Shown here: positions 1 through 40,680 of the stretch, in pieces | Layout of the letters: the number at the start of each line of letters is the position of its first letter | Numbering within the stretch: position 1 is the first letter of the stretch | Source: a virus | Length of the DNA: 40,680 nucleotides | Strand: one strand, 5' to 3' | IMG/VR virus record: IMGVR_UViG_3300031977_000338 | Location: 1 to 40,680 of that record | The notes under the pieces: generated by a model | Databases searched by the model: none | The model's input: the letters and a program-made list of their open reading frames with translations, nothing else | What the model was told of the DNA's origin: nothing | Made by a program: the position numbers and the translations under genes

Positions 1-237
1 GTCAATGCTGTCTGAGGCTGTCAGAGCCGTGTCAAACACTAGGTTAGAACCAGACACTGTGAAGCTGTCCTGTGGTGCTTGGATAACACCATTCAGAGAT
101 ACTAGCAGTTGGTTAGCACTCTCTGGATAATATGCCGCAGAACCTAGCGTCAAAGCGTAGGTATCTGTAGCAGAGGCAGTCAGAGCATCCAGCTTGTGAA
201 AGCCACCGCCTACTGGATTTTTACCTATGTATGGCAT
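1..237 (-). CDS. Tail-fibre-module protein, N-terminal part (runs off the left edge)
   Basis: This ORF starts at ATG 237 behind a good ribosome site (AAGGAG, 6 nt spacing) and stays open to base 1, giving 79 residues. It begins MPYIGKNPVGGG and continues with a stretch of the type YPESANQLLVSLNGVIQAP, typical of small tail-fibre or receptor-binding proteins of T7-like marine phages. It closes the run of tail genes from 5296 downwards. If the contig is circular, its missing part lies at 40680-40482, but the two pieces are offset by one base, so a clean fusion is not seen. The exact role in the tail is inferred from position and composition. Confidence 0.6.
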   Translation of the reverse strand, partial: MPYIGKNPVGGGFHKLDALTASATDTYALTLGSAAYYPESANQLLVSLNGVIQAPQDSFTVSGSNLVFDTALTASDSID

Positions 238-246
238 ATTTTCTCC

Positions 247-627
247 TTATGGCTTTACAGGCCATGTTACGTCATCAAGAGATGTAGCATTGTCTGTAAT
301 ATCACGTAGTGCTTGCCGATAATCTATTTGAGCCTGTGTCATTGTTAAGTCAGAACAAGCCCACCAATCTGTTTTAGAAAGAAGTTTGTTTCTTTCTTCC
401 CTTAAATCTTCAAGGGGCTTTGATGCAACAAGTTCATTATATTTTGTTTTTATTTGACTCCAAGTAACACCAAAATCACTTGGGTTATCAGAAAGAATTA
501 TCCTGTCATCACTAACGCCTATTTGCTTTTTAAAAAATTCTAAAAACTCACTTTCGTTAGTAGGCTCTCCATACAGCATGTATCCTGTAATATTTAATTC
601 TTTTAATACTTTATCTATGGTAATCAT
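247..627 (-). CDS. Putative tail-fibre assembly chaperone (Phage_tail_APC-like), 126 aa
   Basis: I chose the ATG at 627, which overlaps the stop of the upstream gene as ATGA; the longer ORF would run far into that gene. The C-terminal part contains LLSKTDWWACSD, then MTQAQIDYRQALRDIT, and ends WPVKP. This pattern is characteristic of small phage tail assembly chaperone proteins encoded next to fibre genes. The N-terminal part (residues 1-50) is a lysine- and glutamate-rich segment that I do not recognise. Its role would be helping fold or attach the fibre proteins encoded around it. Family assignment is from motif memory; partner identity is inference. Confidence 0.7.
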   Translation of the reverse strand: MITIDKVLKELNITGYMLYGEPTNESEFLEFFKKQIGVSDDRIILSDNPSDFGVTWSQIKTKYNELVASKPLEDLREERNKLLSKTDWWACSDLTMTQAQIDYRQALRDITDNATSLDDVTWPVKP

Positions 628-1184
628 CCAGCAATCTCCATAGCCATAATAATTGTTGGACAAGTTACTGCTGTATCGGCTGCTCTTCTTCCAAGATAAG
701 CTGTGCCGCCAGTTTGCACTGCCCAACCTAAGAAATATCTACATTCATTGGTAGTTTGAGGTTCATCTAAAACAGAAAAACAAAAACCATTTGTTGCGCC
801 TGTATCATTATAATCCCTCTGCATCCACAACAAAGTTCCAGAAAAAGAAGCACTTTCACTAACACTATGACCTATATTAACGACTGACCCTGTTCCTGTA
901 CGGTTATATGTCATACCTACATAATACCCCCCACTACTAGTTACAGAACCGCTTGTAACTATAAGTATTTTGCTAGTAGTAGCACTTGGGGTTATTCTAA
1001 AGTCAATACCAGTATCACCAAAAGCTGTAGTTGAACTGCCGTTAGAACGAGTAGTTGTATCCACAACTTGTTTAACTTGCAAAACTTTTCCTAAAGAACC
1101 AGAAACAGCACCAGTTACATTTCCTGTAAATGCATAATTATCAGCAAGGTTAATACTTTCTGATTGTATTTTTGATAAAGCCAT
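624..1184 (-). CDS. Tail-fibre / receptor-binding type protein, 186 aa (paralogue of the gene at 40000-40470)
   Basis: The protein starts MALSKIQSESINLADNYAF and has a SGSLGKVLQVKQVVDT segment. This is followed by a predicted beta-rich domain containing DFRITPSATTSKILI, a Gly/Ser/Thr-rich middle part, and the ending MAMEIAG. The same landmarks (VLQVVQ, then ITPISTSSKIMVE, then LTEIAG at the end) occur in the protein at 40000-40470, so the two are paralogues. This beta-rich layout is common in tips or adhesins of marine phage tail fibres. It overlaps the chaperone-like gene downstream by four bases, which suggests translational coupling. Binding target is unknown. Confidence 0.7.
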   Translation of the reverse strand: MALSKIQSESINLADNYAFTGNVTGAVSGSLGKVLQVKQVVDTTTRSNGSSTTAFGDTGIDFRITPSATTSKILIVTSGSVTSSGGYYVGMTYNRTGTGSVVNIGHSVSESASFSGTLLWMQRDYNDTGATNGFCFSVLDEPQTTNECRYFLGWAVQTGGTAYLGRRAADTAVTCPTIIMAMEIAG

Positions 1185-1194
1185 TTAAGTCTCC

Positions 1195-1560
1195 TTATGC
1201 GTAAGGATTGTCACCCAATGTGGCAGTATCCCAAGCAGCTTTTAGTTCAGTGATGGTTGTAGCGTTAGCAATAGCTGAAGCAGCAGGTGCATCACGCAGA
1301 GCGTCCTTCGCAGTAGCAATGGCTGAAGTGTCAGCACTTGTTTCCAATGCTTTCATTAGTTCTACATCTTTAGCTTCTAGTAAAGGCGCACGTACTTCAC
1401 GTACCTTGTCCTTAAAGATTTCTTTAGCTTTGTCCATGTCTTCTGAGATTACGTTACCTGAGAGTACCCAAGCACCACGAAAGTCACGATTAGCTGGAAC
1501 GGTAACACTAGCAGCATTTGCCTGATTACCGTCTTTATCTACGATATATGTATCAACCAC
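1195..1560 (-). CDS. Tail-module accessory protein, 121 aa
   Basis: The N-terminal third (VPANRDFRGAWVLSG) precedes a helical, charged part containing DMDKAKEIFKDKVREVRAPLLEAKDVELMKALE. This is a layout often found in small phage proteins encoded beside tail fibres, some annotated as fibre assembly or DUF4376-like proteins. I see no catalytic motif. It is preceded by an AGGAG-type ribosome site and lies between the gene at 1570-2034 and the fibre-like gene at 624-1184, so a role in fibre assembly or attachment is likely but inferred. Confidence 0.6.
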   Translation of the reverse strand: MVDTYIVDKDGNQANAASVTVPANRDFRGAWVLSGNVISEDMDKAKEIFKDKVREVRAPLLEAKDVELMKALETSADTSAIATAKDALRDAPAASAIANATTITELKAAWDTATLGDNPYA

Positions 1561-1569
1561 TATATTCTC

Positions 1570-2034
1570 CTATGCGGCTATGTTAAGTTCCTCAGAAATC
1601 TTCCAAGCATTACGCCATTCTCTAGTCTGAGGTAGTTGTTTTTTAGTGCAAATAATCATCTTAGGACGATTACCTTCGTTATAGTTTTCCCACACATGAC
1701 GAGGGCAGTCCTTGAGAATTAAGTACTCAATCGCTTCTTCCTCAGTCATGGCTTCTACAGGTTCTGTTTCGTGCAGTAAGTAGCCTCTTGTGTGGCGTTT
1801 AAAGCCCTCTGAAGCCTCGTCTTTGGCTAACTCATGGTAAACCCATACAGGCGGTAAGATGCCACCCTGTAATGCACAGGCCATCCAGTTAGGGTCAGGC
1901 ACAAGTATCTTGGCGCACTCATCAATGCTATCCTCAAAGACAACACGGTAATCTGACTGCACTGGCTCAAGACGCTCTTTAGCCCAGCACAGTCTATCCC
2001 ATAGATGTGTGCCTTTAAATTGAGGTGTGTTCAT
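1570..2034 (-). CDS. Conserved tail-module protein of unknown function, 154 aa
   Basis: The sequence includes LQGGILPPVWVYHELAKDE, an acidic MTEEEAIEYLILKDCPRHVWE segment and a C-terminal basic stretch (NRPKMIICTKKQLPQTREWRNAW). I recall similar proteins in the tail region of T7-like marine phages, where they have no assigned function. No signal peptide, membrane segment or catalytic motif is visible. The start follows the stop of the upstream gene with no gap, so it is co-translated with the fibre-type triplet. It could be an adaptor or chaperone; I do not assign one. Confidence 0.6.
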   Translation of the reverse strand: MNTPQFKGTHLWDRLCWAKERLEPVQSDYRVVFEDSIDECAKILVPDPNWMACALQGGILPPVWVYHELAKDEASEGFKRHTRGYLLHETEPVEAMTEEEAIEYLILKDCPRHVWENYNEGNRPKMIICTKKQLPQTREWRNAWKISEELNIAA

Positions 2035-2427
2035 TTAAGCTAGGTCTCCGTGAATAGTTACATTGTTTTCCAACGTGTCATCATCACCATTGGCTGTCGT
2101 TTGTGAGTGAAAAAGTAGCACCGCAGTTGTTTTGTTGCCATTTGTACTCACTCCAAAAGCAGGAATATTTAGATACCTAATATTGTATTCGCCAACGCCT
2201 ACCGTTGCAGAATAGTAAACGCTATCAAAACTTGAAGTCCAATTAAATTGTGAACGCCCGTTACCAACGTCACCTAAACTGCTCATGTTTAAAGAATCAT
2301 GCAAAACATACGTACCAGCTTGAGTGTGTACATTCCAAGCCTTCGCACTACCATTAACAACATAGCTGGTGGATATATCAGCACCAGCACCTGTCTCGAT
2401 TGTATCTGCTATAATCTTGCCAGCCAT
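2035..2427 (-). CDS. Tail-fibre-type protein, third copy of a tandem triplet, 130 aa
   Basis: This is one of three adjacent paralogues (with 2429-2842 and 2842-3216). Shared landmarks are an N-terminal I-x-ADTI segment, a SAKAW box near residue 30, a DSLNMSS box, an F-x-x-SFDSVYY box and the C-terminal ending HGDLA. The middle is rich in Ser, Thr, Asn and Gly and looks beta-structured. No enzyme motif is seen. Position downstream of the main fibre gene suggests a virion surface or receptor-binding role. The copies are strongly diverged between the shared landmarks, as expected of proteins under host-range selection. Confidence 0.65.
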   Translation of the reverse strand: MAGKIIADTIETGAGADISTSYVVNGSAKAWNVHTQAGTYVLHDSLNMSSLGDVGNGRSQFNWTSSFDSVYYSATVGVGEYNIRYLNIPAFGVSTNGNKTTAVLLFHSQTTANGDDDTLENNVTIHGDLA

Positions 2428-2428
2428 T

Positions 2429-2842
2429 TTATGCTAAGTCTCCAAATGCTGATGTGCAAACAAAGTCTCTATCCGCAGAACCAGTTTCGTTCTGATGAAT
2501 AGATGTCTGCAACTGTGATGCGGTTGGCGTTGTGCTAACTCTTAGCCCAGCTATAAAAGCTTTATTTGAACTGGAGTTATTCATTGTAGACATGTTCCAG
2601 CCGTAGTTCACATTGTTAAAGCTGTTCGTAAATGCGTTAATATACGCACCGCTTCCATCGTCTGTGACTGAGGCAATGTTGAGCGAGTCCAGTGTTGCTA
2701 TTGTGCCTGTGCCGTCTAAGTTAATCCACGCTTTAAGCACCCCCTGTTGCAGTTGCATTGTAGCAGAACCGCCCTCAGAGGTGATGGTCACATTGCCAGC
2801 AGAAGCCTTACCTGTGAGTTTATCTGTAATTATTTCCGACAT
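2429..2842 (-). CDS. Tail-fibre-type protein, second copy of the tandem triplet, 137 aa
   Basis: The start is set at ATG 2842 (MSEIITDKLTG), which overlaps the stop of the preceding copy as TGATG; an upstream start would run into that gene. It carries the triplet landmarks VLKAWINLDG, DSLNIASVTD, FTNSFNNVNYGW and the ending FGDLA. Compared with the other copies it has an extra N-terminal stretch (VTITSEGGSATMQLQQG) like the collagen-free linkers of small fibre proteins. The product is probably structural and exposed on the tail. Function is inferred from position and composition. Confidence 0.65.
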   Translation of the reverse strand: MSEIITDKLTGKASAGNVTITSEGGSATMQLQQGVLKAWINLDGTGTIATLDSLNIASVTDDGSGAYINAFTNSFNNVNYGWNMSTMNNSSSNKAFIAGLRVSTTPTASQLQTSIHQNETGSADRDFVCTSAFGDLA

Positions 2843-3216
2843 CAGGCTAAGTCTCCGTGAAGTGAAAAGAACACAAATTCGCAATCTAAAGCAGCATTAT
2901 TAGACCCTTGAGCAGTAACAACAGTAAGGTGGTCTGTTGCTGGATTGTTAATACCACTCATAACAGCGTGAAGAACAGTACTTTTCTCCCCTGAGCCTGT
3001 TGCGGAATAATTTGCGTCATTCATGTTGTTTGTAAATTGTGGGTCTCCAGCACCTACAGCTATATCTGTAACGCTACTGCAATTAAAACTCCCGTTTACA
3101 CCAAAGGTTGTTAAGTTAGTAAAATTAGCCCACGCCTTTGCAGCACTCTGCTTAGTCAGCGTGACAGGGCTAGAGCCGTCTGATGCTACGATTGTATCTG
3201 CTTTTAATGTACTCAT
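2842..3216 (-). CDS. Tail-fibre-type protein, first copy of the tandem triplet, 124 aa
   Basis: It begins MSTLKADTIVASDGSSPVTL and continues with QSAAKAWANF, CSSVTDIAVG and FTNNMNDANYSAT, ending LHGDLA. These match the order of boxes in the next two genes. It overlaps the upstream gene by four bases and the downstream copy by one base, so all three would be translated from one message. The N-terminal ADTI segment resembles the start of many phage proteins that dock to a fibre or baseplate. The receptor or partner cannot be told from the sequence. Confidence 0.65.
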   Translation of the reverse strand: MSTLKADTIVASDGSSPVTLTKQSAAKAWANFTNLTTFGVNGSFNCSSVTDIAVGAGDPQFTNNMNDANYSATGSGEKSTVLHAVMSGINNPATDHLTVVTAQGSNNAALDCEFVFFSLHGDLA

Positions 3217-3725
3217 ACTATCACCAAATTGCCGTTGACCGTCAACGTAACCCCTGTTGCCACTGTCAGGCTAAAGAAAGCCCCAGCGTTATCACCAGCC
3301 GCAATGGTGGTGTTTGTGTCTAACTGTTGCTCATGCACCCGAAAGATATCGCCTTTGCCATTGGTAGTATCGCCTGTCGCACCATTCTCGCCCTGAAAGT
3401 AGCCAGCACCTAAGGACAAGCTGGGAGCAAGTTTAGCCTGTGTAACAGAACCATCAGGCGGTACTGTAGTCTGCAAAGCCAAGCCATTGTAAACCACATA
3501 GATATCGTCTGTATCAACCACTGACCCTGTCAGCGTTACTGTTGTGCCAGATACACTATAAGCAGTGGTAGGCTCTTGGCGTACATTGTTAATAAACAGG
3601 TCAATGCTCTCTGCGCTGGATACAGGATGTGTAAGCGTTAGGTTTATACCTGTAGCACCAGTTAAGTCTTGTTTAGCAGGGATACTGCTGTAGCCTTCTA
3701 CGGCTTGATTACCTACGTAACCCAT
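3213..3725 (-). CDS. Tail-fibre-type protein, 170 aa
   Basis: I chose the ATG giving MGYVGNQAVEGYSSIPAKQD, two codons inside the longest ORF, because the MGYVGNQ start is usual in this protein type. Residues 20-90 (LTLTHPVSSAESIDLFINNVRQEPT, then YSVSGTTVTL) resemble the repeated beta unit also present in the partial gene at 1-237 (LLVSLNGVIQAP, then FTVSGSNLVF). The C-terminal half is Gly/Asn/Thr rich and ends TVNGNLVIV. It is probably a fibre or adhesin subunit. It lies directly downstream of the gene at 3738-4073. Confidence 0.65.
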   Translation of the reverse strand: MGYVGNQAVEGYSSIPAKQDLTGATGINLTLTHPVSSAESIDLFINNVRQEPTTAYSVSGTTVTLTGSVVDTDDIYVVYNGLALQTTVPPDGSVTQAKLAPSLSLGAGYFQGENGATGDTTNGKGDIFRVHEQQLDTNTTIAAGDNAGAFFSLTVATGVTLTVNGNLVIV

Positions 3726-3737
3726 AGTCAATCTCCC

Positions 3738-4073
3738 TTATGTGCTAATGTCATCAACAGCAGATACCCATACATCCAGTGAAGCTGCGGTATCTGATTC
3801 AACCCATAGTCTGTCACCAGATTGTACGACTAGCTTTGCACCACCGTCTAGTACCTGTAACGCACCACCAGCAGCGATAGGCGCACCCTTGATGAGGTAC
3901 ACATCGCTTGTACCATCATTGATGTACGCATCTACTGTGATTGCGTTAGCTGTTGTGTTTGTCATGTGGATACCTACAATGGTATCGAAACTGTCAAAGT
4001 TAGCCCCATCAGGAATATCTGCGGCTGAAGTGCCTACGCCCTGTAGGGTATATCGTCTAAAATTCTGTGCCAT
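3738..4073 (-). CDS. Small virion-like protein, 111 aa
   Basis: The protein (start MAQNFRRYTLQGVGTSAAD) contains FDTIVGIHMTNTTANAITVDAYINDG and later GGALQVLDGGAKLVVQSGDRLWVES. This is an all-beta pattern found in small phage structural proteins that decorate virions or cap fibres. No membrane segment or enzyme motif is seen. It sits between the main tail-fibre gene and the smaller fibre-type genes. A similar size and style is seen in the 103-aa protein at 37449-37760, but I could not establish true homology between them. Confidence 0.6.
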   Translation of the reverse strand: MAQNFRRYTLQGVGTSAADIPDGANFDSFDTIVGIHMTNTTANAITVDAYINDGTSDVYLIKGAPIAAGGALQVLDGGAKLVVQSGDRLWVESDTAASLDVWVSAVDDIST

Positions 4074-4087
4074 AATTATTCCTTAAT

Positions 4088-5296
4088 TTATAGAGCCACA
4101 CTCATGGCTATCGCAAAGCCAGCAGTTGCGCCAGCAGTAATTGCTATCCACGTTGTTGTACCTAAGTCATACACTTTTAAGTTATTAGAGGTGGTGTCGT
4201 AGTACAATGCGCCATCAATCAAAGCGTTACCATCATTGTCTACTGTTGGGTCGCTAGACTTACTGCCTAAGTACTTGTCATCAAAGTTATCAAAGTGTAC
4301 TGCTGCTTGTTCAGCATAGTACTTAGCTGAGTACAGAGTACCATCCACAGTACCAGCAGTGTATGTAGCCCAATCTTTAGATGAGCCACCACCAGACGAA
4401 CCACGTCTTTGAATACCGATAGCGTACTCCTTCGCAGAGTACTCAGTACCATCTACCTGATTAGTAGTATCTGTTGCCCACTCTTTAGCAGACCCTGAAC
4501 CAGCCGTATCAGTTACACCTGTACCACCTGTAGCCCATGCTTTAGATGAGTAGCCTGTGCTATCAACAATACCATTTGTCTTTGTAGCCCACTCTTCTGC
4601 TTCATCAGCAAAGTTACTAGCTTCACCAGCTTTAGTTGTAGCTGTTGTGGCGTTAGCTGATGCGTTCTGAATGTCTGTGATATTTGCAGCGTTAGTATTT
4701 ATTGAAGCTATGTTAGTAGCGTTTATGTTTACATTAGCAATATCTGTAGCTACAGTACCAATGTCTGTAGCATCGGCTGCAACTGCTGTTACATCGCTAG
4801 AGATACCTGCAACTGTAGTCACATCACTTGCGATACCTGCAACAATGTTGATGTTAGGTAGGTTCGTAGAGATAAACTGCTTGTTTACAGCGTCTGTATT
4901 ATCTACAGGGTCTGCAACATTCTTAATAATCTTACTCTGTGCGTCCCACTTATCGTCAGCACCTAAAGTAATACCATCGTTAGACTTGTCCACAGCTTCC
5001 TGTGCAGCGTGGAAGGTCTGGATGTTGGAGTTATCCAAATCTTCTTCTGTCAGGACTGAGCCAGAGGCAAAGTCTACTGAACGTGCTGTAAGGTCTGTGG
5101 TTCTCCGCACCTGCACAAGCGTACCTGTAGCAGGGGCAGAGGTTAATTGAACACTAGCAGCAGAAGGAAAAGTTAGGCCAGATTCAGCCACACCGTCTAC
5201 TGTTACACTGATTTCAGAGTTATCAGTGAAAGTAAAGGGGATAGCAAAAGTGTCGGTTGCATTATCCCCTGTATAGTTTTGATATGAAAAAGCCAT
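4088..5296 (-). CDS. 17: Main tail fibre protein with T7 gp17-like N-terminal domain, 402 aa
   Basis: Residues 1 to about 140 (MAFSYQNYTGDNATDTFAIP, then VLTEEDLDNSNIQTFHAAQEA) match the N-terminal tail-attachment domain of T7 gp17. Residues about 145-230 form a repeated I-A-x-V / N-x-x-I pattern typical of a trimeric coiled coil. Then come four loose repeats with a W-A box (EEWATKTNG, SKAWATGG, AKEWATDT, SKDWATYT), each followed by a YSAK-like turn. The C-terminus has a small domain with GALYYDTTSNNLKVYD. T7 gp17 is longer (553 aa), so the receptor-binding tip is probably supplied by the small fibre genes downstream. The gene follows the 13-bp element at 5323-5335, a likely promoter. Confidence 0.85.
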   Translation of the reverse strand: MAFSYQNYTGDNATDTFAIPFTFTDNSEISVTVDGVAESGLTFPSAASVQLTSAPATGTLVQVRRTTDLTARSVDFASGSVLTEEDLDNSNIQTFHAAQEAVDKSNDGITLGADDKWDAQSKIIKNVADPVDNTDAVNKQFISTNLPNINIVAGIASDVTTVAGISSDVTAVAADATDIGTVATDIANVNINATNIASINTNAANITDIQNASANATTATTKAGEASNFADEAEEWATKTNGIVDSTGYSSKAWATGGTGVTDTAGSGSAKEWATDTTNQVDGTEYSAKEYAIGIQRRGSSGGGSSKDWATYTAGTVDGTLYSAKYYAEQAAVHFDNFDDKYLGSKSSDPTVDNDGNALIDGALYYDTTSNNLKVYDLGTTTWIAITAGATAGFAIAMSVAL

Positions 5297-5322
5297 TGCT
5301 TATCCTTCTGTGTTTAGTCAAT

Positions 5323-5335
5323 GATGTAACTTTAG
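5323..5335. promoter_or_regulatory. 13-bp repeated element, copy D (before the tail-fibre gene)
   Basis: The minus strand reads CTAAAGTTACATC, two bases after the stop codon of the gp16-like gene and about 30 bases before the tail-fibre start. The identical 13-mer occurs at 20532, 29138 and 35698, and inverted at 31606. Position matches that of the T7 phi17 promoter. A role as phage RNA polymerase promoter is inferred, and its direction is not settled by sequence alone. Confidence 0.6.
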
Positions 5336-5336
5336 G

Positions 5337-8300
5337 TTAGTCTGCTCCATACTTAGCAGATAAGTAATTTAAGCCTTGATTGACACCATAAAATTTAGCC
5401 ATAGGTATAGCGTTCTTAAGTGTTCTCAGTTCAGTCTCAGTAAACTTACCATCTAAGATGTCATCACCTACCCCTAAAAAAGCTTGAAAGATGTTATAAG
5501 CTGGTGGTGTAAAACCATTACTTGTTCCTGTAGCAGTTCCTGTTACCATTTGAAAAGCTAGTGTAAATATAGATATAGCACCTACTTGACTTATAGCACC
5601 CATAGTAAACCTATCCCAAGCCATCTGTCTCTTAATGTATTCATCAGCGTCACTTCGTCCAGCAGCGTTTAACTGTACTCTAGTAGTATATAATAAACTA
5701 CCCCATAACATAGAAGCAGTCATTAGCTTTGTTATAGCAACAGCTTCCCCTGTCATAGCTCTTCTACCCAGACGTGCTGTTTGTTGTTCAAGAGCAGCTA
5801 AAGGAAACGAAAGAAACTGTCCAAATATTTGACCAACAGTAGAACGTAACATATAATTCATAGAACCTATGTTTACTTCCTGAACATTCTGTGTAGTTTC
5901 TCTTAATAATGACATAGCCCAAACTTCAGCAGCTTCTCTATCTGTCCATTGGTCTACGTTCATATAATCTAATTCACCGTCTGGACGTAACTTTGCCCCT
6001 GTTTGTGGGTCATTTATAGCATTAAATATACGTCTTTGCATAACAGGGTTTATACCCTGCTGTAACATCTTAGTCTCGCTAAAAGGTGCTTTTCCTTTTT
6101 TAGCTGAATCAAACCATTGTTGAGTATAGTTAAACATTGTTAAGCGTCTGTTATAAGCTGTAACAGGAAGCAATCCACTACCTATAGAGACAGCTTTAGA
6201 TATTTTACCTAATGTCTCGTCAAACTTAGTAGTTCTAAAAATACTAGGTTCTAGTGCAGATTCAGCATCAAAACGAGTAGCACGATTAACAGAAGCCATA
6301 AGGATTTCTTCACCCTTGCCGCCTGTAATAAATACTAATTCTCTTAAAGTTTTAGAATCTAACTGACCATCTGATGCTCTTTTGTAAAACTCTTTTAATC
6401 TTGACATACTCTTAAAGTTAGTTCTTAGAGAGTACTCCATCAAAGAGTTTGTAACTTCCATTAAAGCGGATAGACCAGCCATAGGCATCATAGCAGCATA
6501 AGTCCACTGCTTGGCTCTACGAACTGCTAGTTTTAATGCTTCAGGTGATGTATCTTTAGCACCTAATCTACCTGTCATACCATCATACATAAACTGCATA
6601 GCTTTTAATTCTTCAGTAGTACTTGTATAACCTTTTTCAGCAGCGTGGTCTGTAATTTTTTTTAGAACATCATCCCAAGAACTACCTACAACATTAGTAT
6701 CAATACCTACTTTTGCCAATCCATACGCACCTGCCATCTGAAAGTTGTAGGCGTTCTGAATAGTCTGGATATTATTCTCCAATAAATCAGTAAAGCGTAA
6801 AGTTTGAATATTACCATTAACATCCACTGCGTCAATAGTAGCCATCTCATTTAGAATAACGCGAGGCTGTGTACGTTTATGCTTTCTTACTGTAGCATCT
6901 TTACTTAAGAAGTATACAGCATCATTAATCTGTTCTTCTCTAATACCAGCAGTAAGCATAGCTTGCTCTAGTTCCTCAACATCAAAAGGTCTACTGATTA
7001 TTGTACCCCCTGAGGCATAAGGTCTACTTAGTACTGTCTTAGTGTATCCAGATGCCATAGCATCTATGTACTTTGTGACATCTTCTTGACTAACTGGTTT
7101 ACCTGTTCTTCTAGCTATACTCTCAGCTACTTCTGAAGCTATTTCAGGTTGTGCTTCTAGTATAGCTTTTCTTACTAGGGACGTAACAATCGTCAGGCTT
7201 TCTTCCATACCAAACCTACGTCTAACTGCATCAATACCTTCATCTGAAAACAGACGAGCTAGATAAGTGTTAGGGTCAATCCTACCTTTTGTTAAAAGTT
7301 CAGGTGTAAAACCAGCAGCGTTAGCCTTAATATTATCTTCTAAGAAACGTCTGTTTGCTTTGATAATCTTATCAGCTACTTCTCTAACTTCAGGAGCAAC
7401 AGTTCTATCGTTTGCTCTAATAGCCATAGTCACAGCTTCATCAAAGTCTTCTTGTTTTCCACCTGTTCTTTTCTTCCAAGCTTCGTATGGTTTTTGATAA
7501 GCTATCTCAAACTCATATATACCCTGTCCCTCACGTTGCATTTTATACTCAGTAGCAGCAGGGGCAACAGGTGGTACAATACCTGTTTCAGGGTCAGGTG
7601 AGTGTCCTCTACTGGTTAGTCCTATTTTATCTGTGAAGTACCTAGTAAAGGCGTTCTCTGATTTCATACCTTTTGATTGAGAAGAAAACCAACTACGTAC
7701 AGCAGTAAACCTATCATCTTGTTGAGGCGCAGCCGCAGCCGCTTGAGCTTCAGTTACGTTAGTAATAGGAGAGTTTAGGTCTATATCGTCAGCTAACATA
7801 CGAGAAGCTTCTGCCTCTTCTAACGCTCTCTGCGCTGTTATAGGACTATCTACACTATCTAAAAAAGCTAACTCATTAGATGTTAAAGGTGTACCTGATT
7901 CATATTCTCTGAGTAAAGTTTGATACTGTTTCTTTCTACGCATTGCTGTAGTTACACTACTAATACTTCCAGAAAGAATAGTAGACGCAGCCATTGCTAT
8001 GGCTACATCTCCACCTGTAACATCGTACTTATCTGTAGCTCTGATACCCTCAAAGAAACCAGCTTCAGCAGCACCTACACCAGCACCTATCTTAAATGAC
8101 CTACTTACGTTATAAGCTTTTTTACCCAAAGCTACACCACCAACCTGAGGAGCTAGTGTAGTAGTAACACCAATAGCAGCAAGCTCTGGTAAATCTGTCA
8201 GTGCTGCTACAACTGTAGCAAAAGCACCTTTACCGCCAGCACTAGCAAGAAGCTCTCTATTTGCTTGAGTTTTCTTATGGTCTTCTGCTAATGCTTGGGC

Positions 8301-8657
8301 GGCTGAAAGGCTCTTGTTTATGGCTGTGTCTGTTACTTCCTGTATTGCCCTTGTATCAGTTAAGCCTTCTGTTAGGCTTTCCATTAAGTCAGGTGTCATC
8401 TCTTTAACTGGTTCGTAAGAATTATCCGTCATACGATTAGCTATAGATGATATACTATTTAGTATGCTGTTTTCTTTAGCAGCAATACCATACAAGAAGT
8501 TAAAGCTGTGGTCAGGAGCGTTTCGCTCTCTAGCAAGCTCTAGTTCTCTAAGCTCATCTCCTGTTGTATATTCTACAACAGGTCTAGGAACTTCTGTAGA
8601 TATGTCAAAGCTGTCAAACAACTTATCCATAGGGTTTAGAACTTCATTCTCAGCCAT
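5337..8657 (-). CDS. 16: Internal virion protein D (T7 gp16-like), 1106 aa
   Basis: This is a very large protein directly before the tail fibre gene, in the place of T7 gp16 (1318 aa), the core protein ejected into the cell to form the DNA channel. It has Ala/Gly-rich segments in the first 250 residues (FATVVAALTDLPELAAIGVTT, KIGAGVGAAEAGFFEG) and long helical, charged regions. A hydrophobic C-terminal part (MLWGSLLYTTRVQL, GAISQVGAISIFTLAFQM) could insert into membrane. I find no lytic transglycosylase motif near the N-terminus, unlike T7 gp16. Assignment rests mainly on size, order and composition. Confidence 0.75.
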   Translation of the reverse strand: MAENEVLNPMDKLFDSFDISTEVPRPVVEYTTGDELRELELARERNAPDHSFNFLYGIAAKENSILNSISSIANRMTDNSYEPVKEMTPDLMESLTEGLTDTRAIQEVTDTAINKSLSAAQALAEDHKKTQANRELLASAGGKGAFATVVAALTDLPELAAIGVTTTLAPQVGGVALGKKAYNVSRSFKIGAGVGAAEAGFFEGIRATDKYDVTGGDVAIAMAASTILSGSISSVTTAMRRKKQYQTLLREYESGTPLTSNELAFLDSVDSPITAQRALEEAEASRMLADDIDLNSPITNVTEAQAAAAAPQQDDRFTAVRSWFSSQSKGMKSENAFTRYFTDKIGLTSRGHSPDPETGIVPPVAPAATEYKMQREGQGIYEFEIAYQKPYEAWKKRTGGKQEDFDEAVTMAIRANDRTVAPEVREVADKIIKANRRFLEDNIKANAAGFTPELLTKGRIDPNTYLARLFSDEGIDAVRRRFGMEESLTIVTSLVRKAILEAQPEIASEVAESIARRTGKPVSQEDVTKYIDAMASGYTKTVLSRPYASGGTIISRPFDVEELEQAMLTAGIREEQINDAVYFLSKDATVRKHKRTQPRVILNEMATIDAVDVNGNIQTLRFTDLLENNIQTIQNAYNFQMAGAYGLAKVGIDTNVVGSSWDDVLKKITDHAAEKGYTSTTEELKAMQFMYDGMTGRLGAKDTSPEALKLAVRRAKQWTYAAMMPMAGLSALMEVTNSLMEYSLRTNFKSMSRLKEFYKRASDGQLDSKTLRELVFITGGKGEEILMASVNRATRFDAESALEPSIFRTTKFDETLGKISKAVSIGSGLLPVTAYNRRLTMFNYTQQWFDSAKKGKAPFSETKMLQQGINPVMQRRIFNAINDPQTGAKLRPDGELDYMNVDQWTDREAAEVWAMSLLRETTQNVQEVNIGSMNYMLRSTVGQIFGQFLSFPLAALEQQTARLGRRAMTGEAVAITKLMTASMLWGSLLYTTRVQLNAAGRSDADEYIKRQMAWDRFTMGAISQVGAISIFTLAFQMVTGTATGTSNGFTPPAYNIFQAFLGVGDDILDGKFTETELRTLKNAIPMAKFYGVNQGLNYLSAKYGAD

Positions 8658-8669
8658 AAGTTTCCTCGT

Positions 8670-11600
8670 TTATTGGTTTTCTTTTACTATTTGTAACAAT
8701 GCAAGAACAGCGTGAGCTATCTCACCTTGCTCATTAACAGTAATGCCTCTTTCAGTTAGTTTCTTACTAAATAACCCAGCTTCTTCAAGTCCTAGTTCTT
8801 TAGCCACATTGGGGTCTAAATCTCTAAGAGCTTTAGTTGCTCTGTTAATAGCCTTTCTATCGGTAAGTAGCTTTCTTTGTTCAGATACTAATTCATCAAA
8901 TCTATCAGGGGATACCTTATCCTGTATAAATCTTGTAACATCAATAAAGTCAGTTACACCGATAGCTTCTAAAGCTTCCCTAACAACAGGTATCTGCACA
9001 TCTTCTCTTATAGCTGAAGCTTCAGGCGGTAGGGATGCAAGATAAGCTTCTCTATCTGCTATAGCCTGTACCTCTTGCTCCTGTCTTCTTCTCTCTCCAA
9101 CTTCTTTAGCTTGTTGGAAACGTGCTAAAGCTTCTGTGCTAGATACATCTACAAACACTCCCTGACCAGCAGCTAACGCTTGAGCTTGTTGTAACACTAG
9201 CTTCTCTTCAGGTGTAACACCAGCAGCGAAAGATAACTTATCCTGTGTTTCTGTTAAGATACGTGCCTTAACTGTCTCAAGAGGTAAAGTCAATAACTCA
9301 GAATAAGAAAAACTTAGGATAGGATTTCTGTCACCGTTCTCGTTAGTAATAACTAACTGTGCCATGTTAGCATTTGAAGGATGACCCATAACTACTAGGT
9401 CAGCATCTTCACCTGCAATTTCTGTCATGTAATCTGGGAAACCTTGTATATCGTGAATAGCTGTTAGTAAGCTAGACATACGTTCAGGTGCGTCAGCTAA
9501 CCTACGAGTATCGGTGTTTCTCTTAAGTATAGCGGTCTTAGTGCCGTTGTAACCTTTAGATATAAAGAAGTCATTAACAGCGTGTTTAATTACACTAGGA
9601 AGAGCTTGCTCCTTAGTTTTACCTAGTACCTCTATTTCTGTTTTTAACAAAGCTTCCATGTATAAACGTAAATCAGGTGTGTTCATAACATCTTCAAAAG
9701 CTGTTTGGTCAGGTAATATTGCTCTTTTTAAAGTAACAGCCTCTGATATTTCTTCATCTGCGAGAGAAATACCTGCACTAGAGTACAAAGGCTTTTGTAA
9801 AAGCTTAACTGCTTTAGCTAGAGGCATGTCCATATCTCTTACTAAAGTAGATAAATGACCTAGCCTAATGTTCATGTCACTACTAGAAGCAAAAGCTACA
9901 TTAGTATAACCAGCACTATAGTCGTTCATAGTTTCATACATAGTTAGTGCTTGCTGTACTAACTGTAAATCATCTTCATCTAGTTCTTCACCAGCAGTAG
10001 ATGTTAAAGCTTGTGTTACTACAGTGTTAGTAAGTACTCTTTCTACCTCTGCTGGTAGTACCTGACGAGATAGATAAAAATCTTTTATCTTTCTATCAGC
10101 GTGAGTTTTTACAGTCTCTGCTATTGCAGCAGTTCTCTTTTGTTCTACATCTTCTTCAAGACCTTCAGGAATATCACCAACTACATCTAATACATCGTCA
10201 TACTCTTTATTGACACGTTCTATCTGTACGGCTAGTTCCTGTTGAGATTGTGTTTCGTATGCAGCTTGTATTTCTTCTTCAGATATAGAGTAGCTTTTAC
10301 CTGATTCAGGGTCAACATAATTAAGGTCTGTTAATAATGTAGCATCTCTAAAGCCAGTATTTCTAAATTTATTTAGTCTTTCATTTAGAAAAGCAGTTTT
10401 ATTAGCCTCAATGTTTTGAGCAGCAAACTGTTTATTATGCTTCTCTAGCTCATCAAATATCTTCTGAGTTTCGTCAGTGTACTGTGATTTGTTTAACGCT
10501 CCTGTTTCTTTTAACCACTCATAAAATGGTGTATTAGTACCATACAACTCTGTTAGTTCTATCTGTTGTCTAAAAGCTTCTGCTGTTACTTCATCTTCTG
10601 TAAGCCCAGAATTAACAACCATATCGTCTAATAAAGCTACTCCATTAGCAATACGTTCTTCCTCAGGAACTGTTGTATTTAGTAGACCACGATTAAGAAC
10701 ATTAGTCATGTTAGTATTAAGAGTATCAGTTCTGTTTTGTTTCATTAACTCTGGTAATACTTCTTTAGTATAGAGCGATTGAGACGCAATGGAAAACTCA
10801 TTCAAACCTTGAGCAACAATAGGACTATTTTTACCATACTGTTTTTCTAAAGTTTGTTTAAATTCTTGCCTACGATTTTCAATTTCCTGTTGCCATTTTG
10901 AAGGGTTGGCTAAGTAAGTAGGTGTGTTACCTTTCCACATAGCTGTCATCATGTCTATCTGACTAGTTACACCAGCAGAGATAAAAGCATCTTGTCTCTG
11001 AACAGTAGCCTGTTTTACAGCAAGCTCTTTGTTTGCTTGAGATTGTTCAATAGCTTCCCAAGCTTTAATGTTTTTCTTTACAGTGTGTCTCTTGTTTTCA
11101 ACCAACCATTCAGAACGCCAAGATTTACCATTTATAATACCATTATCGTCAGTAGAAGTAGCCCAAGCTAGTTCTTGTGCAAGAATAAGGTCATTAATTT
11201 TATCTTTAGGAATAGTAGGGTATAAATCCATAAAAGCTTGTACAGCAAATGTACCTTCTTGTAAAGAAGTAGGAGTAGGATTTTCAGCTAATATATTAAG
11301 TTGAGGTGCTAAATCATTATTAATAGTTTCTGATACATCGTAGTCAAACTTATCAGGTACGTACACCTCACTAAAGAACTTATACTCTACCGCTTCCATG
11401 TCTTTTTTAATAAGATTAATAACAGCAGGGTTAGTACCACTTTTCTGTAATTCCTCATAATAGGAAGCGTAGTTAGCCTGTCTGTGTTGAGAAACAGCTT
11501 CCTTTCCCATTTTTAAATAGTCATCAGAATGTTTTAAATAGTCATCTTGACCTAACAATCTTAAATTATTTACAGCCGCTTTAGCTTGGAAAGCTTGTTT

Positions 11601-11828
11601 ATCTATTACACCGTTTACTACGGCTTCTGCTAGTGCAGAATTTCTAGCTTGTTCTTCTTTTACTTTAGATTGTACAAAGGGAGTAATAGCATCTACAAAA
11701 GATTCTAAAGGAGAAGGGGAGTCTAACTCAGCAGGTGGTCTAACATAAGTTTCTACCACAGACGCTACAGGTCTTACAGAAGAAACTGAGGTATCTAAAT
11801 CAGCTACCTGTACTCTTTTTCTAGCCAT
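8670..11828 (-). CDS. 15: Internal virion protein C (T7 gp15-like), 1052 aa
   Basis: This large, mostly helical and acidic protein lies between the gp14-like and gp16-like genes, the position of T7 gp15 (747 aa). It starts MARKRVQVADLDTS and has many Gln/Glu-rich helices (for example EEEIQAAYETQSQQELAVQIE near the middle, and QAKEVGERRRQEQEVQAIADR near the C-terminus). No membrane segment or catalytic motif stands out. In T7 this protein forms part of the internal core and the periplasmic conduit during ejection. It is clearly longer than T7 gp15, as often seen in marine relatives. Confidence 0.72.
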   Translation of the reverse strand: MARKRVQVADLDTSVSSVRPVASVVETYVRPPAELDSPSPLESFVDAITPFVQSKVKEEQARNSALAEAVVNGVIDKQAFQAKAAVNNLRLLGQDDYLKHSDDYLKMGKEAVSQHRQANYASYYEELQKSGTNPAVINLIKKDMEAVEYKFFSEVYVPDKFDYDVSETINNDLAPQLNILAENPTPTSLQEGTFAVQAFMDLYPTIPKDKINDLILAQELAWATSTDDNGIINGKSWRSEWLVENKRHTVKKNIKAWEAIEQSQANKELAVKQATVQRQDAFISAGVTSQIDMMTAMWKGNTPTYLANPSKWQQEIENRRQEFKQTLEKQYGKNSPIVAQGLNEFSIASQSLYTKEVLPELMKQNRTDTLNTNMTNVLNRGLLNTTVPEEERIANGVALLDDMVVNSGLTEDEVTAEAFRQQIELTELYGTNTPFYEWLKETGALNKSQYTDETQKIFDELEKHNKQFAAQNIEANKTAFLNERLNKFRNTGFRDATLLTDLNYVDPESGKSYSISEEEIQAAYETQSQQELAVQIERVNKEYDDVLDVVGDIPEGLEEDVEQKRTAAIAETVKTHADRKIKDFYLSRQVLPAEVERVLTNTVVTQALTSTAGEELDEDDLQLVQQALTMYETMNDYSAGYTNVAFASSSDMNIRLGHLSTLVRDMDMPLAKAVKLLQKPLYSSAGISLADEEISEAVTLKRAILPDQTAFEDVMNTPDLRLYMEALLKTEIEVLGKTKEQALPSVIKHAVNDFFISKGYNGTKTAILKRNTDTRRLADAPERMSSLLTAIHDIQGFPDYMTEIAGEDADLVVMGHPSNANMAQLVITNENGDRNPILSFSYSELLTLPLETVKARILTETQDKLSFAAGVTPEEKLVLQQAQALAAGQGVFVDVSSTEALARFQQAKEVGERRRQEQEVQAIADREAYLASLPPEASAIREDVQIPVVREALEAIGVTDFIDVTRFIQDKVSPDRFDELVSEQRKLLTDRKAINRATKALRDLDPNVAKELGLEEAGLFSKKLTERGITVNEQGEIAHAVLALLQIVKENQ

Positions 11829-11837
11829 GTTTAATCC

Positions 11838-12458
11838 TTATCTAAAAATGTTGGTAATAGAAGACCAAGCACTAGGTGCTGGCATTGCTCCCACAAAGTT
11901 TTCTGCTTCAATAAGAGCAGTAGCTTCCCTCTGTATTTCTAATTGTTGGGTAGCTATTTCTTTTGCGGAAGGTGATTTTGCAGCCATACCAGATAGTGCT
12001 GCTTTTCCAGCGTACATTAAAAAGTTAGGCTGTTGTCCTTGAGGTACAGAGTTTATTCTATCCTCTGTTTCTTTAGTAACGCCTATCTTTTCTAGCTCTA
12101 TCTGTTTCATTATGTTTCGTTCTTGTTCATTTAACTTAGTAAAGGCTCTAAGCTTTTTAGTCATAGGCTCTTTAATAAAGTTATCAATACTGCCACCAGA
12201 TAAACCAGTTTCTCCACCTACTACAGCACGTGTTTCTTGGTTCTTTAAAGTTTCAATAGCTAATTCTGTTTTTTGGTCAGCTATATATTCAGATTCCTGA
12301 ATAGCTCTCCTATTTAACTGAGCAATTTTTAGATTTTGAGCCTCTGCTGCTCTAATTCTATTAACTGCGTGTTTATAATCTTGGTCATCTGCGTTTTGTT
12401 TGGCCTGAATATACTCTAACGCAGTACCACCAACAGCCGCGAACATCTGCAAACTCAT
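11838..12458 (-). CDS. 14: Internal virion protein B (T7 gp14-like), 206 aa
   Basis: Its size matches T7 gp14 (196 aa) and it sits just upstream of the two giant core proteins. The N-terminal region (MQMF-type start, then a TALEYIQAKQNADD segment) leads into a long helix containing NLKIAQLNRRAIQESEYIADQ, then a glycine patch GGETGLSGGSIDNFIKE. An Ala-rich mildly hydrophobic stretch (LMYAGKAALSGMAAKSP) lies near residue 155. In T7 this protein forms the outer-membrane pore during DNA ejection. The start overlaps the gp13-like gene by four bases. Confidence 0.75.
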   Translation of the reverse strand: MSLQMFAAVGGTALEYIQAKQNADDQDYKHAVNRIRAAEAQNLKIAQLNRRAIQESEYIADQKTELAIETLKNQETRAVVGGETGLSGGSIDNFIKEPMTKKLRAFTKLNEQERNIMKQIELEKIGVTKETEDRINSVPQGQQPNFLMYAGKAALSGMAAKSPSAKEIATQQLEIQREATALIEAENFVGAMPAPSAWSSITNIFR

Positions 12459-12904
12459 GTCTGTATCCTCACAAATTCTAAAAAGGGTTTATTACCTACA
12501 CCCCATGTTTCATGTCGTTTAATAAATGTGAAGCCGACAAAGCGTAGCCAATCAATAGCTACCTGATAGTCTGCATCAACAGCGTTAGTTAGTAGGGGGT
12601 ACTTCTTGTTTATCTCTCTTACCCACTTACGTGAACCACGTAGGAAAGGTATCTGTATCTTTGTAATAGGTGGAGCAGTAAGAAGCCATACAACCCCTTC
12701 ACCACCCACACCATACATACCTGCAATTTCGTTGGTATCATCTACTATGATTGTCCAACACTCATCTGATTCGTCCAAGCCTAGCTGTAACGCTATCTCA
12801 GGGCTACCATGTGAGGCTGTAACCTCTGCTGCATCTTCTGGTCTTAGGTTATCCTTTAACCAATCAACGTCAGCTTGGACACTCTGTCTCACATGACCTT
12901 TCAT
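12455..12904 (-). CDS. 13: T7 gp13-like protein (acetyltransferase-like fold), 149 aa
   Basis: I chose ATG 12904, which overlaps the stop of tail tubular protein B as TAATG; the longer ORF would need a start inside that gene. The protein contains ECWTIIVDDTNEIAGMYGVGG, then VWLLTAPP, and near the end DWLRFVGFTFIKRHETWGVG. This is the same layout as T7 gp13, a GNAT-related protein needed for virion assembly but not known to acetylate anything. It fits the order tubular B, gp13, gp14. I see no clear acetyl-CoA loop (R/Q-x-x-G-x-G/A), so enzymatic activity is doubtful. Confidence 0.7.
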   Translation of the reverse strand: MKGHVRQSVQADVDWLKDNLRPEDAAEVTASHGSPEIALQLGLDESDECWTIIVDDTNEIAGMYGVGGEGVVWLLTAPPITKIQIPFLRGSRKWVREINKKYPLLTNAVDADYQVAIDWLRFVGFTFIKRHETWGVGNKPFLEFVRIQT

Positions 12905-15240
12905 TACATTCTCCTTGAACGTAGTACGTAGAAGCCTTCCCACTCTGCGCTTTGAAAAGCAGCAGGTAGGTGACTATCACTTTCTATTACAACTTTAGTA
13001 TCTGCGTTACCCACTACACCAAACTGGTATGTACCGCTATCAATAGCAGCCTTGTTTAGTATGTTAGCAGCACCACCCACGATACGTCCTGTAAAGGTAC
13101 GTGTATAGCTAGTACGTCTACTAGGTGTAGTATTAACAGTAAAGAACCCTGTATTGTTATAAACCACAGACCAGTTACGAATACGTAAGTCTGCTGTGGT
13201 AACAGGATTGTTGTTAATCTTAGGTACAGGCTCAGAGAACTGGTACTTAAATGTAAAAGGTATACCAGCAAACACCACCTCACCAGCAGATAGCTTACCT
13301 GCTACAGATGCTAGGGGTATGATACCACCGTCTTCTGCTATGTATGTGATATTACTATCAGTATACGGTACAGAAGTCAAGCCTGATGTTTCTAACCTCA
13401 CACGTCTGTCAAGGTGTATTGAAAACTTACCGTCAGTATATTCTGTAGCTTCATCAACAGACAAGTTAATACGTTCTAAGAATAGGTTAGTACCACGCTT
13501 AATAAGAATGTAAATATCTGCTAGGTTGAATGACACACCTATGACATCACCATCAAATACCCAACGTGACCACGAAGCCTGTAACTTCTCTCTACCCTGC
13601 CAGTAGTATCTATATATGTAGATAGCCTGAGGGTCATTACCAGCCTGTAGTATTAGCATGTCCTCATTAGATGATGCTTGGATGTTAGTTACCTCACCAT
13701 CAATGTACTCAGGTACGTGTGACGTAATCTCACTAGCATCGTTAGTATCTGTGTCACTATCTACAAAGTACTCCCACATGCCTGACCATGCACCACGCTT
13801 AGAGGCGAAGTATACGTACTTACCAGACTGTGCTGGTTTGGCACGTAGGGATGCCTCAAACTCTGTGGTATTAGCAACATTGATAGTTTCAGGGGTAAGT
13901 ACAGGGTCACCTGTTACCTTGAACTGTGTGAGGTCTGAGAAGAGCAGTAGGCTCTCGTTAAATGGTACAGCATGTTTAAGTATGCTAACCTTGTTAGATG
14001 ACACTGCCACGTCAATGGGGTCACTATCTACAATGGTTAGTGCTGACTTGCGGAAGAAGTCAAAGTCTACAAACTCACCTGCACGAGAGAAGATAACATT
14101 CTCATCAGCTAGTAGTCCTAGCCTGTTACGATGGAAGAAGATATCAGCTAATTTAAAACCTACAAAAGAAGGGAAGGGGTTGGTATCATCGTTACCAATC
14201 TTTCTATCAGTGTAAGACTGTACGTCAAACGTGAAGTTGGCACTTACATCTTTTACCAGCTTGTGTGGCATAGTACTAGCATCTAGGTCAATGATAACAT
14301 TAGGCTCTACTGTTTCTTTCCATACGCCATTGTCAAACTTAACGTAGTAATCGTCCTGTGCTTTCTGGTTATCACCAGCTACTTCAATAACAAAGTCGTT
14401 AGGTGCTTCTACTGGTAGCTTTTTGAAGTCTGGAGTCGTGTCTTTAAATACGAGAAGATGGTCACCACCATGCGAATCTCCCACTTCAACAACAAAATCA
14501 GTAGTATCTGTAGACTGAATGTGGAGAACAGAGCCATATCGTGTGATTGTAATACCAGATACAGCAGAAGCATTTGTAATATTATCATAGTATGTACTGT
14601 TTACCCCTGTAGCTGAGAACGTATCTAAGTTCTCTGCAATAATATCTGTGGATGCACCACGCTCTGCGTTCTGTGTCAAACTTGTACTAGACTGTGTACT
14701 AGATTTAGTTGCAAATTGTACAGTACTTGTACTAGCACCCTTAGTAATCTTCAAACGATAGGTAGAAGAATAGTCAGCCTGTTTGACATACACCAGTGCT
14801 TCTGGATTACGAGCAGGTGATGTGGCAGTACCTTGTGCAACTGTTACATTCTTGTTAATAATAAAAGTATTGTCTGCGATAGATACAGCAGCAAGTTCTT
14901 TACTAGGGTCAGTCAATCCTGATAGGTATGAAGCTGCGTTGTTAGTAATAGTACGTGACGTACCATCCTTATCAAACACACGAATAGTACCTGCTGTGTC
15001 AATCACCAGAGAATAAAACTCGTTCTCATCTCTACGAATAGTGTGTATAAAAGCTTTATCTAGGTTTGATATAACGCCTAAGTCAGCTATGTGCTGAGTA
15101 CTAGGACGCTTTGATAAGCCTGTAACCACACTAGACAGACCATTCTCTTGTAACTCTGCCTGTGTGTTTAGGCGTAGAGAAGGTGGCTGTTGAGACACCC
15201 CATTGATTAGGTTGGGGATAGATTGACTGATGAGTGCCAT
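12904..15240 (-). CDS. 12: Tail tubular protein B (T7 gp12-like nozzle protein), 778 aa
   Basis: The start MALISQSIPNLINGVSQQPP is the classic N-terminus of T7-like tail tube B proteins (T7 gp12, 794 aa). Further family marks are the LRLNTQAELQENGLSSVVTGL segment and the RPSTQHIADLG segment. The middle contains LADIFFHRNRLGLLADENVIFSR and, later, WSRWVFDGDVIGVSF, both typical. The protein forms the tail nozzle through which DNA leaves. It begins one base before the stop of tubular A and is followed by the gp13-like gene with a similar overlap. Confidence 0.95.
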   Translation of the reverse strand: MALISQSIPNLINGVSQQPPSLRLNTQAELQENGLSSVVTGLSKRPSTQHIADLGVISNLDKAFIHTIRRDENEFYSLVIDTAGTIRVFDKDGTSRTITNNAASYLSGLTDPSKELAAVSIADNTFIINKNVTVAQGTATSPARNPEALVYVKQADYSSTYRLKITKGASTSTVQFATKSSTQSSTSLTQNAERGASTDIIAENLDTFSATGVNSTYYDNITNASAVSGITITRYGSVLHIQSTDTTDFVVEVGDSHGGDHLLVFKDTTPDFKKLPVEAPNDFVIEVAGDNQKAQDDYYVKFDNGVWKETVEPNVIIDLDASTMPHKLVKDVSANFTFDVQSYTDRKIGNDDTNPFPSFVGFKLADIFFHRNRLGLLADENVIFSRAGEFVDFDFFRKSALTIVDSDPIDVAVSSNKVSILKHAVPFNESLLLFSDLTQFKVTGDPVLTPETINVANTTEFEASLRAKPAQSGKYVYFASKRGAWSGMWEYFVDSDTDTNDASEITSHVPEYIDGEVTNIQASSNEDMLILQAGNDPQAIYIYRYYWQGREKLQASWSRWVFDGDVIGVSFNLADIYILIKRGTNLFLERINLSVDEATEYTDGKFSIHLDRRVRLETSGLTSVPYTDSNITYIAEDGGIIPLASVAGKLSAGEVVFAGIPFTFKYQFSEPVPKINNNPVTTADLRIRNWSVVYNNTGFFTVNTTPSRRTSYTRTFTGRIVGGAANILNKAAIDSGTYQFGVVGNADTKVVIESDSHLPAAFQSAEWEGFYVLRSRRM

Positions 15241-15824
15241 TAGAAAGTTCTCCTACCCTGCCTATCAATAATGCTGAATGTGTCATAGTTATCAAATATG
15301 TTATGGTCATCCGCAGCTTTGTCAAACTCTTTCAGTTCAAACAGCGCACGTTCTTCATCTCTAATCTGGAAATCATGTAGAGTGTTAGACCCTACAATAC
15401 GGTCTTGGAATATTCTGGTTGCTCTGAGTGTAATGTATCTCTTACATACCTCAGGCAAGTCATCAAAGTTTAATTGAACTACTACATCTAACTTGGTGTT
15501 TGCGCCTACGTTAAACGTGTGGTTCTTTCTGTCATACATCTTTAAGCCACGCTGAACTAAGTCAGGGCTGTTTGCCTCTAGTGTAGCGTCTGCACGTAGA
15601 ATATCTGTACCTAGTAGTATCTCACCACTAGCGTTCTGTGCGTATGATTTATTTAATTCTGTGTTAAAGTGCCAGCCCATTGACTGCACTTCTCTGTCTA
15701 CAGTGTTAAGTATAGTCTCTGCTATTTCGGCTTCAACCAAACCAGAGGAAAGGCTGTTGACAGGTGCTTCACCTATCGCAGAGAGCATAGTATTTACTGC
15801 GTCTAGTTGGGTTGTTGTTGCCAT
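15240..15824 (-). CDS. 11: Tail tubular protein A (T7 gp11-like), 194 aa
   Basis: The N-terminus MATTTQLDAVNTMLSAIGEAPVNSL and the following IAETILNTVDREVQSMGWHFNTE are hallmarks of T7-like gp11 (196 aa), the adaptor ring between portal and nozzle. Near residue 115 it has DDLPEVCKRYITLRATRIFQDRIVGS, also family-typical. Length matches T7. It is co-oriented with the gene for tubular B, overlapping its start codon by one base. Confidence 0.95.
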   Translation of the reverse strand: MATTTQLDAVNTMLSAIGEAPVNSLSSGLVEAEIAETILNTVDREVQSMGWHFNTELNKSYAQNASGEILLGTDILRADATLEANSPDLVQRGLKMYDRKNHTFNVGANTKLDVVVQLNFDDLPEVCKRYITLRATRIFQDRIVGSNTLHDFQIRDEERALFELKEFDKAADDHNIFDNYDTFSIIDRQGRRTF

Positions 15825-15828
15825 GTTA

Positions 15829-16080
15829 TCACCACTTTACCTTGTTAGCCCAATACGCTGCACTACTCTCACCCTTTGCTATATTCTTACGATGCCTAGC
15901 CTTAAATGATTTACGTTGCTTAGCGTTTTGGTTAGTCTTTGCACCCTGTTCACCAAACCTAATTAGTCTTGGGTTATCTTTAGTACCTACAAGAACAGCA
16001 TGAGATTTCTTAGGATGCTTGGGTGTTCTCTTAGGTATCCGCATACCCTTAAAGGTTTCTCCACCACGTTCTATACCCAT
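15829..16080 (-). CDS. Small basic conserved phage protein, 83 aa (DUF6321-like)
   Basis: The protein is rich in Lys and Arg and contains KHPKKSHAVLVGTKDNPRLIRFGEQG and the C-terminal RKSFKARHRKNIAKGESSAAY segment, ending ANKVKW. I recall this tail sequence as a widely conserved small protein in marine phages (family name DUF6321, from memory). Its basic charge suggests nucleic acid binding or head association. It lies between capsid and tail tube genes, one base after the stop region of a 37-aa basic gene. Function is unknown. Confidence 0.7.
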   Translation of the reverse strand: MGIERGGETFKGMRIPKRTPKHPKKSHAVLVGTKDNPRLIRFGEQGAKTNQNAKQRKSFKARHRKNIAKGESSAAYWANKVKW

Positions 16081-16081
16081 A

Positions 16082-16195
16082 TCACTTCTTCTTATATTTG
16101 TTAGTTACAGGCTTACCTGTCTTCTCAGCTTCTTTTTTAGCAGCAGCCATACCCTGCTTAGTATATTTGTAATGTTTCTTACCTACTTGTGGCAT
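16082..16195 (-). CDS. Tiny basic head-module protein, 37 aa
   Basis: From ATG 16195 (ribosome site GGAG) the frame encodes MPQVGKKHYKYTKQGMAAAK followed by a Lys-rich end. Similar short MPxVGKKxxxYTxxGMAAAKK peptides occur next to capsid genes of other T7-like marine phages. It lies just after the capsid terminator and before the 83-aa basic protein. High positive charge suggests DNA or capsid binding. No function is assigned. Confidence 0.6.
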   Translation of the reverse strand: MPQVGKKHYKYTKQGMAAAKKEAEKTGKPVTNKYKKK

Positions 16196-16207
16196 ATCTA
16201 TCTCCAA

Positions 16208-16242
16208 ACAAAAAAAAGAGAGAGGCTCTAGAAACCTCTCCC
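16208..16242 (-). terminator. Rho-independent terminator after the capsid gene
   Basis: On the minus strand a GGGAGAGG / CCTCTC hairpin with a loop of about 8 nt is followed by a run of eight T residues, just after the capsid stop codon. It occupies the same place as T7 terminator T-phi (after gene 10) and would set capsid expression apart from the tail genes. Confidence 0.85.
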
Positions 16243-16251
16243 TTCTGTTAA

Positions 16252-17367
16252 TTAGGCTTCAGACAGACCAATGCATGATGCTGGACGCAGGACGTTATGC
16301 CCCATTGCGTACTTAGCAACCATTAGTGTGCCTTGACGATTAATCTGGTACTCAGATTCCATGCCCAAGTCAAGAAGCTTGACAGTAGCAACAGCGTCAG
16401 GAGTGAACACAAAGCCCTTGAACTTAGAAGCTTCTGCAACCATGTCACGCCCGTCTACAGCAGCAGTAGGCAAGTCATAGTGTGTTGTACGGCCTGAACC
16501 AGCAGTGTTAGCTAGTGGCTGGTTATCTGATGTCTTACCTTCGTCAGCATCGCCTGTGGTGAAGTTCACATACAGGTTAGATACGTTAGCGTGGTTTGAC
16601 ATAATGATAGGCATACCAGCGATAGACGCTACAGTTGCGTCAGCTACTGAGCCGTTACCACCAAAGTCACGGTTCATGTAGACAAGCTTGTTGCCGTCAG
16701 TTACATCCATCAGTGCGTAGTACTGGTCAGGAGCAAGAACAACAGTCGCACCTTCAGTTGGTACGTTCTTTACTTCCATCTCTTTACGTGCGTCAAAGAT
16801 AGCTTTGGCAATCTTTGCAGGGTCTAGTGCATCAGCAGCAGCAGTACCGATTGTCACGTTGTTTGTGAAGTCTTCTTCAGTAAACGCTTTGTAGTCCTGA
16901 ACAAGGCCAGCAGCAGCAGTTGCGTTGGTTGACAGAGCAGCCTTAACAAGCATACGTGCTACGTTCTTATCGGCTTCATTAGCCAATGCGATACCAGCTT
17001 CTTTAGAGTAGATGCTACGTACATCGTAGTGGTTAATAGCTTCGTCAATGTTCGCAATGAACTGAGAACTAATCAGCAAATCGTCAATGGTTACAATACG
17101 TTCACCTGCACGAATACTACCACCAGTAATCTCATTTCCTGGGGTTAGGTATTCAGCAGTTGCACGTCCTGTCATTGGGAACGATGCGGATTTACCTTTG
17201 GAAATAGTACGAGTACGTACCTTATCCATAATTACTTTCTTTTCCTCAAAGGCGGTCAGGACTTCCCCAGCATACAGCTTAAGGAAGAGGTCACGAACGT
17301 CACCTGAGAGGTTATTTTGACCCTGAAAGCTTACACTGTAAGCAGGGTTAGAAGCAGCTTGTGCCAT
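16252..17367 (-). CDS. 10: Major capsid protein (T7 gp10-like), 371 aa
   Basis: The protein starts MAQAASNPAYSVSFQGQNN and includes KLYAGEVLTAFEEKKVIMDK, the typical N-arm, then GKSASFPMTGRATAEYLTPG and GERIVTIDDLLISSQFIANID (E-loop and spine region). Further on are TVVLAPDQYYALMD and the C-terminal YAMGHNVLRPASCI. These segments are shared by HK97-fold capsids of T7-like phages (T7 gp10A is 345 aa). It lies after the scaffold gene and before a strong terminator, the usual layout for the most abundant virion protein. No gp10B-type frameshift extension was recognised. Confidence 0.95.
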   Translation of the reverse strand: MAQAASNPAYSVSFQGQNNLSGDVRDLFLKLYAGEVLTAFEEKKVIMDKVRTRTISKGKSASFPMTGRATAEYLTPGNEITGGSIRAGERIVTIDDLLISSQFIANIDEAINHYDVRSIYSKEAGIALANEADKNVARMLVKAALSTNATAAAGLVQDYKAFTEEDFTNNVTIGTAAADALDPAKIAKAIFDARKEMEVKNVPTEGATVVLAPDQYYALMDVTDGNKLVYMNRDFGGNGSVADATVASIAGMPIIMSNHANVSNLYVNFTTGDADEGKTSDNQPLANTAGSGRTTHYDLPTAAVDGRDMVAEASKFKGFVFTPDAVATVKLLDLGMESEYQINRQGTLMVAKYAMGHNVLRPASCIGLSEA

Positions 17368-17560
17368 TTTATTACCTCATAAATTAAAGTTAAAGTTAGT
17401 GCCTCAAATTTACTGAACTTTCTCCAGCAGATTGTCCCTCGCAAGGGGTCAGGGTTAGTCGTACCTAGTAACTTTGAGATAGGGGATAGCCCCTTATAAA
17501 TACACCACGTAGATGTACTTATAAGGAGAGGGGGACGAACCCCCTACTCCCATGCAACAA
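17368..17560 (-). promoter_or_regulatory. Structured leader between scaffold and capsid genes
   Basis: This 193-base gap carries four possible hairpins: GGGGG/CCCCC at 17530-17544, a 12-bp arm pair with one mismatch at 17492-17526, GGGG/CCCC at 17482-17493 and CCCT/AGGG at 17436-17447. A degenerate relative of the 13-bp element (plus strand TAGTAACTTTGAG) lies at 17466-17478. No ORF or poly-T run is present. It probably shapes capsid mRNA start, processing or stability; this is inference. Confidence 0.55.
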
Positions 17561-18319
17561 TTAGAACAGGCTAGAACGAGCAAGCTTATCAGCTACCTGT
17601 TGCCTGTAGGCAGGGTCTTTGCTGTATCTAGGGTCACTCATAGCAGCAGTGAGTTCCGCATTACTTTCAAAACGCCCACCAGAGGATACAGCACCACTAC
17701 CACCTTGTAGTAGACTTGGTTCTGCCTCTGAACGATAACGTGCGTTGAGACCTTGTATTGCAAGCCTAATCATATTAGGGTCTTGCGTTTCCATTGTTGC
17801 ATTGAAGGCATCAATTTCACTATCAGGTAGTGTATCTGCTGCCCACGAAACCATGTTTGAATAATCTTCTTGACCACCTACGATGTCATACATCTCAGCA
17901 GTCACTTGAGATGCAAGGGCATTTTGCCCCTGTATCCACGTGTCTACAACAGAGCGAGGAAAACCAGCTTCATCCAACGCAGCATAAGCATCGTCAGACA
18001 GTCCACCAGTTTCGTTGTACTCTTGTTGGAATACGTCAAAGTCTAAGCCCTTGTCATCCAAGAGTTCAGCTACATCGGAAGCGGTTTCTTCTCCTGTAAC
18101 TTCTACTTCTTCTTCTTCTTGTTCTTGATTACCTTGACCTAACTTACTCTCTAATTGTGAGTAGGCTTTAGCCATATCCTCAGGGGACTTAAACTTTTCA
18201 GGTAGCCACTCAGGACGTTCAGGGTCTTGTTGACTACCCTCTACTTTCTCAAGCATAGCGTTGACGTGTTCTTGAGATTCGGCGTCAGGTTCTTGATAAG
18301 TGTTAATAGCTTCTGCCAT
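17561..18319 (-). CDS. 9: Capsid scaffolding protein (T7 gp9-like), 252 aa
   Basis: The protein is acidic and helical, with RPEWLPEKFKSPEDMAKAYS near residue 37, a very common motif in T7-like scaffolds. A Glu-rich linker (QEQEEEEVEVTGEE) follows, and the positively charged C-terminus (DPAYRQQVADKLARSSLF) probably binds the capsid shell. T7 gp9 is 307 aa. It is encoded directly between portal and capsid. Scaffold leaves the prohead during packaging. Confidence 0.92.
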   Translation of the reverse strand: MAEAINTYQEPDAESQEHVNAMLEKVEGSQQDPERPEWLPEKFKSPEDMAKAYSQLESKLGQGNQEQEEEEVEVTGEETASDVAELLDDKGLDFDVFQQEYNETGGLSDDAYAALDEAGFPRSVVDTWIQGQNALASQVTAEMYDIVGGQEDYSNMVSWAADTLPDSEIDAFNATMETQDPNMIRLAIQGLNARYRSEAEPSLLQGGSGAVSSGGRFESNAELTAAMSDPRYSKDPAYRQQVADKLARSSLF

Positions 18320-18322
18320 TTA

Positions 18323-19858
18323 TTACTCCGCTTCCATTGCTCCTTTAGCTAACTGTGGTGCTGCACTCTGCAATGCACCCATAGCCGCCTGTTGTTCCAT
18401 TTGTTGTTGCATCATCATCTGTTGCTGCATCATCTCTTGCTGCTTCTGCTCTTCAGATTTAATCAAACCAGATGTATCAATACCTAGAGAGGCTGCTAGT
18501 CTATCTATGTAATCACCCAAGTTCATCTCACTAGCAATCACTTCTGCGCCTAGTGGCTGTAAGTACTGCAAGAATGTTGCAAGTTTGTTTAGGTCTTGTC
18601 CACGTCCAAGTGCTTCAATACCTGTAACGACAGTAGGTTTAACACTGTCCTTAGGCATCTTAGGCATCTTGCCCTGCTTCTGTAGTGTATCTAGTAGCAG
18701 GTTAATTAGTGGCATCTGAAACTCTTGCGATAGTATTGAATATATACCACCGATAGCAGTCTCTAATTCCTGTGCCATGAAGCGTACTTCTTCAGCAGTC
18801 ACACGTTCTGCTGCTCGTTGTACTGAAGAGTTTAACAGAAAGGCAGCAGCCAATCTATCGTTAATCATACGCATAGTTTCTAAGGCAACTCTAAAATCCC
18901 CTGACTTCTGTACTTGAAGAGTAGAGACATCGTTAGAATCACCATTAACAAACGCACCATTAGGTGCTTTAGATAAGTCCTTAGACTTGGTAGTACCATT
19001 AGGACGCACCATGAATAGTACTTTAGCTGATGCAGCACTCCCCTGTACGATTGCCTGTGTCAAAGCCTCTAGGCTACGTAGGTCACCCATGTATTCTTCA
19101 ATAAAACCACGTCCATAGTCTTCACCATCAATACGAATAAAACGTAATGGAATAAACGGGTTAGTTTCTTTTTTGAATGTACCACTTGAGTTAGGAACTT
19201 CGATACCAGCTACCTCTTGGTAGGTATGGAAGCCTTTATCAGTGGTCTTTAGGCAGGTATACAAGTCGTAGTTCTTAACTGGTGTATCACTTGGGGGTAT
19301 CATTGCCTTAACTTCATCAGGCAACATTAGTGGTGATATACTTTCTTTTGTTACAATCTCTAGTAAGTTACCCATTGCGTCACGCTTTACGCAGTAACGG
19401 TCAGGTCTATACACCTTCATACCACCTTCTTTAGGCATGTATACTAGCGCATTACCAGTTACGATAAGCAGCTTCAATGCCTCAAATACAGGTACACGTA
19501 TAGACTTACTCTCAATCTCTTGCATTGCTGCACGTTCAATACGTGCCAAGCCTTCCTCTACCTGACCACGATTGTCACCAGCAATAGCTTGCAAGTCAAA
19601 GTCATCAATAGTCAGCCTAAAGAAAGGACTGTTAGGTGGCAGCAGGGCAAGTAGGAGTTTAGATGCTAGGTTATTTACACCCCTTGCCCCAATGCCTTGA
19701 TATGGTGTAGCATACCTAGTGGTGCTACTATGTCCTTCATCTGGCAAAAGAGTAGGGATTGTTAGCTTTGCTGCTTCACGTCCTCTCTCAAGGAACGTAT
19801 CTCGTTCAGCCTCTAGTTGGCTGTAGCGTTTAGCTAGAGTTCCTACGTCTTGTTCCAT
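18323..19858 (-). CDS. 8: Portal (head-tail connector) protein, T7 gp8-like, 511 aa
   Basis: The N-terminal part (RYSQLEAERDTFLERGREAA, then LTIPTLLPDEGHSS, then YQGIGARGVNNLASKLLLAL) is typical for T7-like portals (T7 gp8 536 aa). Further family marks are PFFRLTIDDFDLQ and, later, RAAERVTAEEVRFMAQELE. The C-terminus is a low-complexity Gln/Met stretch (about residues 460-495) not found in T7. The protein forms the dodecameric ring through which DNA is packaged. It follows two small genes related to T7 gp7.3. Confidence 0.95.
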   Translation of the reverse strand: MEQDVGTLAKRYSQLEAERDTFLERGREAAKLTIPTLLPDEGHSSTTRYATPYQGIGARGVNNLASKLLLALLPPNSPFFRLTIDDFDLQAIAGDNRGQVEEGLARIERAAMQEIESKSIRVPVFEALKLLIVTGNALVYMPKEGGMKVYRPDRYCVKRDAMGNLLEIVTKESISPLMLPDEVKAMIPPSDTPVKNYDLYTCLKTTDKGFHTYQEVAGIEVPNSSGTFKKETNPFIPLRFIRIDGEDYGRGFIEEYMGDLRSLEALTQAIVQGSAASAKVLFMVRPNGTTKSKDLSKAPNGAFVNGDSNDVSTLQVQKSGDFRVALETMRMINDRLAAAFLLNSSVQRAAERVTAEEVRFMAQELETAIGGIYSILSQEFQMPLINLLLDTLQKQGKMPKMPKDSVKPTVVTGIEALGRGQDLNKLATFLQYLQPLGAEVIASEMNLGDYIDRLAASLGIDTSGLIKSEEQKQQEMMQQQMMMQQQMEQQAAMGALQSAAPQLAKGAMEAE

Positions 19859-19862
19859 TTAC

Positions 19863-20096
19863 TTATCCCTTCGGAATCTGTAGTCCTGATGTACCCTCAC
19901 CACCTACATTAGTACCAGCCGTTTGGGTAACAGGTGTACGTAGTTTACGTTTACCTCTACGCTTTTGTAGACCCTCACCTACTGTTTCCATTGTTGCTGG
20001 AGCTTCCTCATCTACCTGCTTTGTAGCAGCCGTAGCTGGAGCAGCAGCAGCTGGTGCAGGTTGTGGTGGGGTTTTCTTTCTAGTAAAACCACCCAT
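19863..20096 (-). CDS. T7 gp7.3-like small protein, second tandem copy, 77 aa
   Basis: The protein has an Ala/Pro-rich first half (residues about 8-30), an acidic middle and a basic C-terminus (QKRRGKRKLRT), ending SGLQIPKG. T7 gp7.3, a host-range or tail assembly protein encoded just before the portal gene, has the same layout: basic patch, then a short Ser/Gly tail ending GGGINI. The neighbouring protein at 20098-20325 shares the basic patch and the ending, so the two are tandem paralogues. Assignment rests on layout and position. Confidence 0.6.
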   Translation of the reverse strand: MGGFTRKKTPPQPAPAAAAPATAATKQVDEEAPATMETVGEGLQKRRGKRKLRTPVTQTAGTNVGGEGTSGLQIPKG

Positions 20097-20097
20097 A

Positions 20098-20325
20098 CTA
20101 AGAACCCTTCTTAATCTGTAGACCAGCCGTTTGTGTAGGTGTCTGTCCAGTAGGTTGTGTCATCATATCTGTTCTTAGGGCTTTCTTACCCTTTTTCTTT
20201 TTACCCTGTGCTGTCGTTACATCTGTATCATCAAGCTCTAGTTCTGGTGTCTTGGCTACAGCAGTTACAGGACGTGCAGGGGTTGGTAGCGGTGCTGGCG
20301 GACGTCCGCCCATTAATCCACCCAT
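20098..20325 (-). CDS. T7 gp7.3-like small protein, first tandem copy, 75 aa
   Basis: ATG 20325 is chosen because it has an AGGA ribosome site in front; a TTG five codons earlier lies in the upstream gene. The protein starts MGGLMGGRPPAPLPTPARP, has an acidic patch (ELELDDTD), then KKKKGKKALRT, and ends AGLQIKKGS. The basic patch and the GLQI-KKG end match the next gene. Compared with T7 gp7.3 (99 aa) both are shorter. A role in tail-head joining or adsorption is inferred from T7. Confidence 0.58.
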   Translation of the reverse strand: MGGLMGGRPPAPLPTPARPVTAVAKTPELELDDTDVTTAQGKKKKGKKALRTDMMTQPTGQTPTQTAGLQIKKGS

Positions 20326-20329
20326 ATCA

Positions 20330-20509
20330 TTAATCCTCAAAATCTTGGTCTTGCATTTCTATCAGCTTATTTATGACAGACTGTTGACCCCTGAGGAAAG
20401 CTAAATCCTCAGGAGTAATCTGTTCAAGCGGTAGTTTGTTGGGATAGATTGCAAGCAGACGGTTTATTAACCCATCTGTTATGTTAAAATCGTTACCTAA
20501 TACTCTCAT
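20330..20509 (-). CDS. Small hypothetical protein, 59 aa
   Basis: This frame runs from ATG 20509 to a TAA just before the gp7.3-like gene. It reads MRVLGNDFNITDGLINRLLA, then EQITPEDLAFLRGQQ, and ends DQDFED. Mixed helix is likely; no motif is recognised. It is the first gene of the head module, following the 13-bp element at 20532-20544, in the place of T7 genes 6.5-7. Codon use looks like that of its neighbours. Confidence 0.55.
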   Translation of the reverse strand: MRVLGNDFNITDGLINRLLAIYPNKLPLEQITPEDLAFLRGQQSVINKLIEMQDQDFED

Positions 20510-20531
20510 AATAAAACAAACTTTCGCTAAT

Positions 20532-20544
20532 GATGTAACTTTAG
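20532..20544. promoter_or_regulatory. 13-bp repeated element, copy C (between RNR and head module)
   Basis: The minus strand reads CTAAAGTTACATC and its TAA forms the stop codon of the RNR gene. About 20 bases later the first head-module gene begins. The place matches the T7 class III promoter phi6.5. It is an exact copy of the elements at 5323, 29138 and 35698. A promoter role is inferred. Confidence 0.6.
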
Positions 20545-22439
20545 ATATCTACAATCTCACATGCACCTGCTGTACAGGCTAGAGTTTGTGACCCTGAGGT
20601 GCTGTCTTCTTTCTCATATAGAGCAAGAGCCGTCCAATCAATCTGACTAGGCATCTGTTTTTTAAGCGTTTCATACTGTTCCTTATCTATATCTTGGTAT
20701 GGAGCTTGTGCATATGTGTGGTCACTGTGAGGTAGGAATGAGATACCAGAGCAGATGTCAAAGTTCTCGTATACCCATGCTCCCACTTCCATCCACTCTG
20801 CATCACGTACTGTAATAGTTACAGATGGTTTGTGTTCACACCACGCTAGTGCATATGTCTTCCACAGTTCAAGCTGTTCTAGTGCGGTCATATCATTACG
20901 AGTGATAGCACCCATCGGTGAACGCATTGGGAAGCTAAAGACTGTAGTAGCATCTGGCTTCATGACACATGGTTCAGCAGGGATACCAGCATCCTTCATA
21001 AACTGTGTCAGTGGGTCTTTGTTATCACCACGAACAGTACGAATGTAGTACTCACTGTGACGTGCGTGGATACCAGAAGCACTATCAACTAGCTGTGACA
21101 CTGTGCCTGATGGTTTAACGCAAGTGATAGCTGCTGAAGGTTCAATGTTAAACTTCTTAGCGTACTTAGCATTTGTGTCAATAGCTACCTTCTTCATCTC
21201 TGCCAACCAACGTGGACTGTCAACAGACTTAGACAGTAGACGGTTATCCATAATACCTGTTAGTGATACACCAAGTAGACGCTCTTCCTCTGTGTTCTTC
21301 TGCCAAATCTTACGAAGGTATGGCATCTTAGTGAAGGTTGATTGTATTGTACCTAGTATGGTAGCAAGACGTACCTTACTCTTCAAGCTTTCTAGGTCAT
21401 CACTCTCACGTACAACAACCTCAGTCAAGTTACAGAACTGGTAGGGACGTAGGATAATCTCAGAGCATGGGTTAGTACCCCACTCGTGTCCTGTCTCACG
21501 TCTGCCGTTCTTTTCCACATGCTTGTCAGCAGCCACACGACTGAAGATACCACGCTCACCTGACTTACTCTCTACTAGGGCTAACCATTCACGCATGAAT
21601 GTTTCCATGTCAGGCTTCTCTGTGTATGCAGCAGAGTTGTTAGCTAACGCACGTTGTCCTTCGTTCTCCCACCATGAGCCAGACTTGGCGTGAGCCATAC
21701 GTCCATCACTCAGGTTAGACAAGCTAATCATAGCTGACCTACGTACACCACCTACTACTACAATCTCACCAATCTTACACATGATGTCGTGACACTCAAG
21801 ACTGTTTAGCTTGCGTCCAGCAGCACCCTTGAACTTAGCTACTACAAACTTAAACAAGTCCTCTAGTGGTTCAGCACCTGATGCACGTCCACCGAATGTC
21901 TTGAGCCTAGCACCAGCAGGGCGTACACCTGATGTATCCCACTTAGGTATATCACCTGCATATAGGTGTGACATTAACTTATGCAGTGACTTAGCCCAAC
22001 CCTCTTTACTATCCTTGACCATGATGATGTCATCGCTATAGTCTAGGTTCTGAGGTACGTCAGGTAGCTTGGTAATAAATTGTCTCTCAACTGAGAAGCC
22101 AACACCTGTACCACATAGTAGAATAAACATAGCCTCATCAAAGGCACGTATGTGGTCTACAGGTAGGTAGCTACAATTATAGATACATGTATTATCACGC
22201 TCTGCTGCCTCACCTGCTGTCATCAATGCTCTCATGGATGGCATAACATCTAAGTGAAGTATAGCTTCCTCTAATTCGTCCCAGACATCGTTTGGTAATT
22301 TAATTTTACTACCCATATAGTTGATGTAACGAGCCACTGTTTCAGTCCATGTCTCTCGTCTACCCTTATCATCTAGCCAACGTGCATATCGGCTGGTAGC
22401 TATGAAGGTCTGATAGTCTGTTGGTAAGTAGTTATTCAT
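20541..22439 (-). CDS. nrdJ: Class II (adenosylcobalamin-dependent) ribonucleotide reductase, monomeric type, 632 aa
   Basis: The enzyme makes deoxynucleotides from ribonucleotides using a cobalamin radical. Landmarks are DNTCIYNCSYLPVD near residue 81 (first active-site cysteine region), the GGVRRSAMISLSNLSD loop, and NPCSEIILRPYQFCNLTEV (the N-x-C-x-E radical site). Also present are ITCVKPSGTVSQLVDSASG and the C-terminal cysteine pair LACTAGACEIVDI that is reduced by thioredoxin. This is the single-chain type like Lactobacillus RTPR (about 739 aa), here somewhat shorter. It overlaps the MazG gene by four bases. Activity needs cobalamin from the host, which suggests a B12-making or B12-importing host. 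Confidence 0.92.
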   Translation of the reverse strand: MNNYLPTDYQTFIATSRYARWLDDKGRRETWTETVARYINYMGSKIKLPNDVWDELEEAILHLDVMPSMRALMTAGEAAERDNTCIYNCSYLPVDHIRAFDEAMFILLCGTGVGFSVERQFITKLPDVPQNLDYSDDIIMVKDSKEGWAKSLHKLMSHLYAGDIPKWDTSGVRPAGARLKTFGGRASGAEPLEDLFKFVVAKFKGAAGRKLNSLECHDIMCKIGEIVVVGGVRRSAMISLSNLSDGRMAHAKSGSWWENEGQRALANNSAAYTEKPDMETFMREWLALVESKSGERGIFSRVAADKHVEKNGRRETGHEWGTNPCSEIILRPYQFCNLTEVVVRESDDLESLKSKVRLATILGTIQSTFTKMPYLRKIWQKNTEEERLLGVSLTGIMDNRLLSKSVDSPRWLAEMKKVAIDTNAKYAKKFNIEPSAAITCVKPSGTVSQLVDSASGIHARHSEYYIRTVRGDNKDPLTQFMKDAGIPAEPCVMKPDATTVFSFPMRSPMGAITRNDMTALEQLELWKTYALAWCEHKPSVTITVRDAEWMEVGAWVYENFDICSGISFLPHSDHTYAQAPYQDIDKEQYETLKKQMPSQIDWTALALYEKEDSTSGSQTLACTAGACEIVDI

Positions 22440-22759
22440 CTATCATCCCCTTCACCATGCAATGTACCTGCACTCTGACGTGCCTGTAGTTTTTCTAGGT
22501 TCTTCTCAGCGATAACCTGTAGTGATGAGCCACAATCGTGTGCTAGTGCTGCCAGCATCCATAGTACGTCACCCATCTCAGCCTCAATCTTCTCACGCTG
22601 GTCTGTAAGTTTGATACCATCACGCATCATCTTAGCAATCTTACCTGCTACCTCGCCAGCTTCTTCAGCTAGACCTAGTGCTGGGTATGAGATGTTGTAT
22701 GTCTTAGGGTATACTGCTGTAGTCACAGCTTTTCTCTGGTAATCGTAAAAGTTAATCAT
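22436..22759 (-). CDS. mazG: MazG-like nucleotide pyrophosphohydrolase, 107 aa
   Basis: The family motif E-E-x-x-E followed by E-x-x-D is present: GLAEEAGEVAGKIAK near residue 30 and EAEMGDVLWMLAALA near residue 60. Those acidic residues bind magnesium. Such small phage MazG proteins hydrolyse nucleoside triphosphates or the alarmone ppGpp-related pool. Length is normal for the short phage type. It is coupled to the RNR gene by overlap, suggesting joint control of the nucleotide pool. Confidence 0.9.
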   Translation of the reverse strand: MINFYDYQRKAVTTAVYPKTYNISYPALGLAEEAGEVAGKIAKMMRDGIKLTDQREKIEAEMGDVLWMLAALAHDCGSSLQVIAEKNLEKLQARQSAGTLHGEGDDR

Positions 22760-22764
22760 AGTTT

Positions 22765-22968
22765 CTATCTTTCTGATGCTACTTCATTGCCATCATCTTT
22801 GATAGCTACTACTTGTTCAACATAGGTAAAGGTCATGGCTACAAGGAAGTCCTTAAAGTTGTTTACCATGTCTTGAAGACAGCCCTCTGTTTGGAACACA
22901 TGCTCTGTGTATCCATCAATCTCGCCATCCATGTTGTATCTATCTACTCTAAATGTTATCTCGTTCAT
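22765..22968 (-). CDS. Hypothetical protein, 67 aa
   Basis: The product (start MNEITFRVDRYNMDGEIDG, end DGNEVASER) is acidic, with a predicted beta-helix mix. It contains EGCLQDMVNNFKDFLVAMTF. No known motif. It overlaps the DUF3310 gene at one base and precedes mazG. Its real coding status is supported by tight packing and a consistent start, but its function is unknown. Confidence 0.6.
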   Translation of the reverse strand: MNEITFRVDRYNMDGEIDGYTEHVFQTEGCLQDMVNNFKDFLVAMTFTYVEQVVAIKDDGNEVASER

Positions 22969-23225
22969 TACCAGTTCTTCCCTTGTGTTTTCTTCATTAA
23001 CTCTACCATCTTATTCAAATACCAGATGGCTTTCTCTGCATCCTGTACAGGATTACCCTTACTGAATAGTCTCTTGCCTGTATACTTTAGTACGTTACCA
23101 TGACAATAGCTGATAGCTTCCCACTCACCTAACACATCAACAATGTAATCAATAGTCTCAACTTTACCAGCATAGTGTGGTGGATGGTTTACCATATCTT
23201 CACGTGGCTGCTCTAAGGTGTCCAT
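22968..23225 (-). CDS. DUF3310 protein (T7 gp1.7-related), 85 aa
   Basis: The protein contains NHPPHYAGKVETIDYIVDVL and later GNVLKYTGKRLFSKGNPVQD and DAEKAIWYLNKM, the standard DUF3310 pattern (HPPHY, then E-x-ID, then KY-x-R). T7 gp1.7 carries this domain and acts as a nucleotide kinase; whether the short form does so is not known. It overlaps the exonuclease gene by 13 bases. Residue pattern is clear; activity is inference. Confidence 0.88.
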   Translation of the reverse strand: MDTLEQPREDMVNHPPHYAGKVETIDYIVDVLGEWEAISYCHGNVLKYTGKRLFSKGNPVQDAEKAIWYLNKMVELMKKTQGKNW

Positions 23226-23926
23226 AGCTTTACCTCTCCTGTGTCTGTATCGTATTCACCATTGCGTAGGATACGTGCTAGTCGTGCGTTCTCTAAGGCT
23301 ACTTCTTCAGAGAGACCCTTGCTGATAAACGCTCTAACCACTGCTCCCCATCCATCGCCAAACTCAAGAATTTTCTCAGCAGTTTTATAACCAACACTAG
23401 GGCAACCCTTGTAATTGTCAGTAGCGTCACCGACAAGTGTCTGAGTAAAGAAGTTATAGTCAGCTTCTTCCTCACTGATTTCCACCACGTCCCCATCAAT
23501 CCAATGCTTTGCTGGTACTGTGCGTAGGTCTTTATCTTCAGACCAGATAATAGTATCTGTATTCGCAGTACCCAATATCCCCAAGACATCATCTGCTTCT
23601 AGTCTCCTATACATAACTGTGTTGTACTTACTTTGTAGGTACTCCTTTGCCCACTGCAATAGCATAGGCTTACGAGTAGTCTTACGATTAGCCTTATAGT
23701 ATGGGGCTAACTCTTTACGATAGTTATCCTTGTCAGATAGAGCAACAATACAATCCTGTACTGGTGCTTCATCCACTATCTTCTCTATCTGTTCATCTAG
23801 TCTAAGGGCTACGTCCTGTTCAAAACAGTGTAGTGTCCACAAACCATCACCCCAATTAATAGGTGTCTCTGCTGATACTGTTGCTTTGTATGCAACGATG
23901 TCTCCATCAACGAGCAAAAGGGTCAT
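23213..23926 (-). CDS. 6: 5'-3' exonuclease (T7 gp6 / FEN family), 237 aa
   Basis: The true start is ATG 23926, which has GGAG at proper distance; the track start is a TTG two codons earlier. The N-terminus LLLVDGDIVAYKA supplies the first metal-binding Asp. A YRKELAPYYKANRKTTRKP arch helix, LEADDVLGILG (second acidic cluster) and WSEDKDLRTVPA follow, and VGDATDNYKGCPSVGYKTAE is the helix-3-turn-helix DNA-binding motif. T7 gp6 is 300 aa. The enzyme removes RNA primers and degrades host DNA. It begins inside the end of a small membrane-protein gene. Confidence 0.93.
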   Translation of the reverse strand: MTLLLVDGDIVAYKATVSAETPINWGDGLWTLHCFEQDVALRLDEQIEKIVDEAPVQDCIVALSDKDNYRKELAPYYKANRKTTRKPMLLQWAKEYLQSKYNTVMYRRLEADDVLGILGTANTDTIIWSEDKDLRTVPAKHWIDGDVVEISEEEADYNFFTQTLVGDATDNYKGCPSVGYKTAEKILEFGDGWGAVVRAFISKGLSEEVALENARLARILRNGEYDTDTGEVKLWTP

Positions 23927-24113
23927 CGTCAAACTCCTGTCTATCTTGTTGCGCTTGTTGTTCTTTCATCTGAGCCAGAGTAACTACCTTGATACCCATC
24001 ATTACTTGTACGTAATCTAGGTATACCTCAACTATCCACTTGACACAGAGGCAGATAGTTACACCCATGAAACAACAGGTGAGTATCATCTTCCATAAGA
24101 AATCAAAGTCCAT
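23907..24113 (-). CDS. Small membrane protein, 68 aa
   Basis: ATG 24113 (MDFDFLWKMILTCCFMGVTI) is taken as start; the longer ORF begins inside the upstream gene. Residues about 7-28 form a strong membrane helix with several Cys, followed by a second weaker hydrophobic stretch and a Gln/Asp-rich C-terminus (KEQQAQQDRQEFDDD). It overlaps both neighbours. T7 has small genes (5.5-5.9) at this place that block host functions, but no homology is visible. Confidence 0.55.
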   Translation of the reverse strand: MDFDFLWKMILTCCFMGVTICLCVKWIVEVYLDYVQVMMGIKVVTLAQMKEQQAQQDRQEFDDDPFAR

Positions 24114-24609
24114 GCTGTATGCACTCCTTTGCCTGTCCAACAGACATCTTGAACCACTCACCTCTACGCTCTGCTATCTTACCTGCTACCTTATGTGCTG
24201 CTGCTTCAGCCCTACGTCTGTCTTTGGTATCCACTGCATACACAACTTTGTAGTCTCTGAATGGACTGCTAGTCTGGTAACCATTACACCTGTCTTCTGC
24301 ATCAACAGCCATACCTATCTTTACCCACTCAGGCCATGCTGAGTTAGTAATGATGTAGACCTGCCCCTCAGTACTACGCTCATAATTCTGAAGACCAGAG
24401 AAAGCAGCTTCATCAAATGACTTGTATCTACCTGCCTTCCACAAAGGATGGGACTGTGGTACATACTTACCATTAACAAACATTCTATTCTTATTCTTTT
24501 TATTATGTGCTGTAACTCTTCGTCTTCCATCAGCCTGTCCATAATACCACCACTCACCATCTTCAAAGACTGTGTTAATGTTAGTGGGTGTCTGCCCAGT
24601 TTCTTCCAT
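24103..24609 (-). CDS. GIY-YIG type nuclease-like protein (T5orf172/MUG113 domain), 168 aa
   Basis: ATG 24609 is preferred over the ORF start at 24696, which would overlap the DNA polymerase by 116 bases; the chosen start still overlaps by 29. The C-terminal half contains GQVYIITNSAWPEWVKIGMA, then DRCNGYQTSSPF, then RRRAEAAAHKVAG and GEWFKM. This is the T5orf172 variant of the GIY-YIG fold with its Arg and Glu. The first half has WWYYGQADGRRRVTAHNKKN, perhaps DNA-binding. Such free-standing genes next to DNA polymerase are often homing nucleases or recombination factors. No catalytic proof. Confidence 0.8.
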   Translation of the reverse strand: MEETGQTPTNINTVFEDGEWWYYGQADGRRRVTAHNKKNKNRMFVNGKYVPQSHPLWKAGRYKSFDEAAFSGLQNYERSTEGQVYIITNSAWPEWVKIGMAVDAEDRCNGYQTSSPFRDYKVVYAVDTKDRRRAEAAAHKVAGKIAERRGEWFKMSVGQAKECIQHGL

Positions 24610-26293
24610 ACTTGTACTCGCTGTCGAGTTTGCATCTGAACTTGAAGTGTCGCTGGACTTCTTCCATACATAGCTGAATAAGTTTTCCTGTTGCATCTTC
24701 CTGACCTTCCTTTACTACTAACTGTACCTCATCGTGAATGAACGCAACAATCTGTGCATCCAAGTTTGCTTCCTTGATAGCACGTGCAATAAACACGTAC
24801 CATGTCTTACAGATTATAGCACCACACGACTGAAGTAAAGTATTCAGTGAAGCATGGCTATGACGAACTGGTATAGCTCTGCCATCCAATCCCTTGACCC
24901 ATCCTCTTTCATCTGCTGCATTAGCTACAGCATCTTTAAGATACTTGAGGGCTGGTAGTTTCTTCAGAAACTTATTCTTAATAGACTTACCTTCCTTCGC
25001 TCCCTTGTTAATTATCTTACCAATCTTCTCATCACCTGCACCGTACAAAAATCCATAGATGAATGTCTTGGCATTGGAACGTGTGGGTAGACCAGCAGCT
25101 TCTTGGTTGATGGTGTGAACGTCACCATTCACTACCTCATGTGCATAAGACCCATCGTCATAAGCAGCCATGTAATGAGCAAGGCAACGCAACTCCAACC
25201 CACTAGCATCAGCACCCAAGAGGGAGTAGCCTGAGGGTGCATGAAACAAACTCCTACACTCAGTACCAAATGGCGCACCCACGCTAGGAACTTGTGCCAT
25301 GTTTGGATTGCTGTGCGTACAACGTGAAGTGACAGCACCCATGTGATTAACTCTACCATGTAACTTACCATCCTTTTCCATCTTCAACCAAGCTTGCTTG
25401 CCTGTAGCTATCTGTCCTACTCTTTTATTTAATAGTAGATACTCAGTCAACAGCTTTGCTTCTGGCATGTCAATGTTAGATAGTACTTCTTCATCTACCT
25501 TTGGGTCACCACTGTTGGTATGTGCTTTAGGCTTCCATCCTTTCTTCATCAGTCTATCTGCTATCTGTTGACGTGATGCAGGGTTGAATGGTATGGTCTT
25601 GGTCTTAGTCTTCATCTCAATTACAGTAGGTTCAAACACCTGCTGTAACTCATTCTCTATCTGTTGCTTACGCTCTGCTAGATTAGAGTACAGAGACTGT
25701 GCTGCCTTGACATCAAAGTCAAAGCCTCGTTCCTGTTGCTCTATCAGTAGAGTATGTATCTCAGTCTCAAGGTCTAGTGCCTCTTTGCTAAAATTTTTTT
25801 GCAGAATTTTGAGATAGAGTTTGTAATTGACCATCGTGTCTTGGACACAGTAGTCAAGCATCTCTTGTGAGAAAGCTCCAAAGCTCTCAATATCGCTACC
25901 GAAATCACCTTTTAATTCTCCTAGTCTGTAGCCCCAAGCTTTCAAACTCTGCCTACCAATTAATGCTAGTGGCATCTTATCTTGCTTGTGCAGTTTGATA
26001 TCAACCTCACGTATGTCAGGCCATATTGTTCTAGAGTATACCAGTGTGTCAAGAATCTGTTGTCCATCTTCCACTTCAAAACCATACAGCTTTTTCAATA
26101 CTGCTAAGTCATACTCAATAATGTTATGACCTATCAACATCTCAGCACTGGCTAGATGAATCAACCCATCCTCAATACAAGTGGGGTCAAAGGCGTACAC
26201 TTCGTTAGTGTCTACATCTCTTGTTACAATGCACCACACCTGTGTTACATCATCCAAGAGATTGTCTGCTTCTATATCAAATATTAGTTTCAT
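24581..26293 (-). CDS. 5: DNA polymerase, family A, T7 gp5-like, 570 aa
   Basis: The 3'-5' exonuclease domain is at the N-terminus (FDIEADNLLDDVTQVWC, with Asp6 and Glu8; later GHNIIEYDLAVL and YCVQDTMVNYKLY). The polymerase has GADASGLELRCLAHYMA (motif A), LPTRSNAKTFIYGFLYGAG (O helix, Tyr at the position equal to E. coli Pol I 762) and AFIHDEVQLVV (motif C). T7 gp5 has 704 residues; this one lacks the roughly 75-residue thioredoxin-binding insert before the FNPASRQQ box. It follows the primase-helicase by 22 bases. Tyr762 is the usual residue of strictly lytic T7-like phages. Confidence 0.97.
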   Translation of the reverse strand: MKLIFDIEADNLLDDVTQVWCIVTRDVDTNEVYAFDPTCIEDGLIHLASAEMLIGHNIIEYDLAVLKKLYGFEVEDGQQILDTLVYSRTIWPDIREVDIKLHKQDKMPLALIGRQSLKAWGYRLGELKGDFGSDIESFGAFSQEMLDYCVQDTMVNYKLYLKILQKNFSKEALDLETEIHTLLIEQQERGFDFDVKAAQSLYSNLAERKQQIENELQQVFEPTVIEMKTKTKTIPFNPASRQQIADRLMKKGWKPKAHTNSGDPKVDEEVLSNIDMPEAKLLTEYLLLNKRVGQIATGKQAWLKMEKDGKLHGRVNHMGAVTSRCTHSNPNMAQVPSVGAPFGTECRSLFHAPSGYSLLGADASGLELRCLAHYMAAYDDGSYAHEVVNGDVHTINQEAAGLPTRSNAKTFIYGFLYGAGDEKIGKIINKGAKEGKSIKNKFLKKLPALKYLKDAVANAADERGWVKGLDGRAIPVRHSHASLNTLLQSCGAIICKTWYVFIARAIKEANLDAQIVAFIHDEVQLVVKEGQEDATGKLIQLCMEEVQRHFKFRCKLDSEYKYGRNWADTH

Positions 26294-26315
26294 GCTCTGT
26301 CTCCGCAGTAGCTAG

Positions 26316-27920
26316 TTAAAATTCTATGTCATCCTCATCTTCATCAAAGATTGTCTCAGTCATACGTCCTGTATCAGAACTGTATAACAGTGAACAACAT
26401 AGTCCTGTCTCACCTGACCACCTGTTCTTAAGAACTCTAACGTGGCTGACGTGAGGATTGTCCTTGTCTTGTTGGTCACGCTCTAATCCAATCACCATAT
26501 CTGATAACTGTCCTATTGCTGCTGACCCACGTAGCTGTGACAAGCTAGTCTGTGCGCCATCCTCATGTCCTCTGTCACCAGAGGGACGCTTTAAGTGTGA
26601 CACTAGTATCATACCACAGTTAAGTTCCTCAACTAAGGCACGTAATCGTGTCATTGTATTGTCAATAAGTCTCCTCTCATCTCCACCTTCTAACCCACTG
26701 ACTACGATACTGATGTGGTCAAGGATAATGTATTCACATCCACAACCATGCACTAAGTATCTTATCTTGTCAAGTAGATTATCGCTATCAGTAGAACCCC
26801 AATGGTCATAAAGGTATACTCTACCAGTTCCAAGTGTAGCATTGAAAGCATGTCTAAACTCCTCTTGGTCTATATCATTGGTCTGTAGATGCAGAGGTTT
26901 GTTCATCTCAATAGACATCAAACCTAAGGCAGTACGCTTCACGCTCTCCTCTAAGGCAATGTAACCTAGCGTCTTACCATTCCTGATTAGGTTATGTGCA
27001 AACTCACGTGCAAGTTGCGACTTACCTATACCAGAACCAGCAGTCACTGTAGTTATCTCACCCCTACGACACCCACCTGTCTTCTCTTGCATACCTACGT
27101 ATGGGTAGGGTACAGAATCTTTACTGTCATCCTCTGTGATTATGTCCCATACATCTGTACCTGCTACGATACCATCAGGGCGATAAGTCTTTGAACCCCA
27201 GAAGGCATCAATTAATTCCTTAACCCTACCAGCTACCAGCATTTCGTTGGCATCCTTCAGGGGTAGGCTGGCTATCCTAGCTTTGTTAGGTGGTAGGATA
27301 GAGGCACATTCTTTAGCTGCCTTCTGTCCCACGTCATCCATGTCAAACATGAGTGTGATAAACTCAAACTTGTTTAGCCATTCAATAGACCTACCGACTG
27401 CTTTCTTTGCTGATGTACAGCCAGAGGGTAGGGATACAACAGGATACTTATTGTCCTGTACCTGTGACATAGACATAGCATCTATCTCACCTTCGCAAAT
27501 GATGATGTGCTTACCACCATCACGCCATAAGTGTTCGCCAAACAGGTTGACCTCTTTGAGATTACCTATAACAGAGAAGTCTTTGTTAGCAAAGCGTAGC
27601 TTCTGTGCATGAAGCTGTCCACTCCTGTCTCTGTAGTTGGCTACCTGTACCTTCTGTCCCTTGTAGTCTGCTACACCATAGCCCCAAAACTCACAAGTCT
27701 TCTGAGAGATGCCACGCTTTGACAACTCCCTATAGTCTATGTCTAGGAAGATAGTGTCATGTGTCTCAAGCTTTGCCATAACTTCCTCGTTTCTATCGGC
27801 TGGTGTTAGTGTTTCACAAGAGAAGCAGTAGTGTTTGCCATTGCTATACAATGCGTTGGCATCACTACTGCCACAGTGAGGACAGGCTTCGTGCCTGATA
27901 AACTCACCATCCTCAATCAT
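26316..27920 (-). CDS. 4: Primase-helicase, T7 gp4-like, 534 aa
   Basis: ATG 27920 is chosen; the longer frame starts at a TTG inside the upstream gene. The N-terminal zinc ribbon has four Cys (CPHC near residue 13, CFSC near residue 32). A TOPRIM primase core follows (IICEGEIDAMSM, then LMFDMDDVGQKAA), and a RecA-type helicase with Walker A GSGIGKSQ near residue 295. Walker B lies in EYIILDHISIVVSG and the lid in SQLRGSAAIGQLSDMVIGLERD. The C-terminus is strongly acidic, as in T7 gp4, which uses it to bind gp5. The protein unwinds DNA and makes primers. Confidence 0.96.
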   Translation of the reverse strand: MIEDGEFIRHEACPHCGSSDANALYSNGKHYCFSCETLTPADRNEEVMAKLETHDTIFLDIDYRELSKRGISQKTCEFWGYGVADYKGQKVQVANYRDRSGQLHAQKLRFANKDFSVIGNLKEVNLFGEHLWRDGGKHIIICEGEIDAMSMSQVQDNKYPVVSLPSGCTSAKKAVGRSIEWLNKFEFITLMFDMDDVGQKAAKECASILPPNKARIASLPLKDANEMLVAGRVKELIDAFWGSKTYRPDGIVAGTDVWDIITEDDSKDSVPYPYVGMQEKTGGCRRGEITTVTAGSGIGKSQLAREFAHNLIRNGKTLGYIALEESVKRTALGLMSIEMNKPLHLQTNDIDQEEFRHAFNATLGTGRVYLYDHWGSTDSDNLLDKIRYLVHGCGCEYIILDHISIVVSGLEGGDERRLIDNTMTRLRALVEELNCGMILVSHLKRPSGDRGHEDGAQTSLSQLRGSAAIGQLSDMVIGLERDQQDKDNPHVSHVRVLKNRWSGETGLCCSLLYSSDTGRMTETIFDEDEDDIEF

Positions 27921-28161
27921 CTTCTTGTGCATCCTCAAGTATGTCTACCATACGTGCCAGACCTTTACGTATATGGTCTAGTATTTCTGGTGGATACTTG
28001 TCCTCATCCTGAACCATAAGATACGCCATGTCTATAAAGTCAACATGCTCATGTACCTCTGCCTCATCTACATAAACAGAGATAGATAAACCATCCTTGT
28101 TGAACTCAGCTTGGACATCAATCTCAGATACAATCTCTTCTGTAATATCTACGATACTCAT
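27913..28161 (-). CDS. Acidic hypothetical protein, 82 aa
   Basis: ATG 28161 has a GAGGAG ribosome site and overlaps the endonuclease stop as ATGA. The protein is very acidic (MSIVDITEEIVSEIDVQAEF, then VYVDEAEVHEHVDFIDMAYL) and has no Cys-rich or membrane part. High negative charge could point to DNA mimicry or binding to a replication protein, as in other phage small acidic proteins; this is speculation. It is packed between endonuclease and primase-helicase. Confidence 0.6.
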   Translation of the reverse strand: MSIVDITEEIVSEIDVQAEFNKDGLSISVYVDEAEVHEHVDFIDMAYLMVQDEDKYPPEILDHIRKGLARMVDILEDAQEDD

Positions 28162-28523
28162 AACCACTCCTCAGGTATAGTTCCCTCACTATAGACAAAG
28201 CCATTACGCTCTGCCCACTCAGCACAGGTCATCTTTGAACCGTCCTTCCTTTTTTTAGCACCCTGTATAGTAGCGTCTGCCTTCTGGAATACAAACCTGA
28301 TGTCCAACTCTGGATGCTGTGCCTTGACAGCCTTCATCTTTCGTTGTGCATCCTGTCTGAAGTATCCCTTCAACTCTACATACATAGTACCAAGCTTTAA
28401 GTCAGGTACGTAGTGACGCTCCACATAGTATGCCAACTTCTCTGGCTCATACATATATGGAACATCACGCACGTTCAGGTCATCAATGACCCTCTCCTCA
28501 AAAGTCCCCTTCGGCATCGGCAT
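28158..28523 (-). CDS. 3: Endonuclease I (T7 gp3-like Holliday junction resolvase), 121 aa
   Basis: ATG 28523 is taken because a GGTGG ribosome site precedes it and it overlaps only the end of the SSB gene; the track frame starts further upstream. The sequence FEERVIDDLN (Glu), YVPDLKLGTMYVELKGYF (Asp and the E-x-K pair) and QHPELDIRFVFQKADA match the T7 gp3 active site (Glu20, Asp55, Glu65, Lys67). T7 gp3 has 149 residues. It resolves branched DNA and breaks host DNA. Confidence 0.93.
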   Translation of the reverse strand: MPMPKGTFEERVIDDLNVRDVPYMYEPEKLAYYVERHYVPDLKLGTMYVELKGYFRQDAQRKMKAVKAQHPELDIRFVFQKADATIQGAKKRKDGSKMTCAEWAERNGFVYSEGTIPEEWL

Positions 28524-29106
28524 CGCCACCAAAGACATCAAGTGCATCGTCCTTCTGCACAGCAGTAGTAACAAACCCATCCTCTTCCTCAAAGATAGAG
28601 GCAGCATTGTTACCATACTCTACAAGGTCAATAACCTGCACAGCTTTGAGGCGTAGTGTAACGCCTACTGTCTTGGTAGCTTGCATCATGTAAGGGATTG
28701 GCTCAACAGCAACCTTAATTGTAGAACCATTACCAATCAGAGTGTTACCATCCATCGGTGTCTTTTTAGCATCCACCACCATAGGCTTCTGCTCATACAC
28801 CCTACCATCACGTGACTTAACACGTGCCTTCATCTTGGACTTAAACACAAGGTCACCAGTTGGTGTACCTGCTTCATCAGTATCCATCTCAAAGGGCTGA
28901 CGTGTGGACAGGACATTGGTTAGCTTTGGATTTTCCTTGACAACTTCTGCAAGCTTGGACTCTGCCATCTTGTCCAGTTGTTCACACACTTCTGCTGCTT
29001 CTGATTCAGGTAGTACTACTTGGATAGAGTACTCACCCTCTGGCACGTAACGAGTATCAGCTTCAAAAACTTTAGCCCAACGTGCTTTGCCTTTAATAAT
29101 ATTCAT
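28498..29106 (-). CDS. 2.5: Single-stranded DNA-binding protein (T7 gp2.5-like), 202 aa
   Basis: The protein starts MNIIKGKARWAKVFEADTRY and has SIQVVLPESEAAEVCEQLDK and later PYMMQATKTVGVTLRLKAVQ, both typical for phage gp2.5 OB-fold proteins. The C-terminus is acidic and ends DADAEGDF with a terminal Phe, the tail that binds polymerase and helicase in T7. T7 gp2.5 is 232 aa. A leader of about 47 bases separates it from the polymerase gene and contains the 13-bp element at 29138. Confidence 0.9.
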   Translation of the reverse strand: MNIIKGKARWAKVFEADTRYVPEGEYSIQVVLPESEAAEVCEQLDKMAESKLAEVVKENPKLTNVLSTRQPFEMDTDEAGTPTGDLVFKSKMKARVKSRDGRVYEQKPMVVDAKKTPMDGNTLIGNGSTIKVAVEPIPYMMQATKTVGVTLRLKAVQVIDLVEYGNNAASIFEEEDGFVTTAVQKDDALDVFGGDADAEGDF

Positions 29107-29137
29107 GTAATCTCCTATAGATTTTTGATTAGGCTAG

Positions 29138-29150
29138 GATGTAACTTTAG
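29138..29150. promoter_or_regulatory. 13-bp repeated element, copy B (between RNA polymerase and SSB)
   Basis: The minus strand reads CTAAAGTTACATC right after the RNA polymerase stop codon, about 30 bases before the SSB start. A diverged relative (10 of 13 bases) lies inside the polymerase end at 29168-29180. Position matches the class II promoters of T7 that drive replication genes. A promoter role is inferred. Confidence 0.6.
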
Positions 29151-29153
29151 AAT

Positions 29154-30803
29154 TTACGCAAAGAAATACTGTGACTTTAGAACCTCACGTAAATCTAAGT
29201 TACCTTTACTTGGTGGCACAGGCACATCCTGTGTACCAAGAACTCTTATAGCATGGTCTCTCAACTCTGTCAAGACATCATGCTCTTCGTACATCTTAAC
29301 AAACTCTTCACGTAGTACCTCAGATAGCATGGGCATGTTGGTTGAGTGTGTACCATAGCTGTCATGCACCATAGCAAAGTCTTCAATACCAAGTAGAGAT
29401 GCTCTGTTAATTGTCTTGGTCATAGCTGCTGCATCCATAGAGTGTATGAAGTTAGGGCTACTACCCAAGCCTGTACGCTTACGATGCACTGTGTCCTCTT
29501 TATCCTTAGGAAAGGATAGTGATACAGTGCTACCATTTATGTGTGTCTTAATCCTCTTACTGTCTGTTTCATTGTAGTGTTGTAACACCAGCCAGTTAGT
29601 TGGTGTCACCCATTCCATGTGTTTGTTATGGTCAGAGTAAACATCTGCCACGCTCTTGATGTAGTCCATCACCTGCCTAGCAGATACGATAACACCAGAG
29701 ATAGCATCCCATACGTGATTAGATAGGTAAGTAGCTGGCTCAAACAAATCATCACCAAAAGGATTGTCTGCTCCACTTATTATCTTATCGTGTATTGCTT
29801 CCTCAATGTACTGCCTACATGCGTGACGTGTACCTGAGTATGGTACAATCATAACAGGACGCTTCGCTATCTTTCTGTCAATGCCAAAGGCAATACACTT
29901 ACGTGCTATCTCACTGTCATCCTCTTGTATCCTACGCATGGTTTCTTCTGCTACCTGTGTGTAGATATCCTGAGGTAAGTCAGACACTGTAAGGTTGGTA
30001 GCCCTACCACCCTGCTCATCCCTGAGTATGGCAGAGAGATGCTGTAGTCCATTGCATGACCCATCTGCTGCACAGGGTAGACGTGTCTCAAATCCCCACC
30101 CCTGTCTGACTAGGGCTGACATCTCGTAGCACCATGAAAGAAACTGGAAGGGCTTGTCTGCTTCTAACCATAACGTGTAGTCGTATGGGTTAGCCACAAT
30201 CCTATGGGCATCAGTCTCTGCAAACTGCCATGCCCAACGCTCTCTCTCATTCAAGCTAACCTTGTCATTACCAAACAGGTTAGCACCATGAATACACAGC
30301 CATCGTGCATCGTCCCAACTGTTGATAGCTACAGGGTAGCTGAACTCCAGTAAAGACTTGCTCCAATCTGCTGACTGAGTAGAGAGGAATGTGCTGGCTG
30401 CATACTTACGAGAGCGAAAGTCGTTCTGCCATACGTAGTAGAACCTATCGTACTTGCTAAACTGTTCTGCTATCTTAAGTGTACGCTCTACCTGCACACG
30501 CTTACTCATACTGCGATTGTTTAAGGAGTAGATTTGATTACGCTTACGAGACCATGTGCGAAACATATCCCTCTCTTCCTCAGTCATCTGGTCAGGCTCT
30601 TTATCAAATGGGTAGGGTGGCAAAGGTATATCTTCCCTTGCTGGTAGGTTACCCACTTGATGCCCATTGTCCCACAAGTTACGTGTAACTTCAAGAACTT
30701 TTTTATTTATACGCCACTCAGTACGCTGTAGTGTGTTAAGACAAGCATACTCTTGGCTCAGGTTCTGCCCTCGCAATCTATTTAAGTGTGTCTTTAAACT
30801 CAT
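29154..30803 (-). CDS. 1: RNA polymerase, polymerase-domain part (C-terminal subunit of split T7-like RNAP), 549 aa
   Basis: This ORF carries the polymerase domain of a T7-like single-chain RNA polymerase from about T7 residue 305 to the end. It has RINKKVLEVTRNLWD, DFRSRKYAAS (T7 DWRGRVYAVS), AADGSCNGLQHLSAIL (catalytic Asp537), IAKRPVMIVPYSGTRHACRQ (Lys631, Tyr639) and FAMVHDSYGTHS (Asp812), and ends QYFFA like T7 (FAFA). The specificity-loop region (KTHINGSTVSLSFPKD) is shorter than in T7, so the promoter differs. It begins in an ATGA overlap with the ORF for the N-terminal domain, with GAGG in front. A coupled second protein or a frame error are both possible. Confidence 0.93.
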   Translation of the reverse strand: MSLKTHLNRLRGQNLSQEYACLNTLQRTEWRINKKVLEVTRNLWDNGHQVGNLPAREDIPLPPYPFDKEPDQMTEEERDMFRTWSRKRNQIYSLNNRSMSKRVQVERTLKIAEQFSKYDRFYYVWQNDFRSRKYAASTFLSTQSADWSKSLLEFSYPVAINSWDDARWLCIHGANLFGNDKVSLNERERWAWQFAETDAHRIVANPYDYTLWLEADKPFQFLSWCYEMSALVRQGWGFETRLPCAADGSCNGLQHLSAILRDEQGGRATNLTVSDLPQDIYTQVAEETMRRIQEDDSEIARKCIAFGIDRKIAKRPVMIVPYSGTRHACRQYIEEAIHDKIISGADNPFGDDLFEPATYLSNHVWDAISGVIVSARQVMDYIKSVADVYSDHNKHMEWVTPTNWLVLQHYNETDSKRIKTHINGSTVSLSFPKDKEDTVHRKRTGLGSSPNFIHSMDAAAMTKTINRASLLGIEDFAMVHDSYGTHSTNMPMLSEVLREEFVKMYEEHDVLTELRDHAIRVLGTQDVPVPPSKGNLDLREVLKSQYFFA

Positions 30804-31621
30804 CTACGCCTCACTATAGGTAGCTTGTTAATCTCATGCCCATGATACCCACCACCTGTAACGTCAGTCCAATCCTTTGGTACTACAACACATGGTAGGT
30901 AGCGTGGTCTGTTAGTCTCAGTAAAACTATTGAACGCATCAATCCATTCTACTGTGTCTGTCTCAGGTACAATATAGGTTGTCCTACTTGTACGCTTTAT
31001 CTGTTGTGTGTTTAGTTTTACAATGCCTGTACTCTGGATGATAAGGTCTACCATCTTGAAGCCTACATGTACACGCTCTGACTTCTGCCAAGTGTTCTCC
31101 TTGTATCCATCCTTGTTCATCTTGTTAGTCAAGCCGTAGCGTCTAGCACCATAGGCTTTCTTCATAGCTTGCTTGATTGTGTTACGTGCTATGTCACCCT
31201 CATCTGCTATCCATCTCTCTAGTCTGTCTTGTATCTCAATAGCTGAACCAATACTTCTAGCTACATGCAGCAGTGTGTTCTTCCTACTGATACTATCAAC
31301 CAGTGTGGTTAAACTAAGGTATGCAATATGCTCTGCTTGCATGTCCTTTACTTTCTTCCACGCTATGTCACGTGATGTATTGGTTGGGTTACTCTTCCAT
31401 TCCTCAATAGCAAGGGTCAAGTCATGCACTAGCCTAGCTATGATAGCCCTACCATGCAGTGTGTGGCTCTCTTTACCACGTTCTATTGATGCGTCACGTT
31501 CCTTTCTAAATCTTTCTATACCACCTGTCATCATCTCAGTTTCTAACTGTAGCTGGTGGTCAATAAGGTCTTGGTCTGTGATAGCAACGCTATCGCTGGT
31601 TGTTTCTAAAGTTACATCCAT
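30800..31621 (-). CDS. 1: RNA polymerase, N-terminal domain part (split T7-like RNAP), 273 aa
   Basis: This ORF has the N-terminal promoter-binding domain: ITDQDLIDHQLQLETEMMTG and ARLVHDLTLAIEEWKSN. It ends with LPCVVVPKDWTDVTGGGYHG, LPIVRRR, aligned with T7 YMPTLVQPRPWTTPYGGGYW, LALVRTH. The next ORF continues at exactly the following alignment column. Together they have 822 residues, against 883 for T7. The stop TGA and start ATG overlap (ATGA). A TAG in the second frame just before its ATG makes a simple -1 slip unlikely. The first codons contain an inverted copy of the 13-bp element. Preceded by a sigma70-like promoter at 31642-31670. Confidence 0.88.
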   Translation of the reverse strand: MDVTLETTSDSVAITDQDLIDHQLQLETEMMTGGIERFRKERDASIERGKESHTLHGRAIIARLVHDLTLAIEEWKSNPTNTSRDIAWKKVKDMQAEHIAYLSLTTLVDSISRKNTLLHVARSIGSAIEIQDRLERWIADEGDIARNTIKQAMKKAYGARRYGLTNKMNKDGYKENTWQKSERVHVGFKMVDLIIQSTGIVKLNTQQIKRTSRTTYIVPETDTVEWIDAFNSFTETNRPRYLPCVVVPKDWTDVTGGGYHGHEINKLPIVRRR

Positions 31622-31656
31622 AAGGAGACCCCCTGTTTTACATTATACTATAGTAT
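31603..31656. repeat. 54-bp inverted repeat, left copy, including 13-bp element copy E
   Basis: Read on the minus strand: ATACTATAGTATAATG, a short A-rich gap, GGGGGTCTC, the RNA polymerase ATG, and GATGTAACTTTAG. The plus strand at 35661-35713 has nearly the same order of blocks. The 13-mer CTAAAGTTACATC is on the plus strand here (31606-31618), opposite to all other copies. It combines a -10-like TATAAT with the element. Origin by duplication is inferred. Confidence 0.7.
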
Positions 31657-31670
31657 GTATAACATGTTAT
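31642..31670 (-). promoter_or_regulatory. Putative host sigma70 promoter for RNA polymerase, with overlapping operator-like palindrome
   Basis: On the minus strand a perfect -10 TATAAT (31642-31647) lies 17 bases after ATAACA (4 of 6 with the -35 consensus). A perfect 14-bp palindrome TATAACATGTTATA (31658-31671) covers the -35 site, and a second AACATGTT follows. The start of transcription would be some 15 bases before the ATG of the RNA polymerase gene. Regulation by a DNA-binding dimer is possible. Confidence 0.5.
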
Positions 31671-31826
31671 AACATGTTTAACATACCTGCTATACCAATT
31701 ATTGTTATTCCTAGTAAGAAGGATACAAACTGTAAACCTTCTAGTAAATCTTTAGAAGGATTAAAGATTAAAGCTACACCTATTGAGAACATAATAGCTA
31801 AGAAGATACATACTAGTATTATCATA
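31667..31826 (-). pseudogene. Small membrane protein gene, apparently frameshifted
   Basis: A start at ATG 31826 (GAGG ribosome site, ATGA overlap with the zinc-ribbon gene) reads MIILVCIF and would stop after 21 residues. One base out of phase, a frame continues as LAIMFSIGVALIFNPSKDLL and LLGITIIGIAGMLNML, ending at 31667. Together they form a natural two-helix membrane protein of about 52 residues. The shift falls in CTTCTTTAGC. It could be a sequencing error, a real mutation or a programmed slip; the 41-residue downstream part could also start at ATG 31792, though without a good ribosome site. Confidence 0.45.
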
Positions 31827-32004
31827 CCACCTCACCATAATTACGTAACATAAATGTTTCGTATGCTGTATCTTGTACCACATCTGGTTCTTCTGACCAC
31901 TGCATACCACACTCGTGACAGTAGTACTCAATCATACCATCCACTGCATGTAAAGCTTCTGCTTCTCCACTACATGCCATGCAATCCTTAAATCCCATGC
32001 TCAT
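31822..32004 (-). CDS. Small zinc-ribbon-like protein, 60 aa
   Basis: Two Cys pairs (DCMACSG near residue 8 and YYCHECGMQW near residue 28) form a C-x2-C ... C-x2-C zinc ribbon. The ATG at 32004 has AAGGAG seven bases ahead. The rest is acidic. Proteins like this in early regions of phages often bind host polymerase or nucleic acid, but no target can be named. It overlaps the upstream gene. Confidence 0.65.
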   Translation of the reverse strand: MSMGFKDCMACSGEAEALHAVDGMIEYYCHECGMQWSEEPDVVQDTAYETFMLRNYGEVV

Positions 32005-32167
32005 CCCACTGCTCCTTGTTCTTCATCTCGTTACCTGCCTCGTACCCATGCTTGTACTTTACATTGTACTGTGGCTGTTTCTTTTTATCATACTGGTTGT
32101 CATATGTCAACCCATGATATCCATTGTGGTAGCCCATAACGTAGGCATCATCGTACTTGTTTCTCAT
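31988..32167 (-). CDS. Small hypothetical protein rich in Tyr, Gly and His, 59 aa
   Basis: ATG 32167 (MRNKYDDAYVMGYHNGYHG) overlaps the stop of the preceding gene as ATGA. The product contains several Y-x-x-GY repeats (GYHNGYHGL, YKHGYEAG), a pattern found in small phage early proteins of unknown function. No membrane or catalytic motif. Part of the tightly packed early cluster. Confidence 0.6.
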   Translation of the reverse strand: MRNKYDDAYVMGYHNGYHGLTYDNQYDKKKQPQYNVKYKHGYEAGNEMKNKEQWDEHGI

Positions 32168-32652
32168 ACTGTCTCCTTCCACCACACTGGTGTGTTGCTA
32201 TGATTCCAGACTGCAAAGCTAGACTTCTCGCCCATGTAGTATGCACGATACGCATCTACTGAGCAGTCAGTCTTGTATTGGTCAGGCATACACTGTGGTG
32301 GTTGTGTGAAGCCTTCGTCTGGTATATTCTCTGGCAGTACTGCAAGACTGTCAAGCAATCGTTGTGTCTTGTGTATCTTACCATACCTGAGTGTATAGTT
32401 CTTGCACAAGTAGAACAATAAGTCAAGCGTCCACTTGTAATGACTAGCACTAGCACGTACCCATACAGTAGATGGATGGTTGATGTGCGTACACTTATAC
32501 AAGTCTACATAGTCTGCCCACTCGTCACCATCTAGTACCCTGTGTGCAGTACTAAGTAACTGTGCTGTCTCTAGTATCATCTTGACTACATGCTTATCGC
32601 AGTGCATCTCTGCCGCTTCCTCTGGTATTCTACTTAGATAAAAGATATTCAT
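32164..32652 (-). CDS. Conserved phage protein, CDKHVVKM family, 162 aa
   Basis: The N-terminus MNIFYLSRIPEEAAEMHCDK is followed by HVVKMILETAQLLSTAHRVL. Further on are NHPSTVWVRASASHYKWTLD and the C-terminus FAVWNHSNTPVWWK. This family is common in marine phages (podoviruses and myoviruses) and is normally left as unknown. The conserved Cys, His, Lys and Glu near residues 17-30 look like a potential active site. I cannot name the reaction; a DNA or nucleotide modification role has been proposed for some relatives, but I cannot support it here. Confidence 0.75.
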   Translation of the reverse strand: MNIFYLSRIPEEAAEMHCDKHVVKMILETAQLLSTAHRVLDGDEWADYVDLYKCTHINHPSTVWVRASASHYKWTLDLLFYLCKNYTLRYGKIHKTQRLLDSLAVLPENIPDEGFTQPPQCMPDQYKTDCSVDAYRAYYMGEKSSFAVWNHSNTPVWWKETV

Positions 32653-32671
32653 AGCCAGTCCCCTTACCTTT

Positions 32672-32986
32672 CTAATCGTTGTCGTTATCTACTATTAATT
32701 CTAGCTGTGGTTCGTCATACATCTCTAGTTCTATCTCATACTGGTTCATAAAGTATGACCAATCCTCTTGGTTGATAACAGTATACAGTATGTCGTGTGC
32801 TTCTGTCAAGTCATAAACTTGTATTGGCTCACCAATAAATACAAGTTGTCTCTTGTTGTCAGTATCCAGCAAGGCTATCTCATAGGTGGTATAGCTATCC
32901 CCTGCCCCATTCCTATGCTGTAACTCGCTGAAGGATAGGCAAGCATTATGCCCCTTCAATGGTATCTTAAAATTCTTAACGCTCAT
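32672..32986 (-). CDS. Hypothetical early protein, 104 aa
   Basis: ATG 32986 (MSVKNFKIPLKGHNACLSFS) has AGGAG nine bases ahead and overlaps the upstream stop as TAATG. The C-terminus is acidic (IELEMYDEPQLELIVDNDND). The sequence looks like a mixed alpha-beta protein, with a YTTYEIALLDTDNKRQL strand pair. No known motif. It is likely an early protein. Confidence 0.55.
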   Translation of the reverse strand: MSVKNFKIPLKGHNACLSFSELQHRNGAGDSYTTYEIALLDTDNKRQLVFIGEPIQVYDLTEAHDILYTVINQEDWSYFMNQYEIELEMYDEPQLELIVDNDND

Positions 32987-33288
32987 TACCACAATCTCCT
33001 GTGTTCTTCTGTCTTGGTATGTGCCACACCTTCCTCATCACGCCATATCTCATAGGCAGTGCAGTGCCACTTGTCCTCATCCTCATCATACCAGAAGTTA
33101 AGGTCATAATCTGCATAGTCGCAGTGTTTCCCTGCTGATAGTGGTGTGTCGTTTACCTGTTGCCAGTCCTCTTCTGTTTCACCTGACTCTAGTACAACGC
33201 TAAATATCATGTACGATTCTGATAACAGGTAACCATGTGCAAACTCTGGTATGTGTAGTTCGCCTGTCTCTGCGTCTACAAATCTCAT
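32986..33288 (-). CDS. Hypothetical acidic early protein, 100 aa
   Basis: The product starts MRFVDAETGELHIPEFAHGY and has an acidic, aromatic middle (DYADYDLNFWYDEDEDKWH). It overlaps the genes on both sides by a few bases, supporting translation in a cluster. Strong acidity could allow DNA mimicry or binding to host proteins, as for T7 Ocr, but there is no visible homology. Confidence 0.55.
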   Translation of the reverse strand: MRFVDAETGELHIPEFAHGYLLSESYMIFSVVLESGETEEDWQQVNDTPLSAGKHCDYADYDLNFWYDEDEDKWHCTAYEIWRDEEGVAHTKTEEHRRLW

Positions 33289-33512
33289 TCATCCATCCCC
33301 TCTAATGCTAGTGCTATGCTACGTCTGTTGAATACACCACCGTCAGGTGTACGCTTACCATCCCAATAGTTAGACAAGAACCTTACTGCCCTAGTCATGC
33401 CTACCTCTTGCACTAAATCGTATGCTTTTATGTATAATTCATACTCGTTATTAATCCACAAGCTGACGTTCCAACTGTTCCAACTTGGGTATCCTTCGTA
33501 TGGTTTAGCCAT
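33285..33512 (-). CDS. Hypothetical early protein, 75 aa
   Basis: It reads MAKPYEGYPSWNSWNVSLWI, then NNEYELYIKAYDLVQEVG, and later FNRRSIALALEGMDE. The WNSWNVSLWINN-x-E pattern is shared by small proteins in several phages (family possibly DUF7249, from memory) of unknown function. It overlaps the next gene as ATGA and follows the 36-aa membrane peptide. Confidence 0.6.
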   Translation of the reverse strand: MAKPYEGYPSWNSWNVSLWINNEYELYIKAYDLVQEVGMTRAVRFLSNYWDGKRTPDGGVFNRRSIALALEGMDE

Positions 33513-33517
33513 TGTCT

Positions 33518-33628
33518 CTACTCCTTAAAGCTATCTATAATCATACCTGCATAGGCTATACCTGCTAGACCTAATGCAACCCCTATTGCTACTACATTTA
33601 TTGCTAATAGTACATCAATTATAAACAT
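33518..33628 (-). CDS. Very small membrane peptide, 36 aa
   Basis: From ATG 33628 (AAGGAG nine bases ahead) this frame encodes one membrane helix: MFIIDVLLAINVVAIGVALG, then LAGIAYAGMIIDSFKE. It overlaps the upstream gene by ten bases. Short phage membrane peptides in early regions can act on host membrane proteins or cause superinfection exclusion; the role here is unknown. Confidence 0.5.
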   Translation of the reverse strand: MFIIDVLLAINVVAIGVALGLAGIAYAGMIIDSFKE

Positions 33629-33786
33629 GTGTCAATACTCCTTATCCTATGCTGTGGTGTAATCTTAAAAGAACAGTTTGGAAACTCCTCTAACCATTCA
33701 CTAATGATTTGTTCAGCATCATGCCTATCCTTGCATACTTCTTCTTCTACCCATCCCTTGTCTGTTTTAATCCAAAAGATATACAT
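33619..33786 (-). CDS. Small hypothetical protein, 55 aa
   Basis: The frame starts at ATG 33786 behind GGAG and reads MYIFWIKTDKGWVEEEVCKD, then HDAEQIISEWLEEFPNCSFK, ending SIDTCL. A short beta-hairpin followed by a helix is likely. No motif. Consistent start and tight overlap with the 36-aa gene support it. Confidence 0.55.
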   Translation of the reverse strand: MYIFWIKTDKGWVEEEVCKDRHDAEQIISEWLEEFPNCSFKITPQHRIRSIDTCL

Positions 33787-33797
33787 CTTACTACTCC

Positions 33798-34505
33798 TTA
33801 TCCCACTACAAATCCTGATGTATCCTTTACAGCCTTACCTTTGGCATACAAGGCTACCACTACACCCTTTGGGTCAAGAAAACGTAAGTCATCTTTGTCA
33901 CCATCTACTACAGTGAACCCCATGTATTTCTCTGGTATCTTATCCTTGTGCCTAAACACTACAGCCATGTTGCTACCCTTATGCTTACGCATCTGGTCTA
34001 ACACCATGCCACTATAACGTAGCGTAGCTTGGCTGAAACTCATTGTCAAGTGGTAGTTACTTGGTAACTTCTTGCTTAACCTCTTGACGTCTTTGGTGTA
34101 GTCATAGAAGATAATGTCTGGATATTCTCCAGCCATATCTATATGATTCTCCCACCTGATATCACTTGTCCCATTCAACCTAACGCATGGCTGAATGTTA
34201 CGCTTTTTACAGTAGCGTTGAAACTTGTCCAAGTCCTCACGTAATTGTGCAAGGAATACTTCTGGAAAGTCACGCCATAAGATAGTCTTACGCATACGAC
34301 CACGTTGTACAACGCTCATCTGTCCACGTCCAGCACTATCTAAACAGCCAGCTTTACAGCCAGCCAATACAGCCATAGGACATACATTGATACCATCAAC
34401 CTTATCTGCTGGTGCTAGGTACATGATTGCAGTCAAGTACTCCGACCCATCACCTTTAACAGTCTTGGCATTATTGCCTACGCCTAGTAGTTTGTAATTG
34501 CTCAT
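33798..34505 (-). CDS. GP88-domain protein (early), 235 aa
   Basis: ATG 34505 (MSNYKLLGVGNNAKTVKGDG) has a GAGGAG ribosome site; the longer frame is not supported. The key segment VCPMAVLAGCKAGCLDSAGR has three Cys (about 42, 50, 54) followed by the basic VQRGRMRKTILW. Later it has VRLNGTSDIRWE, IIFYDYTKDVKR and YHLTMSFSQA. This is the pattern of the phage Gene Product 88 domain, uncharacterised so far. The three Cys and the repeated beta-alpha segments resemble radical-SAM barrels in layout, but the Cys spacing is not the classic C-x3-C-x2-C. It is the second gene of the early region. Confidence 0.75.
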   Translation of the reverse strand: MSNYKLLGVGNNAKTVKGDGSEYLTAIMYLAPADKVDGINVCPMAVLAGCKAGCLDSAGRGQMSVVQRGRMRKTILWRDFPEVFLAQLREDLDKFQRYCKKRNIQPCVRLNGTSDIRWENHIDMAGEYPDIIFYDYTKDVKRLSKKLPSNYHLTMSFSQATLRYSGMVLDQMRKHKGSNMAVVFRHKDKIPEKYMGFTVVDGDKDDLRFLDPKGVVVALYAKGKAVKDTSGFVVG

Positions 34506-34569
34506 TGCTCTACTCCTCTTTACTATACACAAGGCACAATGCCATGATAAAGCATTGCACCCTGTACTG

Positions 34570-34749
34570 TCAAGCCTTGTCTAGCTGGCTAACAAAACGC
34601 CCATAAGCATCACGACCACCTACTGACAAGAAACCCTTGTTACTGGAGAAAGTACCCTTGCGCTTGTAACGGTTTGTTGTACGTCTAAACTGTACTTGCG
34701 CTGGCTCTACGATTGTAATAACGGTTTTCATATTCTTGAACTTTGCCAT
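34570..34749 (-). CDS. First early gene, small basic protein, 59 aa
   Basis: The frame starts at ATG 34749 behind GAGGAG and reads MAKFKNMKTVITIVEPAQVQ, then RRTTNRYKRKGTFSSNKGFL, ending FVSQLDKA. It is basic and short. The ribosome leader (AGAGGAGTAGA) is the same as that of the GP88 gene. It is the first gene of the early operon, the place where phages put host-takeover proteins. Function unknown. Confidence 0.6.
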   Translation of the reverse strand: MAKFKNMKTVITIVEPAQVQFRRTTNRYKRKGTFSSNKGFLSVGGRDAYGRFVSQLDKA

Positions 34750-35168
34750 TGTATCTACTCCTCTGGCTATACAGGCACACCATTATGCCTTGAGTATAGT
34801 AAGAGACTGCTGACGCTTGCATTGCATGGCGGCATTGTGTTGCCCTTCTCAACCATGATACAAGGATATTGCTATCACCTTGTCAGCTTTGGTTAGGGTA
34901 CGTGTCCAACCGTACTTAATCTAGTAGCCTAATCTACTCTTGGCAATGGTCATGGATACTCTTTATCAGCGCATCATTGCCTAAATCGCATTTTATTACA
35001 CTTCTATCTTTGCACTGTCTGGTTTGTATGTCAATCCTTTTTGTTTCTCTTGTCTTATTATAGTTATATATTCTTTTAGTTTTGTAAAGCGTTATTTTAG
35101 AAAGTTGGAACATTTAACCGTTTATCTAAAATAACTAAGCTTAGCCTTTCTATGCTGGTTTTCTTTTA

Positions 35169-35187
35169 AGGTGAATCCGTATCACCT
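35169..35187. repeat. Hairpin in the early leader
   Basis: AGGTGA and TCACCT are separated by seven bases. It would lie about ten bases after the start of an RNA made from the promoter at 35204-35232. It could stabilise the 5' end or serve as an RNase site, as in T7 early mRNA; the role is inferred. Confidence 0.45.
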
Positions 35188-35203
35188 GCCTTGCTATGAT
35201 TAC

Positions 35204-35232
35204 ATTAAACAACATTGTTCAAACATTGTCAA
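35204..35232 (-). promoter_or_regulatory. Strong host sigma70 early promoter
   Basis: The minus strand has TTGACA (35232-35227), a 17-base spacer, and TTTAAT (35209-35204). The -35 is perfect, the -10 has four to five of six, and the spacing is ideal. It points towards the early genes, like the T7 A1-A3 promoters. An A/T-rich stretch lies directly upstream (an UP-like element). Confidence 0.7.
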
Positions 35233-35392
35233 ACAAAAAAACAAAAAAAAATAAAAATAATTTAAACTTTTTTTAACATTATATAGTATAGGCAAAAAAT
35301 AGATAGAGAGAGACAGACAGATGTTGCAAAAATGTCACACATGTTGCAAATGTGCAACAATGTCCAACAAGTGCCGCGTCAAATGTTTGACA

Positions 35393-35421
35393 TTGACAAC
35401 ATGTTAAAAATGTGCTACAAT
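35393..35421 (+). promoter_or_regulatory. Sigma70-type promoter on the strand opposite to all genes
   Basis: The plus strand has TTGACA (35393-35398), 17 bases, and TACAAT (35416-35421), matching 11 of 12 positions of the consensus. A second TTGACA directly precedes it. The palindrome GTCAAA-TG-TTTGAC lies across its upstream edge, like an operator. It reads away from the early genes, towards a hairpin with a T run at 35439-35486. Confidence 0.6.
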
Positions 35422-35427
35422 AGAACA

Positions 35428-35487
35428 CGTACCTTTAAGGGGGTATCGCGCTTCTACTATTATTATATACCCTCTCAGATTTTTTTA
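35428..35487 (+). ncRNA. Candidate small RNA of about 60 nt
   Basis: Inferred from the promoter at 35393-35421 and the terminator-like hairpin after it. The RNA would start near 35428, hold a GGGGGTAT / ATACCCTC stem with a loop of about 20 bases, and end in U residues. No ORF is credible inside it. There is no expression evidence, and the sequence is not a known RNA family to my knowledge. Confidence 0.35.
35439..35486 (+). terminator. Rho-independent terminator-like hairpin (plus strand)
   Basis: An eight-pair stem (one G-U pair) between 35439-35446 and 35467-35474 is followed after five bases by seven T residues at 35480-35486. The long loop makes it moderate in strength. It would end transcription from the plus-strand promoter before it enters the terminase gene in antisense. 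Confidence 0.45.
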
Positions 35488-35625
35488 ACAATTTTAGACC
35501 ATGTTAAACACCAATACACCCTGTTACATTTATGTCACACATATCTAACCGTCACATAAGCATTGTTTAACATACTAAACCCTACCTGTTTACCTATTTC
35601 TTTAACGTAAGCTAGGTAGGTAGGG

Positions 35626-35668
35626 TATAGTATGTTACACTATGTAATACATAGTTAAACATAGTATA
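35626..35668. repeat. Long imperfect hairpin next to the terminase gene
   Basis: Outer arms TATAGTATGTT (35626) and AACATAGTATA (to 35668) pair with one mismatch, and inner arms ACTATGT (35639) and ACATAGT (to 35655) pair fully, leaving a three-base loop. It directly precedes the inverted repeat copy at 35661-35713. It might mark a replication, packaging or termination site. Confidence 0.5.
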
Positions 35669-35713
35669 GTATAATGTTAAAGGGGGGTCTCTTCCATGAT
35701 GTAACTTTAGAAA
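35661..35713. repeat. 54-bp inverted repeat, right copy, including 13-bp element copy A
   Basis: On the plus strand it has ATAGTATAGTATAATG, a short A-rich gap, GGGGGGTCTC, then CATGATGTAACTTTAG. The left copy at 31603-31656 has the same blocks in the opposite orientation. The 13-mer (35698-35710, minus CTAAAGTTACATC) contains the TAA stop of the terminase gene and sits where T7 has its phiOR promoter after gene 19. Whether it acts as promoter or replication start is inferred. Confidence 0.7.
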
Positions 35714-37392
35714 TTAATCCACCCTGTATTCTCTTTAGAAGCACTACCAAAGTTAAAGCTATCCATAAACTTATCTAGCTCTGCATCTAGCAGTTCTTCC
35801 TTACGTATCTGTATCTCACTGTCAGCATCTGCTGCCATCTGGTCAACCCAGTACTGCACAGCCATAGCAAGTACATCAAGTCTATCATCGTGAGCCAATG
35901 CTCCACGTACCTTTGTAATACGTGTCATCTGATAGGTAAGCATATACTTAATACCCTTATCAGGTGGCATGTGCTGAACACTGTCATAGTCTTTTTGTAT
36001 AACCTTAGGGTCTACTACAAGCCTGTGCTGGTTCATAACAGGCTCTAGCGTGTCAATGATACGACTTTCTTTTTGTGTGTTATGCCTAACCTCTTCCATA
36101 GTGCATGGGTATGTCTTAGTCATGTATGGCTTGAGTAGCTCAGTAAACATACCGTCACCAAAGTTACTCTCAATGAGTACCATGTTTACACTGTGTATCT
36201 TTGCTAGGTCTGTAAGATGCTGCAAGGTAGTGTCAGAGTATCCACCCTCAACCCCACCACAGTCTACAACATACAGAAAACCGTTTAACATCTTTACAAC
36301 TGCGTAAGCTGTTTCATCACTACCTCTACCAGAAGGGTCAATAGCAAGTACTGAGCCTGTATACTTAGCTCTACCTACTGTATCCTCTGGTGCATAGTAC
36401 TTATCACCACTAAGACCTACGTTAGGAATGTCAGACACAGGCTTCATAATGCCATACACTACCTTCTCAGGTGCTGTATCCTTGTCACATGACATTACCA
36501 GTAAGTCGGATAGTTTAAGTGGGTACTTGTTCGCATCAGAAAGTGAAGTATCCAGCATAAACTGCAAAGCAAAACCACTTCTACCATAACTTAGTTCTCT
36601 TTCTAGTAGGTCTTCGTCATCAAACCGTTTAGCGTCCGTAGGAAGCCCGTACAGTGCTGTTCCTTCGTTCTGTAGTGCCTCATATAGCAAAGGAGCAAGA
36701 CGCCCACCATACGCCTTCTCAGAGCGTTCTATGGTAGGATACCTAGCAGGCCACACTCTCATGTCATAACCACGAGATAGCAGCACGTTGTACAAGCTCA
36801 TCTCATTCTGAGGTGTACCTAAGTATATAATCTTACCATCAGGCTTGAGAACAGCGTCAAACTCCTTAACAGTTTCTGCAAGCTTCTCTCGCATCATGTG
36901 CGTCATGGAGTTGTTAGGTACTTCTACGTCATCAGCAATGATAATGTCTGCACGACTACCTGTAAGCTGTCCAGTAACACCTACACTCTTTACAGAGGGG
37001 CTACCAGATGCTTTAGCTGGTGCGACATCAAAGGCTATTTTAGACCACCGTTGTCCATCTTTAGCTATAAGGTGCTGACATATTGGTAGTTCTGTGATAA
37101 TACGCTGCGTAAAGGTAGAGAAGTCATCAGCACGTGCTTTAGACGCTGAGACAACCATAAACTTTAACTGTGGGTCTAGCAATAGCTGATGTACCACGTA
37201 TGCAGCAGTAATGTATGACTTACCTACACCACGAAACGCCTCAATAATACTACGCTTGGGACTTGTCTGTAGGTAGTGTGCAATATCGTACTGCACAGGT
37301 GTAGGTTCTGGTAGACCTAAGTGCTGCCACACTAGGTACGTAAAGTTCCTAAAGTCTCTCAGAGCCTCAGGGATTGCGTTCTGTTGTTGCAT
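35707..37392 (-). CDS. 19: Terminase large subunit (T7 gp19-like), 561 aa
   Basis: The DNA-packaging motor has Walker A EAFRGVGKSYITAAYV (residues 51-65), an SASKARADDFSTFTQRIITE segment, and Walker B ADIIIADDVEVPNN. The nuclease domain begins VLAIDPSGRGSDETAYAVV (first metal-binding Asp) and continues with VLIESNFGDGMFTELLKPY and later HDDRLDVLAMAVQYW. Length is near T7 gp19 (586 aa). The gene ends within the 13-bp element copy A. It follows a 103-residue virion-like protein and the small terminase. Confidence 0.97.
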   Translation of the reverse strand: MQQQNAIPEALRDFRNFTYLVWQHLGLPEPTPVQYDIAHYLQTSPKRSIIEAFRGVGKSYITAAYVVHQLLLDPQLKFMVVSASKARADDFSTFTQRIITELPICQHLIAKDGQRWSKIAFDVAPAKASGSPSVKSVGVTGQLTGSRADIIIADDVEVPNNSMTHMMREKLAETVKEFDAVLKPDGKIIYLGTPQNEMSLYNVLLSRGYDMRVWPARYPTIERSEKAYGGRLAPLLYEALQNEGTALYGLPTDAKRFDDEDLLERELSYGRSGFALQFMLDTSLSDANKYPLKLSDLLVMSCDKDTAPEKVVYGIMKPVSDIPNVGLSGDKYYAPEDTVGRAKYTGSVLAIDPSGRGSDETAYAVVKMLNGFLYVVDCGGVEGGYSDTTLQHLTDLAKIHSVNMVLIESNFGDGMFTELLKPYMTKTYPCTMEEVRHNTQKESRIIDTLEPVMNQHRLVVDPKVIQKDYDSVQHMPPDKGIKYMLTYQMTRITKVRGALAHDDRLDVLAMAVQYWVDQMAADADSEIQIRKEELLDAELDKFMDSFNFGSASKENTGWINF

Positions 37393-37448
37393 AGTGGGTA
37401 TGTACCTCTCAGGTATAATACCCCTACTCAGAGGGGCTTAAATCGCTG
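37393..37448 (-). promoter_or_regulatory. Structured short leader before terminase large subunit
   Basis: The minus strand of this 56-base gap forms a CCCCT / AGGGG hairpin and holds the palindrome GGTATTATACC; CCTCTGAG and CTGAGAGG flank them. It has no T run. It may slow or separate terminase translation from that of the upstream gene. Confidence 0.4.
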
Positions 37449-37760
37449 TTAATCGTCATATACTACTTCAATGTCGTGTGCGTGAGCATCGTTTACCTTT
37501 GCCCACACAGCGTTAATAGGGGCTACACTAAACTCCCATGTAGCAGCTTTGTCTCCCACTGTGGTAGACCCATCAAGATTAAGACCAGAAGTAGGGGCTG
37601 TAGTATTATCGCTAAAGCCAATAGTAATAGAATGGTTGTCGTGGTCATTCTGAATACATAAGTACATACGGCTAGGGTTATCGTCTAGTATTTTTATCCA
37701 AGACTGGTCAGCAGGTAGCGTGACGTTCTTAGAGGTTAGACTAGCGTTATGTCCTCTCAT
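37449..37760 (-). CDS. Small virion-like protein between the terminase subunits, 103 aa
   Basis: The protein (MRGHNASLTSKNVTLPADQS, then WIKILDDNPSRMYLCIQNDH, then TIGFSDNTTAPTSG) has the pattern of small all-beta phage proteins that bind fibres or decorate particles. It ends with an acidic EVVYDD. T7 has the spanin genes 18.5 and 18.7 between 18 and 19, but this one has no membrane segment or lipobox and is not a spanin. It overlaps the small terminase gene by four bases. Confidence 0.55.
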   Translation of the reverse strand: MRGHNASLTSKNVTLPADQSWIKILDDNPSRMYLCIQNDHDNHSITIGFSDNTTAPTSGLNLDGSTTVGDKAATWEFSVAPINAVWAKVNDAHAHDIEVVYDD

Positions 37761-37978
37761 TGTACACTCTCCGCTATTTCAAAGGGCAGGTCTTTTAGTA
37801 GGTTATCCATAGGGCTTTCAGCCATGATAACGTCAAGACTAGCACCATTGTCCTTTAGAAACTTGACAGCTACTGACAATTCTGATGCTGTAGCTTCTCC
37901 ACTACGTACACGTAAGAGTAACTCTTGGGTTACTGCATCATGCAAACTATCCATCTGTTGTTTTTGTGTCATTGCCAT
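37757..37978 (-). CDS. 18: Terminase small subunit-like (T7 gp18-like), 73 aa
   Basis: The protein reads MAMTQKQQMDSLHDAVTQEL and continues LLRVRSGEATASELSVAVKF, LKDNGASLDVIMAESPMDNL, ending LPFEIAESVQ. The SGEATASEL...KFLKDNG pattern is typical of small terminase proteins of T7-like and N4-like phages, which read the packaging start. T7 gp18 is 89 aa. Its position before the large subunit supports this. It overlaps the end of the lysozyme gene. Confidence 0.75.
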   Translation of the reverse strand: MAMTQKQQMDSLHDAVTQELLLRVRSGEATASELSVAVKFLKDNGASLDVIMAESPMDNLLKDLPFEIAESVQ

Positions 37979-38382
37979 TCTCCTGTACGTATCTGCTCAG
38001 TGACTTCTACTGCACGTTGACCTACTTGTTTAGCCCACCTACTCTGTAGAAACTCGTCTGCTGCCATATCGTACTTTCCGTCCTTTAGCAGAGCCATTGC
38101 GTTTACGAACTTTGTTACTGTCCCTATCCCTACGTTGAAGGTGAAGTTGATAAGGGCTGCGAAACGTACCTCGTCTAGGTCTTTCGTCCACGCAAACCGC
38201 CTCGTCAGTTGTGTCACTGCCTCTTGTATGTCGTGTTCCAGAAGCATCTCTGCTTCTTTCTCTGTTATACCAACATCGTCTAAGTTTCTTCCAACACCGA
38301 TAGTACATTTGCCCTGCGTACAAAAATAAGGTTTAAGTTTGACACCCTCGTGCCGCTTCAACTGCTCTATTAACTTTGTCAT
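37969..38382 (-). CDS. Endolysin, GH24 lysozyme family, 137 aa
   Basis: The active-site region RHEGVKLKPYFCTQGKCTIGVGR has Glu12 as catalytic acid and Thr27 at the place of T4 Thr26. At the place of T4 lysozyme Asp20 there is Cys21, an accepted variant of the E-D/C-T triad. Later it has RFAALINFTFNVGIGTVTKF and SRWAKQVGQRAVEVTEQIRTGEW, both typical of the family. No signal peptide is visible, so it needs a holin to reach the cell wall. T7 itself uses an amidase (gp3.5), which I could not find here. Confidence 0.95.
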   Translation of the reverse strand: MTKLIEQLKRHEGVKLKPYFCTQGKCTIGVGRNLDDVGITEKEAEMLLEHDIQEAVTQLTRRFAWTKDLDEVRFAALINFTFNVGIGTVTKFVNAMALLKDGKYDMAADEFLQSRWAKQVGQRAVEVTEQIRTGEWQ

Positions 38383-38528
38383 GCTTTCTTCTTGTATTTA
38401 TCTGTGTTTTTCTTTTTAGGAAATCCAGCTTTCATGTTGGCATACGCTTTGTCAGAGATAGTTGACTTACTTTTAGGGCGGCTTGTGCCAGCCTTTTTAC
38501 GCTTGTTAATGTTCTCATAAAGGCTCAT
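38379..38528 (-). CDS. Tiny basic conserved phage protein, 49 aa
   Basis: It reads MSLYENINKRKKAGTSRPKS, then KSTISDKAYANMKAGFPKKK, ending KYKKKA. This peptide is almost the same in many T7-like phages of marine bacteria, which I recall as a small protein next to the lysis genes. It has many Lys, suggesting nucleic-acid or membrane-surface binding. It overlaps the lysozyme start as ATGA. Function unknown. Confidence 0.7.
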   Translation of the reverse strand: MSLYENINKRKKAGTSRPKSKSTISDKAYANMKAGFPKKKNTDKYKKKA

Positions 38529-38626
38529 TTTGAATTTATCCTATGTACTATATTGATTGCTGTATTTATCCATACACCTGTCAGGACGAGCAGATGTATA
38601 ATAAGTTCTACGTATGTTATATCCAC
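38525..38626 (-). CDS. Very small membrane peptide, 33 aa (GTG start)
   Basis: Directly after the stop of the 3-TM holin-like gene, a GTG start with GGAAAG in front opens a frame VDITYVELIIHLLVLTGVWI followed by NTAINIVHRINSK, one membrane helix. It ends in an ATGA-type overlap with the 49-aa gene. It fills a gap otherwise without genes. Coding status is moderate; it could help lysis. Confidence 0.45.
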   Translation of the reverse strand: MDITYVELIIHLLVLTGVWINTAINIVHRINSK

Positions 38627-39010
38627 TTATTTCTTTCCGAACATTTTAGTTGCACCCTTGATACCGAAGCTTGCTGATACAATAACACCCAGCGTATACT
38701 TGTACCAATCAGGTGTCATAGCAAGAGCTTGAAACCCACGTTCTACATACTCTACCGTAAAGGGCAAGAAGCATAGCAATAGTGGTATACTAAATAAAAT
38801 TGTAAGGTACTCGTCCTTCCAGCTTCCGCTAGAGTTTTTCTGAGCAGCTATGTCCCAATCAATCTCACCAGCTATCTGCTTTTCCATTAAAGTAGTTTCT
38901 GCTTCTATTTGCACAAGCTTTTGTTTTGCTTTAGCTTTCTTGGTTTCCATGTAGCCGCCTATAGCGTCACTGGCTACACCTACAAGACCCTGCACTAGCA
39001 AGTTTATCAT
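38627..39010 (-). CDS. Holin-like protein, GTA 3-TM holin type, 127 aa
   Basis: The N-terminal half is charged and helical (METKKAKAKQKLVQIEAETTL). It is followed by SSGSWKDEYLTILFSIPLLL, a membrane segment at about residues 68-85, and by a further hydrophobic stretch at 100-118 (WYKYTLGVIVSASFGIKGAT). The SWKDE-x-x-T box is typical of GTA_holin_3TM proteins from alphaproteobacterial gene-transfer agents and phages. It may make the membrane hole for the lysozyme. Another holin candidate exists at 39854-40003. Confidence 0.75.
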   Translation of the reverse strand: MINLLVQGLVGVASDAIGGYMETKKAKAKQKLVQIEAETTLMEKQIAGEIDWDIAAQKNSSGSWKDEYLTILFSIPLLLCFLPFTVEYVERGFQALAMTPDWYKYTLGVIVSASFGIKGATKMFGKK

Positions 39011-39204
39011 GTCATTGTCCCCATCTTCTCACACTTAGCACCTACTATTTCGTACTCAGGTATGACAAACTTTATACTGTTAATCATTTCTTCTATACGT
39101 GTCTCACACTGTACCTTAGTAGGTTTAAGACCCCAAGTGTCATCTAATTGTAAACATTCCTCAGGTGACTGTATCATACAGGCAAATACGATAGCTTTAA
39201 ACAT
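39007..39204 (-). CDS. Small Cys-rich secreted-like protein, 65 aa
   Basis: It starts MFKAIVFACMIQSPEECLQL, with a hydrophobic N-terminus, and has Cys near residues 9, 17, 33 and 58. The W-G-L ... VQCETRIEEMINS part and two Cys pairs suggest disulphides and export to the periplasm. Similar small proteins occur in lysis regions of other marine phages, function unknown. It overlaps the 3-TM holin gene as ATGA. Confidence 0.6.
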   Translation of the reverse strand: MFKAIVFACMIQSPEECLQLDDTWGLKPTKVQCETRIEEMINSIKFVIPEYEIVGAKCEKMGTMT

Positions 39205-39207
39205 ATC

Positions 39208-39666
39208 TTATCCTCTCGTTGCTAGATAGTAGACGAAAGCAAAGTAGACTACTAACGCTCCCCCAAGTATAGTAAGGGCTGCTATGGTTAGTATCTCTAC
39301 TATCTGCTTACGTTTCCTAAGTTTCTCTTCTTGTTCTAACTGTCTACGTTTTCTTGCTTCAGCTTGAAACTTAATCCAATCTTGCCAAAGCCCAGCACGT
39401 CCATAAAGCTGCATAGCTTCACGTAACTGGTCTTCTTGTTTACGTACTTTCTCAAGTGCCATAAACTCTTCTAAGTCTTCACCAGCACTACCGCCTACTT
39501 TAGTCCAGAACGAGTTTTTCTTTTTATGCGCTTTCTTCTGAAGAGTATCCTTCGCTGTAACAAAGTCTGAGATAGCTCTCCCACAGTCTGCTAGTTCACG
39601 TCCGTTGGCTAGAGTTTGTTTTATTACAGCAAAGGCGGCATTACAGGCTGCTAATTCAGCCAGCAT
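39208..39666 (-). CDS. Conserved protein with C-terminal membrane anchor, 152 aa
   Basis: The N-terminus MLAELAACNAAFAVIKQTLA and NGRELADCGRAISDFVTAKD are typical for a family common in T7-like marine phages. A long charged coiled-coil-like region (FQAEARKRRQLEQEEKLRKR) leads to a C-terminal membrane helix (IAALTILGGALVVYFAFVYY). The layout would suit a spanin-like or envelope-linked role in lysis; this is inferred from topology and position only. Confidence 0.65.
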   Translation of the reverse strand: MLAELAACNAAFAVIKQTLANGRELADCGRAISDFVTAKDTLQKKAHKKKNSFWTKVGGSAGEDLEEFMALEKVRKQEDQLREAMQLYGRAGLWQDWIKFQAEARKRRQLEQEEKLRKRKQIVEILTIAALTILGGALVVYFAFVYYLATRG

Positions 39667-39674
39667 ACCCTCTC

Positions 39675-39854
39675 CTAATTAGTTCGTCTGATGTTTTGCA
39701 TAGGTTGTTGGTTAGGGGATGTAGTTCCTGAGCGAGTACCGCTACGTTTAACTTTCTTCTTCTTAATACCTAACATACTAAGAACACCGCCCTTGACGTT
39801 GGCATAAGTTTCACCAAACCCAGCAGGTTTAGTTCTTACTTTATAGTTTGACAT
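39675..39854 (-). CDS. Small basic protein, 59 aa
   Basis: It reads MSNYKVRTKPAGFGETYANV, then KGGVLSMLGIKKKKVKRSGT, ending MQNIRRTN. It has a basic middle with four Lys in a row and a polar, Thr/Ser-rich end. It starts in the overlap (TAATG) with the holin-like gene. No known motif; packing in the lysis region is the only hint. Confidence 0.55.
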   Translation of the reverse strand: MSNYKVRTKPAGFGETYANVKGGVLSMLGIKKKKVKRSGTRSGTTSPNQQPMQNIRRTN

Positions 39855-40003
39855 TATCTATCCTTCCACATCTGGTATATCTTAAATCCTAAGTAGCAGA
39901 TGGACATAAGCCCCACTACCAAAGCTACCCACTCATTCAGTTCATGCAGCCACAGAGGTGCAGAGACACCACCAACGGCTATAGCTATATCGTTCTGGTT
40001 CAC
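39854..40003 (-). CDS. 17.5: Class II holin-like protein (T7 gp17.5-like), 49 aa
   Basis: The GTG start at 40003 overlaps the stop of the fibre-type gene as GTGA. The protein reads VNQNDIAIAVGGVSAPLWLH, then ELNEWVALVVGLMSICYLGF, ending KIYQMWKDR. The LNEW box followed by a membrane helix and a basic tail equals T7 gp17.5 (LNEWFYVAAIAYTVVQIG). In T7 this small holin releases lysis proteins and lies right after the tail fibre gene, as it does here. Confidence 0.7.
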   Translation of the reverse strand: MNQNDIAIAVGGVSAPLWLHELNEWVALVVGLMSICYLGFKIYQMWKDR

Positions 40004-40470
40004 CCTGCAATCTCCGTAAGTGTGATGGTGCTAATTGCGCTGTATTCACTAGGCCTTCTATTAATATCTAATTGATTTCCGCCAACTAAAACTTGTATTT
40101 TATAAGTGGTTGCAGAAGTTGTTGCAGGGCTATCAAGAAACTTCATACTTGCTGTCTCGCCTCTGTTTGCGTCAACAGTTACACCTACAGTAGTTTGAGT
40201 GCCTTGACCACTAAGCCCAAGACCAATAGATGTGCTATCCCTAACAATTCTATATTTTATTTGATTAGCAACAGTGGTTGTATGTGCGCCAATGTGAAAC
40301 TCTACCATAATTTTACTTGATGTCGAGATAGGCGTAATGCTTGCAGTTAAACTTGGGATATCAACAAAGCTAGTTGATGTTGTGGTAAAGTAATCGGACT
40401 TAACCGCTTGCACAACCTGCAACACAGAGCCGCTAGGAAGAGACTGATTGTTTAGTTTAATTAATGCCAT
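40000..40470 (-). CDS. Tail-fibre / receptor-binding type protein, 156 aa (paralogue of 624-1184)
   Basis: The protein begins MALIKLNNQSLPSGSVLQVV and has ITPISTSSKIMVEFHIGAHT, then RIVRDSTSIGLG and a C-terminal TITLTEIAG. This domain is common in the tips of small fibre proteins of marine phages. The protein at 624-1184 has the same order of boxes. Gene order puts it as the last fibre gene before the holin. It probably recognises a host surface structure, which cannot be named. Confidence 0.72.
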   Translation of the reverse strand: MALIKLNNQSLPSGSVLQVVQAVKSDYFTTTSTSFVDIPSLTASITPISTSSKIMVEFHIGAHTTTVANQIKYRIVRDSTSIGLGLSGQGTQTTVGVTVDANRGETASMKFLDSPATTSATTYKIQVLVGGNQLDINRRPSEYSAISTITLTEIAG

Positions 40471-40481
40471 GTCAGTCTCCC

Positions 40482-40680
40482 TTATGCATCATCTGTTTCA
40501 TAAGTCATGCTTACAACTATACTGGATTCTAATACAGGGATATATGTTGTTAAAATATCAGTTACTCCATTTCCGACTGCATACACCAAATTAATGCGCT
40601 TAGTATTTGTTACTCCATATCCCAGTGGCGTAAAACCCGTAGACCAGCCAGTCCAATTTGCAAAAGAACCCACTGAAATA
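40482..40680 (-). CDS. Tail-fibre-module protein, C-terminal part (open to the right edge)
   Basis: This frame is open to the end of the window and ends at 40482 (VSMTYETDDA, then stop). It reads VGSFANWTGWSTGFTPLGYG, then NTKRINLVYAVGNGVTDIL. If the contig is circular, it would be the C-terminal part of the gene at 1-237, but the frames differ by one base at the joint. A start at the internal GTG 40673 is not convincing (no ribosome site visible). Confidence 0.55.
   Translation of the reverse strand, partial: ISVGSFANWTGWSTGFTPLGYGVTNTKRINLVYAVGNGVTDILTTYIPVLESSIVVSMTYETDDA

Follow-up and report, generated by a model that had tools for sequence, protein, structure and literature searches.

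Swapping of receptor-binding domains between phage adhesins is known. Phages of the Ackermannviridae carry several receptor-binding proteins each (TSP1-4 in CBA120), with conserved N-terminal assembly domains and exchangeable receptor domains, and similar receptor domains occur in tsp1 and tsp4 (PMC11721090). In the gp37-mounted adhesin, short conserved borders flank variable receptor-binding segments. C1q-like tail proteins, encoded in metaviromic islands of marine phages, are variable recognition proteins of marine podoviruses that lie beside T7-type fibres (PF03906) (PMC3909814). HMO-2011-type phages have been described among the most abundant groups of marine phages (PMC6918029).

The locus analysed here lies in a stretch of 40,680 nucleotides (the window), positions 1 to 40,680 of IMG/VR record IMGVR_UViG_3300031977_000338, which is a linear virus contig and a fragment. 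The window encodes a T7-type capsid, portal, tail tube, nozzle, internal protein gp14 and terminase, as well as a helicase-primase, SSB, DNA polymerase A, an RNA polymerase and a B12-type ribonucleotide reductase. We propose, with a probability of about 0.7, that three adjacent genes, A, B and C (Table 1), are fixed slots for exchangeable receptor-binding tips that would terminate a T7-type tail fibre. Each of the three proteins would consist of a slot-specific N-terminal dock (~26-37 residues) and a beta-sandwich tip of ~100 residues. The docks would be inherited with the phage lineage and would fix the A-B-C order, and the tips would move as ~300-bp cassettes into any slot of the same or another phage type, by recombination at a short conserved border on either side, the AKAW codons 5' and GGA GAC Leu GCA 3'. 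To judge from its sequence and spacing, the 3' border would also supply the overlapping gene behind it with a ribosome-binding site, so that the operon would stay co-translated after a swap.

The likeness to the Ackermannviridae lies in multiple adhesins, conserved N-termini and exchanged receptor domains; conserved N-modules with exchangeable C-terminal receptor domains, the mark of a branched multi-adhesin system, are present here as a sequence pattern. The Ackermannviridae spikes, however, are large trimeric beta-helices with XD/TD domains, whereas the window has predicted beta-sandwich tips of ~100 aa on docks of ~30 aa, each set offers three standard slots, and the cassette border resembles the ribosome site of the next gene. 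No Pfam match to a gp10-like XD/TD or trimeric beta-helix domain was found, and for the tip a beta fold with 8 strands in ~100 aa is predicted. The gp37-mounted adhesin differs in being a single adhesin whose variable loops lie within the same chain; it has neither slots nor transfer between them, and A, B and C lack glycine-rich motifs. C1q proteins fill slot B in some relatives of the locus, but A, B and C are not C1q proteins, and the accessible part of PMC3909814 does not describe slots or cassette exchange.

The isolate HMO-2011, a Puniceispirillum phage (tail fibre genes phage1322_28-41), carries five genes of the same PHROG 11355 family as A, B and C, in slots I_A, I_C, D, II_A and II_C. 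It differs in that both of its B slots hold other proteins plus a chaperone. Its coat is P22-type, in contrast to the T7-type capsid, portal and tail of the window phage, so the module is common to different phage types. In the open-licence literature we found no description of standard slots, a cross-slot tip pool or a dual-use border, and on that search the locus is a new, miniaturised variant of modular phage adhesins. Here the exchange is standardised: the slots are fixed, each dock is coded to its slot, the tips are interchangeable, and the borders apparently keep translation going. If docks and tips are separable, one could ask from sequence alone which tip sits in which slot for which host, something that comparing whole tail-fibre genes cannot reveal, and changes of host range could be traced through natural populations.

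The A, B and C genes and their products

The first-pass annotation had described three neighbouring, paralogous tail genes of 124, 137 and 130 aa. The open reading frames bear this out, and the paralogy is borne out by pairwise local alignments, which score 12.8, 9.7 and 9.5 s.d. over 1000 shuffles. All three proteins also match the PHROG 11355 'tail fiber protein' profile over most of their length (A, 1.7e-17; B, 8.6e-16; C, 1.2e-11). KAW, D/GS-[FL]N-x-[SA]S and ...Y boxes follow in the same order in each, and the shared end GDLA is present in all three. The boxes are alike only approximately, and not in the exact wording first given: AKAW is LKAW in B, and the last box reads FTNNMNDANY in A, FTNSFNNVNY in B and WTSSFDSVYY in C. 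The ADTI-like start holds for A and C; B begins MSEIITDKLTG. Overlaps of one to four bases, likewise reported for the whole array, join the adaptor to A (4 bases) and A to B (1 base), while B and C are separated by a 1-base gap and C directly abuts the next gene. The suggestion of co-translation stands, an SD-like GGAG lying in frame ahead of each next start. The T7-type tail fibre (gp17) domain PF03906 is found in the fibre-anchor gene and is absent from A, B and C.

AlphaFold2 models of A (pLDDT 81.8, 8 strands) and C (pLDDT 76.0; 83-95 in the tip core, low in the docking module) both have a beta-rich tip with a confident core and a less certain N-module. At E<1e-3 each model matched 56 viral structures, most of them the same proteins for both, among them tail fibres of the Synechococcus phages Syn5, ACG-2014f and S-CAM7 and a spike of Klebsiella phage K5; the two predicted folds are related in this sense, and A, B and C may be called tail-tip proteins, as first annotated, by family and by fold neighbours. 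A fold search of the PDB returned no match at E<0.001 (best E 0.25), and a search of solved structures by sequence returned none that was significant, one having E 1.1. H-type lectins, the pyocin fibre, AP22 gp53 and LKA1 gp49 surfaced as weak fold themes, none of them significant, and were set aside. Membership of the C1q family was also rejected, as A, B and C gave no Pfam match to C1q (PF00386). The family names and the neighbours of the predicted folds point to receptor binding, and each tip may be a homotrimer that binds a host receptor.

Table 1. Features of the tail-tip region of the window
Feature	Positions	Strand	Evidence and remarks
Second YIGK adaptor, first 79 residues, cut by record end	1-237	-	Set II begins here in relatives
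Tail assembly chaperone after alternative tip	247-726	-	PF16778 2e-11
Probable alternative tip, 186 aa, outside A/B/C family	624-1184	-	Position; ending '..MEIAG' as in relatives
PHROG 20196 protein	1195-1560	-	PHROG 1.8e-35; Pfam Phage_tail_APC 0.051
MNTPQFKGTHLWDRLCWAKE protein, 154 aa	1570-2034	-	Directly after slot C; kept there in relatives
Gene C, 130 aa	2035-2427	-	Putative dock aa 1-28 (2344-2427); tip aa 29-130 (2038-2343)
3' cassette boundary of C	2035-2049	-	GGAGACCTAGCTTAA; putative SD for gene 1570-2034
Gene B, 137 aa	2429-2842	-	Putative dock aa 1-36 (2735-2842); tip aa 37-137 (2432-2734)
3' cassette boundary of B	2429-2443	-	GGAGACTTAGCATAA; putative SD for C
Gene A, 124 aa	2842-3216	-	Putative dock aa 1-26 (3139-3216); tip aa 27-124 (2845-3138)
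3' cassette boundary of A	2842-2856	-	GGAGACTTAGCCTGA; codes GDLA-stop; GGAG is putative SD for B
YVGN adaptor, 170 aa	3213-3725	-	PHROG 18673 tail fibre 1.7e-8; 4-base overlap with A
111-aa protein between fibre anchor and adaptor	3738-4073	-	Kept in relatives
T7-type tail fibre N-terminal anchor, 402 aa	4088-5296	-	PF03906 1.4e-34

Slots, docks and tips in relatives

We scanned IMG/VR with five queries (A, B, C and two set-II proteins) and obtained 353 loci with 972 distinct family genes. Slots were labelled by alignment to a few chosen consensus N-termini, which left 43 of the 972 genes fitting no slot. The N-termini define slots I_A, I_B, I_C, II_A, II_B and II_C, with 129-175 genes each, and a few others; as the loci were picked by similarity to the five queries, these are not population frequencies. 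The A-B-C order is kept in more than 100 distinct IMG/VR contigs with nearly invariant overlaps. Among 251 non-redundant loci it is the usual order and is rarely scrambled, and the overlaps recur: 4 bases at I_A/I_B (110/114), 1 base at I_B/I_C (111/115), and 1 base at both II_A/II_B (108/108) and II_B/II_C (106/106). Seventy loci have both sets, the second (A'-B'-C') lying downstream, and the window record ends where set II starts in relatives. An adaptor homologue (YxGK/Q/N) lies upstream of the A slot in both sets of the relatives read.

The residues ahead of the K of AKAW, the first ~26-37 of each protein, are slot-specific. Identity of these N-modules is 0.64-0.80 within a slot and 0.25-0.38 between non-corresponding slots; when a set-I slot is compared with its set-II counterpart, it is 0.50 for A, 0.56 for B and 0.38 for C. 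Their motifs are ..TLTKQxAA in A, ..SEGGSATMQLQQG.. in B and ..YVVNGSA in C. It is likely from this pattern that the N-modules dock to the fibre or to the YVGN adaptor. The tip (~100 residues, from AKAW to GDLA), in contrast, has a within-slot identity of only 0.35 and carries no slot information. Along A, entropy is lower at K27-Y70 and high at 71-120, which makes the second half of the tip hypervariable.

The first-pass annotation had offered either three receptor-binding tips or a hetero-trimer. In the latter, A, B and C would form a 1:1:1 asymmetric tip with the three N-modules as a hetero-trimeric stalk, like C1q A/B/C, and the constant presence of three slots, their fixed order and tight overlaps, and the use of corresponding A/B/C modules by two sets would all be consistent with it. 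Co-adapted subunits, however, would be expected to vary together, and in neither set do the distances among A, B and C tips show any correlation from genome to genome (Mantel r -0.03 to +0.01). The dock distances of set I do correlate (r 0.21-0.31, p=0.002), as do those of B and C in set II (r 0.33), the set-II pairs A/B (p 0.24) and A/C (p 0.20) not reaching significance. Tips also move freely among slots, and slot B is often taken by a C1q-domain protein or one of 180-445 aa while A and C stay. Finally, a tip domain of the same kind forms the end of single-chain fibres, among them the annotated tail fibre of Syn5, and such fibres are generally homotrimers. We therefore regard the hetero-trimer as unlikely and favour three independently docked receptor-binding tips.

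The same annotation had derived the three genes from duplication followed by diversification. A, B and C are true paralogues, so duplication must have occurred at some time, and the correspondence of the A/B/C modules of sets I and II would fit duplication of a whole set. As the source of the present diversity, however, local duplication and divergence into three receptor tips is contradicted by the data, and we consider it very improbable: the conserved triplet long predates the window phage, tips within a genome are no more alike (median identity 0.347) than tips of different genomes (0.344, p=0.51), and the closest relative of each window tip is in another genome, with other partners. Equal likeness within and between genomes, the independence of the tips and the slot-B substitutes together argue for separate tips that are imported across slots.

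Something other than a family gene lies between A and C at slot B in 24 set-I and 9 set-II loci. The readable substitutes are often a C1q-like protein with a chaperone gene, or a protein of 180-445 aa; in one set-I locus, L029, the slot is just a 103-base gap. C1q (PF00386) matches are confined to some of these B-slot substitutes. C1q-like and '..EIAG' proteins in slot B usually have a gene for a tail assembly chaperone (PF16778) behind them (L035, L034, L086, L032 and HMO-2011, which is L004); family tips come without a chaperone. The long substitutes of L251, L208, L306 and L283 end in 'LE.(K/R)(V/I)..LEA', which resembles, in sequence, the end of intramolecular chaperone (S74-type) domains.

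Two further loci, L356 and L357, have a fibre anchor 81% identical to that of the window, the nearest found, and the same 111-aa protein and YVGN adaptor. A, B and C were sought in both and are absent, other tip-like proteins following instead, which makes the triplet one of several alternative sets.

Exchange of tip cassettes and its borders

Similar tips frequently occupy different slots. This is so for 204 of 439 tip pairs that are at least 70% identical and for 76 of 206 that are at least 90% identical; 111 of 181 tip clusters span slots, and three tips are identical in two slots each. In cross-slot pairs, nucleotide identity is ~92% inside the cassette and ~30% just outside it, on both sides. 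The edges are sharp. Over 84 non-redundant cross-slot cases, the median 5' breakpoint is -3 nt relative to the K codon (82/84 fall between -30 and +12), and the median 3' breakpoint is -2 nt relative to the end of the stop codon (69/82 fall between -18 and +3). An earlier, smaller sample gave the same picture, and in a tree of 219 proteins the slots are clustered yet repeatedly crossed. Single exchange events are thinly replicated: among the 111 clusters that span slots, just 3 include two or more distinct genes for each of two slots.

The window tips take part in this traffic. The tip of A sits on a set-II C dock in L007 (90% aa, 89% nt identity), the B protein recurs at 93-96% in L087-L089, and the C protein at 95-96% in L130-L132; the readable partner tips in the last two groups are only ~31-35% like those of the window.

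Sharp cross-slot similarity could in principle come from misassembly of metagenomes or from convergent evolution; nearly all relatives are IMG/VR contigs, and few events are seen in several contigs. Convergence is excluded by ~92% nucleotide identity over 300 bp. As for misassembly, the shared borders of 10-15 bp would be shorter than assembly k-mers, slot order is rarely scrambled, and identical tips in two slots recur across separate contigs (L035/L283 versus L284/L285). In addition, these slots are found in an isolate, HMO-2011, whose A tip shares 82% identity with a tip from a C slot. We give these two readings hardly any weight. A shufflon with invertible cassettes was also rejected: inverted repeats flanking the cassettes were not found in 1-5400, and the fragmentary record holds just the three copies of the A/B/C family, with no silent ones. 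For true exchange of tips, short-homology recombination is the probable route, and the T7-type ssDNA-binding protein (SSB) and 5'-3' exonuclease encoded in the window could support it. Such swaps would be expected to change host range.

The 3' border is constrained at the level of codons. GDLA ends 901 of the 972 family genes, and in these 901 the border uses GGA for Gly in 97.7% (22% in gene bodies), GAC for Asp in 91% (35%) and GCA for Ala in 90% (38%), while the Leu codons vary. The constraint on GGAGAC and GCA is thus one of DNA sequence, that on Leu one of protein sequence. An overlapping or abutting start comes after nearly every gene, so that GGAG falls 7-10 nt ahead of that start. Judged by sequence and spacing, GGAG is probably a Shine-Dalgarno site carried by the cassette itself, and GGA GAC Leu GCA would be a working ribosome site. 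It is possible, though on balance doubtful, that the borders are kept as crossover seats as well, that marine phages unrelated to one another draw on a common pool of ~300-bp tips for any of some six to nine docking positions, and that the A/B/C docks form a three-position hub on each adaptor.

Neighbouring genes

The 154-aa protein (..GTHLWDRLCWAKE..) directly follows slot C, and so the tips, in most of the relatives read. It belongs to no known family, its weak PHROG match being to HNH (0.0089), and the constancy of its position suggests a function linked to them. The PHROG 20196 protein, whose place after the 154-aa gene is also conserved, has weak similarity to tail assembly chaperones. 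The 186-aa protein, which has no Pfam match, is probably an alternative tip in a slot between the two sets; the true start of the chaperone gene that follows it is probably inside the ORF as called.

Megablast found no close relatives of the window DNA among isolates. The T7-type RNA polymerase is encoded in two ORFs (30800-31621 and 29154-30803, minus strand) that overlap by 4 bases and carry RPOL_N (PF14700) and RNA_pol (PF00940); the enzyme may truly be split, or the record may carry a one-base error. An ORF with a GIY-YIG-like T5orf172 domain (PF10544; 24103-24696) overlaps the end of the DNA polymerase gene (24581-26293).
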